In this document: positions 1 through 40,417 of the stretch, piece after piece
Layout: every line of letters begins with the position of its first letter
How positions within the stretch are numbered: position 1 is the stretch's first letter
Origin: a virus
DNA: 40,417 bases
Virus record (IMG/VR): IMGVR_UViG_3300044679_000032
Location: 1 to 40,417 of that record
Reading direction: 5' to 3' (one strand)
Program-made: the position numbers and the translations under genes
The notes under the pieces: model-generated
Databases searched by the model: none
Seen by the model: only the letters and a program-made list of their open reading frames with translations
What the model was told of the DNA's origin: nothing

Positions 1-917
1 ACATACACGCCAAAGGCGCAGTTGTAGATGCTCGATGAGCAAGACGCCGGCGCGTTGGCCTGGTTTCCGTCCATCGTGAAGTTCTCAAACAACACATAGG
101 AAGCGGCCGTGGTCCCGCTCGCAGTCTGGAAGATGCCGCCGACCTGGTTCGCAGCGATCTGGACTACTACCTGCGGACCGATGCCGTAGATGATGTCGTA
201 GTTCGCAACGGTGTTGCCGGCCAGCAGCACGTAGGTGCCGCCCTGCGTGAACTTGAGGTTGTGGTTCGCGCTGAGCGTGAAGGGCGTGCTTTGCGTGGTT
301 CCGCAGGTCTGATCAACGTCGAGCTCGATCGGCGTGCCGACGTAGGCTGCATCCGCCGCCTGAATCTTCGCGCCGATGTCGGCGCCAGGGTAAGAGCAAG
401 CGCTCGCGACGGCCGTGGAACAAGCAGCCGAGGCGCCGTTGGTGGTCCAGCAGTTCGAGGCCGATCCGCCAGACTCTGCCTGCAGGCCTGCCGCGGTCAC
501 GGTCCCGGGGAATAGCGGGTTGGTCGCCGGCCCTGCGGCGGCCGCCATGGCCACCTGCGCCAGGCCGCTGGCCCAGGCCGTGGCCCTGACGCGCACATAG
601 GTCGCGCCGCTGGTCGACGCTGACCAGGTGCCATTGGCAGATGAAGTCCCCAACGCCGTCCACGTCAGCGTGCTCAGGTTCGAATAATTGGCGTTCGGTG
701 CGCTGGTGGTCGCCGTTTCCAGCGTCCCCGTCCAGGTGCCCGTAACCGTCACCACCACCCACGGTGTCCCCGGCGGCAGCTGGTAGTAGACGCAGTTCGA
801 CGATCCGCAGGGCGTGCCCTGCGAAGTGATGTTGCCGAAGGTCGTCGTGTTCTGCGCGTGCAGCGCCGAGGTTACCGCGCACACCAGCGCGATCGCCCAA
901 AAGTACCGCTTGAGCAT
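1..917 (-). CDS. Tailspike/tail fibre, N-terminal part (Sec leader plus start of beta-helix); runs off the left end
   Basis: The frame reads from an ATG at 917 (upstream AAAGGA-type RBS) to base 1 without a stop, giving about 305 residues. Residues 1-20 form a Sec-type leader (MLKRYF, hydrophobic core, then SALHA|Q). A Thr/Ser/Gly-rich beta region with Cys pairs follows. The last third has beta-helix character (YVLFENFTMDGNQ near the end), as in pectate-lyase-like phage spikes. The reading frame ends in NCAFGVY and continues in sense into the sequence at the right end of the window (VNSVAAAAPNHIWFEQ), so this is the 5' part of the gene at 37247-40417; the whole protein would be about 1,360 residues. 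Its position after the ejection genes matches P22 gene 9. Recognition or cleavage of host surface glycan is expected from the family; the substrate is unknown. A signal peptide on a virion protein is unusual. Confidence 0.75.
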   Translation of the reverse strand, partial: MLKRYFWAIALVCAVTSALHAQNTTTFGNITSQGTPCGSSNCVYYQLPPGTPWVVVTVTGTWTGTLETATTSAPNANYSNLSTLTWTALGTSSANGTWSASTSGATYVRVRATAWASGLAQVAMAAAAGPATNPLFPGTVTAAGLQAESGGSASNCWTTNGASAACSTAVASACSYPGADIGAKIQAADAAYVGTPIELDVDQTCGTTQSTPFTLSANHNLKFTQGGTYVLLAGNTVANYDIIYGIGPQVVVQIAANQVGGIFQTASGTTAASYVLFENFTMDGNQANAPASCSSSIYNCAFGVY

Positions 918-928
918 GAGGTTTTCCT

Positions 929-956
929 TTGTTTACTAACTGGGTTCGACTACGAT
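929..956 (+). promoter_or_regulatory. Possible sigma70-type promoter for the plus-strand pair
   Basis: TTGTTT (929-934) and TACGAT (951-956) are 16 bp apart in the 59-base gap between the divergent genes starting at 917 and 977. A start near 963 would give a very short leader to the GAGGGAAAT ribosome site of the zinc-ribbon gene. This is the only obvious way to transcribe the two plus-strand genes independently of the leftward operons. The match to consensus is moderate and the call is an inference. Confidence 0.3.
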
Positions 957-976
957 ATTTACGAGGGAAATCAGCT

Positions 977-1177
977 ATGCGCGTCCGTCGCGACTACCAG
1001 GTCAAATGCCCCGCCTGCAAGGCCCGCAACGGGCAGCCATGTAAAGGCAAAGAGGGCGAGAGGCTAACAGGCGTCCACTTCCAGCGCACCATGGAGCTCC
1101 GCGCCGCCACCCTCGAGGCCTACAAGGTCCTTTACGCGCCGCTGGCGGCGCAGATCACATCCGCCATTGAGAGGTGA
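977..1177 (+). CDS. Small zinc-ribbon protein (CPxC...GxPC type)
   Basis: 66 codons from the ATG at 977, preceded by GAGGGAAAT; upstream in-frame starts lack a ribosome site. The N-terminus holds a CPACKA..GQPC motif, followed by a conserved-looking His/Arg patch (GVHFQR). This layout is common in small phage and actinobacterial zinc-ribbon proteins, which are thought to bind nucleic acid or protein. The C-terminal half is an amphipathic helix. It is the first gene of a two-gene plus-strand cassette; its TGA at 1175-1177 lies within the RBS of the next gene, so the two are probably co-translated. The specific function is unknown. Confidence 0.7.
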   Translation: MRVRRDYQVKCPACKARNGQPCKGKEGERLTGVHFQRTMELRAATLEAYKVLYAPLAAQITSAIER

Positions 1178-1181
1178 AATC

Positions 1182-1589
1182 ATGGATCTCTATCATTCCC
1201 TCGTCATAGGACTCCTCGTACTCATTGCCTTCTATCCAATCCTCAAAGATCAGGCCACGGACCGCGCCGAGAGAATTCGTCGGCAACTCCAAGACCAGAG
1301 GGACGCGATCAATTCGACCCACGCCGCATTACGCGAAGCCCGCGGCGAGGTGGCCACGCGGCAGCGCCGCGCCAAGGAACAAAAGGGCTTCTACGGCGAG
1401 GACTCCGAGAGGGCGTGCAATGACAATCTCAAGTATTTGCCCGGCGCTATTCAGCACGTTGAGCACCTCGAAGGCATCCTTGAGCGCGAGCTTGCGGCGG
1501 CGGGTGTTAGCGGCCGACCTACCGATCGCTTGACCCCGCCGCGTCAACCGCAGCCTTCGACCGCAGATACTCGTCAGAATAAAAGTTAG
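1182..1589 (+). CDS. Single-pass membrane protein with coiled coil; possible moron or superinfection-exclusion protein
   Basis: 135 codons from the ATG at 1182 with GAGAGGTGA just upstream. Residues about 6-22 are a hydrophobic membrane segment (SLVIGLLVLIAFYPIL). A long charged, coiled-coil-prone region (about 25-75) and a Pro/Thr/Gln-rich tail follow. The topology resembles an inner-membrane spanin subunit, but the gene is far from the lysis block and on the opposite strand. P22 keeps its immI/sieA genes at this same place, between the last ejection gene and the tailspike, so a role in exclusion or lysogenic conversion is a reasonable guess. The last 71 bases overlap the 3' end of the convergent ejection gene. 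Confidence 0.65.
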   Translation: MDLYHSLVIGLLVLIAFYPILKDQATDRAERIRRQLQDQRDAINSTHAALREARGEVATRQRRAKEQKGFYGEDSERACNDNLKYLPGAIQHVEHLEGILERELAAAGVSGRPTDRLTPPRQPQPSTADTRQNKS

Positions 1590-3753
1590 GCTGGCCGGCC
1601 GGGCCCGTGTGCGGGTCACTGATCATCGCGCCACTGGCCACAGCCGCAGGAATCAATCGTCCAGACACGCCTGTCGCCCGCGTGACCGCTGGCAGCCCCT
1701 GATCTCGCATCAGCCAATCCACAAAAGTTGGGGCGTTCATCAGCTTAGCCAACGCATACTGAGCCGCGTGATACGCGCCCGTCAAGCCGAGGCCGAGTGG
1801 ATGGCCAGTAGCCGCGGCGCCGATCGCTGTGCCACCTTCGCCCATCTCGCCCATCTTTTGACCGAGCTTCGCGGATCCGCTCGGGTTCACGTCTTCATGG
1901 AGCACCGTGCCCGCATTCCCGATATCCTCGAGCTGCGTGCGCTGCTCCGGCGTGAACAGCGCGTCGCGATACGACTCCGGCAGCTTGTTCCACATGCCCT
2001 GGAAGTTCTTGAAGTTGTAGCCGCCCTCTTTCGTTGTGCCCAGCACCTTCTCAAGCACCCCTCGCTGGATCGGCCCGATCCCTTCGGGCCCCAGCGCATC
2101 GACGAGCGATTTGGCCATCTCCGGCGTCCTCGATATCCCATTGACCAGCGTAGACGGCGAGGCCGATCGCACAGCCTGATAGAACGGATGCGAAGGATTG
2201 TCGTAGGTGCCCTTCATGTTCGCCCAGGCTTCGTTGGCATCGCGGAATACCTGCAGGCCCTGGGGCGACAATCCGCCGGCGCCCGTGGTCATCGTCTGAT
2301 CGGCGGCGCCGGCGAGCTGCTGCAGCCAGCCGCCGGCCTGGTTCTTCACGATGTCTGGATTCGTGCGAACCATCTCGAGCAGATCCGAGCGCAGCTGGTG
2401 AACTTCAGGGAAGCTCATCGGCCGCGACTGGAAGTTATTGTCGGCGCCGGCGAGATCCTTCACGATCTTCCACGCGTTGCCGGGGATCAGCGCAGGATGC
2501 GCTTCATAGTAGGCTTTGTTCGCGTCATAGATGTTCTGCGCCGTCTGCTGAATGGTCTGCCCTTGCAGCATGCGGCCGCCGGTCTGCCGATCGAGCTCAG
2601 AGAATCCCTCGGCCGCCCCGTTCTGCAATGTCGTCTGCGCATCGCGCAGGCCCTGCTGCACGGCCGCGCCGCCGGCTTCCGGCCCCTGCGGCGACATCGT
2701 ATCGAGCAGCCGATCAGTGAAGCGATTCAATGCCGCGATGTTCGCAGCGCGCGCCCGCGCATAGGTCGGCGCCGCGGTGAGGCTATTCTCGTTCACATTC
2801 TCGGCGCCCTTCAGTAGCGGCGATCCCGTCGCCTCGGCCGCATTCGGTTGCACACCGACACCCTTCATCGATTCATAACGCGCCGCCGGCGTCAGGTCCG
2901 TCCCCGCCATCGGCGCATTCACGTCGCCCGCGATTACGCCCTTCGGATTCCATCGCTGGCTCACAAAATCCCACGCCGACGGCAGCATTCCATTGCGCAC
3001 CGCCTCTGGGATAAGCCGATTCGCGCCGCCCACCGTGTTCACCGGCCCCTCAGCCCCGGCGGCTGGGGCTTCGCCGGCAGCTCCAAGTGCCGGCGACGGC
3101 TTCACGCCTGAGACCGCCGCGCCCATCACGCGGCCGCCCTCGACAGTGCCGGCCACCTGCCCAGCCAGATTCTCGAGCGCGAGCGCATTGCCGCCGGCCG
3201 CCTTGTCGCGCATATACTGATCGACCTCAGGCGCGACGACATCCTCGCTCGCCGCGGCTGCCGGCCCGTAGATCGCCGCATCACCGGCCACCTTCGCCAC
3301 ACCCTTGGCGGTGTCGATCGGGTGAAGCAGCGGCTGTGCCATGGTCTTGACAGCCTGGCCGCCAATCTGCAGCGCGCCGCCCACAATGCCCTGGTCGCGG
3401 CCACCACTGCCTACGGGATTGGTGAGCGCGTTCCAGAATGTCGGACGGTGCGGATCAGCCTCGGCGTCCTTCTGAAACCGCGCCTCCTCATCGGGCGACG
3501 CAAACTTGGTTCCCGCCAGGCCGTTGGTGAAGACCGGCACATTCGAATAAGGCACGCTGAGCGTCTGCCCATCATTCGTCGTGATCTTATAGGTGCCCTC
3601 GCCCTTGGGGTTCGCCGTCAGCGTCGAGAAGTCATGCTTCGACTGCGCCGCTACCGCCCCGCCGTGCTGCGCGGCAAGAGCATCGTAATCGACCTGCACA
3701 GAGCCGCCGTGCTGGGCGGCAAGCGCGTCGTAGTCGACCGCAGGCGTGCTCAT
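1519..3753 (-). CDS. Large ejection / internal virion protein (P22 gp16 position)
   Basis: 744 residues, starting at an ATG that overlaps the stop of the previous gene by four bases (ATGA). The N-terminus has two tandem VDYDALAAQHGG motifs (residues about 6-35), a DYxALAxxxGG short motif seen at the start of many phage ejection proteins. The central part is Ala/Gly-rich with long helices. The C-terminus has a Gly-rich membrane-like stretch (about 645-690) and ends in predicted helix. I see no lytic transglycosylase motif. It is third and last of a block of three head-internal proteins (345, 516 and 744 residues), matching P22 gp7, gp20 and gp16, which are ejected with the DNA and form the trans-envelope channel. 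The assignment rests on size, composition and synteny. Confidence 0.65.
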   Translation of the reverse strand: MSTPAVDYDALAAQHGGSVQVDYDALAAQHGGAVAAQSKHDFSTLTANPKGEGTYKITTNDGQTLSVPYSNVPVFTNGLAGTKFASPDEEARFQKDAEADPHRPTFWNALTNPVGSGGRDQGIVGGALQIGGQAVKTMAQPLLHPIDTAKGVAKVAGDAAIYGPAAAASEDVVAPEVDQYMRDKAAGGNALALENLAGQVAGTVEGGRVMGAAVSGVKPSPALGAAGEAPAAGAEGPVNTVGGANRLIPEAVRNGMLPSAWDFVSQRWNPKGVIAGDVNAPMAGTDLTPAARYESMKGVGVQPNAAEATGSPLLKGAENVNENSLTAAPTYARARAANIAALNRFTDRLLDTMSPQGPEAGGAAVQQGLRDAQTTLQNGAAEGFSELDRQTGGRMLQGQTIQQTAQNIYDANKAYYEAHPALIPGNAWKIVKDLAGADNNFQSRPMSFPEVHQLRSDLLEMVRTNPDIVKNQAGGWLQQLAGAADQTMTTGAGGLSPQGLQVFRDANEAWANMKGTYDNPSHPFYQAVRSASPSTLVNGISRTPEMAKSLVDALGPEGIGPIQRGVLEKVLGTTKEGGYNFKNFQGMWNKLPESYRDALFTPEQRTQLEDIGNAGTVLHEDVNPSGSAKLGQKMGEMGEGGTAIGAAATGHPLGLGLTGAYHAAQYALAKLMNAPTFVDWLMRDQGLPAVTRATGVSGRLIPAAVASGAMISDPHTGPAGQPNFYSDEYLRSKAAVDAAGSSDR

Positions 3754-5300
3754 TGGATCCCCGCGTTCTGTCTAAACGCCGCTGCCGATTGCTGATCCTT
3801 AAACGTATAGACCTTGCCATTCGGCGCCGTCACGGTGATGGCCGCGCCCGCCCCGCCGCCCACAGGCTGCCCCGCAGTCTTGATGCGATTCTGGATGTCC
3901 TCGATCTGCTGCTGGTAGGACGCATGCCGGTTGCTCATGTCCTGCTTCAGCGTGGTCAGCGACGATACCAGCGCACTGTAGGGAACGTTGCCGTCGATGA
4001 TCTCCTGCAGCTCGTGGCGCGAGCTGTCGCTCAGCACGCCGGTTGCATTCGACGAGTTCAGCACCTTCGCCGACTCAGTCTGCGCGGTGTTTAAGGCCGT
4101 CTTGAACGCGGCCATGTTATCGGTGCCGATCATGTTCGCGCTGATCATCCGCACCGGCACGTTTGCAAAGCGCGCGCCAAGGTCCGGAATCTTCTGCGCC
4201 GTCGTTTGCAGCAGGTTGATGTTCTTTTCAGCGGTTGCCTCAAAGGCGCTCACCTGGTCAAAGTTCCGCTGCAGCCCTTTCAGTGAATCGGTATTGGCCT
4301 GCAGAATTGCTTTGTTAGCAGCGATGCCGCTGCCGCCGGACTGCTGATCGAGTGCGGCCGCGCGCGCGATGATCGCCGACGTCGTCTGAGGACTGCGCGA
4401 AAATCCAGCCGGCATCTGTCCCGTCTGGCGGTAGTTGTTCGCAGCCAGATCGAGCGCGTCCGAGTCCCCCGGCTTGCCAAGCAGGTTCGAGTTCGCCATC
4501 ATCGCCATGGGCGAGTTTTGCATCACCCACAGTTTGTAGTCGCTCGGCCCCTTCCCGGGATTCTTTTTGATCCAGTCGGCCTGCTGCATCATCTCGGCAG
4601 GCACGCCAGGCGCGCCACCGTTCTGCTGATAGAACTGGGTCTCAGCTTGCCCCTTACTCAGATCAACCTGCTTCTGCTGGCGCGCCATCGCGTCATCGAG
4701 ATACGCCTGATGCATCGACAGCATCGGCCCAAACTGCTGCAGCTGCTCCTTGGTCATCGGCTGCTGCGGATTGAGCGGCATCTTCTGATTGCCCGGGATG
4801 GCGTCATACTGCTGCGCGATCGAGGGCCAGCTCTGCGCCAGCTGATCGTCCGGCATGTTCATGGCGTTGGTGTAGAGATCGAGCGTCTGCTTGTGCGCAG
4901 CGGCCGCGTTGGCCAGGCCCTTCTCGTCGAGGGTCGCGAGAGAGGTCCGCTGGTCGATGTCGGCCTTCTTCATCTGCTGCCAGCCCTGCATCGAGATCGC
5001 GCCCTTGTTGGCCAGGGCGTCCGCGAGGTCGCCGATCGTCTTACCCTGATTCGCCGGGTCCTGCATCGCGGTCCGGAAGGTCTGCTGATCCTTTTGCGCC
5101 TGCTGCTGCTGCTGCAATTGAATCTGACCGCTGTCGACGCTCTGCTGCGCCTCCTGCTGCTGCAGGGGAGCCATCGCCGCGCGCTGTGCCTGCTCCTGCT
5201 GCGCGCTCTTGATGCCCATCATCTGGGCGTACTGCTGCAGCATATTCGGAGGCTGCTCAATAGGAGCGGTGTGCAGCGCCGGCAAAGGGATTGTCGCCAT
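3750..5300 (-). CDS. Gln-rich ejection / internal virion protein (P22 gp20 position)
   Basis: 516 residues from an ATG at 5300 with a strong site (AGGAGAAAGATACTC). Residues about 25-75 are extremely Gln-rich, including a QQQQQ run, and helical. The middle (about 85-230) is helical and charged, and the C-terminal 150 residues contain another long helical region followed by a short beta-like tail (ITVTAPNGKVYTF). P22-type gp20 proteins show this Gln/Ala-rich helical build, and the gene lies between the gp7-like gene and the 744-residue gene, overlapping the latter by four bases. Expected role: packaged in the head and injected to help DNA cross the envelope. Confidence 0.6.
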   Translation of the reverse strand: MATIPLPALHTAPIEQPPNMLQQYAQMMGIKSAQQEQAQRAAMAPLQQQEAQQSVDSGQIQLQQQQQAQKDQQTFRTAMQDPANQGKTIGDLADALANKGAISMQGWQQMKKADIDQRTSLATLDEKGLANAAAAHKQTLDLYTNAMNMPDDQLAQSWPSIAQQYDAIPGNQKMPLNPQQPMTKEQLQQFGPMLSMHQAYLDDAMARQQKQVDLSKGQAETQFYQQNGGAPGVPAEMMQQADWIKKNPGKGPSDYKLWVMQNSPMAMMANSNLLGKPGDSDALDLAANNYRQTGQMPAGFSRSPQTTSAIIARAAALDQQSGGSGIAANKAILQANTDSLKGLQRNFDQVSAFEATAEKNINLLQTTAQKIPDLGARFANVPVRMISANMIGTDNMAAFKTALNTAQTESAKVLNSSNATGVLSDSSRHELQEIIDGNVPYSALVSSLTTLKQDMSNRHASYQQQIEDIQNRIKTAGQPVGGGAGAAITVTAPNGKVYTFKDQQSAAAFRQNAGIQ

Positions 5301-5313
5301 GAGTATCTTTCTC

Positions 5314-6351
5314 CTAGCTCACATAACTGGCGTAAGGAGCGCCGCCAGGCTGCCCGGCCATTCCGTTGGAGTTAAACTGCGGGTTGCCGTTTACTGGGTT
5401 CTGGTTGTTTTGCATCAGCTGCTGCAGCATCATCATCTGGCTGAGCGAATTCGTCGCGCCCGTAATCCCGCCGCCCCATGCGTTCGCCGCGCCCATGTAG
5501 CCCGAGGCTGTCGCCGCGCCCGCGTTCTGGTAGTCCTGCCCCAGCTGCGCGCCGGTGTTGGTGAGCGTGTTCGCTACCTGCCCGGCCGACGTGATGCCCT
5601 GATTGCCCAGGGTCTGCGCTGTCGTCTGACCCATGCCCGCGATCGCCGCGAGCCGGTTGAACTGGTTAGCCTGGTTGTTCGCCCAGGTGTTGTAGTTGGT
5701 GTTATAGCTCTGCAGCGCCTGGTTGTAGGTGTTGTTGTAATTGGTGCTGGCCAGACCCTGCCCAAACTGATTTTCGGCGTTCAGCGTCCCACCCGTCAGC
5801 AGCGAGCCGTTCGCCGAAGCGCCGGCCTGGACAGCACCCTCGCCCTGATTCAAGGTGAACTGGTAGCCGGGCGTCGCTGCAGCCTGCGCCGCCGTGGGCG
5901 CGGTGAACTGGCCGCCAGGATATTGCTGCATCAACGAGCCAAACGTGCCAAGGTTGGTATTGCCGGTGCCCACCAGCGGCGTCACTCCCGGCATGTCGAC
6001 GGTCCCGCTCACACCGGGAATCGTCAGCGACTGGCCAGGCCGCGCGGTCCCGCCGCCCACCGTCGCGCCAGGCGCGATGCCCAGCAGGTAGCCGAGCGAC
6101 GCCAGCGAGTTCGCGCCGGTCTGCAGGAACGGCTCCTCGTTCGCCTGATTCTGCTCCTGAGTGTTGACCTCATTCTGGAGAGACTCCTGCCCCAGGTCGC
6201 CCTGAATCCGCGCGGCATAATCGGCCGCGTTCGCCTGGGTGGCCGCAGCCTTGCTGGCCGCGCTCGATTCAAGGCCCGCCGCACCGAGCGATCCGCCTGC
6301 CGCCAGACCGCCGCCGATCATCAAAGCTGTCCCGGTCGCTATCCCCGACAT
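5314..6351 (-). CDS. DNA transfer / ejection protein (P22 gp7-like, p32 type)
   Basis: 345 residues. The N-terminus is a Gly/Ala hydrophobic segment (ALMIGGGLAAGGSLGAAGL) followed by an Ala-rich helix. The C-terminal half carries motifs seen in phage DNA transfer proteins: NQFNRLAAIAGMGQTTAQ, a Gly/Thr hinge, then GYMGAANAWGGGI and a Gln/Met-rich end. The start at 6351 has GGAGTAAAAGC in front and lies 12 bases inside the preceding gene. P22 gp7 is 229 residues; this protein is longer because of a low-complexity Gly/Thr/Pro segment around 85-165. It heads the three-gene ejection block. Confidence 0.7.
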   Translation of the reverse strand: MSGIATGTALMIGGGLAAGGSLGAAGLESSAASKAAATQANAADYAARIQGDLGQESLQNEVNTQEQNQANEEPFLQTGANSLASLGYLLGIAPGATVGGGTARPGQSLTIPGVSGTVDMPGVTPLVGTGNTNLGTFGSLMQQYPGGQFTAPTAAQAAATPGYQFTLNQGEGAVQAGASANGSLLTGGTLNAENQFGQGLASTNYNNTYNQALQSYNTNYNTWANNQANQFNRLAAIAGMGQTTAQTLGNQGITSAGQVANTLTNTGAQLGQDYQNAGAATASGYMGAANAWGGGITGATNSLSQMMMLQQLMQNNQNPVNGNPQFNSNGMAGQPGGAPYASYVS

Positions 6352-6836
6352 GCTTTTACTCCTGTCACGATGACGATGTCCCCGTTGTCCTGACGCCGCG
6401 AAAGCAGCGCGCTCGCCGCGTCGGTAAACTCAGCCTCGGCCTGCTCCACCGTCTCCGCATTCGACGGAAAGATCATGGTGATCTCGGTAGGCTGAAAGGT
6501 CACATACACCTGCATGCGCAGGGCAGCCGCCGGCATACATTGATAGCCCTCGATCTTGTACCAGCGGCCTCCCGCAAAAACATGGGCCCCGCCGTGCACG
6601 ATCAGCATCGTCGGGATCTTGATGAGCACGCTCGTGATCGCAACACCGGCAGCCAGGCGGCAGGTGCGCGCGTACATTCCGGCATGCAGCACATGCTCCA
6701 TCTGCGGTCGAAAGCGAAGATCCTCCGGCAGCGATGCCTCACGTGCTTCCATCTTTTCGCTGATCGTTCTGATCAGCTCGATAACCTCCGGAGGCGCCGG
6801 CGGAAGCGTGCTTTCCGGGATTGCGAGATCACTCAT
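6339..6836 (-). CDS. Conserved podovirus protein of unknown function
   Basis: 165 residues. The core (about 45-150) has the pattern EHVLHAGMYARTCRL, IKIPTMLIVHG, YKIEGYQCMPA, TEITMIFPS and EAEFTDAASALLSRR, which I recognise as a recurrent small protein near ejection genes in podoviruses. The beta-strand-rich middle with short turns resembles a cupin-like fold, but the metal-binding residues are not obvious. The start overlaps the stop of the upstream acetyltransferase-like gene by four bases. It is probably a virion-assembly or minor structural protein; no activity can be assigned. Confidence 0.6.
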   Translation of the reverse strand: MSDLAIPESTLPPAPPEVIELIRTISEKMEAREASLPEDLRFRPQMEHVLHAGMYARTCRLAAGVAITSVLIKIPTMLIVHGGAHVFAGGRWYKIEGYQCMPAAALRMQVYVTFQPTEITMIFPSNAETVEQAEAEFTDAASALLSRRQDNGDIVIVTGVKACRG

Positions 6837-7285
6837 AGCGTCCTCAGAAAAACCGTGTTCGAGTGCCGGTAAGGCTTCAGCAGTCGCAGCAGCTTCTCAA
6901 ACTGGCTGCCCGCGGGCGCCGTGTAGAGGATCAGAACGCAGCTTTGCGCGCGCCCGTAATCCTCAACCGCGTTCATCAGCAAGTTGCCGTTGCGGCCGTT
7001 GCGCGCCTTATCCATCAGAAAGAAGCTTTCGACCGTCGCGATGCGTTTGTTGTAGTGGGGCACAACGTAAACCACAACCGACGCAAATCCCACTGCGTGG
7101 CCGCCGGCAAACGCCCCAAAGCACCGGAAGCATCCGGTCTTCTCCATCGCCTCATAGACAGCCGGCTGCGGGTCGACAGGCGCGAGCTCAGGCAACGCGC
7201 ACTCGGCCTCATATTCGGCCATCAGCTCGGCCGCATTCGCCGCCTCAAAAATTTCATGAGAAGGTACGCCGTAGACCTTGATCAT
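6833..7285 (-). CDS. GNAT-like protein (T7 gp13 type)
   Basis: 150 residues starting at an ATG that overlaps the fibre gene stop (TGATG). The centre shows a GNAT-like order: a hydrophobic strand (GFASVVVYVV), a second strand (IATVESFFL) and then RNGRNGNLLMNAVEDYG, which resembles the pyrophosphate-binding R/Q-x-x-G-x-G/A loop and following helix. A late strand (CVLILYTAP) and the C-terminal FEKLLRLLKPYRHSNTVF fit the remainder of the fold. Podoviruses related to T7 and P22 often carry such proteins among internal virion genes (T7 gp13), where acetyl transfer has not been shown. The role here is probably structural or assembly related. Confidence 0.6.
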   Translation of the reverse strand: MIKVYGVPSHEIFEAANAAELMAEYEAECALPELAPVDPQPAVYEAMEKTGCFRCFGAFAGGHAVGFASVVVYVVPHYNKRIATVESFFLMDKARNGRNGNLLMNAVEDYGRAQSCVLILYTAPAGSQFEKLLRLLKPYRHSNTVFLRTL

Positions 7286-9414
7286 CAGTAGCCGATCACA
7301 TGAAAGAAGCAGGAGGCGGGCGACTGCACCGTATGACCGCTCGAATAGGCCACCGTCGGCGCCGTCAGGCTGGCCGTCATGATCATGCAGGTGTAGTTGT
7401 CATTCGACGAGCCGCCGGGGTTTCCAGCGCAATAGGTCGCGTTGCCGCCGTCGCAGCCGTTTGGGCTAAACACGGCCGTGATATTGGCAAGGCTCGTGAA
7501 GGCGTGCGGCCAGGTCATTGAGAAGCTGCCGCCGTCCTGGCCGCCGAAGGTGGGCGTCAGTCCCCACTCCTCATAGCTCCCGTCCGGATTTTGGCGATAG
7601 CAGTTTCCGCCGCTGCAGACCACGCCCACCGAGCCGCTGCCGCTGGTGCCCACCGTGATCCAGTTTGTTCCGTCAAAGAGCGCGACCAGCCCCGTCGTCG
7701 CGCCCACACCGTTCGCCATCACCGGAGGATTGATCAGATTCGCCGGCCACACCACGGTATAAATGCTCGACCCGAGCGGGATCCCCGGCGTCCCGGTGCT
7801 GGGCACGCCGATCTGAATATAAGAAGCGCTGGTCGTCGTGAACCAATAATTCTCGGCGCCGGTCCCGGTGCCGATGTAAAACTTATAGGCCGTCACACCC
7901 GCGCCCACGGGGCAGTTCCAGGTGATCGTGTTGGTCGATCCCGACCCGGTCGTCTCTGTGGCCTCAGCGCTCGGCAGCGACTCCGTCGTCCCGAAGAGAT
8001 AACTGCACTTCGCGTAATACGCCGTCGTGCCCGGCAGCGCGCCGCCCGTGGTCAGGGTAGAGAAGGTGGGGGCGGCGCTGGGTGCGGTTGTCGTCGACGA
8101 GCCTTGGGTCAGCACGATCGAGATCAGCTGCCCGGCCGTGCCGCCGGAGATCGAGCTCGCCGTGACGTTCCCCGAGAGCACCATTTCAAAGGAGCTGAAG
8201 CTCTGCGGAGAGTACGTAGGCGTGGCAGTAAACGGAATCACATCGAGGTTGCCGGTGAGCGGCGTCGTCGTCGTCGCAGACGAGTTGGCGATCGTGTTCC
8301 AGTTGGTCCCGTCAAACACCGCGGCAATGCCCGTGCAGGTGCTCGCGCCGGCCGACACCGGAGGCGCCCGCAGCACGTTGGTCGGCCACACAAACGAGTA
8401 GGTGCCCGTCGCGTTCTGGCACACGTCGATCGTCGCAATCTGCCCGATGGTGCCACCGGTGATGGTGCTCGATGTCACGCTGCCGGCGAGCACGATCGCA
8501 AAGTTCGAGTAGCTCGCAGCGGGAAAGATCGGAGTGGCGCTATAAGGGACAGTGTCGAAATTGCCGACAAGGATCTGCTGCGTCGTCGACACAGTCGTCC
8601 AGAAGCCGCCGTCATAGAAAGCGGTCGCGATCGTGCATGCATTGAGAATGGGATTGATGACGGGAGGGTTTAGATAATTCGCGGGCCACGCGAAAGTGAA
8701 GCCGGTCGTAATGCCGCCGATCGTCTGCCCGGTTCCGTTCTGGCAGATATCGAACGTGATCAGCTGGCCGTTGGTCCCCCCGGTGATGCTCGAGGAGGTG
8801 ACGTTGTTGGTCAGCGTCATCGAAAAATAGCAATACGACCCTGCCGGGAACACGGGCGTCGCACTGAAGCTCAGACCATCAAAAGCGCATGCGAGGCTGG
8901 TGAAGGACCCCGACGCCGGCGTCGTCTGCCCGATCGGCGTCGAGTCGATCGTGCTGTCGGTGATCGCGGCCCCGGCGATCGTGCCGCCGCTCACGGCCGC
9001 GCCGGTGATGGTGCCGCCCGTCCAGGTGCCGCCGCTGATGGTGACGTTATTGAAGACATTGCCGGGCACCTCGTCGACTGTCCACTGCAGCGCGCCGCTC
9101 GCGCAGTTTGTGCCGCCCGTCGACCAGATTGCAAATTTATAGGTGGAGGGCCCCAGCCAGATATTCGCCGAGCCGGTCGCATCAAGAATCACCGGATTCG
9201 AGTTCGGCGTGCTCCCCGTCGAATCCGTATAGGTCGCGAGCGGCGTCGACGTGCCGCCCGTGTAGGTGAAGACGCAGCCGCCAACCAGCGCCACGCCGTT
9301 TGCATCCGTGAAGGTTACATGAGGACTCTTCCACGGCGACACGGCGACCTGCGCCGAGGCCATCGACGCGCCGAGCAGCAACAGCAAGAGCAGGCTAACT
9401 TTGCGTGTATTCAT
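7285..9414 (-). CDS. Tail fibre with Sec leader, tandem modules and Gp53-like C-terminus
   Basis: 709 residues from the ATG at 9414 (GAGGGAGTCG upstream; a longer in-frame extension is antisense-like Arg/Trp-rich sequence). Residues 1-22 are a clear signal peptide (leucine run, then SMASA|Q). Residues 30-115 form a head-binding fibre domain (VTFTDANGVAL, TYTDSTGSTPNSNPVILD, QWTVDEV). A Gly/Thr repeat linker ends in STPIGQTTPASGSFTSL, a hallmark of phage fibres. Three related modules follow at about 180-285, 286-390 and 391-590, with ATPxF, GGTxGQ, WPxN and FDGTNW marks; the third is interrupted at about 441-550 by an FN3-like domain. The C-terminus (about 610-709, EEWGLTPTFGG onward) is Gp53-like. 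It is likely to bind the host surface. Confidence 0.75.
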   Translation of the reverse strand: MNTRKVSLLLLLLLGASMASAQVAVSPWKSPHVTFTDANGVALVGGCVFTYTGGTSTPLATYTDSTGSTPNSNPVILDATGSANIWLGPSTYKFAIWSTGGTNCASGALQWTVDEVPGNVFNNVTISGGTWTGGTITGAAVSGGTIAGAAITDSTIDSTPIGQTTPASGSFTSLACAFDGLSFSATPVFPAGSYCYFSMTLTNNVTSSSITGGTNGQLITFDICQNGTGQTIGGITTGFTFAWPANYLNPPVINPILNACTIATAFYDGGFWTTVSTTQQILVGNFDTVPYSATPIFPAASYSNFAIVLAGSVTSSTITGGTIGQIATIDVCQNATGTYSFVWPTNVLRAPPVSAGASTCTGIAAVFDGTNWNTIANSSATTTTPLTGNLDVIPFTATPTYSPQSFSSFEMVLSGNVTASSISGGTAGQLISIVLTQGSSTTTAPSAAPTFSTLTTGGALPGTTAYYAKCSYLFGTTESLPSAEATETTGSGSTNTITWNCPVGAGVTAYKFYIGTGTGAENYWFTTTSASYIQIGVPSTGTPGIPLGSSIYTVVWPANLINPPVMANGVGATTGLVALFDGTNWITVGTSGSGSVGVVCSGGNCYRQNPDGSYEEWGLTPTFGGQDGGSFSMTWPHAFTSLANITAVFSPNGCDGGNATYCAGNPGGSSNDNYTCMIMTASLTAPTVAYSSGHTVQSPASCFFHVIGY

Positions 9415-9742
9415 ACGATGCGACGACTCCCTCAAATTCCTGCTGCGTTGTGATCTGGTTCCCATCGATGGCAAAGTTCCATGCATTCCGTTCGCCCAGT
9501 GCCAGCGGCACCGGCCCATTCGCGCCTATCCCGATCAGCGACACGTTTCCAGACGGCGCATTGGCCAGCGTCCACTTCTTCCCCGCGCCCTGCACCTGCT
9601 CGCCCGACACGGATATCGGAATCGAGTTGATCGCCTGATGCCACTGCGCCAGCGCCTGCTGGCCGCCGGCCGACAACACGCCCGTCTTCGGGTCCGTGTA
9701 ACTCATTGCGGCAAACACCGGCTTCGCAACGATCGGGGCCAT
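9395..9742 (-). CDS. Small tail-associated protein (hypothetical)
   Basis: 115 residues with a strong start (GGAGGAACCTAA before ATG at 9742). Its sequence (residues about 14-40 YTDPKTGVLSAGGQQALAQW, then a beta-rich C-terminus ending VVASYEYTQS) is typical of a small structural protein but I do not recognise the family. It lies directly after the gp10-like hub gene and overlaps the fibre gene start by 20 bases, a position held in P22 by the tail needle gp26. No coiled coil of the needle type is visible, so equivalence is not claimed. It may be a fibre adaptor. Confidence 0.65.
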   Translation of the reverse strand: MAPIVAKPVFAAMSYTDPKTGVLSAGGQQALAQWHQAINSIPISVSGEQVQGAGKKWTLANAPSGNVSLIGIGANGPVPLALGERNAWNFAIDGNQITTQQEFEGVVASYEYTQS

Positions 9743-9789
9743 TTAGGTTCCTCCGGGGCCCCGGCGACAGGTCCACGTCGCTGGGGTGG

Positions 9790-11367
9790 TTAAGTCATCT
9801 TCCCGTACATCTTGCTCAGCCTCTCCGTCGGCACATCGAAGCCAGGCGTCGCCCGCAGGTCAGCCTCGATGATCTGCCAGGGCGCAGGATCGGTTACCAC
9901 CAGCTCAAAAACCCGGTCGCGCGCTCTGCCCATCCGCAGCCACCGCGCGCGCCTGGTGTATTCCCCGGCCTGCCCCGTGTCGACCCAGTGCTCATTTCCC
10001 CAGGTGCGGCCGCCGTCGTTCGACCAGTGCAGCATCGCCTGCGGCCCGCGCGGATTGCCCGCTCCGTCGAGCAGGGGCGGAATCGGCCCGTCGCCGACAT
10101 CCATCACCACTTCCAGCTCATGAAAGGTGATCCATTGCCGTTCGCTTGCGATGTGGGGCGCGCGTCGCGCGCGGCGCAGGGGCGCACCATTGTCGTCCAG
10201 GTATGCGATGTCCATCAGGTAGATGTTGCCGCTGCTCCAGTCGCCTACCAGGTGCATGTCGAACGCAAAGCAGTGACATGTCGACAAGTGCGCGCTGTAG
10301 CCGGTGAAGCCCTTCTGCGACCAGAAGCCGCGCTCATGCCACATCTGTGTCGCCGTGTCGTAGACCCAGGTCGCGCCATTGCCGTCGTTCGCGCTGGGGA
10401 AGCGGAGCACCCAGAAGGTGTGCCCCTGGTCGCGATAGCTATAGCCGATCGCGTCACTCGACTTCTGCGGATACCGCGCCCATGCGGCCTCGATCGCGTG
10501 ATTCGAGATGCGCAGGGGAGTGTAGCCGTTCGCCCGCCATGCGATCCCGCCACCGTTCTCATTGCCGCCGATCCAAAAAGGCGCATTGTCAAGCACGGCG
10601 AGCGAGTCCGGCGCGTTGATACCTTCCTCCATAAACCCCACGCCGCCGGCGCCGATCACATCAAAGGGCGTGTATTGATTGGCTCCCGAGTTGTAGTACA
10701 CCTGCCCATGCCCGTTCGCGCCCAGGATCCAAAGCTGGCGATAGGCCACCTCGATCCCGGCGATGTTCTCAGGGAACACCTCGACCTGCTGGACAGAGAG
10801 CGGATTCCATACCGTCCCATCCTCAAGCGACGACACCTGAAACTTGTTGGTGTTCGCCAAAATCACCACAAAGTATCCGTCGCAGAACCGCACCTTCGCA
10901 GCGAAGCCTTGCAGGCCGCCCATCGTCCCGCTGAGTGTGTTGGGCGCGAGGCCGATATTCCCGGTGGGCTGCGTCGCGCTCAGGTTGTAGATATAGATTT
11001 CCCCGGCCGAGCAGATGCACAGCTGATTGCCGCCGCTCCCGTTGGTGGCCATCGAGACAAGCTTGAAATCGTTTCCGACCGGTCCGATCGCCGTCGCTAC
11101 GCCCGCAGCCGATACCTGGTACAGGATGCCGCCACCCACCCAGAACGAGGTGCCTCCGCCGGGTCCCGACGTCACCGGCAGGCAGCCGCGAACCGGCCCC
11201 GTGGGCAGCGTCACCAGGAGCTTCAGCCCAGGCGTGCGATAGAGCGCCATCTGACTCTGACCCTGGCCGCTCTCGATCATCTCCGGATACCAGTTCATCG
11301 TGCGCTGGCTATCGGCGATGATCGACTGCGACGTGTACGTCGGGCCCACAAACCCGAAGCGCGCCAT
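9790..11367 (-). CDS. Packaged-DNA stabilisation / tail hub protein, P22 gp10-like
   Basis: 525 residues (P22 gp10 has 472). The N-terminal SIIADSQRTMNWYPEM, followed by YRTPGLKLL, matches the opening common in this family, which covers the portal exit. Several beta repeats follow, and the C-terminal third (TFHELEVVMDVGDG, LHWSNDGGRTWGNEH, TRRARWLRMGRARDRVFEL) is the most family-typical part, reminiscent of the P22 gp10 region ending in its arginine-rich strand. The gene lies immediately after the gp4-like gene (one base between stop and start), the P22 order. The protein should form the hexameric hub that plugs the head and anchors the spike. Confidence 0.85.
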   Translation of the reverse strand: MARFGFVGPTYTSQSIIADSQRTMNWYPEMIESGQGQSQMALYRTPGLKLLVTLPTGPVRGCLPVTSGPGGGTSFWVGGGILYQVSAAGVATAIGPVGNDFKLVSMATNGSGGNQLCICSAGEIYIYNLSATQPTGNIGLAPNTLSGTMGGLQGFAAKVRFCDGYFVVILANTNKFQVSSLEDGTVWNPLSVQQVEVFPENIAGIEVAYRQLWILGANGHGQVYYNSGANQYTPFDVIGAGGVGFMEEGINAPDSLAVLDNAPFWIGGNENGGGIAWRANGYTPLRISNHAIEAAWARYPQKSSDAIGYSYRDQGHTFWVLRFPSANDGNGATWVYDTATQMWHERGFWSQKGFTGYSAHLSTCHCFAFDMHLVGDWSSGNIYLMDIAYLDDNGAPLRRARRAPHIASERQWITFHELEVVMDVGDGPIPPLLDGAGNPRGPQAMLHWSNDGGRTWGNEHWVDTGQAGEYTRRARWLRMGRARDRVFELVVTDPAPWQIIEADLRATPGFDVPTERLSKMYGKMT

Positions 11368-11368
11368 C

Positions 11369-12145
11369 TTACTCCCGCATCCCGGTCAGGAAATTGAAGT
11401 CAGGGCGCCCACTGCCGGCGGTACCCGGCATACTGGTGTTGGTCTCAATCCGCGGCGCCGGGTCGTTGTTTTCGAAGATCACCTTGATGGCCGTGGCCTG
11501 CCGCTGCACCAGCACCGGCGACGGCTGCTTCTCAAACGATGGGCAGAGCGCGAGGGCCAGCGTGGTCACCAGCGCTTCCCAGTAGCCCTGCACCAGGCCG
11601 AGGCCTGTCTGCAAAGTCAAGGCCTGCGCCAGCGAGCTCCACTGCTCAAGCCGGACCACCCCGTTGGTATTGCAGATCGGAAAGAAGTTCAGGTTGCCGT
11701 TGGGCGATGCCGGCTCATAGTAGAGGTCGGTGATGATACTCGAGCTCAGAGACTTCAGCGGGTTCGCCGCCCACCAGTCCTTATCGCGCATCTGGATTGG
11801 CAGATCGACCGGATTCGTCGCGCCAGGGTTCAGCACAAAGCTGGCCGAGGAGATCCGGACGGGCCGATAGTTCGCCGCGGGGCCGGTGTCAAACGTCCCC
11901 GTGGGTCCAATCGTATGCGGAGCGAGGTTTGCGACCAGATTGTAAGCGGTAAACGCAACCGAATAGATCAGCCCGCGCTTCGCATTCCACTGGTCGATGA
12001 TCCGCTGCAGCACCTCGAGCGCCCACAAGGCGTCCGCGGCCGCGATGGCCTCCCCGGGCGAGAAGGCGCCGATCTCATAGCCCGCCGACTGGATGAGATC
12101 GGCAGCCTTCGCCGTAACGCTCGAGCCTGAGAAGACGACGGCCAT
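11369..12145 (-). CDS. Head-tail adaptor, P22 gp4-like
   Basis: 258 residues (P22 gp4 has 166; the extra length is C-terminal). The helical N-terminus (TAKAADLIQSAGYEIGAFSPGEAIAAADALWALEVLQRIIDQW) has the two-helix layout of the gp4 family, which docks on the portal ring. The second half has a beta-rich insert containing RPVRISSASFV and a helical end (EALVTTLALALCPSF). The gene is packed between a 185-residue gene and gp10 with no space on either side. P22 gp4 also has a cell-wall hydrolase activity; no such motif is evident here. Confidence 0.8.
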   Translation of the reverse strand: MAVVFSGSSVTAKAADLIQSAGYEIGAFSPGEAIAAADALWALEVLQRIIDQWNAKRGLIYSVAFTAYNLVANLAPHTIGPTGTFDTGPAANYRPVRISSASFVLNPGATNPVDLPIQMRDKDWWAANPLKSLSSSIITDLYYEPASPNGNLNFFPICNTNGVVRLEQWSSLAQALTLQTGLGLVQGYWEALVTTLALALCPSFEKQPSPVLVQRQATAIKVIFENNDPAPRIETNTSMPGTAGSGRPDFNFLTGMRE

Positions 12146-12703
12146 TTACTTAGCCGGGCCTTCAGCTGCGATGAACTCGGCCAGCTGCTTTACAAAGCCC
12201 TTCCGGTCCCTCGCCGACATTTTACTCACATACTCCGCAGCATCCTCAGGCCGCTCCGACTTATAGCCCCTGGAGACGAGGAATCTCTGCGCTGCCGCCG
12301 GGTCAAAGTCTGTGTCCGCCTCAGGCACCGGCTTGCCACTCTTCCTGGCTACGTCGTCGGCGATCACCTCGGCGTACAGATCGTCCATCGGGTCAGGCGG
12401 AGCCTGCTGCAGAAACGGCTCATTCCGCCATCCCTCGGCGAGCTTCTGCTTGTGTTCCTCTTCGTTTTTGACCACATGCACACGGTGCTCGGCCGACTTC
12501 ACCTCGCGGTGCACGACCTCGTGATTCACGTTGCGGTGCTCTTCGACATAGAAGGGCGAGATTGGATGCTTATAGATGGCGCGCGGGTATTCAGCGATCG
12601 GGATCTGCTTCACCGGAAGTCCCTGCGGGGTCCCTTGCGGCTTGCTCATGTCGAGCGTTTCCTGCGTGGCAAATTTTGCCTCGTCGATTGCGGTGGGTGC
12701 CAT
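12146..12703 (-). CDS. Hypothetical protein in the head-tail cluster
   Basis: 185 residues, highly charged. The ATG at 12703 has AAGAGGAGCACC upstream. The middle (about 50-95) is rich in His, Glu and Lys (HRNVNHEVVHREVKSAEHRVHVVKN is the core), the C-terminus (about 130-175) is helical with a repeated SxRDRKGFVKQL-like end. I do not recognise a family. It sits directly before the gp4-like gene (its stop abuts the next start) and after the secreted head-cluster protein, so it is likely to act in head completion or assembly. Confidence 0.6.
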   Translation of the reverse strand: MAPTAIDEAKFATQETLDMSKPQGTPQGLPVKQIPIAEYPRAIYKHPISPFYVEEHRNVNHEVVHREVKSAEHRVHVVKNEEEHKQKLAEGWRNEPFLQQAPPDPMDDLYAEVIADDVARKSGKPVPEADTDFDPAAAQRFLVSRGYKSERPEDAAEYVSKMSARDRKGFVKQLAEFIAAEGPAK

Positions 12704-12782
12704 GATCGGTGCTCCTCTTAAAGCGCCAGGGCAGCTGGTGGCCGCCCCGGCCGGTTGTTGGTGCGGTTACCTCAGGCGGCCT

Positions 12783-13808
12783 CTAGTAGATGTACCCGTA
12801 AGCGCCGGAGACGCTGTGAAACGCGGTGGGCGCGGTGAAGTTCGGCAACGTGCCAAACGTCCCCGCCGATGCGGACTTGAACGTCAGGATGTTGTCGTTT
12901 GTGCCTGTCGTCACCGTGTCGATCGTTGCATGCGTTCCATTGCTCATCAGGCAGGCAAAGTACTGCGCCGGCCCCACTGCGTAATAGGGCGCGGTGAAAG
13001 CCTCGGCCTGCCACGCGTAAGGGCTGCCGACAACAGCGCCCGCCACGGCACTGTTAGCGAGCAGGTTGCCGCCGGAGTCATAGAGCGCCACGATCCAGTT
13101 ATCCGTGGTCCCCGTGGTTGCGATGTGAGGAGCATATCCGGTGATCAGCCGGCTATAAGGCAGCCGCACCTCCGTGCAATAGAGCTCCGCCGCCACCGAG
13201 GTGGAGTTCGTGCCGAGCAGCCCCGTATTTGCCACGGTGCCGATCGTCGGCGACTCCATTCGGTAGAACGTTGCTCTGCTCGTCTGCGCCGAGTCCCCGT
13301 TCACCCATTGACCGCCCAGGCAATCCGAAATCGCGCCCGAAACGAAATCAATGTGCGGCAGGTAGACCTCGTTGGTCCGCGTGCACGAACCCTTTGGAAC
13401 TGACGCCTGCCGCGGATTGCCGCCGCCGGCATAAGCCGCCGGCACAATGAAGACCAACGCGCCGCTTGCGTGCGAGCTGGCCGCGGTCGGCCCAATGCCT
13501 CGGATCACAGTGATGTTTGTGCTGCTCACCCCGACGACCTGCATCAGCTCGCCGTCCACAAACAGATAAGTGGCGGCGTTCGACGTCGCGAGGCCGGCAA
13601 TGTTGCCGGTGTTGGGGGTGGGAGCCGTGATGCCGGTGGCCGATGCCACCGCGATCACGCTCAGGTTGCCCGTCGTCAGCGCCGAGGACGCCGTATTGCC
13701 TACGGCCGAGGACAGGGTTGTCGTGGTCAACAGGGTCTGCGCGGGCAGTGCCGTGGCAATGGCTGCGCAAACCAGGAGAAACAGCGAGAACGTCTTCAGT
13801 GTTTTCAT
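12783..13808 (-). CDS. Sec-leader protein of the head cluster, possible decoration or head-fibre protein
   Basis: 341 residues from the ATG at 13808 (AAAAGGAACC upstream). Residues 1-23 are a signal peptide (MKTLKTFSLFLLVCAAIATALPA|Q). Residues about 24-115 follow a pattern seen in decoration-like domains next to phage coat genes: TTTLSSAVGN, ATGITAP, LFVDGELMQVVGVSSTNITVIRGI and SSHASGALVFI. The remainder is a beta-rich Gly/Thr/Ser domain with paired Cys. It lies directly downstream of the coat gene, the usual place of decoration genes. A secretion leader on such a protein is odd, because heads assemble in the cytoplasm; it may instead be uncleaved, or the protein may act outside the cell. 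Function is inferred. Confidence 0.65.
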   Translation of the reverse strand: MKTLKTFSLFLLVCAAIATALPAQTLLTTTTLSSAVGNTASSALTTGNLSVIAVASATGITAPTPNTGNIAGLATSNAATYLFVDGELMQVVGVSSTNITVIRGIGPTAASSHASGALVFIVPAAYAGGGNPRQASVPKGSCTRTNEVYLPHIDFVSGAISDCLGGQWVNGDSAQTSRATFYRMESPTIGTVANTGLLGTNSTSVAAELYCTEVRLPYSRLITGYAPHIATTGTTDNWIVALYDSGGNLLANSAVAGAVVGSPYAWQAEAFTAPYYAVGPAQYFACLMSNGTHATIDTVTTGTNDNILTFKSASAGTFGTLPNFTAPTAFHSVSGAYGYIY

Positions 13809-13893
13809 GGTTCCTTTTCTCTCCGGTTACCGGCGATCTAATGAGGCGCGTCCGCTCATCGCGCTGAGGCGCCCCGTCAGATGTGCGGTTGGT

Positions 13894-15135
13894 TTACGCT
13901 CCCGCCACGGCCACTGCGCCGTTATCGGGATAGAGATTCCCGAACCCGTAGCAGATATCGAAGCGGTTAGTCATCTTCCGGTTGAACTGATCCCAGGCTC
14001 GGACAAACGCGATCGATGCACCCGTCTCCGGGTCCTCCGCGCGCTCCGCCCGCTCGACCGCCTCAGGGTTCTCAAACTTGCCAAACGCCTTCGCGAAGGC
14101 ATACTTCGAGAGACCCAGGGAAATCGTGCCGGTGAGGCCCGACGGTGTGGTTGTGCCAGGGAAGAACGTCAGGGCCGCGGCGTTGGCCGGCAGCGCGTCG
14201 ACGTTCTGATACTGCGACCCGGGCCCAAAGATCGCCGGCGAGATTGGAATCACATCGTTGCCGCCCGTGAGCACCCAGGGAGCGCCGCCGGCATAGACGA
14301 AGTTCTTTAATCCCAGCGGCGACTTCACGCGCGTGCGCGGGTTAACCGCATTCACCGCGGCGACCGAGAACTTGTCGCCAGGCTGAATCGTATCGGCGGC
14401 CGTGCCGATCACAGTCAGCGAAGCGCCAGACTGGCCGGCCCCGACGACAGTGACGCCGTGCGTTGGCGCAGTGCCGCAGGTATGCGCCACCAGCGAGTTC
14501 GACCGGTACCACTCCCATCCGCCGGCCGTTCCCAGCACGCCTTTTCTGAACATGCGGCTGATCTCAGGCGCCGGGTTGAACTGTGTCACGTTGTTCTTCA
14601 CGTAGCTGCGGTTCAGGCTCGAGCTCAGGCACAAGTGCTTGGCTCCCTCCTGAGGACAGCTGAGCGCAAACAACACCTGCTCGGCAGCCAGTGCGAAGTC
14701 GATGGTCGTCGAGTCCGTACCCAGCGTGCCTACTACGTTATTGGTCCAGTTCGCGGCCCAGTTGGCCGCATCCGAGTCAACCTGCTGCGCCAGTTGCTGG
14801 CCGGCAGGGTAAAGATACGATTCCTCGAGTTCCTTCTCGGTGCGCTCCATCTTCACGAGCTTCTCGTAGGAATCCCATCCGAAGTGAATGCCCCGGATCT
14901 GGTCGAGGTTGACCGTGGTCACCAGGCGCGAGATACCCTGCTCCTGATAGGCCAGGCCGGTCGTCACCAGCCAGCTCTGCGGCATCTTGATCTGGACCGA
15001 GGATCCCACTGGAAAACTCTTGCCGAACTCCGACTCCCAATCGCTGTTGAACATCGACGCGATCTCGTAGGAATTCTTCAAGAACCAGAGGATCTTCATC
15101 GAGACCCAATTGGTTGTTGCGAAATTGTTAGGCAC
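13894..15135 (-). CDS. Major capsid (coat) protein, P22 gp5-like
   Basis: 413 residues (P22 gp5 has 430). GTG start at 15135 with GGGAGAAG upstream. The N-terminal arm (MPNNFATTNWVSMKILWFLKN) and an HK97-type body with SSVQIKMPQ, DLDQIRG-like LDQIRGIHF and a long spine helix (EKELEESYLYPAGQQL) are consistent. The insertion domain is present at about 240-310 (GDKFSVAAVNAVNPRTR corresponds to the P22 GDKISFAGV segment). The C-terminus (FDICYGFGNLYPDNGAVAV) matches the P22 ending in ALWYGVNATRPE and the like. The gene lies after the scaffold gene, as in P22, and must be the most highly expressed late gene. Confidence 0.85.
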   Translation of the reverse strand: MPNNFATTNWVSMKILWFLKNSYEIASMFNSDWESEFGKSFPVGSSVQIKMPQSWLVTTGLAYQEQGISRLVTTVNLDQIRGIHFGWDSYEKLVKMERTEKELEESYLYPAGQQLAQQVDSDAANWAANWTNNVVGTLGTDSTTIDFALAAEQVLFALSCPQEGAKHLCLSSSLNRSYVKNNVTQFNPAPEISRMFRKGVLGTAGGWEWYRSNSLVAHTCGTAPTHGVTVVGAGQSGASLTVIGTAADTIQPGDKFSVAAVNAVNPRTRVKSPLGLKNFVYAGGAPWVLTGGNDVIPISPAIFGPGSQYQNVDALPANAAALTFFPGTTTPSGLTGTISLGLSKYAFAKAFGKFENPEAVERAERAEDPETGASIAFVRAWDQFNRKMTNRFDICYGFGNLYPDNGAVAVAGA

Positions 15136-15154
15136 CTAAGCTTCTCCCGTAGCC

Positions 15155-16198
15155 CTATCTGCGCGAGGCTACAGCGCGCCGGGTTTGCTCCGCGTCAAAA
15201 GCACGGAAGTCGCCCGCTTTGGAGGCCGACACCAGGGCATCTTCCCCAGGTGCTCCACGCCCACCGACCTCGGTGGGTGGCTTCGGCGCTCGCGGTTGCT
15301 TGGCTGCAGGAGTGCTCTCACCTTCGCCCTCGCCTTCCTTCTTTCCGGCGCCACCGGCGCCGCCCTTCCCCTTGGCCAGCTCTTTGGTGACCTCCTGCTC
15401 GACGAGCAGGGCCACGCGCAAAGCCTTTCCGGGGTTGGTGCGGCAGGCGTCCAGAAAATCGGCCTTGGTGGCCTCTGTGCCGCCCAGCGTGTAAAGAAGG
15501 TCCGCTAATACAGGTGAGTCGTTAATCACCGCAAATACCGCAGGCGGAATATCAGGCTTCAGCATCTCCGTGATAAGCGGCTTCGTTACAGTGTCAAAAT
15601 CCGCGTAACGTCCCCGCGCTTCCTCGAGCTGCCTGCCCAGCGTTTGGCGCTGCTGAGCCACCTGCTGCTCGCGCTTCAGTCCCTCGATCCGTTGCTCCGC
15701 TTTCCAGTCCGACAGGTCCTCGATAAACTCCTCATACGTCGCGTATTTGGCTTTGCCATCGGCTGTCTTGTCGGCTTGTGCGGGCTTCGGGCGCGTTACC
15801 GGCGCCGGCGCTGGTTTCGCCTCGGGTTTCGCGGTCGACGAGTCCGCGGCTTTCGTCTCTTTCGGTTTCCGAGCCTCTTCCAGATCCGTTTCGAGCTTCT
15901 TATTCTTCGCGATCAGTTCCTTGATGCGATCTTCCGCGCCAGGTTTGCGATGTGTCTCCTGCTTACTCTTGGCCGCCGAGTCGGCCGCGTCATCGGACTT
16001 CGTCTCTTTCGACGTGTCAGCGGCTGCCGCGTCCGCTTTGTCCGGCCTGGCCGCCATGGCGGCCCTGGGAGATTCAGGTTTCTTTTGAACGACCGGGTTC
16101 CCATCCTCATCCCAGCCGTCAAACTGCGTGAACTTGGGCGCTGCCGTTTCCGTTGCTGCCGCGGCGGACGATTCCGCTACTGCCGTCTCTTCTGCCAT
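15155..16198 (-). CDS. Scaffolding protein
   Basis: 347 residues, very hydrophilic and Ala/Lys/Glu-rich. Residues 1-85 are acidic and low complexity; a coiled coil covers about 88-112 (AEDRIKELIAKNKKLETDL), a second helix about 155-205 (YEEFIEDLSDWKAEQRIEG onward). The region 220-280 (PVLADLLYTLGG, NPGKALRVALLVEQ) and the basic, Gly/Lys-rich tail are common in scaffolds of P22-like phages, where the C-terminus binds coat. It lies between portal and coat as P22 gene 8 does. The ATG at 16198 has GAAGGACAACACC in front. Confidence 0.75.
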   Translation of the reverse strand: MAEETAVAESSAAAATETAAPKFTQFDGWDEDGNPVVQKKPESPRAAMAARPDKADAAAADTSKETKSDDAADSAAKSKQETHRKPGAEDRIKELIAKNKKLETDLEEARKPKETKAADSSTAKPEAKPAPAPVTRPKPAQADKTADGKAKYATYEEFIEDLSDWKAEQRIEGLKREQQVAQQRQTLGRQLEEARGRYADFDTVTKPLITEMLKPDIPPAVFAVINDSPVLADLLYTLGGTEATKADFLDACRTNPGKALRVALLVEQEVTKELAKGKGGAGGAGKKEGEGEGESTPAAKQPRAPKPPTEVGGRGAPGEDALVSASKAGDFRAFDAEQTRRAVASRR

Positions 16199-16283
16199 GG
16201 TGTTGTCCTTCAGCTCTTGACGCCGAGCAGGCGAGGGTTGCCCTTACGCCGGGCCGGCGAAAATGAATCTAAAATCTGCGTTG

Positions 16284-18479
16284 CTAGGCTGCAGTTGGCC
16301 CCGGCTGCGCGGCTTGCGGCTGCTGGGCTTGCTGTTGCTGCTGTTGCTGCATCGCAGCCTGCTGCTGCACGCCTTGCATGGCCAGATCGTGGGCCTGCTG
16401 GTGCCACTGCTTCATCATGTCCTCGAAGGCCGACATGCGTTCGCTCAAGTTCTGCGCCTTCGTGGTGATTTCAGCCACCAGCATCTGGGTTTCCTGCTGC
16501 TTGTCAGCCAGGGCCATCTTGCCCTGGTACTCGGTCACCTTGCCCAGCTTTTCGAGCTTGAGCTGCTGCACCTCAGCCATCGCCTGCTGCAGCTGAGCCT
16601 GCACCTGCATCACCAACGCCCGCGCCTGCGGCGGAATATCTTTCGCATTCGGCGGAGCCAGCAGGTCCGCAATCTCGTCGCCGTACGTGCCCACGTTTTT
16701 GAGGCGAATCGCGATCGCAATGATCTGCTGCATCAGCCCCGGCGGCAATCCGAGGCTCGGCAGCGTCTGCAGCAGCGTGTCGACAAACTCCGACACTTCG
16801 TCCCGCTGCGACATGTCGCTCGGCCCATCCGAGATCGCAACCTCAAACTCTCCGCGGTGCGCGTAAAACAGGTCAGCCTCGGGCAAATGCTGAGAGTCGG
16901 CATCCTCGGGCGGCATGCCGGCGCCTTGGCCCGCGGCGCCTGCGCCGCCTACCCCATCTGCCGGCGCCGCGGTTGCTACAGCGCCCACCGCCGGTGCCTG
17001 GGGCGCTACGTGCAGCGTCCGGTCCTCACCCTTTTGATCGAGGCCCAGCACCTGGTCAGGCAGGGAGTCGAGCTCCGCCAGGCGCGTGATCAGCTCATTG
17101 AGCTGGATCCCGGTGTTGGTCAGCGCGCGGATGAAGTTGTCGGTGAAGTGAAAGCTGCCGATCGACTCCTGCGACTGAATCTTGGTCAGCGCGATCCCCG
17201 ACTTCTCATTCTGCCGCTGCGCTGAGGTAGGCAGCGGCATCACGCCCATTGAGGCCTGAATCGACCGGCGCCACCGCTCGAACGCAACCTCATAGGCCTG
17301 CGCGTTGGGCACAAACTGAGGCCGCGTCGGCAAGGGCGGCGGTCCCCATTGCGGCTCCCAGTCGGTCGGCATATTGAACTCGACATACGCCACCGGGATC
17401 TTGTTCAGGTTCTTATGCAGCGCCGAGTCGAACTGGCCCTTGTACCCCTGCAGCGGCGCGCGCGGCGCCATGCCAAATTCCTCAGCCTCCTGCGACGCGA
17501 TATAGGCCAGCATCTGCTGCGAGCCGCGCGCCCGCCTCACCAGGGAGAGAAACACGCGTTTAGACGTTCCGCCGGCGCGCTTATACTTCTCCAGGCCAAA
17601 GCAGCCGATGATCGGGATCCATGAGCCGATCCACTCGTTGGTCTCCAGAATCTCAAGCCCATTGGTAATCCGCTGGGTGACCGCGTAGTGCTTGATCCCG
17701 TCCTGGCTTTCCTCTTCGCCTTCAGCCGGCGCAAAGCCGAGGACCTTGCGCCGCTCTACAAACTCCGCGCCCGTGATCTCCTTGCGCTTCCACCACTCGG
17801 CGACCGTGATATTGTCGCCCTCCAGCCAGCCGGGCGCCTTTTGCACGTCGGCGCCGTCAAAGCTGCGCTTCTTAGCCTTCGGATAGCGATGCGCAAAAGT
17901 CGACTGACGCATCGAGTCCGTGACAAAGCACAAGTTCGAATCGGAGAAGTCGGACTCCTGCGCGTCGGGATCCATATACACGGTGGCCCAGTTGGCGATG
18001 CGCCGAATCCTCGGCTCCTGCTCGCCCCTTGGCCCAGTCACCTTCAGATTCACGCGCCAATAACCAAACCCGCACTCGACGGTGCTCTCGAAAGCCGTCG
18101 CGTAAATCGATTGCGCCTTCGAGGCGTATTCGATTCCCTGGATGTAGGCCTGCCGATGCTCCGCGTCGACGTCCTTTGCGTCCTCAGACCGCGGCGAAAC
18201 TTTGATCGCGCGCTTGGTCTGGCGCAGATTGTTGTTGGTCTGGTTGATGTACTGCGACACCTCGTCAGGCCATAGACAGGGGCGGCCCGAGCGATCCCTG
18301 CGAAAATCCTCAGGCGGAATGCACAAGATGCAGTCCATGTCCTTTTCCGCCTCATCGTAGTTTTCCTGCCAATACGCCTTGGCGTAGGTGAAGTCCTCGC
18401 GGCATTCGCGCAGCAGCTCCTCATCCCCACCGCTCAGGGCCCCGCCGGTCTCAGCGTCTTTCTTCGCCGCCTTAGACAT
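16284..18479 (-). CDS. Portal protein, P22 gp1-like
   Basis: 731 residues (P22 portal has 725). The N-terminus (ECREDFTYAKAYWQENYDEAEKDM) and the following INQTNNNLRQTKRAIKVSPR are typical of the P22 portal family, as are ATAFESTVECGFGYWRV and FVTDSMRQS. The crown/stem helix region ends in long C-terminal helices, about 560-731, that form the barrel, and the terminus is Gln-rich (a run of six or more Gln, then PQAAQPGP). It forms the dodecameric DNA channel at the head vertex. Its start overlaps the preceding small gene by eight bases. Confidence 0.85.
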   Translation of the reverse strand: MSKAAKKDAETGGALSGGDEELLRECREDFTYAKAYWQENYDEAEKDMDCILCIPPEDFRRDRSGRPCLWPDEVSQYINQTNNNLRQTKRAIKVSPRSEDAKDVDAEHRQAYIQGIEYASKAQSIYATAFESTVECGFGYWRVNLKVTGPRGEQEPRIRRIANWATVYMDPDAQESDFSDSNLCFVTDSMRQSTFAHRYPKAKKRSFDGADVQKAPGWLEGDNITVAEWWKRKEITGAEFVERRKVLGFAPAEGEEESQDGIKHYAVTQRITNGLEILETNEWIGSWIPIIGCFGLEKYKRAGGTSKRVFLSLVRRARGSQQMLAYIASQEAEEFGMAPRAPLQGYKGQFDSALHKNLNKIPVAYVEFNMPTDWEPQWGPPPLPTRPQFVPNAQAYEVAFERWRRSIQASMGVMPLPTSAQRQNEKSGIALTKIQSQESIGSFHFTDNFIRALTNTGIQLNELITRLAELDSLPDQVLGLDQKGEDRTLHVAPQAPAVGAVATAAPADGVGGAGAAGQGAGMPPEDADSQHLPEADLFYAHRGEFEVAISDGPSDMSQRDEVSEFVDTLLQTLPSLGLPPGLMQQIIAIAIRLKNVGTYGDEIADLLAPPNAKDIPPQARALVMQVQAQLQQAMAEVQQLKLEKLGKVTEYQGKMALADKQQETQMLVAEITTKAQNLSERMSAFEDMMKQWHQQAHDLAMQGVQQQAAMQQQQQQQAQQPQAAQPGPTAA

Positions 18480-18708
18480 AGCGGTTGATCACCCTGCGCT
18501 TCGGCCGCGAGTGGCTCGCCTCAGAGGCTTTGCCCTTGAACTTAGCGATGCCCTGCTTCATCGCGACGCCGTTGGCCTCGCGCACCGCGCGGCCCTCATC
18601 GCCGGTCTCTTTGAGCACCGAGTTGGCCACGTCGGACCATTGCCGCTCCTGCTTAGGGGAGCTCACCTTCTTGTCGTGGCGCTTGGCGTCCTCAGGTTTC
18701 CACGGCAT
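18472..18708 (-). CDS. Small conserved basic protein (MPWKPEDAKRH type)
   Basis: 78 residues from an ATG with GGAGGAAAGCTG upstream. The sequence MPWKPEDAKRHDKK, followed by RQWSDVANSVL and GDEGRAVREANGVAM, is a pattern widely found as a 50-80-residue protein in phages and Proteobacteria. The C-terminus is Arg/Lys-rich. No biochemical role is known to me. It precedes and overlaps the portal gene. Confidence 0.75.
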   Translation of the reverse strand: MPWKPEDAKRHDKKVSSPKQERQWSDVANSVLKETGDEGRAVREANGVAMKQGIAKFKGKASEASHSRPKRRVINRYV

Positions 18709-18986
18709 CAGCTTTCCTCCGGTTCGGGGTACTGGCCTGGCAACGCCAGCGCCATTCCCAGCGGCATAATGTCGCCCAGGTGCGGCTGATAGATGAGCAA
18801 GTCGGCGCCTTCCAGAATGGCGACGAGTTCCTTCGCCGTGAATCGGTAGCGTGTAACCGAAGCAACCCAGCCGCCATCGCCGCGAACTCGCGCCACAATG
18901 ATCGGCTTATATTGCTTCTGGTCGAGCGCGACAACCTGCTCGGCTTTAATCTCAGCCTCGGTGAAAACAGGCGAAACAGATTCCAT
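18708..18986 (-). CDS. Hypothetical protein
   Basis: 92 residues, starting with ATG in a TGATG overlap with the previous stop and ending one base into the next start. The middle part (about 25-65) is beta-alpha (YKPIIVARVRGDGGWVASVTRYRFTAKELVAILEGADL). No recognised family. The tight packing with flanking genes supports it as real. Confidence 0.6.
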   Translation of the reverse strand: MESVSPVFTEAEIKAEQVVALDQKQYKPIIVARVRGDGGWVASVTRYRFTAKELVAILEGADLLIYQPHLGDIMPLGMALALPGQYPEPEES

Positions 18987-19525
18987 CAGTTGACCCGTCC
19001 TTCAGAGGCGCTGCTCAGCGATCGCCCGTAAACCTTCACCGGCATCGCGATCAGCCGGCAGTCAGGACAATGTTCCCACCCGCGCTTCGGCCCGCGGCCC
19101 CAGCCGGCCTTGCGGGCTTCGAGCATGGCGGCCACCGGCGTTGCGCCTTCAAATTGCGCTTTCTTCCCACAGCCGCCGCACTCGATCTCAATGGCGTTCG
19201 GCGGCAACTTGCCAAGGTCCTTGAGCGGCGCCGGCAGCCCTTTCGGCCGGATCATCCGTTCCGCCTTGGCCGCGATCCGCGCCTCGCACGTGTCAAGGTC
19301 GGGGATCGGGAAAGCCAGCCGCGGCCGCATGGCCTCATACATCTCGCGCCGCCGAGCGCCCTCACATTCGTTCAGCATGTCGCAGAAGAACTCGACACGC
19401 TCGCCCGGGATGGGGTAGCCATTCACGATGTCCGCCATCGACTGGATCAGCGCAGGATCATCCAGGCCTGGCAGGCCCATCACCGTGAGCTCATTTTCGA
19501 GCCTGCGCTTTTCATCTGCGTTCAT
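18986..19525 (-). CDS. Zinc-ribbon protein, hypothetical
   Basis: 179 residues. The N-terminal 90 residues are helical with a Cys/Glu stretch (FFCDMLNECEGARRREMYEAM). A likely zinc ribbon follows at about 115-155: IECGGCGKKAQFEG, then EHCPDCRL (Cys-x2-Cys twice). This build suggests nucleic-acid or protein binding. The start (ATG at 19525) is preceded by AAAGGCAGCC, and it overlaps the neighbouring small gene by four bases. Confidence 0.65.
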   Translation of the reverse strand: MNADEKRRLENELTVMGLPGLDDPALIQSMADIVNGYPIPGERVEFFCDMLNECEGARRREMYEAMRPRLAFPIPDLDTCEARIAAKAERMIRPKGLPAPLKDLGKLPPNAIEIECGGCGKKAQFEGATPVAAMLEARKAGWGRGPKRGWEHCPDCRLIAMPVKVYGRSLSSASEGRVN

Positions 19526-19725
19526 CGCGGCTGCCTTTCAGGGTCCGTCACGGTCACCAGAACCTGCGTTTCGCCAGCGCGGAACGCCAGCATGCAGCCG
19601 CGCTTCAGCATGTCCAGGTGGCGTCTAGTCAGCTTCACGCTAATCACCGCCGGCACACGCTTGGGCGCGGGGCGCTCGTTAAAGAAGGTGTCGACAACTT
19701 CGGCGATCACGTTGGGTGCGTTCAT
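19522..19725 (-). CDS. Hypothetical small protein
   Basis: 67 residues with a purine-rich site (GGCGAGGAA) before the ATG at 19725. The sequence is beta-alpha-beta-like (VPAVISVKLTRRHLDML, then MLAFRAGETQVLVTVTDP). No family is recognised. Four-base overlaps with both neighbours indicate a coupled operon. Confidence 0.6.
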   Translation of the reverse strand: MNAPNVIAEVVDTFFNERPAPKRVPAVISVKLTRRHLDMLKRGCMLAFRAGETQVLVTVTDPERQPR

Positions 19726-19928
19726 TTCCTCGCCTTCGCCTTGATGTGCGCGTGATAGTGTTTGCCCACCGAGCCGGCATCGCGCAACGCCTCAAACTCG
19801 GCGCGTGTGAAAGGCCCAAACTTATGCGTTCCGCCTGAATGAAACTCCACGTGAATGTCGCCCGTCGCGGCATCGTGCCCCACCGCGCGAATGCCGCTCG
19901 AGTCCACCGGGTGCATCTCAACTGTCAC
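19722..19928 (-). CDS. KTSC-domain protein
   Basis: 68 residues from a GTG at 19928 with GGGGTGAGTT upstream. The sequence has the KTSC layout: HPVDSSGIRAVGHDAATG, then VEFHSGGTHKFGPF, then a helix with EFEALRDAGSVGKHYHAHIK. The family (SSxIxAxGYD..., length about 60) is small and widespread in bacteria and phages; biochemical function is not established. It overlaps the next gene by four bases. Confidence 0.75.
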   Translation of the reverse strand: MTVEMHPVDSSGIRAVGHDAATGDIHVEFHSGGTHKFGPFTRAEFEALRDAGSVGKHYHAHIKAKARK

Positions 19929-19931
19929 AAC

Positions 19932-20159
19932 TCACCCCTTCCCGTAACCGCTCGAGGTTTCAGCACTCACCCCGCGCGGCGACGGCCCGCGCATCGGCCG
20001 GTTCGACGCAACCACCCGCAAAGGCTTGGCGGCCGCCGGGGCAGGCGTCCGCAACAGAAGCGCATGAATCATGGGCGCGGTCCAGGCCATCAGCTCGGCC
20101 TCCATTGCGTTCGACGAGCGGCGTCGCAGATCGCCCGCGACCGGCAGCGCAACTTCCAT
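19932..20159 (-). CDS. Hypothetical protein, start uncertain; possible continuation of the upstream frame
   Basis: 75 residues if read from the ATG at 20159. The composition (MEVALPVAGDLRRRSSNAMEAEL onward) looks like real protein, and it ends four bases before the KTSC gene. However, no ribosome site precedes the ATG, and it overlaps the 3' part of the gene at 20090-20350 by 70 bases in another frame. The C-terminal part of that gene looks like noise, so this segment could be its true 3' end reached by a frameshift, either programmed or from a sequencing error. Confidence 0.45.
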   Translation of the reverse strand: MEVALPVAGDLRRRSSNAMEAELMAWTAPMIHALLLRTPAPAAAKPLRVVASNRPMRGPSPRGVSAETSSGYGKG

Positions 20160-20350
20160 ACATGACAGCGGGTGGCATTTTCTACGAACACGCCGCGGCT
20201 GCGACGGAAATTTAGCACCACTCCAAACTCGAGCCACTGGCGCGAATAGTCGGGGTGAGCCCAGGCGCGTACCCCTAGCAGTACATAAAGGCGCCAGCGC
20301 TTGCCGCCAAGCTCGACGATTGGCTGAGATGTGAGCAATAACAGATTCAT
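20090..20350 (-). CDS. Hypothetical small protein; C-terminal part doubtful
   Basis: 86 residues from an ATG in a TGATG overlap with the previous gene. The first 55 residues are protein-like (MNLLLLTSQPIVELGGKRWRLYVLLGV, then ARRHPDYSRQWLEF-like sequence and VVLNFRRSRGVF). The last 25 residues are Arg/Cys-rich and look like antisense noise. A frameshift near 20150-20170 into the next frame would give one longer protein ending at 19932. Confidence 0.5.
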   Translation of the reverse strand: MNLLLLTSQPIVELGGKRWRLYVLLGVRAWAHPDYSRQWLEFGVVLNFRRSRGVFVENATRCHVWKLRCRSRAICDAARRTQWRPS

Positions 20351-20673
20351 CAGTTCGCCGCGCCTGCGGCGCTATCCTTGTCGCCGTCGGTCTGAGCCTC
20401 TTCCTCAGCGTCCGGCTCGGGGAGCTTGAGCTCGTTCGCAACGTGCGCCAGCATCTCTTCGTGATCGCCGGCGCCAAAGGGCTTCTCGGCTTCGCGCCGG
20501 CCGCCGTACTCTTCGCCCTTTTCGTGCATGATCGTGTGCACGGTGTGGCCGCCGCCTTTGACGAGCTTGCCCTGCACATCGCGCTCCGGATGGATCTCGA
20601 CGTGGTGTAGCTGAAACTCTTTCTTCTTTTCGCGCGATTTCGCGTTGAGGTCCATCACTTCAGACTGATTCAT
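20350..20673 (-). CDS. Hypothetical charged protein
   Basis: 107 residues from the ATG at 20673 (AAGGGAGAAGTAG upstream). It is Lys/Glu/His-rich with motifs (FQLHHVEIHPERDVQGKLVKGGGHTVHTIMHE) and an acidic Glu/Asp-rich C-terminus (about 80-107). I do not recognise the family. It starts downstream of a small hairpin (20701-20725). Confidence 0.6.
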   Translation of the reverse strand: MNQSEVMDLNAKSREKKKEFQLHHVEIHPERDVQGKLVKGGGHTVHTIMHEKGEEYGGRREAEKPFGAGDHEEMLAHVANELKLPEPDAEEEAQTDGDKDSAAGAAN

Positions 20674-20700
20674 CTACTTCTCCCTTCAAAGTGAGCTTGC

Positions 20701-20725
20701 GGCCGTTTTTGCTAAGGAAACGGCC
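20701..20725 (-). repeat. Intergenic stem-loop
   Basis: GGCCGTTT and AAACGGCC form an 8-bp stem with a 9-base loop between two small genes. There is no downstream T-run on the minus strand, so it may stabilise or separate mRNA segments rather than terminate transcription. Confidence 0.4.
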
Positions 20726-20748
20726 AAAACCGCCTCGTCATAGGAAAT

Positions 20749-20952
20749 CTATTGATCGAGCAGCTTATTCGCCTTCGCGCGGATCCGCGATGCCGCTGAC
20801 TCAGAGAGCTTGCCTTTTTCAACCATCTGCGTGGCACGCGCCTTTGCATTCGCCGCGTGCGACTTGTCCGGCATCGGATACTTCCGTGCCCCAGGCTCGC
20901 CAAACTTGCTCGCCGGAAGGCTGTTCCGCGTCGCTGCTTTCAACTTCGCCAT
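20749..20952 (-). CDS. Conserved small protein (TRNSLPASKFGEP type)
   Basis: 67 residues with GAGGGA upstream of the ATG. The pattern TRNSLPASKFGEP, YPMPDKSHAANAKARATQ and a basic tail is a recurring small protein in phages and bacterial genomes (I recall related DUF6582-like sequences). It begins just after the TerL stop. Function unknown. Confidence 0.7.
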   Translation of the reverse strand: MAKLKAATRNSLPASKFGEPGARKYPMPDKSHAANAKARATQMVEKGKLSESAASRIRAKANKLLDQ

Positions 20953-20956
20953 TCCC

Positions 20957-22219
20957 TCAGCTCCATATCCCCACCCTTACAGGCGGTGCTTCTGCTTCCA
21001 CCCTTGCCTTCTCGCGCGCCGGCTCCCTGATCACCACAGCGAAGCCGCGAAAACCGTCCGCCGGATGCGAAGCCCAGTCGTGCAGCGGTTCGCGCTTGAA
21101 CGTGCCCAGCGCTTCGTCGAACTCGTAGCGGTAGTGCTTCAGCGCCTGGATTCCGTCCGCACACTTGTCCTTGTCGAACCAGCAGCGGTTGAAGATCGCG
21201 CGCACCGCAGCCATGCCGTCCTGGATGCTCAGCCCTGGCTGAATCCTTACCCTGTAGCCGCCGGCCTCGACCAGCTGCTGCACCGAGCGGCCGCCGGCAG
21301 CCAGCGTCTTCGCTCGAGCGTCATGCGGCAGGTACGCCGTCCCATACACGTATGGGCGTTTCGCCATCTCCGACAGGTAGAAACTCACATCCTTCAGCGA
21401 GTCCGATACGAAGTCGATCAGTCTGAACTCAAACCCGATCGACTGTGCGAACCATATCGATGTGTTGTCGCCGAACCCAATATCCCAAAAGGTATCGACA
21501 GGCCTCGACGCATCGTAGGGGACCCTGCAGATGCGGCCTTCCTTCTCCGCCGCGATCAGCTGGTCCCTATAGACAGCGCCCTGCACAGCAGGCCTACAGA
21601 CGCCCTCATATACATGCTCGAATTCGAGAGGATCCTTCGCCTTGAGGTCTGCCATATCCTGCTTGATCTCGTCCGACAGGTAGGGATTGTCGCGGTAACT
21701 CGTCTTCACCACCACGGCACCCGCAGGCGGATTCACAACAAAGCGCTGATAGGTCTCATCTGTTGCCAGCTCCGGATTAAAGGAGGCCCAGATCTCCGAG
21801 CATGGCTTGCGAATCGTCGGGATCACGATGTTCCACGACTTTTTACTGACGTTCTGCGCTTCCTCGATCCACAGGATGTCGACGCTCTCAAGCGACTTGA
21901 TATTGTGCACGCTGCGATCGCGAAGGCCGTGGTAAGAGAACGTCGAGCCGTTGCGCCCTCGGATGTTCTTCCTCTGCGCCTCAAAGAAGTCGCCCATGCC
22001 CATCACCAGGAGCTGATCCTGCAGCAGCTGGTGAACGCTGTCCTCGATTGACTTCATCGTCTCTCGCGCGCAGCCTATACGCAGCTTGCGCGACCTGGCC
22101 AATACCAGCAACGCGCGCGCACAACTCCAGCTCTTGATGCCGACGCGGCCGCCCCAGAGAACCTTGAACCGAGCCGGCTCGAACAGGAAGCCGGCGATCT
22201 CGGGGATCTCGATGATCAT
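20957..22219 (-). CDS. terL: Terminase large subunit (ATPase/nuclease motor)
   Basis: 420 residues; the ATG at 22219 overlaps the small-subunit stop (ATGA). The N-terminal ATPase contains a deviant P-loop, GGRVGIKS at 23-30 (K29), instead of the usual GxxxxGK[ST]; a Walker B segment ILWIEEA at 115-121; and a coupling motif ASFNPE at 145-150. The C-terminal nuclease has the WDIGFGD acidic motif (D246), LPHDARAK (D300) and the HDWASHPADGF end (D388), a typical PBSX/Terminase_3 ending. It packages headful DNA into the procapsid. Confidence 0.9.
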   Translation of the reverse strand: MIIEIPEIAGFLFEPARFKVLWGGRVGIKSWSCARALLVLARSRKLRIGCARETMKSIEDSVHQLLQDQLLVMGMGDFFEAQRKNIRGRNGSTFSYHGLRDRSVHNIKSLESVDILWIEEAQNVSKKSWNIVIPTIRKPCSEIWASFNPELATDETYQRFVVNPPAGAVVVKTSYRDNPYLSDEIKQDMADLKAKDPLEFEHVYEGVCRPAVQGAVYRDQLIAAEKEGRICRVPYDASRPVDTFWDIGFGDNTSIWFAQSIGFEFRLIDFVSDSLKDVSFYLSEMAKRPYVYGTAYLPHDARAKTLAAGGRSVQQLVEAGGYRVRIQPGLSIQDGMAAVRAIFNRCWFDKDKCADGIQALKHYRYEFDEALGTFKREPLHDWASHPADGFRGFAVVIREPAREKARVEAEAPPVRVGIWS

Positions 22220-22767
22220 GCCGGACGGACAAGAACGATCTTGATCGTCGAGTCGGGCGGCAAGCCGCCTGGTGTTTCGACGGTGGCCCCGAAGCTGTCG
22301 CCGCCGAAGAGCTTCAGATGCTTGCCCAGGCGCTCGAGGTGCGGTCCCTTGTCGGCCATCCTGATCTTCTGCTTCCGCGTGACGATCGCAGCCTTGACGA
22401 TGTGACCTTCGGCGTCCTTCTCGGCCGGAGTCTCCTGTGTGTCGTCTTCGATCGAGCACACGGCAGCCCGCGTATGATCGTCGAGCTTGTGCACCGGGAT
22501 CCGGTTTCCCTCGCCGTCGTAGAGCTTCCCAGGGTCATACGTCGCCAGCTTCGCCGTCTCCTGCAGCACCAGCTCGGCCGTAATCTCGAGCTTCGCGCAC
22601 TGCGACTTCGTCCAGGCATCGACGGCCGCCCTGATCTCCGGCTTCCTCAGCGTGCGAGTTGCCCACACGTGGGCGCTCTTCAAGGGTGCGCCGGCTGCCA
22701 TTGCAGCGCGCGTGCCGTTGCGATCCTTGATGTACTCCCCGTAGAAGATCGCCTCGCGTGGCGTCAC
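22216..22767 (-). CDS. terS: Terminase small subunit
   Basis: About 183 residues from a GTG at 22767 with GGGAAGGG upstream; an ATG at 22815 would add 16 residues and overlap the previous gene by 44 bases. The N-terminal HTH (FYGEYIKDRNGTRAAMAAG, SAHVWATRTLRKPEIRAAV) is typical of Terminase_2-type small subunits (DNA-binding domain that recognises the pac site). The C-terminus has a beta strand before the stop. It overlaps terL by four bases. Confidence 0.85.
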   Translation of the reverse strand: MTPREAIFYGEYIKDRNGTRAAMAAGAPLKSAHVWATRTLRKPEIRAAVDAWTKSQCAKLEITAELVLQETAKLATYDPGKLYDGEGNRIPVHKLDDHTRAAVCSIEDDTQETPAEKDAEGHIVKAAIVTRKQKIRMADKGPHLERLGKHLKLFGGDSFGATVETPGGLPPDSTIKIVLVRPA

Positions 22768-22771
22768 GTCG

Positions 22772-23032
22772 TTACCCTTCCCACCCCAGCATTCCCTGCA
22801 GGCCGGCGGCCGCATGCTTCTCGTCGCTTCGCTCCGCGCGCACTGCAGACCGCGGGATTCTCAGGCCGCCAGCCCGCTGCGGGATCGACTCAAGCAGTGT
22901 GCGCCGGATCGCATCCTCGACCCAGGCCGCATCGCGCTCCCATTGTGCGGCGACCTCGTCGATCGTGAGGCCGCCGGCGAACTGCATCGCAGCGACTTCA
23001 GCAGCTCCGTCCTCTACACAGCCTGATGCCAT
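22772..23032 (-). CDS. Small HTH protein upstream of the terminase
   Basis: 86 residues from an ATG at 23032 with GGAG eight bases upstream; the longer in-frame start at 23110 is antisense-like. Residues about 18-60 show a helix-turn-helix (GLTIDEVAAQWERDAAWVEDAIRRTLL). It resembles small phage HTH proteins beside terminase genes and may help recognise pac or regulate the late genes. It overlaps the endolysin stop by 19 bases. Confidence 0.6.
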   Translation of the reverse strand: MASGCVEDGAAEVAAMQFAGGLTIDEVAAQWERDAAWVEDAIRRTLLESIPQRAGGLRIPRSAVRAERSDEKHAAAGLQGMLGWEG

Positions 23033-23463
23033 AGCGCGTACTCCGCGGCCCGGCGCGCCTTCAACGCCGCAATCTCGATTTCCTTTCCATTCACCGCGCC
23101 ATGATCCCACAAGAGCAGTTGCGTCGCCGCCGCGTCCGAGTTGCCGGCGTTCAAGTACTTCAACAACGTCGAAGATTCAAGCCGTTCCGCGCCGAGATTG
23201 AAGGTGAAGTCCACCAGCGCATCAAACTGACTCTGCGTGAGTGCCACGGTGACCAGGCGCGCCACGGCCTGCTCAGCCGCCTGCACATCCCACTCCAGGA
23301 TCACCTCTGCCTGAGCTTCGGTGATTCCATCGGGGTAGATCTCCGGCGGGACGAGCCGATGTCCATAGCCGATGGTCGGAATGCCGGCGATATCGCGGTA
23401 GGTCTGCGCGCGGAAGCCCTCCGACTGCTTGATTAACGTCAGACCCGCTTCGCTGAGCTGCAT
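23014..23463 (-). CDS. Endolysin, GH24 lysozyme (T4 type)
   Basis: 149 residues. The catalytic triad spacing is right: E15 (KQSEGFR), D24 (YRDIAG) and T30 (GIPTIGYGH, with H35), the E-8aa-D-5aa-T pattern of GH24. The rest of the fold (FDALVDFTFNLGAERLESSTLLKYLN) is family-like, and the length is normal for a phage lysozyme. No signal peptide is visible, so a holin should release it through the inner membrane. It cleaves the GlcNAc-MurNAc glycosidic bond of peptidoglycan. Confidence 0.9.
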   Translation of the reverse strand: MQLSEAGLTLIKQSEGFRAQTYRDIAGIPTIGYGHRLVPPEIYPDGITEAQAEVILEWDVQAAEQAVARLVTVALTQSQFDALVDFTFNLGAERLESSTLLKYLNAGNSDAAATQLLLWDHGAVNGKEIEIAALKARRAAEYALWHQAV

Positions 23464-23466
23464 CGG

Positions 23467-23685
23467 CTACTCGATCCCCAGCAGGTTTTTAACACCACTT
23501 TCGATCATGCCCGGCGTCACATAGAACGGCTTGCTGACGACCGTGAACGTCACGAGCAGGCCGTTGGCCACATAGCTCAGCGTCACGCCATGAGACGGCG
23601 GCAGCGTGCCCGATACCGGGTTCAGCCCAGTCGCGACGGCCTTGTCGAACTCCGCTTGCGTCAATGTCAACTCGAACGTCTGCAC
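23467..23685 (-). CDS. Hypothetical small protein in the lysis block
   Basis: 72 residues from a GTG at 23685 behind GGGGG. Beta-rich composition (FELTLTQAEFDKAV, then VTLSYVANGLLVTFTVVSK) with no membrane segment or Cys. It lies just upstream of the endolysin gene (three bases between stop and start). No family recognised. Confidence 0.55.
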   Translation of the reverse strand: MQTFELTLTQAEFDKAVATGLNPVSGTLPPSHGVTLSYVANGLLVTFTVVSKPFYVTPGMIESGVKNLLGIE

Positions 23686-23755
23686 CGTGCCCCCGATCAG
23701 TTCTTTAACTTGTGCCGCCAGGTCTCAGCGCCGCCGGTTCCGCTTCCTCGGTAAA

Positions 23756-24217
23756 TCAGGCTGCCGGGGCAGGTGCATTGAGGTTCGCGAGCCACGCCTC
23801 AAACGCCGTCACCAGCGCAGTCAGCTCACCGCCGATCGTGGTCACGGCCGCTTCAATCTTCGCTGCCAGGGCCGCATCTTTGATCTCGCCCACCCCCAGC
23901 AGTTGCGGCAGCACAGCCTCCAGGTTCGTCAGTGCCTGCCCGGCAGTGGTGGCCGTCGCCAGACTTGCCGAGGCGGCGGCCAGCGTCGCCAGGTCCGTCT
24001 TCACAATCGCCAGAATGGCCGTGGTCTCAGGCGCAAGCAGCGGATCGATCAGAGCCTCAAGGCCCACGATGATCGGCGCTGCAAAGGTCACAAATGTCGA
24101 GGCTGCCTGCAGCACGCTAGGCGCCGCCTTAAACAGCTTGATGAACTCCGCCTCAACCTTCTCAAGGAAGGTTTTGGTCCCCGCAAAGATTGCCTTGATT
24201 ACCGTTCCCAGACTCAT
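23756..24217 (-). CDS. Alanine-rich amphipathic protein of the lysis block
   Basis: 153 residues, rich in Ala, Leu, Thr and Val with long amphipathic helices. A hydrophobic stretch at about 35-60 (LQAASTFVTFAAPIIVGLEALI) could be membrane-associated. It lies between the holin-like gene and the endolysin gene, which suggests a role in lysis, but no named family fits. It may also be a membrane-interacting phage protein unrelated to lysis. Confidence 0.6.
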   Translation of the reverse strand: MSLGTVIKAIFAGTKTFLEKVEAEFIKLFKAAPSVLQAASTFVTFAAPIIVGLEALIDPLLAPETTAILAIVKTDLATLAAASASLATATTAGQALTNLEAVLPQLLGVGEIKDAALAAKIEAAVTTIGGELTALVTAFEAWLANLNAPAPAA

Positions 24218-24252
24218 TTCACTGCTCGTTTCCGTCGCCGCGGCGACCGCTG

Positions 24253-24489
24253 TTACTGGGTTATGGGCGACGCTGGCGTCGCCGGGGTAGGGTTTGCCGG
24301 TGGGTCCACCGGAAGCTGGTGCTTCATTGAACTCGTGAACATCTGCACGCCCGCGCCCATCACGCCCGCCGCAATGCCCACGTCAATGCCGGCCTTATGA
24401 AACGCGAGAATGAACGCGCCGCCGCTCATGATCACCAGGAACGCCCACACCTGCGAGTTGATGGAATTGAGTGCTGCGATCAGTTTCAT
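24253..24489 (-). CDS. Holin-like membrane protein
   Basis: 78 residues, start with GAGGGATCGACAG upstream. Two hydrophobic segments at about 14-30 (VWAFLVIMSGGAFILAF) and 37-52 (VGIAAGVMGAGVQMF), then a Pro/Thr-rich tail. Size and topology fit a class II holin. It is placed just upstream of the other lysis genes. Identity is inferred from topology and context only. Confidence 0.65.
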   Translation of the reverse strand: MKLIAALNSINSQVWAFLVIMSGGAFILAFHKAGIDVGIAAGVMGAGVQMFTSSMKHQLPVDPPANPTPATPASPITQ

Positions 24490-24505
24490 CTGTCGATCCC
24501 TCGCT

Positions 24506-24748
24506 TCATGTGGACCTCAACGTCTTGTCGTAGGTTGCTCGCGCTGCACTGTAGCCGTCTTTCCACGCCTCCAGTTTGGCGAGAGCCACGTCCTGCGCCC
24601 CGAGGTGCTTCTCTGTTTCCTTATGCAACTCGTCGTGATCGTCAAGGCGCCGGCCATGCTCGCGAATGACTGCGAGATAACCGCCAAGCAAGATCAAGCC
24701 AGTCAACAAACTGATTAAGGCCGGGGCCCAGGCCGCCCAGTCAATCAC
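24506..24748 (-). CDS. Single-TM protein of the lysis block (XhlA/spanin-like topology)
   Basis: 80 residues from a GTG overlapping the previous stop (GTGA). Residues about 8-26 are a membrane segment (APALISLLTGLILLGGYLAV); the remainder is charged and coiled-coil-prone (REHGRRLDDHDELHKETEKHL). This layout fits an XhlA-like accessory holin or an inner-membrane spanin. No Rz1-like lipoprotein is visible nearby. Confidence 0.55.
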   Translation of the reverse strand: MIDWAAWAPALISLLTGLILLGGYLAVIREHGRRLDDHDELHKETEKHLGAQDVALAKLEAWKDGYSAARATYDKTLRST

Positions 24749-25107
24749 GCCTGCACGGCCCCGGTCGCGAAAAGGTTCGCCGACACCGCCAGCTCCCGCT
24801 CCCGACGATTGCCTGCGATCGATGCGATGCCAGGGGAGTACACCAGGCCGGGCAGCTCAGCGTAGGGCAGTGGCTCACGCATCTGGGCCTGCTGGTTGCG
24901 CATGGCGACCGCCTCGGCCAACGTCACGCTGCGAATCGAAACGCCTTTCTCGACCCACATAGCCGCGCAATTCTCGATCGCGCGTTCGGCCTGCGCCGGC
25001 TTCAGCTGGAACCCGCTCGTGATGTTCAGAATGCGACGCGCTCTCCCGCTCACTCTGCTCCTGCCCGCAACGCGGGTCAAATTGAACACACGATGGCTTT
25101 TTGTCAT
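24745..25107 (-). CDS. Hypothetical protein, first gene after the regulatory gap
   Basis: About 120 residues from the ATG at 25107; an upstream GTG at 25152 would add 15 residues. Basic N-terminus (SHRVFNLTRVAGRSRVSGRARRIL), then helix-rich sequence (KPAQAERAIENCAAMWVEKGVSIRSVTLAEAVAMRN) and a short C-terminal domain. It overlaps the lysis TM gene by four bases. No family recognised. Confidence 0.55.
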   Translation of the reverse strand: MTKSHRVFNLTRVAGRSRVSGRARRILNITSGFQLKPAQAERAIENCAAMWVEKGVSIRSVTLAEAVAMRNQQAQMREPLPYAELPGLVYSPGIASIAGNRRERELAVSANLFATGAVQA

Positions 25108-25243
25108 TTCAGGGTACCCAGACTTATCGGAGCCTGGAGCCGTTCCAAACACACCAAAGGACCTTATCTTTTCTTATCTATCGGCCGCTTTTCCAGGCCG
25201 CGCGGTGCGCTTTGGGCTTAGTGTTTGTCCAGTTGCAAATCTA
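25108..25243 (-). promoter_or_regulatory. AT-richer gap between the XRE gene and the late genes
   Basis: This 136-base stretch is clearly lower in GC than its neighbours, with TTGCAACTGG and GATAGATAAGAAAAGATAAGG on the minus strand. It is the obvious place for the promoter of the lysis, terminase and structural genes. I find no strong consensus pair. A 28-codon basic reading frame (25174-25260) is present but too weak to call. Confidence 0.35.
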
Positions 25244-25501
25244 TTACGCCTTTTTCTCATTGCAAGCGGGTGCCATGATATCTGTTAGCAAGTCAGATAC
25301 CGGCACACCGAGGGCGACCGCGATCCGCGCGAGCCAGAAGGGCGGACACCTGTACGCGCCCGACTCGTAGTATCCGATCGATGAAGAGGTGGTCCCCACA
25401 GCACGCGAGAGAGCAGCCTGCGTCAGATGCTTGGCCTTCCGCGCCCTCGCGATCCGCGCGCCCAGGGCAGTGTTATAGCCAGACTCCACCGCGTCTATCA
25501 T
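25244..25501 (-). CDS. XRE/Cro-CI-like HTH regulator
   Basis: 85 residues from the ATG at 25501 with AAGGAG upstream; a longer in-frame start at 25612 reads antisense-like. Residues about 13-65 form a classic XRE HTH (ALGARIARARKAKHL, TQAALSRAVGTTSSSIGYYESGAYRCP, LARIAVALGVPVSDLL). There is no peptidase or oligomerisation domain. It may regulate the late promoter directly downstream, or act as a Cro-like early repressor. It is coupled to the preceding gene by TGATG. Confidence 0.8.
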   Translation of the reverse strand: MIDAVESGYNTALGARIARARKAKHLTQAALSRAVGTTSSSIGYYESGAYRCPPFWLARIAVALGVPVSDLLTDIMAPACNEKKA

Positions 25502-25794
25502 CAGGCTCTCCTTCCCGCCAGCTTCACCATCTTCGACACGACGCCGGGCACTTCCTCGCCGCAGCTCGTCGGCAGCCTTCGCCCATTCGGGCCAAAGCCA
25601 GGCTCCCACCACACCACGTCGCGCGGATTGACCAGCTCAAGCAACCCTTCGCGTCTCTCCCACGCCACGCGGATCGCGCGGCTCCCGTCTTCGCTCAGCG
25701 CCGAGCACGCCAGCGCCTGGTTGTGTTCATCGAGCGGCTGCGCCGGCTTCAACGCGCCCCGCTGCAGCGATGCAATTGCCACAAATCTCGTCAT
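25501..25794 (-). CDS. Hypothetical protein
   Basis: 97 residues from the ATG at 25794, which overlaps the stop of the wHTH gene by four bases. It is Arg/Glu/Trp-rich with FVAIASLQRGALKPAQP and NPRDVVWWEPGFGPNG segments. No family recognised. Its place between a replication-type wHTH gene and an XRE gene suggests an early function. Confidence 0.55.
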   Translation of the reverse strand: MTRFVAIASLQRGALKPAQPLDEHNQALACSALSEDGSRAIRVAWERREGLLELVNPRDVVWWEPGFGPNGRRLPTSCGEEVPGVVSKMVKLAGRRA

Positions 25795-26618
25795 GCCCGC
25801 GTTCCCTTCCTCCGCCGAACCACGCGCGTCGTCACGCCCTCGCCATACCATCGCGCAACGATGCGCGCCCACGTCTTCCCGTACTTCGCCAGGCCCAGCT
25901 CTGTCGCGGCCGCGTCCAGTGAATCGAGTTCAAGCACCGCACGCCCCGGCCCGTCCCGTGAAAATCCACTCACCGCGAGATCGCTGAAGGCGTACTTTTG
26001 CCACTCGCTGAAGCCGCCGGCCAGGTCGCGGCGCTGACCTCTCGGCCGATCGTTCAGCAGGTGCGCCTTCAGCGCAGCATGCGCCGCGGTAAAAACCATT
26101 CCCGCTCGCCGCGTGTCCCCGTCTGCGATCGCAAACGATCGTTCCTCGCACGGCACCCCCTCGCTGGGCGAGGGGGTAGGGGGAGTGGGTAGCTTTTGTT
26201 TCTGTTCCTGTTCCCGTTTATCTAATGCGCTACCACCACAGCCCTCCTTCTGTCCCCCTTCTGTCCCCCTTTTGCCCTCCTTTCGGTTCAAAAGAAGGGG
26301 GACACACTGTCCCCCTTTCTCAATCCGGTCCAGTTCGCAAAAAAGATAGAAGGTGAGGCTCCCCCGGCCCTGCGTTTCAGGGCGCACGCGCTCGATCACG
26401 CCCTTACGCTCAAGGTTCGCGAGATGCCGCCGACAGGCACGCTCGTCCATCATCGACTCGGCCGCGAGCGATGCCACGCTGGGGAACGTGCGCGCGTTCA
26501 GTTTGTCCTGGTGGTAGTCGGCCAAGGCGTAGGCCACAAGCTTCTCGAGCTGCGAGATCGTCTCTCCGTTGGGGCAGAGCCGTAGATCCTTCACGTACAA
26601 CGTTGCCCGATGGCTCAT
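25791..26618 (-). CDS. wHTH protein, likely replication initiator (lambda O / HTH_36 type)
   Basis: 275 residues from the ATG at 26618 (GGGGGAGAG upstream). Residues about 20-90 are a winged helix with the HTH_36 layout: LEKLVAYALADYHQ, TFPSVASLAAESMMDERACRRHLANLERKGVIERV, then a beta wing. A low-complexity Lys/Glu/Gln/Pro-rich linker (about 110-160) leads to a C-terminal domain of 110 residues (SEWQKYAF, ATELGLAKYGKTWARIVARWYG). This two-domain build is typical of phage O-like replication initiators, which bind the origin and recruit host helicase. No phage helicase or loader is found nearby. Confidence 0.65.
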   Translation of the reverse strand: MSHRATLYVKDLRLCPNGETISQLEKLVAYALADYHQDKLNARTFPSVASLAAESMMDERACRRHLANLERKGVIERVRPETQGRGSLTFYLFCELDRIEKGGQCVPLLLNRKEGKRGTEGGQKEGCGGSALDKREQEQKQKLPTPPTPSPSEGVPCEERSFAIADGDTRRAGMVFTAAHAALKAHLLNDRPRGQRRDLAGGFSEWQKYAFSDLAVSGFSRDGPGRAVLELDSLDAAATELGLAKYGKTWARIVARWYGEGVTTRVVRRRKGTRA

Positions 26619-26744
26619 CGCGCAGCTCTCCCCCACCCGCGATGAGCCGCGTTCCTTCGTCCCTCGTTCCTGCGTTCAAGCACAGTGCTTTCCCCCTGCG
26701 CCGCGTTCCATCTCGCGCAGCGTCGTTGTTCTCAGTTGGTGCTG

Positions 26745-27737
26745 CTAAGCTCTTGGCGTCGTCAGCGCGGCGCGCAACGCGGCCGCCAGCTGCGGAGCGC
26801 TCAATCCCGTCACGATCGACATCAGCTCGCCATGCGTCAATTCCAGCGCCAGCGTCACACGGTCCCCCAGCATGGGCGCGTGCTGCAGATGCGCACCGCT
26901 GACCGGCTCGATCCGCGCGGCCGGCATGATACTCACGCTTGCCGCCGGGCCGTTGGCCGTCTGTGACGCCTTGTACTCCGGCACAGCTGCGATGCGGTGC
27001 TTTTTTACGCGGGCGGCCAGCTTCAGATACTTTTTCAAGTCACTTACATTGAGACCGCGGCGGATTTTGCTGATCGTCGGCGGGCTGAGGTTGTATTGCT
27101 TTTCAAGCTCGCGGTTAGTCACATCTGCGGGCGCGGAGCGGATCGCCTCGCGGATTTCATCGGGTACACGCTTCGGCATTAACTTCTCCCTCTCTCTTTC
27201 GCTTTCCGCCTGATCGCTCGCATCCGCGATCAAGTCGATCATCTCCGGCCCCATCGAGGCCTCCGCCGGCATCACCACTTCCACGCCGCGAATCGTCTGC
27301 AACCTCGGCCGTTCGCGGTTCGCTTTCCTGGTCGCCGCCGCGGCGCGCGCCTGGCGCTCCGTATCCTGCGCCAGCTCATGCATCCGCGCGATCTGCAGCC
27401 CCTGCAGCTTCAGCGGCACGGCCGGCGGCGCTTCCATGATCGTGCGCGGGATGCCCAGCTCCTCCGGCGTGCGGTGCACCACGTCCGCAACAAAGCCAAC
27501 CTCGTGCACTTCGCCCCACACGTTCGGTTCGATTCGAGTGCTGGATGCGTGGCGCCCCTGGCCGGCACATTTCACCGCCGCGCACGGTTCGCCGTCTGCG
27601 CACGCCAGGCACATCGGCACATCCCGGACCAGCTGCTCGCCCTCGCGCTCGATCGCCTGCGGTGCGAACAGCACCGCCTCGCAGCGGTGGCCAAGACTCC
27701 GGCATTCGACGCACGCCGTGCCCCGTGCAGGCCTCAC
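26745..27737 (-). CDS. Cys-rich N-terminus plus HTH protein, putative regulator
   Basis: 330 residues from a GTG at 27737 with AGGAG seven bases upstream. The N-terminal 57 residues hold two Cys clusters (C9, C12, C19; C43, C46, C52, C57), a probable zinc site. A long charged linker covers about 110-190. Residues about 200-240 contain an HTH (VTNRELEKQYNLSPPTISKIRRGL). The C-terminus is helical. It is probably a DNA-binding regulator of the early region; no family is recognised across its length. Start overlaps the previous stop by GTGA. Confidence 0.6.
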   Translation of the reverse strand: MRPARGTACVECRSLGHRCEAVLFAPQAIEREGEQLVRDVPMCLACADGEPCAAVKCAGQGRHASSTRIEPNVWGEVHEVGFVADVVHRTPEELGIPRTIMEAPPAVPLKLQGLQIARMHELAQDTERQARAAAATRKANRERPRLQTIRGVEVVMPAEASMGPEMIDLIADASDQAESEREREKLMPKRVPDEIREAIRSAPADVTNRELEKQYNLSPPTISKIRRGLNVSDLKKYLKLAARVKKHRIAAVPEYKASQTANGPAASVSIMPAARIEPVSGAHLQHAPMLGDRVTLALELTHGELMSIVTGLSAPQLAAALRAALTTPRA

Positions 27738-28051
27738 GCCGCTTCTCCTGGCTCATTGCGCAGCTCGGCCCAGGAGAGTCCCCAGCTCCGGTCAACCGTC
27801 TCAGAGAGGCCGAGCAGCTCAAGCACCGGCTCCGGCACATAGCGTCTGCGGCAGCGCTTGCGCGCAAACCTTCGCAGCTTCTCGCCGCGCAGATCGCCGC
27901 GGATCGACAGCACCGCAACGGCTTCGTCTTCGGCGATGCCCAGCGCCTTGAGCAGCCGCTCCCACTGCGTCACCCCGTCAAACTCCGGAGCGAAGTCGAG
28001 AGTCCGCTGCCGTTCCGCTATCCTGTGCCACCCGCTCTGACCCGCGCTCAT
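27734..28051 (-). CDS. Hypothetical basic protein behind tandem operators
   Basis: 105 residues from the ATG at 28051 (GGAGGCGG upstream). It is Arg/Leu-rich (RGDLRGEKLRRFARKRCRRRYVPEPVLELLGLSE) with a helical build that could bind nucleic acid. Two 18-bp direct repeats (28070-28105) lie immediately upstream of the ribosome site, so its expression is probably controlled. Its stop overlaps the next GTG. Confidence 0.55.
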   Translation of the reverse strand: MSAGQSGWHRIAERQRTLDFAPEFDGVTQWERLLKALGIAEDEAVAVLSIRGDLRGEKLRRFARKRCRRRYVPEPVLELLGLSETVDRSWGLSWAELRNEPGEAA

Positions 28052-28069
28052 CGTTCGCCCTTGCCGCCT

Positions 28070-28105
28070 CCAAAGATTGGGGAATTCCCAAAGATTGGGG
28101 AACTA
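28070..28105. promoter_or_regulatory. Two tandem operator-like repeats
   Basis: CCAAAGATTGGGGAATTC (28070-28087) is repeated directly at 28088-28105 with three changes at its end. Each unit contains the dyad CCCAA-AGA-TTGGG (the first unit has T for the outer C). A TATAGT element on the minus strand (28102-28107) sits at the upstream edge, so a bound protein would block transcription of 28051-27734. The XRE or HTH proteins nearby are candidates. Confidence 0.5.
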
Positions 28106-28117
28106 TACTTGAGTCCC

Positions 28118-28402
28118 CTACGCTGCTTCGAGCCTTCGCATTTGTTCCGCATCTTCGCGGCTAATGTGTTCCTTCGGCCCACGAACGGCTAAAGCCCCTT
28201 TGAGTGTGAGATAGAACATGCTATCGCCGCCCCAGAGAGGGCCGGTGCGCTCAACGGCGTCACCTTCAGCCACCATCGCCTGCCACTCTGGATAATCGGC
28301 GCTCCCTGGGCCAGTGCAAAAACGGTTGCGATAGGATGTGTTCTGCTTATTGGGCAACCCCAGCGCGTGGCGTGCGAGTTTCGTTTGTGCTTCAGTCATC
28401 AT
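28118..28402 (-). CDS. Conserved phage hypothetical protein
   Basis: 94 residues; two adjacent ATG codons (28402, 28399) follow GGAGGGGA and the second is better spaced. The pattern LARHALGLPNKQNTSYRNRF, GPGSADYPEWQAMVAEGDAV and GGDSMFYLTLKGALAV is familiar from small phage and prophage proteins. Role unknown. The gene is flanked on both sides by copies of the AATTCCCAAAGATTG repeat. Confidence 0.65.
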   Translation of the reverse strand: MMTEAQTKLARHALGLPNKQNTSYRNRFCTGPGSADYPEWQAMVAEGDAVERTGPLWGGDSMFYLTLKGALAVRGPKEHISREDAEQMRRLEAA

Positions 28403-28417
28403 TCCCCTCCGAGGGAG

Positions 28418-29422
28418 TCAAGTGTAATTCCCAAAGATTGCACCAGCCAGGCCCGTGTTGGGACATTCGCGCCACTCGCGCCCATCGAGAATCGCGCCAG
28501 CCGCATGCTTACCAACCTTCATGAATCGCTCCTGTTGTCCATCGAGCGGCTCGTCAAGGGAGATCGCCGGCACCCACTCGCCCCACTGCTTAAAGAAAAA
28601 ATCCACGCCGGCCGCCCGGCATTGGTCCCTCAGCGAGCGCGCCCACTCCAGATGCATCGGTCGCGCATGCGGCCCGCTCTCCCCGCCGACGATCACCCAG
28701 TCGAGCTTCGTCGGGATCTCAGCGCCCGCGTCGACGCCGGCGTTACTCAGCGCGTTGAGATGGCGCCCAATACCGCTCGCACTTGGCAGCGCTTCCAGAT
28801 CAATCAGCCCCAAAAGCGGCTCGGCTGAGATAAAGCGCACAGCCGCCGGCGTCTGCAGCAGTAGCGGAATCCGCTCGTCCGCAGCCCTCTGATTCTCCAC
28901 GCTCACGCCGAGCCATACATTGGGAAGCATGTAGTCCGTCGTCATGCGAGGTAGACCGAGTGACTCTTCATGCCTATCTGCCTGCCAGACCTGTGCCTTG
29001 CCTCTCAGAACGCGCAGCGGGGTATCGCTATCACTTAGGTAAGCCAGCATCCGCTCGGGGCGTTTAGTGAGCACCTGAAACGCATGCTGCGGGCACAGCG
29101 CCATCACCGCGAAAATCCTGTCGCGCAGCTCGTCGCTCACGTTCTCGTGAAACAAATCGCTCATGGAGTTGACAAACACGCGTCGCGGCGATCGCCAACT
29201 CAGCGGCTGCAGCAACTGCCGCGTCTCCTTGATCACGCCGGTCCACACCGAGCGCCCGTTCACAATCTGCGTCAGGCCGCTATAGACCGTCGGCTTACCC
29301 TGGCCAAATCGCCCGGCGATCGTCTCCGCGTAGCAGTTGCGGCAGCCCTCGCTGACCCGCGAGCAGCCCAGAATCGGATTCCACGTCGCGTCGGTCCACT
29401 CGATCCCCGTCTTCGCACCCAT
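28418..29422 (-). CDS. Phage Gp37/Gp68 family protein (DUF5131, radical-SAM-like)
   Basis: 334 residues from the ATG at 29422, in a TGATG overlap with the previous tiny gene. The N-terminus has the family signature GIEWTDATWNPILGC followed by SEGCRNCYAE: Cys20, Cys27 and Cys30 (C-x6-C-x2-C), a candidate 4Fe-4S site. Also visible: RVFVNSMSDLFHE, FQVLTKRPERM, PNVWLGVSVENQ, FISAEPLLG and DWVIVGGESGPHARPMH. The family is common in phages and prophages and resembles radical SAM enzymes; its substrate is unsettled. It may modify nucleic acid or protect phage DNA. Confidence 0.85.
   Translation of the reverse strand: MGAKTGIEWTDATWNPILGCSRVSEGCRNCYAETIAGRFGQGKPTVYSGLTQIVNGRSVWTGVIKETRQLLQPLSWRSPRRVFVNSMSDLFHENVSDELRDRIFAVMALCPQHAFQVLTKRPERMLAYLSDSDTPLRVLRGKAQVWQADRHEESLGLPRMTTDYMLPNVWLGVSVENQRAADERIPLLLQTPAAVRFISAEPLLGLIDLEALPSASGIGRHLNALSNAGVDAGAEIPTKLDWVIVGGESGPHARPMHLEWARSLRDQCRAAGVDFFFKQWGEWVPAISLDEPLDGQQERFMKVGKHAAGAILDGREWRECPNTGLAGAIFGNYT
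28426..28440. repeat. Third copy of the AATTCCCAAAGATTG repeat
   Basis: An exact 15-base copy of the sequence at 28083-28097, but with the dyad cut short (CCCAAAGATTG followed by CACC). It lies over the last codons of the Gp37/Gp68 gene. It may be a half-operator, or a duplication left at the border of the 28118-28402 gene. Confidence 0.5.
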
Positions 29423-29550
29423 CAGCCTCTCCCATCCACACAGACCACCCACGGCCCCAAAAATACGAGCAGCTGCCCCTGCTCAAAATACAAACCCAAT
29501 GCCACGCCCGCAGCGAACTCGCCCAGGATCCTCAGCCGCCCGATCTTCAT
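29422..29550 (-). CDS. Small hydrophobic protein (42 residues)
   Basis: A reading frame below usual size cut-offs: ATG at 29550 preceded by GAGGGGGAAACG, stop TGA overlapping the Gp37/Gp68 ATG. The product (MKIGRLRILGEFAAGVALGL, then FEQGQLLVFLGPWVV) is hydrophobic with a basic N-terminus and could be membrane-inserted. The good ribosome site and two overlaps support translation. Confidence 0.55.
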   Translation of the reverse strand: MKIGRLRILGEFAAGVALGLYFEQGQLLVFLGPWVVCVDGRG

Positions 29551-29681
29551 CGTTTCCCCCTCTTGCCATGGAAATCGCCGATCGCGCCGAGCACACAGAA
29601 AAAGAGAATCAGCAGCACCGCGTAGGCTGGCCCTCCGATGGTCACCACTTCGCGCACAATCATTCGCGCAGCATCAATCAC
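29547..29681 (-). CDS. Small single-TM protein (44 residues)
   Basis: GTG at 29681 preceded by AAGAGGTGACG; the stop overlaps the next ATG by four bases (ATGA). The product has a membrane segment at about 19-34 (AYAVLLILFFCVLGAIG) and a basic C-terminus (HGKRGKR). Together with the next tiny gene it forms a coupled pair in front of the Gp37/Gp68 gene. It may be a membrane-targeted accessory peptide. Confidence 0.5.
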   Translation of the reverse strand: MIDAARMIVREVVTIGGPAYAVLLILFFCVLGAIGDFHGKRGKR

Positions 29682-29717
29682 CCGTCACCTCTTCAGCGTT
29701 CGCCGTGCGCGCAGCAC

Positions 29718-29984
29718 TCATTCCCGGTTCTCCCCCATCTCGAGCCGCGCGGCTGTCTTCTTTTCTGCCCGCGCCTGGTCAACCCGCTCCGACAATCGGT
29801 GAATGTAGTCGACGACCAGGCCTTCGGCGTCGTCCGGCTTACACCGCGGATCGACCGCAAACACTGAATCATGTGGCCGAATCACCAACACACAGATCGC
29901 GTCCGAGCTCTTGCGCAGATACTCCGCGTAGCCTGCAACGGTGCCCGTGCGCGTCCAGTCCCTCGGCTTCACATTGGCGCTCAC
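29718..29984 (-). CDS. Hypothetical protein
   Basis: 88 residues from a GTG at 29984 (GCGGAGTTTGAGTT upstream). It contains DAICVLVIRPHDSVFAVDPRC and a helical Glu/Arg-rich C-terminus (DYIHRLSERVDQARAEKKTAARLEMGENRE), perhaps a small alpha/beta domain. No family recognised. Confidence 0.55.
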   Translation of the reverse strand: MSANVKPRDWTRTGTVAGYAEYLRKSSDAICVLVIRPHDSVFAVDPRCKPDDAEGLVVDYIHRLSERVDQARAEKKTAARLEMGENRE

Positions 29985-30051
29985 AACTCAAACTCCGCAC
30001 GGCGCCGAAGGAAGCGCCGCGGAGTCTGAGAGCGAGTGGCCATCGGCTTCG

Positions 30052-30354
30052 TCAGTCGGCCACGGGGCGCGCGCCCCAGTCGGTGTTTTCCTGCTGGATC
30101 GTCACGCTATATTCTCCGGGAGGCACGACGTGCGCCTTGTGCTCCTGGTGAACGAGTGAGACGTCGCCAGGCTCACCCAGCACTCGGACGTAGGTGTTGC
30201 CGTCTTCGCCTTCGTACATCTCGACGCGATCGGCGACGTCGACTTCTGCGACGTTCGACATGAAGCTGTGATGGTGCCCGGTCACTTCGCCGAGCGCCAC
30301 AGGGCGAAGCTTGACGCGCTTCGCATTAGCGGGAATGGTGTTTTCTTGAATCAT
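30052..30354 (-). CDS. Small GEVTGHHH / QEHKAHVVPPGEY-type partner protein
   Basis: 100 residues from the ATG at 30354 (AAAGGATCCTCC upstream). It holds LRPVALGEVTGHHHSF, then YEGEDGNTYVRVLG, then LVHQEHKAHVVPPGEYSVTIQQE. I recognise this as a small beta-rich protein that occurs beside DUF6745-type proteins in bacteria and phages, and here the next gene upstream (30412-31950) has that C-terminal domain. The pair is likely to work together; the role is unknown. Confidence 0.7.
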   Translation of the reverse strand: MIQENTIPANAKRVKLRPVALGEVTGHHHSFMSNVAEVDVADRVEMYEGEDGNTYVRVLGEPGDVSLVHQEHKAHVVPPGEYSVTIQQENTDWGARPVAD

Positions 30355-30411
30355 TGGAGGATCCTTTCGGGGTTGATGGTTGAGGTTGAGCGCCGTCGCG
30401 ACAGCGCGAGG

Positions 30412-31950
30412 TTAAGAGTGTGCCTGCTCGAGCGGGCCTCCACTGAGCGGTTTGAGAAACACATCGCCCTGGCGGATAAACCGGCCCCGCTTGTAATCTG
30501 TTTCGCTTTGACCGAAGGTCCAGCCGACAGCCTCGTAGCAACGCGAGTGATCGTGCTTCACGCGGAGCGTGTATTGGCGGCCGGTCGATGGATCCGTGAG
30601 GCGCACAAAGCGTAGCGGCCGATCCTCGAAGTCGCGCAACTCAGCCGACTCGAGCAGTTCCGCGCGTTCCGTGCCGGCACGATAGCTCGTGACCAGGCGC
30701 TGGCCGGCGTCAACGATCGCCGAGACAGGAATGTCGGGAAAGTTTGTGTGCAGCTCGTCGACGTGAATCAGCTTCATCTTGGCGACGGCGCAGAAATTGT
30801 CCCAGCCCATCCGCTCAACCATCACGCGGCGAACCTCGGCGTTTTCCTCCGCTCGAATATGATCGATCGTGATCCAGTCAGGTCTCACTACAACAAACGC
30901 CGGAACCAATACCCCATGCCAGAAATAGAGATTTTCGACGTCTGACTCAAGAGCCGCGTCTTGCTCGTTATGAAGCCGGCGACCGCCGTCGACTCGCTCC
31001 ACATGCACGGCCGGCTTTGCGACCCAATAAAGCGCGTCATTGGTCCAGTAAAGTAGCCACGCGCCCGAGATATAGGCGTCGAGCAGCGGCTCAGCCCATG
31101 CGGATACGGTCGGCGCGGATCGCTGAAAGGCCCCGATCGCCGTGGTAACAATCCATGACAGTTCCCAGCCGTACCACGACCAGCCGCGGGCCTGGATGCA
31201 CCATTGCGCGAAGCGTAATGGTGCATCGAAATTTAGAGCGGCCTGAGCGTCCCGAGCGGCCAGAGCGGCCCGAGCGGCCAGAGCGTCCAGAGCGTCCTGA
31301 GCGGCCCGAGCGGCCTGAGCGGCCTGAGCGGCCAGAGCGGCCCGAGCGTCCCGAGCGGCCAGAGCGGCCAGAGCGGCCCGAGCGTCCCGAGCGGCCAGAG
31401 CGTCCAGAGCGGCCCGAGCGTCCAGAGCGGCCCGAGCGTCCCGAGCGGCCAGAGCGTCCAGAGCGGCCCGAGCGGCCTGAGCGGCCAGAGCGGCCTGAGC
31501 GGCCTGAGCGTCCAGAGCGGCCCGAGCGTCCAGAGCGGCCCGAGCGTCCAGAGCGGCCCGAGCGGCCCGAGCGGCCAGAGCGGCCTGAGCGGCCTGAGCG
31601 GCCCAAGCGGCCAGAGCGGCCTGAGCGGCCCAAGCGGCCAGAGCGGCCTGAGCGTCCCGAGCGGCCAGAGCGGCCCGAGCGGCCAGAGCGTCGGGCTTAT
31701 ACCCGGCTCGCTTCGCAAAATCCGCGAGGATTGCAGCGATGGATCGCTGCAAGGAGGGATGCTCCTCCAGCGTCCAACCGCGGCGCAATTGTACGACGTT
31801 CCGCTCAACGCCCAGAGCGACAAGATAAGCTTTCAGTGATAGCTCAACCGCTGGCGCATCCATTGCCCCTGGGTAATTACACGCTTCGACATAAGCATCG
31901 AACTTTGGATGGCGCTCGGCCAATTTCGCTATCTTGCGCGATTCCTTCAT
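30412..31950 (-). CDS. Ala-rich tandem-repeat protein with DUF6745-like C-terminus
   Basis: 512 residues from the ATG at 31950 with AAAGGAAGAAAA upstream; an upstream TTG at 31965 lies inside that site. Residues 1-85 form a helical N-terminal domain (KLAERHPKFDAYVEACNYPG, ELSLKAYLVALGV). Residues 87-239 consist of 51 three-residue units [AD]-A-[LRQW], predicted as one long helical rod. The C-terminal 270 residues have the DUF6745-like end (MKLIHVDELHTNFPDIPVSAIVDAG, RLVTSYRAG, YKRGRFIRQGDVFLKP). Stop and start are well separated from the 30354 gene. The rod may display a binding surface set by the variable positions. Confidence 0.7.
   Translation of the reverse strand: MKESRKIAKLAERHPKFDAYVEACNYPGAMDAPAVELSLKAYLVALGVERNVVQLRRGWTLEEHPSLQRSIAAILADFAKRAGYKPDALAARAALAARDAQAALAAWAAQAALAAWAAQAAQAALAARAARAALDARAALDARAALDAQAAQAALAAQAARAALDALAARDARAALDARAALDALAARDARAALAALAARDARAALAAQAAQAARAAQDALDALAARAALAARDAQAALNFDAPLRFAQWCIQARGWSWYGWELSWIVTTAIGAFQRSAPTVSAWAEPLLDAYISGAWLLYWTNDALYWVAKPAVHVERVDGGRRLHNEQDAALESDVENLYFWHGVLVPAFVVVRPDWITIDHIRAEENAEVRRVMVERMGWDNFCAVAKMKLIHVDELHTNFPDIPVSAIVDAGQRLVTSYRAGTERAELLESAELRDFEDRPLRFVRLTDPSTGRQYTLRVKHDHSRCYEAVGWTFGQSETDYKRGRFIRQGDVFLKPLSGGPLEQAHS
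31234..31692 (-). repeat. 51-copy tandem nonamer (GMC GCT YDG), 459 bp
   Basis: Every unit reads G[A/C]C GCT [C/T][T/G/A]G on the minus strand, encoding [AD]-A-[LRQW]. By my reading, 21 units end in Leu (CTG; CTA in the last), 17 in Arg (CGG), 11 in Gln (CAG) and 2 in Trp (TGG); 14 begin with Asp. Pro (CCG) never appears in the variable slot. Apart from the boundary unit there is no synonymous variation. No frame on either strand contains a stop, which creates long false frames (ERP, GRS, LWP repeats). Replication slippage is expected to change copy number. Confidence 0.9.
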
Positions 31951-31970
31951 TTTTCTTCCTTTCAATTTTT

Positions 31971-32003
31971 GCGGTGATGACGGATGAACTCCGCCATCAC
32001 CGC
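31971..32003 (-). repeat. Perfect long stem-loop in the leader of the repeat-protein gene
   Basis: GCGGTGATGGCGGA and TCCGTCATCACCGC pair over 14 bp (one G-U) around a GTTCA loop, on the minus strand, ending about 10 bases before the AAAGGA ribosome site at 31950. There is no T-run after it, so it is more likely an mRNA-processing, protein-binding or translational-control element than a terminator. Confidence 0.6.
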
Positions 32004-32131
32004 GTGTCGCGGCAGCCTACCTTCCGCCGCCTTCACAGCCCTGCGAACCTCGCGGGAAGCAGGGCGCAAAGCTTGTCAGTTCGGTTTCCCTTTGGCGCGG
32101 CGATGAATCCGCTCCGCGGCCGCCTTGTCGA

Positions 32132-32536
32132 TCACTTCCCCCAGGTCAATGTGTTTTTAAGCGCGGCGAACCAGGGCAGGTAATCAGCCGCCGCCGCGGC
32201 GAGCAGCGAGGCCATGCCCCACGCCACGAAGGCCAGTACAAACACCCACTCGAAGCGGTGTATCTGGCGCAGCGCCCAGGCGCCGTAGTTGTTGCCACCT
32301 TTCGCTCGCTCGGCCGCCATCTGCTCGAGGCGATCGAGATCGCGCGCGCAGGCATAGCACCGGCTCAGCTCATCGCCCCCGTCCATTTCAACCAGCGCCG
32401 CGCGCCGGCAGCCCGGCGTCCTGCACAAGCTGAAGCGGCGCGCCAGGTTTGTCTCGACCTCTTTGCGGGTCACTGCCGCACCGCGCATAAAGAACGGGCG
32501 CCGGGTCATCGTTTCTTCGTTCTCCATCTCACTCAT
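32132..32536 (-). CDS. Zinc-cluster and membrane protein
   Basis: 134 residues from the ATG at 32536 (ATGA overlap with the previous gene); the longer frame upstream is antisense-like. Residues about 37-63 carry four Cys (SLCRTPGCRRAA..., RCYACARD), a probable zinc site. A membrane segment lies at about 100-118 (FVLAFVAWGMASLLAAAAA). Such membrane-anchored zinc proteins are rare in phages; the role is unknown. A 19-codon GTG frame overlaps its stop but is not called. Confidence 0.55.
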   Translation of the reverse strand: MSEMENEETMTRRPFFMRGAAVTRKEVETNLARRFSLCRTPGCRRAALVEMDGGDELSRCYACARDLDRLEQMAAERAKGGNNYGAWALRQIHRFEWVFVLAFVAWGMASLLAAAAADYLPWFAALKNTLTWGK

Positions 32537-32805
32537 GCCGCTCTCCGTTTCCTGCGCCGCTTTCGATCCAGGCGGCGCATCTCCATATCGATCGCACCTT
32601 TTCCCCATCCCCGATAGGGCGATGGAGGACGAGGAGGCTGTGCCACCTCCGCTGCCCGCTTGCGCGCTGCCTCGGCGATGATGCAATCCGGCCGGCTGCA
32701 CACCGTGCGCTCGCGGTTGAACCACATGCACTCGTCGCCCTCGGCGAGCCTGCAGTCCCCGTGACAGTTGCAATGCCGGCAGACGCCCGGCGCGACGAGT
32801 GTCAT
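32533..32805 (-). CDS. Cys-rich zinc-finger-like protein
   Basis: 90 residues with nine Cys or so in the N-terminal half: CRHCNCHGDC, DECMWF, ERTVCSRPDC, spacing typical of small phage zinc proteins. The C-terminus is basic (MEMRRLDRKRRRKRRAA). Overlaps both neighbours by four bases. It probably binds nucleic acid. Confidence 0.6.
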   Translation of the reverse strand: MTLVAPGVCRHCNCHGDCRLAEGDECMWFNRERTVCSRPDCIIAEAARKRAAEVAQPPRPPSPYRGWGKGAIDMEMRRLDRKRRRKRRAA

Positions 32806-33020
32806 GGCGAGGCCTTCCCTTCAGCCCGTAGCCATGCGTCGAGCTTCTTCAGCGCACCCCGCATCTCGGCGTACTCGCTATAGACATAGCGCGGCGTAGA
32901 ATCGGCGAGTTTGCGCCTGCCAGGCTCGGCGAAGCTGTCGAACAGAATTGACGCCTCGCGCGCGATGATGCGTTGAAACAGCCGCAAATCCTCAACAGGC
33001 ACAGCAATCGCCCTGGTCAC
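32802..33020 (-). CDS. Hypothetical small helical protein
   Basis: 72 residues from a GTG at 33020 overlapping the ParB stop (GTGA). Sequence is mostly helical (VEDLRLFQRIIAREASILFDSF, RGALKKLDAWLRAEG). No family recognised. Confidence 0.55.
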   Translation of the reverse strand: MTRAIAVPVEDLRLFQRIIAREASILFDSFAEPGRRKLADSTPRYVYSEYAEMRGALKKLDAWLRAEGKASP

Positions 33021-34882
33021 TTTTTGCCGCCCTTCGTCGCAGCGGCCCAGCGCTTGCGTTGCGCGTCAGCGATCCGCTTCTTCGCCGCGGCGTTGAGGAT
33101 CGGCTTCTTCGCCGGCCTTTCCTTCTTTGCCGGCGCGGCCTTCAGTTTCTCGGCAGCGGCTTTGTCCCAGGCCTTCGACGCGTCGTAGCCGATCAACTTC
33201 AAAGCGCCGATGAACGCTTTGCGATCCTCGGTCGCCGGTGAGTACTTCCAGACCTCAATCCAGCGATCGTCGATCGAAAGCAGCGCCACCGCGCGCGCAA
33301 AATTCACGCTGCCCAGCGGCGCGGTGCGCACGATCTTCTCGAGGCCAGGCAACACGGCGTTGAAGCACTCACGCGCCGAACCACCGGGTATCTGCGAGAG
33401 CACAAGATTGCGCAGCAACTGTTCCGGCAACTTCGTGACCTTGTCGAGCGCCGCGCCGGCCAGCCGCACGCGAAGCCTGGTTTCAGCCATCGCCGCCAAA
33501 GCCACGCGCTCTTCTTTTGCCTTACGCTCAGCCTCCGTCTCACCACGATCGGCGACAACGCCCTTCGGCTTCTCCCAGGCCTTCAGGTGTGCCTTACAGC
33601 CAGGCGCAATGCATACTGCGAGCTGCTGGCCAGGCTTGCGTAGTTTCGCGTCGTAGCCCGTGTAGCCGCGATTGGCATCGTCCGACCAATCGACCGTCAC
33701 GCCCAGGCGGACATGGGCACAGCTCTTCGGCTTCGCCTCCCTCCACTGGCCGACTTTAAAGGTCTGCATCAGGTTGACGCCTGACTCGTCGACCAGTATC
33801 GTTCCGGCCTTGGCTTCCGAAAAGCGCGGCTTAACGCTGGTTTCTTTCCAGCTCAGCCGCACCGCCGGGCCGTGTCCCGCTTCCTGTTTCGCAGTGGCTT
33901 CATTCAGCCGGATCTGTACAAACTGCGCGCGCTTATTCTCGAAACATTCGCCGTTCTCGCAGGTCGCCGCGTCAATCGCAAGATCTCCAAACAGCGTGTC
34001 ATTAGCCTTCGTGTTCGATGGGCAGTTCGAGCACGCGCCCGCAGCGGAGACAAGCTCGGCGTCATCCAGGCCCCACGGCGCGCGAGAGAGCTTGCGGCCG
34101 ACATGTTGCTCAATGTGTTCCTTGAGCCGCTGCGGTGATTGAGGCTCCCATTTGAAGCGCCAGGACTGCTTTCCCCTGCTCGCCTCGATGCGATCCTCAA
34201 TAACTTTTGCGATCGAGACTTTCATTCCAGCGTTGTGATCGAGTGCCCATTTGAGATTGACATCCTGCTCGTCGACGCCGAGCCGCGCCAGCAAGAGCGC
34301 ATGGTCAATCGTGATGAGACGCTCAGCCAGCGCCTTGCGCGGCATCTCCGCCAGGGAGACGAGCTGGAGACGCCGCGCAACATAGGAGACTTCTTTGCCG
34401 ACCACGGCAGCGATCGCCGCCGGCGTGCCGAGAGTCGCCTGCAGTTCCTTATACGCATCGGCTTCTTCGAGTGCCGGCACGCCTTCGCGCTGCAGGTTGT
34501 CGACCAGGCCGATCTGCCGCGCCTGGTCGTCATTGAGGTCGCGAACAACGCAGGAGACTGTCTTCCAGTTGAGCTTGAAGACTGCGCGGTACCGGCGATG
34601 GCCGGCGACGATCTCATAAGCGCAGCTCGAGCGCGCGGCCTGCTCGGGGTGCTGGAGGATATCTTTCAGCGACTCTATCGGCCGAACGATCAGTGGCAGC
34701 AGCAGCCCTTGCTTCTGAATGCTGGCCGTGAGCTCGTCGAGCGCCGCCGCGTCAAAAGTCTTGCGCGCATTCCAGGGCGCGACGCGGAGCTGCTCCATGA
34801 GAATCGATTGCGACTTCTCGGCTGCAATGTGAACGGGGGTCGCCGCAGCTTCGGCGATCGATTGCACCTTCGCGGCCGTCAT
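33017..34882 (-). CDS. ParB/RepB/Spo0J-family protein with zinc-like cluster
   Basis: 621 residues from an ATG overlapping the upstream stop (ATGA). The N-terminal ParB domain (about 28-150) has ILMEQLRVAPWNARKTF, then LTASIQKQGLLLPLIVRP, VAGHRRYRAVF (box II, R-R) and VDNLQREGVPALEEADAY (box III). An HTH-containing region follows (YVARRLQLVSLAEMPRKALAERLITIDHALLLARL). A four-Cys cluster (CSNCPSN, then CENGECFENKR) lies at about 280-315, and the C-terminus is Lys/Ala-rich. No ParA gene exists in the window, so it may act as a DNA-binding regulator or a stand-alone ParB-like CTPase rather than in classical partition. It is the second gene of the leftward early operon. Confidence 0.8.
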   Translation of the reverse strand: MTAAKVQSIAEAAATPVHIAAEKSQSILMEQLRVAPWNARKTFDAAALDELTASIQKQGLLLPLIVRPIESLKDILQHPEQAARSSCAYEIVAGHRRYRAVFKLNWKTVSCVVRDLNDDQARQIGLVDNLQREGVPALEEADAYKELQATLGTPAAIAAVVGKEVSYVARRLQLVSLAEMPRKALAERLITIDHALLLARLGVDEQDVNLKWALDHNAGMKVSIAKVIEDRIEASRGKQSWRFKWEPQSPQRLKEHIEQHVGRKLSRAPWGLDDAELVSAAGACSNCPSNTKANDTLFGDLAIDAATCENGECFENKRAQFVQIRLNEATAKQEAGHGPAVRLSWKETSVKPRFSEAKAGTILVDESGVNLMQTFKVGQWREAKPKSCAHVRLGVTVDWSDDANRGYTGYDAKLRKPGQQLAVCIAPGCKAHLKAWEKPKGVVADRGETEAERKAKEERVALAAMAETRLRVRLAGAALDKVTKLPEQLLRNLVLSQIPGGSARECFNAVLPGLEKIVRTAPLGSVNFARAVALLSIDDRWIEVWKYSPATEDRKAFIGALKLIGYDASKAWDKAAAEKLKAAPAKKERPAKKPILNAAAKKRIADAQRKRWAAATKGGKK

Positions 34883-35841
34883 TGCTGCACCGCCCGATCT
34901 GCCGCGGTGTCGACGACGTCCAGCAATTGCGGATTGGCTGCGCAGAAGTTGATCGCGGCCGCGATGCGCCGCGCGATCGGGCCCATCGTCGGCGGAAGCC
35001 AGAAAAGATGCCCCTCCTCGCAGTCCTCAACGTCAAACCCACCTACGCCCGGTTCCTGGATGACCCGCCATGGCTCCTTGAATCCAGAGGAAAGGCGCGC
35101 CGGTTCCCAATCCGCCGCGCCCTGGTTCACTTGCTGACTTTGTTTCTGGTCCTCCCTTCCTGTTGGAGTTAACTGCGAAAGCGGAACTTCATCGATCGTC
35201 TTTTCAAGGTCGGCCAGGATGGCATAGACTTCGCTGACCCGGCAGAAGCCGAGATGCTCAAGCTTGTGCGACTCACTGTTAGCCTGCCGGCACTCAAGGC
35301 AGCGCTCGTGGTGGAGGGCGCCCTGCACAATCCGCGCATCCGCCAGGCGCTTGGCGGCGAACATCAGCTTGATGAAGAGCCGGTCGCGCTCTTCGCGCGC
35401 GAGCTCGCGGCGCAAGGTCTCCGGCACTTCGCCGGCGACGTAGTCGCGGCCGCGGAGGACCGAAGGCCGATGAGCTTCGTCATCCAGGAAACGCTCGTCG
35501 GCCCGGTCGGGCCGGACAAGGAAAGGCTGCCAGCCGACGCCAGGCACGTCGACGCCGACAGCATCGCCGGTCGCGTCAGGCACACTCTCGGCCGCGCCGG
35601 CGTCGAGATCCGCAGGCACATGCGGATCGCCGCGGTTGCCCTCGTTGCAAGGGGCATCTACGGCAACAGAATCGGACACCTCAGCGCGAGCGTCGAAGCC
35701 GTCGGCGTAAAACTCTTCGAGCTCTGCCGGTGACGGCTGCTCGGTGTGAGGTTCAGGGAATTCGTCGGCAGGCAGAAAGCTTGCCGGAGGCAGGTTGCTG
35801 GGGTTACTCGTCGTGTTAGCGACGTTGCGAGGTTCGTTCAT
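34879..35841 (-). CDS. First gene of the early operon, hypothetical
   Basis: 320 residues from the ATG at 35841 (GGAAGGGATTGGACC upstream). The N-terminal 150 residues are acidic, Asp/Glu/Pro/Ala-rich and probably disordered. A helical region with Cys/His (ALHHERCLECRQANSESHKLEHLGFC) at about 175-200 could bind zinc. The C-terminus contains EDCEEGHLFWLPPTMGPIARRIAAAINF. No family is recognised. It precedes parB with a four-base overlap and is expressed from the promoter region at 35842-36160. Confidence 0.55.
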   Translation of the reverse strand: MNEPRNVANTTSNPSNLPPASFLPADEFPEPHTEQPSPAELEEFYADGFDARAEVSDSVAVDAPCNEGNRGDPHVPADLDAGAAESVPDATGDAVGVDVPGVGWQPFLVRPDRADERFLDDEAHRPSVLRGRDYVAGEVPETLRRELAREERDRLFIKLMFAAKRLADARIVQGALHHERCLECRQANSESHKLEHLGFCRVSEVYAILADLEKTIDEVPLSQLTPTGREDQKQSQQVNQGAADWEPARLSSGFKEPWRVIQEPGVGGFDVEDCEEGHLFWLPPTMGPIARRIAAAINFCAANPQLLDVVDTAADRAVQQ

Positions 35842-35859
35842 GGTCCAATCCCTTCCGTG

Positions 35860-35931
35860 CTTTCCGGAAAGGAATGTGGACCCGCGCCTTGAAGCCTGCC
35901 AGCGGCCCTCGGGCCGTGGCGCTTTTAGCGC
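35860..35931 (-). promoter_or_regulatory. Structured leader of the early operon
   Basis: The leader contains the palindrome CTTTCCGGAAAG (35860-35871), a perfect hairpin CGGCCC-TC-GGGCCG (35903-35916) and GCGC-TTTTA-GCGC (35919-35931), all between the promoter-like region and the 35841 start. They may be attenuator or RNA stability elements. No start codon or gene is visible here. Confidence 0.35.
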
Positions 35932-35995
35932 GCCCTACGCTATCTTGGAACCGATAGCCCAGGACCACAAGAGATTGTGTTTACCCTCGGGAGAG

Positions 35996-36054
35996 TGGTG
36001 AGCCCGGTGCGGCTCGAACGCACGACCCACGCCTTAAAAGGGCGTTGCTCTAAA
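35996..36054 (-). tRNA. tRNA-Lys(UUU) 3' portion (partial; 5' half missing)
   Basis: Read on the minus strand, the region has the D-stem 3' strand (TAGAGCA), an ACGCC-CTTTTAA-GGCGT anticodon arm with anticodon UUU (36036-36038), a GGGTC variable loop, a T-arm (GTGCG-TTCGAGC-CGCAC), the 3' acceptor strand CGGGCTC, discriminator A and encoded CCA. The 5' acceptor strand (GAGCCCG) and a pairing D-stem are absent; the upstream bases pair only by chance over 5 bp. It is thus a fragment and not a functional gene by itself. Confidence 0.6.
35996..36054. other. Candidate attP core derived from host tRNA-Lys
   Basis: About 57 bases match what a complete bacterial tRNA-Lys(UUU) gene would contain from the D-loop to the CCA end. 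Temperate phages that integrate at tRNA genes carry exactly this kind of 3' segment, which restores the gene on insertion. It lies in the 5' leader region of the early operon. No integrase gene was found, so integration would need an undetected or external recombinase. Confidence 0.55.
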
Positions 36055-36127
36055 GCAACAGGCCGTTGGCCGGGCGGCCGCAGACCTAAACACAAAACTC
36101 AATCTTCCGGATGAAGCACTGCGCTCC

Positions 36128-36155
36128 ACATTAAGCCAACTTCTTCGGTTGTCAA
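36128..36155 (-). promoter_or_regulatory. Promoter for the leftward early operon
   Basis: Perfect -35 TTGACA (36150-36155) and TAATGT (36128-36133; matching T1, A2, T6) separated by 16 bp on the minus strand. It would transcribe the tRNA-like element, the leader hairpins and the operon beginning at 35841. This is the best consensus promoter I see in the window. Confidence 0.55.
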
Positions 36156-36158
36156 CCG
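36146..36158. promoter_or_regulatory. Operator-like dyad over the -35 element
   Basis: CGGTTG-T-CAACCG covers the TTGACA -35 hexamer of the promoter above. A repressor bound here would block RNA polymerase. The arms are 6 bp with a single central base. Confidence 0.4.
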
Positions 36159-36230
36159 TCGAAACGAGCCCTGCATGTGGAAATGTTGTCTTTTATGGTA
36201 CAGGCGCGAGTCCCGTTTATTACTAACCCG

Positions 36231-36260
36231 CGTGATCTTCACGTTCCTTTGGTACCCAAA
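36231..36260. promoter_or_regulatory. Pair of 5-3-5 dyads upstream of the early promoter
   Basis: CGTGA-TCT-TCACG (36231-36243) and TTTGG-TAC-CCAAA (36248-36260) lie side by side, spaced by four bases. Together with the dyad at the -35 box they form a compact control region in a 600-base gap without genes. The surroundings are lower in GC than the genes. Confidence 0.35.
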
Positions 36261-36357
36261 TCCCGCCGCGGCGCTCGCGTGTCGGCGGTTTACCCATCGG
36301 CTGATCGGCCCAGGCCATGGCCGCCCAGCGGCGCTTGAAGGAGGGCCTGAAACTCTA

Positions 36358-36395
36358 ACGCAAGAGGCCGCGCCCGCGGCCCCTCACGTTTGCGT
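36358..36395 (-). terminator. Terminator-like hairpin after the tailspike operon
   Basis: ACGCAA and TTGCGT flank an inner stem, GAGGCCGC and GCGGCCCCTC around GCCC, giving an imperfect stem of about 16 bp. It follows the stop at 36441 and precedes the regulatory region, the expected place to end the spike operon. A strong T-run is missing. Confidence 0.4.
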
Positions 36396-36440
36396 GCTGC
36401 AATCCGGAACAAGCTCTGTTTTCTCCGCGACCTCCTTTCA

Positions 36441-36728
36441 TTATGTAAAAAGGCAGCCCGCGCCATTCGGCTCAGCGGCCGCCATGCGCGTAATCTGATA
36501 CCGGTCCCGCGGCGGCCCCGGCTCATGCGTGAGCACATACTTCCAGCGCCCGCTCGGCAACCAGGCGAGGCCTCCATTGCGGCCATTCTTGATCGCGCCG
36601 CATTCAGAGTCCTGCCCGATCTCATAGACGATCCGGTCAAACTGCGGCTTAGTCAGGCGCCGTATGTTTCCAGGCACTCCTGTCTGCACCCGTCCGAAGA
36701 TCTCGGCAATGAAGCCATGCGCGCTCAC
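36441..36728 (-). CDS. Small protein after the tailspike lipoprotein gene
   Basis: 95 residues from a GTG overlapping the previous stop (GTGA). Basic, Gly/Arg-containing sequence (FIAEIFGRVQTGVPGNIRRLTKPQFDRIVYEIG, SGRWKYVLTHEPGPPRDRY). No family recognised, but the operon position suggests a role linked to the tailspike or the particle surface. Confidence 0.6.
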   Translation of the reverse strand: MSAHGFIAEIFGRVQTGVPGNIRRLTKPQFDRIVYEIGQDSECGAIKNGRNGGLAWLPSGRWKYVLTHEPGPPRDRYQITRMAAAEPNGAGCLFT

Positions 36729-37237
36729 CGGGCCGACGCAGCCACCAGGCCCACGGCCGGCCGAGGCGCATCCTTCGCCGCCACAACCGGCAAGTCAGGC
36801 AGCAGAGTCGGGAACGTCAGGCTCGCCACTGCGGGCGTGCCCAGGCTCGGAGCCGTAATAGTCACAGCCGTCGCCGCGGCCCGCGAGAGCACATACCCCG
36901 TAGGCGCGGCGCCGCTCGTCGGGGCCTGCCAGCTGAGCGTCACTGACTCCGTGCCCGTCACTGCGGCGATCGCGGTGTTAGAGGGCAGACTGACCAGCGC
37001 CGGCGTTACCGCGTTGTTCTGCGACTGCGCGATGTAGCACCACTCACCCGCGCCGGGACTTGTGTCTTTATAGGTCAGGGCCGTCACCGGGCTCGACGCA
37101 TTGAGCGCGACATAGACGGTCCCGGTTGAGGCCGGGCACGTGTAGGAAGTCGGGTTGGGAGTCACCTGCGCATGGCAACCGGCGACGAGAAAAAGGCTAA
37201 GCGTAAGTGAACCGAGCAACAGGATTGAGCGTTTCAT
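36725..37237 (-). CDS. Secreted or lipoprotein-like protein with FN3-like domain
   Basis: 170 residues from the ATG at 37237 (AAAGGAGAACT upstream). Residues 1-23 are a leader with a lipobox-like LVAGC (Cys21) and a second possible cut CHA|Q. Residues about 95-145 have an FN3-like pattern (SVTLSWQAPTSGAAPTGYVLSRA). A lipoprotein would place it in the host envelope, for example as a superinfection-exclusion lipoprotein or a receptor-modifying protein; alternatively it belongs to the tail. It is the second gene of the tailspike operon. Confidence 0.65.
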   Translation of the reverse strand: MKRSILLLGSLTLSLFLVAGCHAQVTPNPTSYTCPASTGTVYVALNASSPVTALTYKDTSPGAGEWCYIAQSQNNAVTPALVSLPSNTAIAAVTGTESVTLSWQAPTSGAAPTGYVLSRAAATAVTITAPSLGTPAVASLTFPTLLPDLPVVAAKDAPRPAVGLVAASAR

Positions 37238-37246
37238 AGTTCTCCT

Positions 37247-40200
37247 TTATTGGATTACGGCCTGGATGCTGTTACCGCTCGCTCCATTGCCGCCCGTTCC
37301 GCACCCGGTGAAGGAGCTGCATCCGCCGCCGCTTCCACCAGCTACGTTAATCGTCCCACTGTTAGCCGAATAGGTCTGGGCCGACATGACGACGAAACCG
37401 CCGCCGCCGCCGCCGCTCGCGCCAACGTTGTTTCCGGTCGACGTGGCCCCGGCGACACCAGAAGCATCGACCGTTCCAGTAAAGTTGATCGTGGGACAAA
37501 CGAGAATCAGGATTCCGGCGCCCTTGCCACCATTAGGCCCGCTGCTGCCGCCGGCTCCGCCGCCAGCTCCGCCGTACTGGTTAGAAGTGAAGGCTGGCCA
37601 TATGAGTCCCGTCGAAAGCAGCGGACGAAAGGACGCCGCTGCCGTGGTGCTGCCATTGCCGCCGCCGCCGCCACTCGAGGCGCCAGCGGTGCCGCCGCCG
37701 AGGACGTTGACACCACTTCCAGTGGTCCCGCCGGCCGCGCCGCCACCGCCACCGCCGCCTGATCCGCCGCCGATTGTCGTCGTCGAGAGAGAATTGCCTC
37801 CGCCACTTCCGGTATTCGGCGAAACGCTGATCGTGCCGGCAATCGTACACGTCCCGGTCGACCGAATGATAAGCGGAGATCCAGCCGACGTATCAGCCAA
37901 GATCGCGCCCGAGGAGATACTCACACTGGAATACCACTTCTCGCCGCTCACGTTGGTTGTTCCACTGGTCACATTCAGCGCGCCGTCTGACCCGTTCCCA
38001 AAGTTGCGAAGATAAAACGGCGCCGATGTCATCGCGCCAACCCCGCCCAGGTTCGGCGCCAACGGAAATGTCAGACTAGATTGAGCTCCAAGGTTCGCGC
38101 GCGCGGTGGCCGCGCTCTGCACGTCGGCCAGGTTGTTGTTGGCCGCCAGATTCCCGGCATTTACATTGAACTGAACCGAGAAATCTGGGTTTGCCGGCGT
38201 AACAGAGCATCCAGTCCCGCCGACAAGCTGGGCCTCATATTGGTGCCCCGCGATGAGATAGGCCGCGAGATTGCCCTGCCAGGTTTGCGCACCGGTAACG
38301 TTCACCGAGATGCCACTCACGGTCGCCGAAGCCGTCAGGTCATAGAGCTGTGCGGACGGCGCCACTGAGCATCCCGAACTGACTGTTTCGAGGCTGAAGG
38401 AGATCCCAGCCACAAAGAGGTTGACTTGCGGAGTGAAGCTGCCAAAACTGACCGTCGTCCCGTTCGCTGGACTGAGATGCGCGTATCCGTTCCACGTCTC
38501 ATATCCTCCGGTATATTGCATCGTGACCATCGGCACCGCCGCATTGGTTCCACATCCGCTGCCCTGCGTAAACTGCCACCCGTAGTTGTGGCCATAGGTC
38601 GTACCGACACTGATAACGCCGCTCGTGTTGAACAGGGCCGCACTGGCCAGTGTGACGGTGGTTCCTGAAACTGTTGCAGAGGCGGTGTAGTCATAGAGAG
38701 CAACAGTTGGAAACGGAGAACAAGCGAGCGGAGCTACCTGCGGAGACACATCGATCTGTGTAATCGTTTCGCCGGACCCGATGAAGTTGCCGAAGTTAGC
38801 CGATACCGCTGCAGCATTGAAGGCCGCGCGCGTCTGGACTCCGGCGGTGTTGCGCAGTTGCACCGTCGCTTGCACGTTCGATGGATTGGTCCCGCACCCG
38901 GTCCCTGCGACGACATGCGCGGCATAGATGTGCCCGGCGGGCAGGACGATGGCGATGGCCCCGCTAGACCCTGTGGCCCCGGAGATATTCACGGCGGTTC
39001 CTGTGACCTGGGAAGCCAGGGTGTAGTCATAGAGGTCGAGATACGGGGCAACCGAGCAGCCTACCGGCGCCGTCTCCACGCTGTACTCGATCTGTACGGC
39101 AATCTCGGCCTGAGGTGGAGACCACTGTCCAAAACTAACCGCGCTGGTGATGGTGTTACGCACATAAGGCGCCCACGGACTCGTGGTTTGTGAAAGCACC
39201 TGGCCCGATGAATTGATGACGGTGAGGCCTCCGGCCTGATAGCCGTTGGCGGAGTTGAACCCCTGACCGGTCGCAGACGTATCGTTTCCCCACTGGTCCC
39301 ATTGGGTGCTTGGCAGGGAGAAGTTCAGCGGAACCACGGTGCTGATGATGTGATTATTGTGAACCCGGATATCAGAGTCGCGTGTGTCCGTCGAGAAATC
39401 GGCCACGCCGCTCTCGGACGAGCCGCCAGATCCCCTGATGTTGTTCCCATTGATGGTGACGTTCGAGGTTGTTGCGCCCGCTGTCGTGAAGATGCGGATT
39501 CCAGTCCCGCCGCCGCCACTGCAAACGAAGATTGTATTGCTGCTGATATTAATTTGCGACTCTGTAGCTCCGGAGGCTGTGGCCCCGACAGTGATATTCG
39601 AGTCGTTGGCTGTACAGGCCGAGCCGCCGAGGTCGAGCGTGTTACCGGCAATGGTGAAGCCCGTCGTGACCCCAGACCCCGAAGAACCCGTTGTGAGTAG
39701 TATGGGCGACGTGCCCACCCCGGCGTCCTCGGAGTTTGTGACCGAATTGCCCGTCACCGAAACGTCGGAGGACGTGGTAGCGCCGCTGCTCGGGTAAAGC
39801 TGGATGCTGCCGCCATTGATGGTGTTGTTTGCGACGGTCCCGTGTTGAGCCCAGTTCTCGATGCCGCACCGGTCATTGTTGGCGGTACAATTCCTCCACA
39901 CATTTGCGGTGATCGTCGAATTCATCGACCCGGCGCTGATGCCAATGCCTCCGCCGTAGCCCTCGCCGTCGTGGTAATTGCCGCTGTAAACCAGCCCGTC
40001 GACAATCGAGCAGCTCATCGTTCCGCCGTAAAGCTCTGTGGAGAATTTGGTCTCTCCGGCGGTGTTATAGAAGTGGTTTCCGGTGATGCGCCAGTCCTGG
40101 GTGAGTGAAGTGGTTGCACAGGTCGACGCCAGGGTGTCTGCCCAATAGATAGCGTCCCAATTACCTCCGCCCAGATTCCCGTAATTCCAGAAGTCATTGT

Positions 40201-40417
40201 CAGTAATCCGCACGTGCCCGGCCACGCCATAGGAGCGGATCGCCTCTCTCCTTGTATTGGTAAACAGATTGTGCTCGATCCAGATGTAGCTGGCGTAGGG
40301 GTTCAGAGTGCTGCCGACCTCGCCCTCATAAATCCAGATCGGGAACCCGTAGAAATTTTGAAACGTCATCTGCTCGAACCAGATGTGATTCGGCGCCGCG
40401 GCGGCCACTGAATTCAC
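37247..40417 (-). CDS. Tailspike/tail fibre, C-terminal part (beta-helix, three modules, Gly-rich tip)
   Basis: 1,056 residues run into the right end of the window with no start of their own (the first codon, GTG, is internal). Residues 1-380 are a right-handed beta-helix with repeated N-x-I/V-x-N-N turns (SNTIFVCSGG, ITGNHFYN, NNTINGG). Three related modules follow at about 420-525, 530-640 and 650-755, marked by LYDYTASATVSG, AGHIYAAHVV and GTGCGTNP. A fibre linker NLADVQSAATARANLGA lies at about 763-779. Residues 800-1056 are Gly-rich with runs of up to seven Gly (PG-type motifs), reminiscent of gp38-like adhesin tips. The N-terminal part of the same gene is at 1-917. Confidence 0.8.
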   Translation of the reverse strand: MNSVAAAAPNHIWFEQMTFQNFYGFPIWIYEGEVGSTLNPYASYIWIEHNLFTNTRREAIRSYGVAGHVRITDNDFWNYGNLGGGNWDAIYWADTLASTCATTSLTQDWRITGNHFYNTAGETKFSTELYGGTMSCSIVDGLVYSGNYHDGEGYGGGIGISAGSMNSTITANVWRNCTANNDRCGIENWAQHGTVANNTINGGSIQLYPSSGATTSSDVSVTGNSVTNSEDAGVGTSPILLTTGSSGSGVTTGFTIAGNTLDLGGSACTANDSNITVGATASGATESQINISSNTIFVCSGGGGTGIRIFTTAGATTSNVTINGNNIRGSGGSSESGVADFSTDTRDSDIRVHNNHIISTVVPLNFSLPSTQWDQWGNDTSATGQGFNSANGYQAGGLTVINSSGQVLSQTTSPWAPYVRNTITSAVSFGQWSPPQAEIAVQIEYSVETAPVGCSVAPYLDLYDYTLASQVTGTAVNISGATGSSGAIAIVLPAGHIYAAHVVAGTGCGTNPSNVQATVQLRNTAGVQTRAAFNAAAVSANFGNFIGSGETITQIDVSPQVAPLACSPFPTVALYDYTASATVSGTTVTLASAALFNTSGVISVGTTYGHNYGWQFTQGSGCGTNAAVPMVTMQYTGGYETWNGYAHLSPANGTTVSFGSFTPQVNLFVAGISFSLETVSSGCSVAPSAQLYDLTASATVSGISVNVTGAQTWQGNLAAYLIAGHQYEAQLVGGTGCSVTPANPDFSVQFNVNAGNLAANNNLADVQSAATARANLGAQSSLTFPLAPNLGGVGAMTSAPFYLRNFGNGSDGALNVTSGTTNVSGEKWYSSVSISSGAILADTSAGSPLIIRSTGTCTIAGTISVSPNTGSGGGNSLSTTTIGGGSGGGGGGGAAGGTTGSGVNVLGGGTAGASSGGGGGNGSTTAAASFRPLLSTGLIWPAFTSNQYGGAGGGAGGSSGPNGGKGAGILILVCPTINFTGTVDASGVAGATSTGNNVGASGGGGGGFVVMSAQTYSANSGTINVAGGSGGGCSSFTGCGTGGNGASGNSIQAVIQ

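Follow-up and report, generated by a model that had tools for sequence, protein, structure and literature searches.

The stretch of DNA analyzed here (the window) is the entire virus record IMGVR_UViG_3300044679_000032, 40,417 bases in length, and its gene content is that of a phage: P22-like portal and coat genes, a terminase gene, a ParB-like gene, a DUF5131 gene and, judged by eye, a lysozyme-like open reading frame (ORF). The gene carrying the repeat array (Table 1) is flanked by the ParB-like and DUF5131 genes, with the structural genes located elsewhere. A PADLOC search with the array protein returned no match. The DUF5131 protein (28418-29452) matched two PADLOC candidate defence models, PDC-M41B and PDC-M30B.

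Table 1. Positions of the array gene, its parts and the adjoining partner gene in the window
Feature	Position	Strand	Description
Array gene, 512 aa, ATG at 31950	30412..31950	-	N-domain, hypervariable tripeptide array and DUF6745; relatives share this layout
N-terminal domain, aa 1-86	31693..31950	-	..EACNYPGxLDexxVExxLxxYLxALG..RxGW..; conserved in relatives
Array, 51 units x 9 bp, aa 87-239	31234..31692	-	GMCGCT(C/T)(T/G/A)G = (Ala/Asp)-Ala-(Leu/Arg/Gln/Trp); predicted helical
C-terminal part with Pfam DUF6745 (PF20530)	30412..31233	-	E = 1.2e-15 for this part alone; tail ..RFIRQGDVFLKPL..
Partner gene, 100 aa, phrog_27831 (GEVTGHHH protein)	30052..30354	-	Adjoins the DUF6745 gene

The PF20530 profile scored 43.8 bits against the whole protein and 57.8 bits against the C-terminal part, compared with a curated cut-off of 27. 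Of 30 loci examined, 27 had a gene of the phrog_27831 family adjoining the DUF6745 gene (L018 and L198 being one contig), and the two also adjoin in Microcystis phages and in prophiGD102-1; this adjacency is not in the Pfam definition of DUF6745. Pfam and PHROG searches of DUF6745 and this partner gave no functional clue, no NLR domain was detected in the window array protein by Pfam, and our literature search found no paper mentioning DUF6745. The RFIRQGDVFLKPL.. motif normally opens the partner protein; in the window (30412-30480), L003 and L004, it ends the DUF6745 protein and is absent from the partner ORF, which appears to be the result of a shifted gene boundary in this clade.

The original prediction, made from the window alone, described a 459-bp array of nonamers, and the array indeed consists of exactly 51 units in frame with the surrounding ORF. 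Fifty of these units fall into seven types (GCCGCTCTG, 15; GCCGCTCGG, 11; GCCGCTCAG, 8; GACGCTCGG, 6; GACGCTCTG, 5; GACGCTCAG, 3; GCCGCTTGG, 2), and their variable bases are confined to nonamer positions 2, 7 and 8, each change being amino-acid-changing. The three variable positions, the lack of synonymous change and the absence of proline from slot 3 were all confirmed for these 50 units; proline never occurred at slot 3 across the array, and the boundary (51st) unit, which ends in CTA, has the sole third-base difference. Slot 2 was GCT in 51 of 51 units, and alanine at slot 1 was always GCC (log10 P of about -48 and -21 for the fixed GCT and GCC slots, respectively, assuming independent units). 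Codon bias was rejected as the cause, because GCT, fixed at slot 2, makes up only 11.6% of the alanine codons of this phage and because the two alanine slots have different fixed codons in 25 of 55 arrays.

A scan with the C-terminal part identified 16 viral loci, nearly all of which had a like array at the equivalent place, the exceptions being L017 with a short array (6 units) and L004 with a 12-bp unit. After pattern and alignment scans, 57 distinct arrays had been identified in proteins with DUF6745. In nearly every 9-bp array, codon 1 toggled between Ala and Asp, codon 2 was Ala, and codon 3 toggled between Arg and another residue. The codon 3 toggle pairs were one base apart (CGC/CTC, CGG/CTG, AGG/ATG and AGA/ATA), so that which hydrophobic residue partners Arg depends on the Arg codon used locally. 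In agreement with the original prediction, comparison of the locus in related phages yielded 1511 non-synonymous and 45 synonymous departures among 1830 units of the 57 arrays (counted per unit, not per independent event), with no synonymous departure in 47 of the arrays; 31 of the 45 synonymous departures were located in two genes (L089 and L188) of one contig. Mean heterozygosity across 51 arrays, with L089 and L188 left out, was about 0.45 at column 2 and 0.46 at column 8, compared with 0.011, 0.006 and 0.003 at the silent columns 3, 6 and 9, the latter becoming 0.006-0.025 when both genes were included. Between arrays, the majority base at column 6 was C in 31, A in 9, G in 7 and T in 6, and columns 1, 4 and 5 had one and the same majority base in all arrays compared. 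Silent bases are frozen in a combination particular to each phage, and the amino-acid choices recur between phages. Most arrays came from metagenome assemblies, in which many short-read contigs stop inside the array, so that unit numbers are uncertain. The contig carrying L089 and L188 (IMGVR_UViG_3300031820_000004) has three DUF6745 genes, each with a different array, and most of the silent variation of the entire set lies in its two 9-bp arrays. A phage-type search of 682 bacterial genomes gave few matches.

Some 150 related arrays elsewhere obey the rule of the window array with other alphabets. A 12-bp class, (Arg/Asp/Gly/His)(Gly/Asp)AlaVal, comprised 68 arrays with 1909:63 non-synonymous to synonymous departures in DUF6745 proteins with a different N-domain, and an R/W class, (Ala/Asp/Glu)Ala(Arg/Trp), comprised 31 arrays at 509:6, with almost all of their proteins lacking a DUF6745 match; these 99 arrays include segments of one gene and overlapping records. 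Zero synonymous variants were observed in gp38 of the Mycobacterium prophage prophiGD102-1, (Gly/Arg/Trp)(Asp/Gly)GlnLeu with 46 units, in Nocardia farcinica NCTC11134, (Trp/Gly/Arg/Glu/Gln)(Ala/Asp)GlnVal with 38 units, and in phage cta39025, (Gly/Glu/Arg/Trp)SerSerLeu with 28 units. The toggling base classes varied by array (A/C, G/T, C/T, C/G and G/A), and the constant feature across alphabets was, nearly always, the exchange of a charged for an uncharged residue. The N. farcinica locus is represented by two database copies (L355 and L356), between which the only differences are single-base gaps in homopolymers; the array frame is shifted by one of these gaps, and they are likely sequencing errors in the plasmid 3 record. 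A hybrid gene in L004 (1930-3576) combines a second-class N-domain and a 12-bp array with a DUF6745 end 74% identical to that of the window, which suggests an exchange of N-domain plus array between phages.

Unit order was near random and turned over faster than the flanking genes. The autocorrelation of toggle order was almost nil, with little linkage within or between units, the net charge was near zero (-0.03 per unit), and the composition across arrays was only slightly over-dispersed (SD of Asp, 0.116 vs. 0.082 for the binomial), which independent toggle flipping would likewise produce; repeated blocks occurred above shuffled levels in about one-quarter to one-third of the longer arrays. 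Phages with identical flanks had matching order except for block differences and differences near contig ends, and at 97% flank identity the unit order was unrelated. In the 12-bp class, the unit order of L314 and L321 was scrambled with flanks 99.60% identical over 8.7 kb; both contigs start inside the array, and the comparison used units next to the DUF6745 side, which is well anchored. Both the selection at the protein level and the rapid differences between close relatives that had been anticipated were supported. The anticipated variation in copy number was found in one near-identical pair (31 units in L015 vs. 50 in L016), for which collapse during short-read assembly is also possible.

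The AF2 model of the window protein (pLDDT, 82 overall and about 80 over most of the array) places the array in two long α-helices (residues 86-168 and 174-239) separated by a weak break, the position of which is not meaningful, as the arrays of relatives differ in length and their alignment is arbitrary. A helical rod at residues 87-239, as originally proposed, is thus supported by the structure prediction. The array of one 12-bp-class protein was poorly modeled (pLDDT, about 28), and the helical rod is therefore claimed only for the class of the window array (class 1). A structure search with the window model gave no PDB match at E ≤ 0.001 and matched only DUF6745 viral models. The proposal that the rod bears a helical face had to be abandoned: hydrophobic and charge moments equaled those of shuffled arrays (hydrophobic moment z, -0.9 to 1.0 vs. 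shuffled order at 96-105 degrees per residue), with no clear periodicity in unit order. An amphipathic helix or a coiled coil with a hydrophobic face was rejected, as the moment was not above that of shuffled order. Antiparallel charge complementarity within the rod reached a maximum of 1.225 vs. 1.121 in shuffled arrays (SD, 0.030), a difference that repeated blocks and the choice of control may inflate.

Rare tags present in at least two copies recorded how the arrays change. Neighbor sharing extended over 1-2 units only (0.54 and 0.46 vs. 0.28 expected), and the tagged units tended to keep their own toggles (0.72 vs. 0.39). In L050, alanine was encoded by GCT in 8 units and GCC in 3, and aspartate by GAC in 36 and never by GAT; GCT therefore spread through copying, without flipping. 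In simple simulations (constant length, one array and no population), dispersed copying of tracts of about 3 units with ends inside units, together with ordinary mutation and a composition limit, reproduced the order statistics: n*r2 was 2.9/3.1 (observed, 2.07/4.00), the longest repeat was 6.5 against 4.9 in shuffled arrays (observed, 6.15 against 4.78), and autocorrelation was about 0 in both. Tandem slippage as the sole engine was rejected, the simulated duplication of short blocks giving an autocorrelation of 0.2-0.45. Neutral drift without selection or flips was also rejected, since toggles became fixed and only 1-2 of 24 runs stayed polymorphic.

Collectively, we consider it likely, at roughly two chances in three, that the array forms a hypervariable rod in the middle of a phage DUF6745 protein, shaped by short-tract copying and by protein-level selection that keeps both toggle states. 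Short tracts, each spanning about 3 units (~27 bp) and ending inside units, would be copied to scattered sites within the array through gene conversion or template switching between misaligned near-identical units. Such copying would homogenize silent sites and shuffle the unit types, and protein-level selection would prevent the loss of either the charged or the uncharged state; through both, each phage strain would come to have its own aperiodic charge pattern along a rod of roughly 20 nm. The earlier suggestion of recent expansion combined with selection is retained in its second half. Recent expansion alone is insufficient, because almost every array retains polymorphic toggles while the silent skeleton changes from one phage to the next. 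This reverses the usual population-genetic picture, in that amino-acid polymorphism occurs in nearly every array and silent differences are fixed between phages, a pattern that strongly signals selection for diversity of the protein in the DUF6745 gene family.

The rod is probably, if only by a little, a changeable surface for phage-host or phage-phage contact rather than a passive spacer, and this is the least certain of our conclusions. As a passive spacer, the rod would be under selection for overall composition only (solubility, helix and charge balance), with its order neutral and produced by the same copying engine, an explanation that we regard as possible but doubtful. A composition window alone reproduced the order statistics in simulation, the absence of a helical face and of clear periodicity is as expected of a spacer, as is the net charge of about zero, and cellular and Microcystis-phage DUF6745 proteins manage without the array. 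However, neutrality would equally be achieved by a rod made entirely of Asp-Ala-Arg, and although near-DAR arrays are known among the short ones, fixation is almost never seen in long arrays; this may hint at more than a demand for charge balance, as may the mixture of charged and uncharged residues that is always found in widely differing alphabets. Between selection on order (recognition) and on composition (spacer), we lean slightly to recognition. A more speculative extension, which we judge unlikely at present, is that phages carry a general diversity-making device, in which arrays of 3-4 aa micro-units in DUF6745 and other proteins undergo targeted change or intense short-tract shuffling that gives the rod a charge pattern specific to the strain, and this pattern is read during a contest over recognition (in host defence, in superinfection or in discrimination between phages).

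In site-targeted hypermutation, a phage or host system would flip the toggle bases only, and selection would be minor. Random order, near-binomial composition and near-independent toggles would all fit this explanation, and a model of copying with 0.5 toggle flips per event and no selection matched the data about as well as the selection model. This model, however, would require a rate of change at toggles estimated to be at least 100-fold that at silent sites, since simulated arrays given 0.02 silent mutations per event already held several-fold more silent variation than the observed ones. Furthermore, the toggle base classes differ between arrays, yet the exchange is nearly always between charged and uncharged residues; GCC toggles when it is codon 1 but not when it is codon 2 within a single array; and the tag in L050 spread with no flips. 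A mechanism that diversifies only the variable sites, one of the two origins originally envisaged, is thus disfavored by the retained toggles of rare tags, by the differing base classes of the array classes and by the lack of a reverse transcriptase in 20 records, and we regard it as improbable even though a hypermutation model can be fitted.

An overlapping frame, a point absent from the original prediction, is a very improbable target of selection. In the frame starting from unit position 3 and its antisense partner, nonamer positions 2 and 8 fall at the third base of a codon, and the window array reads as (RSG)n or (ERP)n with variation that is almost only silent; in frames +2 and -2 the class 1 toggles occupy third positions, and an antisense ORF (31155-32183) is open. 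Nevertheless, the overlapping peptide differs between phages (RPR, RTR, CPR, CAG, RSG and others) and is variable within 13 of the 57 arrays, the R/W and 12-bp classes have no single frame that places all toggles at third positions, and the only frame shared is the one joined to the conserved N-domain and DUF6745. An artefact of assembly or error-prone reads, to which the stopping of short-read contigs in arrays and the possible collapse of array length might point, is equally improbable, given that separate assemblies have the same unit order (L034/L175, and L021/L036 over most of the part in common), that the pattern is present in a Nocardia isolate, with two database copies differing only by homopolymer gaps, and in the prophage of a Mycobacterium isolate, and that errors would strike silent sites too. 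Tests led to the rejection of each of these causes: an overlapping frame, biased codon usage, diversification by reverse transcriptase and assembly error.

Members of the gene family are found in genomes and phages associated with cyanobacteria, actinobacteria and other bacteria, and its arrays may point to an unstudied phage-host or phage-phage contact. They offer a clean system for separating recombination-driven shuffling from targeted mutation and would serve as natural strain barcodes for phage populations.

Several known systems share features with these arrays. The C-terminal domain of the window protein makes it a member of Pfam DUF6745, and the array is absent from the cellular (Obscuribacter and Streptomyces) and Microcystis-phage members examined. 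The nine-bp unit is slippage-prone, as in ordinary microsatellites such as (GCTGCTCTG)n of other phages; those are uniform, whereas the DUF6745 arrays keep two amino-acid-changing polymorphisms. Perfect, invariant (GCTGCTCTG)n arrays of 7-24 units occurred in many other phage contigs (L019, L024, L048, L119 and others), mostly surrounded by short frames. As in diversity-generating retroelements, only chosen codons vary, but the phage variation lies in a tandem array with no template/variable pair seen; such a retroelement was rejected, as no reverse transcriptase (PF00078) was found in 20 records, some of them fragments, with controls matched, and as the substitutions are not adenine-directed, the toggles including C/G and C/T. 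TAL effector repeats have units of about 34 aa with variable di-residues and a known DNA code. Like the phage units, they are near-identical in DNA and differ at few residues, which in TAL effectors are the specificity residues; they differ in unit size and in having a DNA code. In fungal NLR proteins, repeats of high internal conservation (Podospora nwd/het-d and het-e WD40, ANK and TPR) undergo concerted evolution and diversifying selection (PMC1805685, PMC4986451, PMC12222747). As in those repeats, near-identical phage units appear homogenized by recombination and vary at few amino-acid positions, and they may also share their changing number; silent sites are uniform within arrays and different between genes, and the non-synonymous excess is concentrated at few codon positions. 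The fungal units are whole WD40, ANK or TPR repeats in immune-type receptors, in contrast to the 3-4 aa units of the phages, and the silent sites within a phage array are, unlike theirs, almost perfectly uniform. Recognition has been shown for the fungal repeats; for the phage rods it is a candidate role. Among the systems compared, the fungal NLR repeats are the nearest known regime, which the phage arrays resemble with far smaller units.
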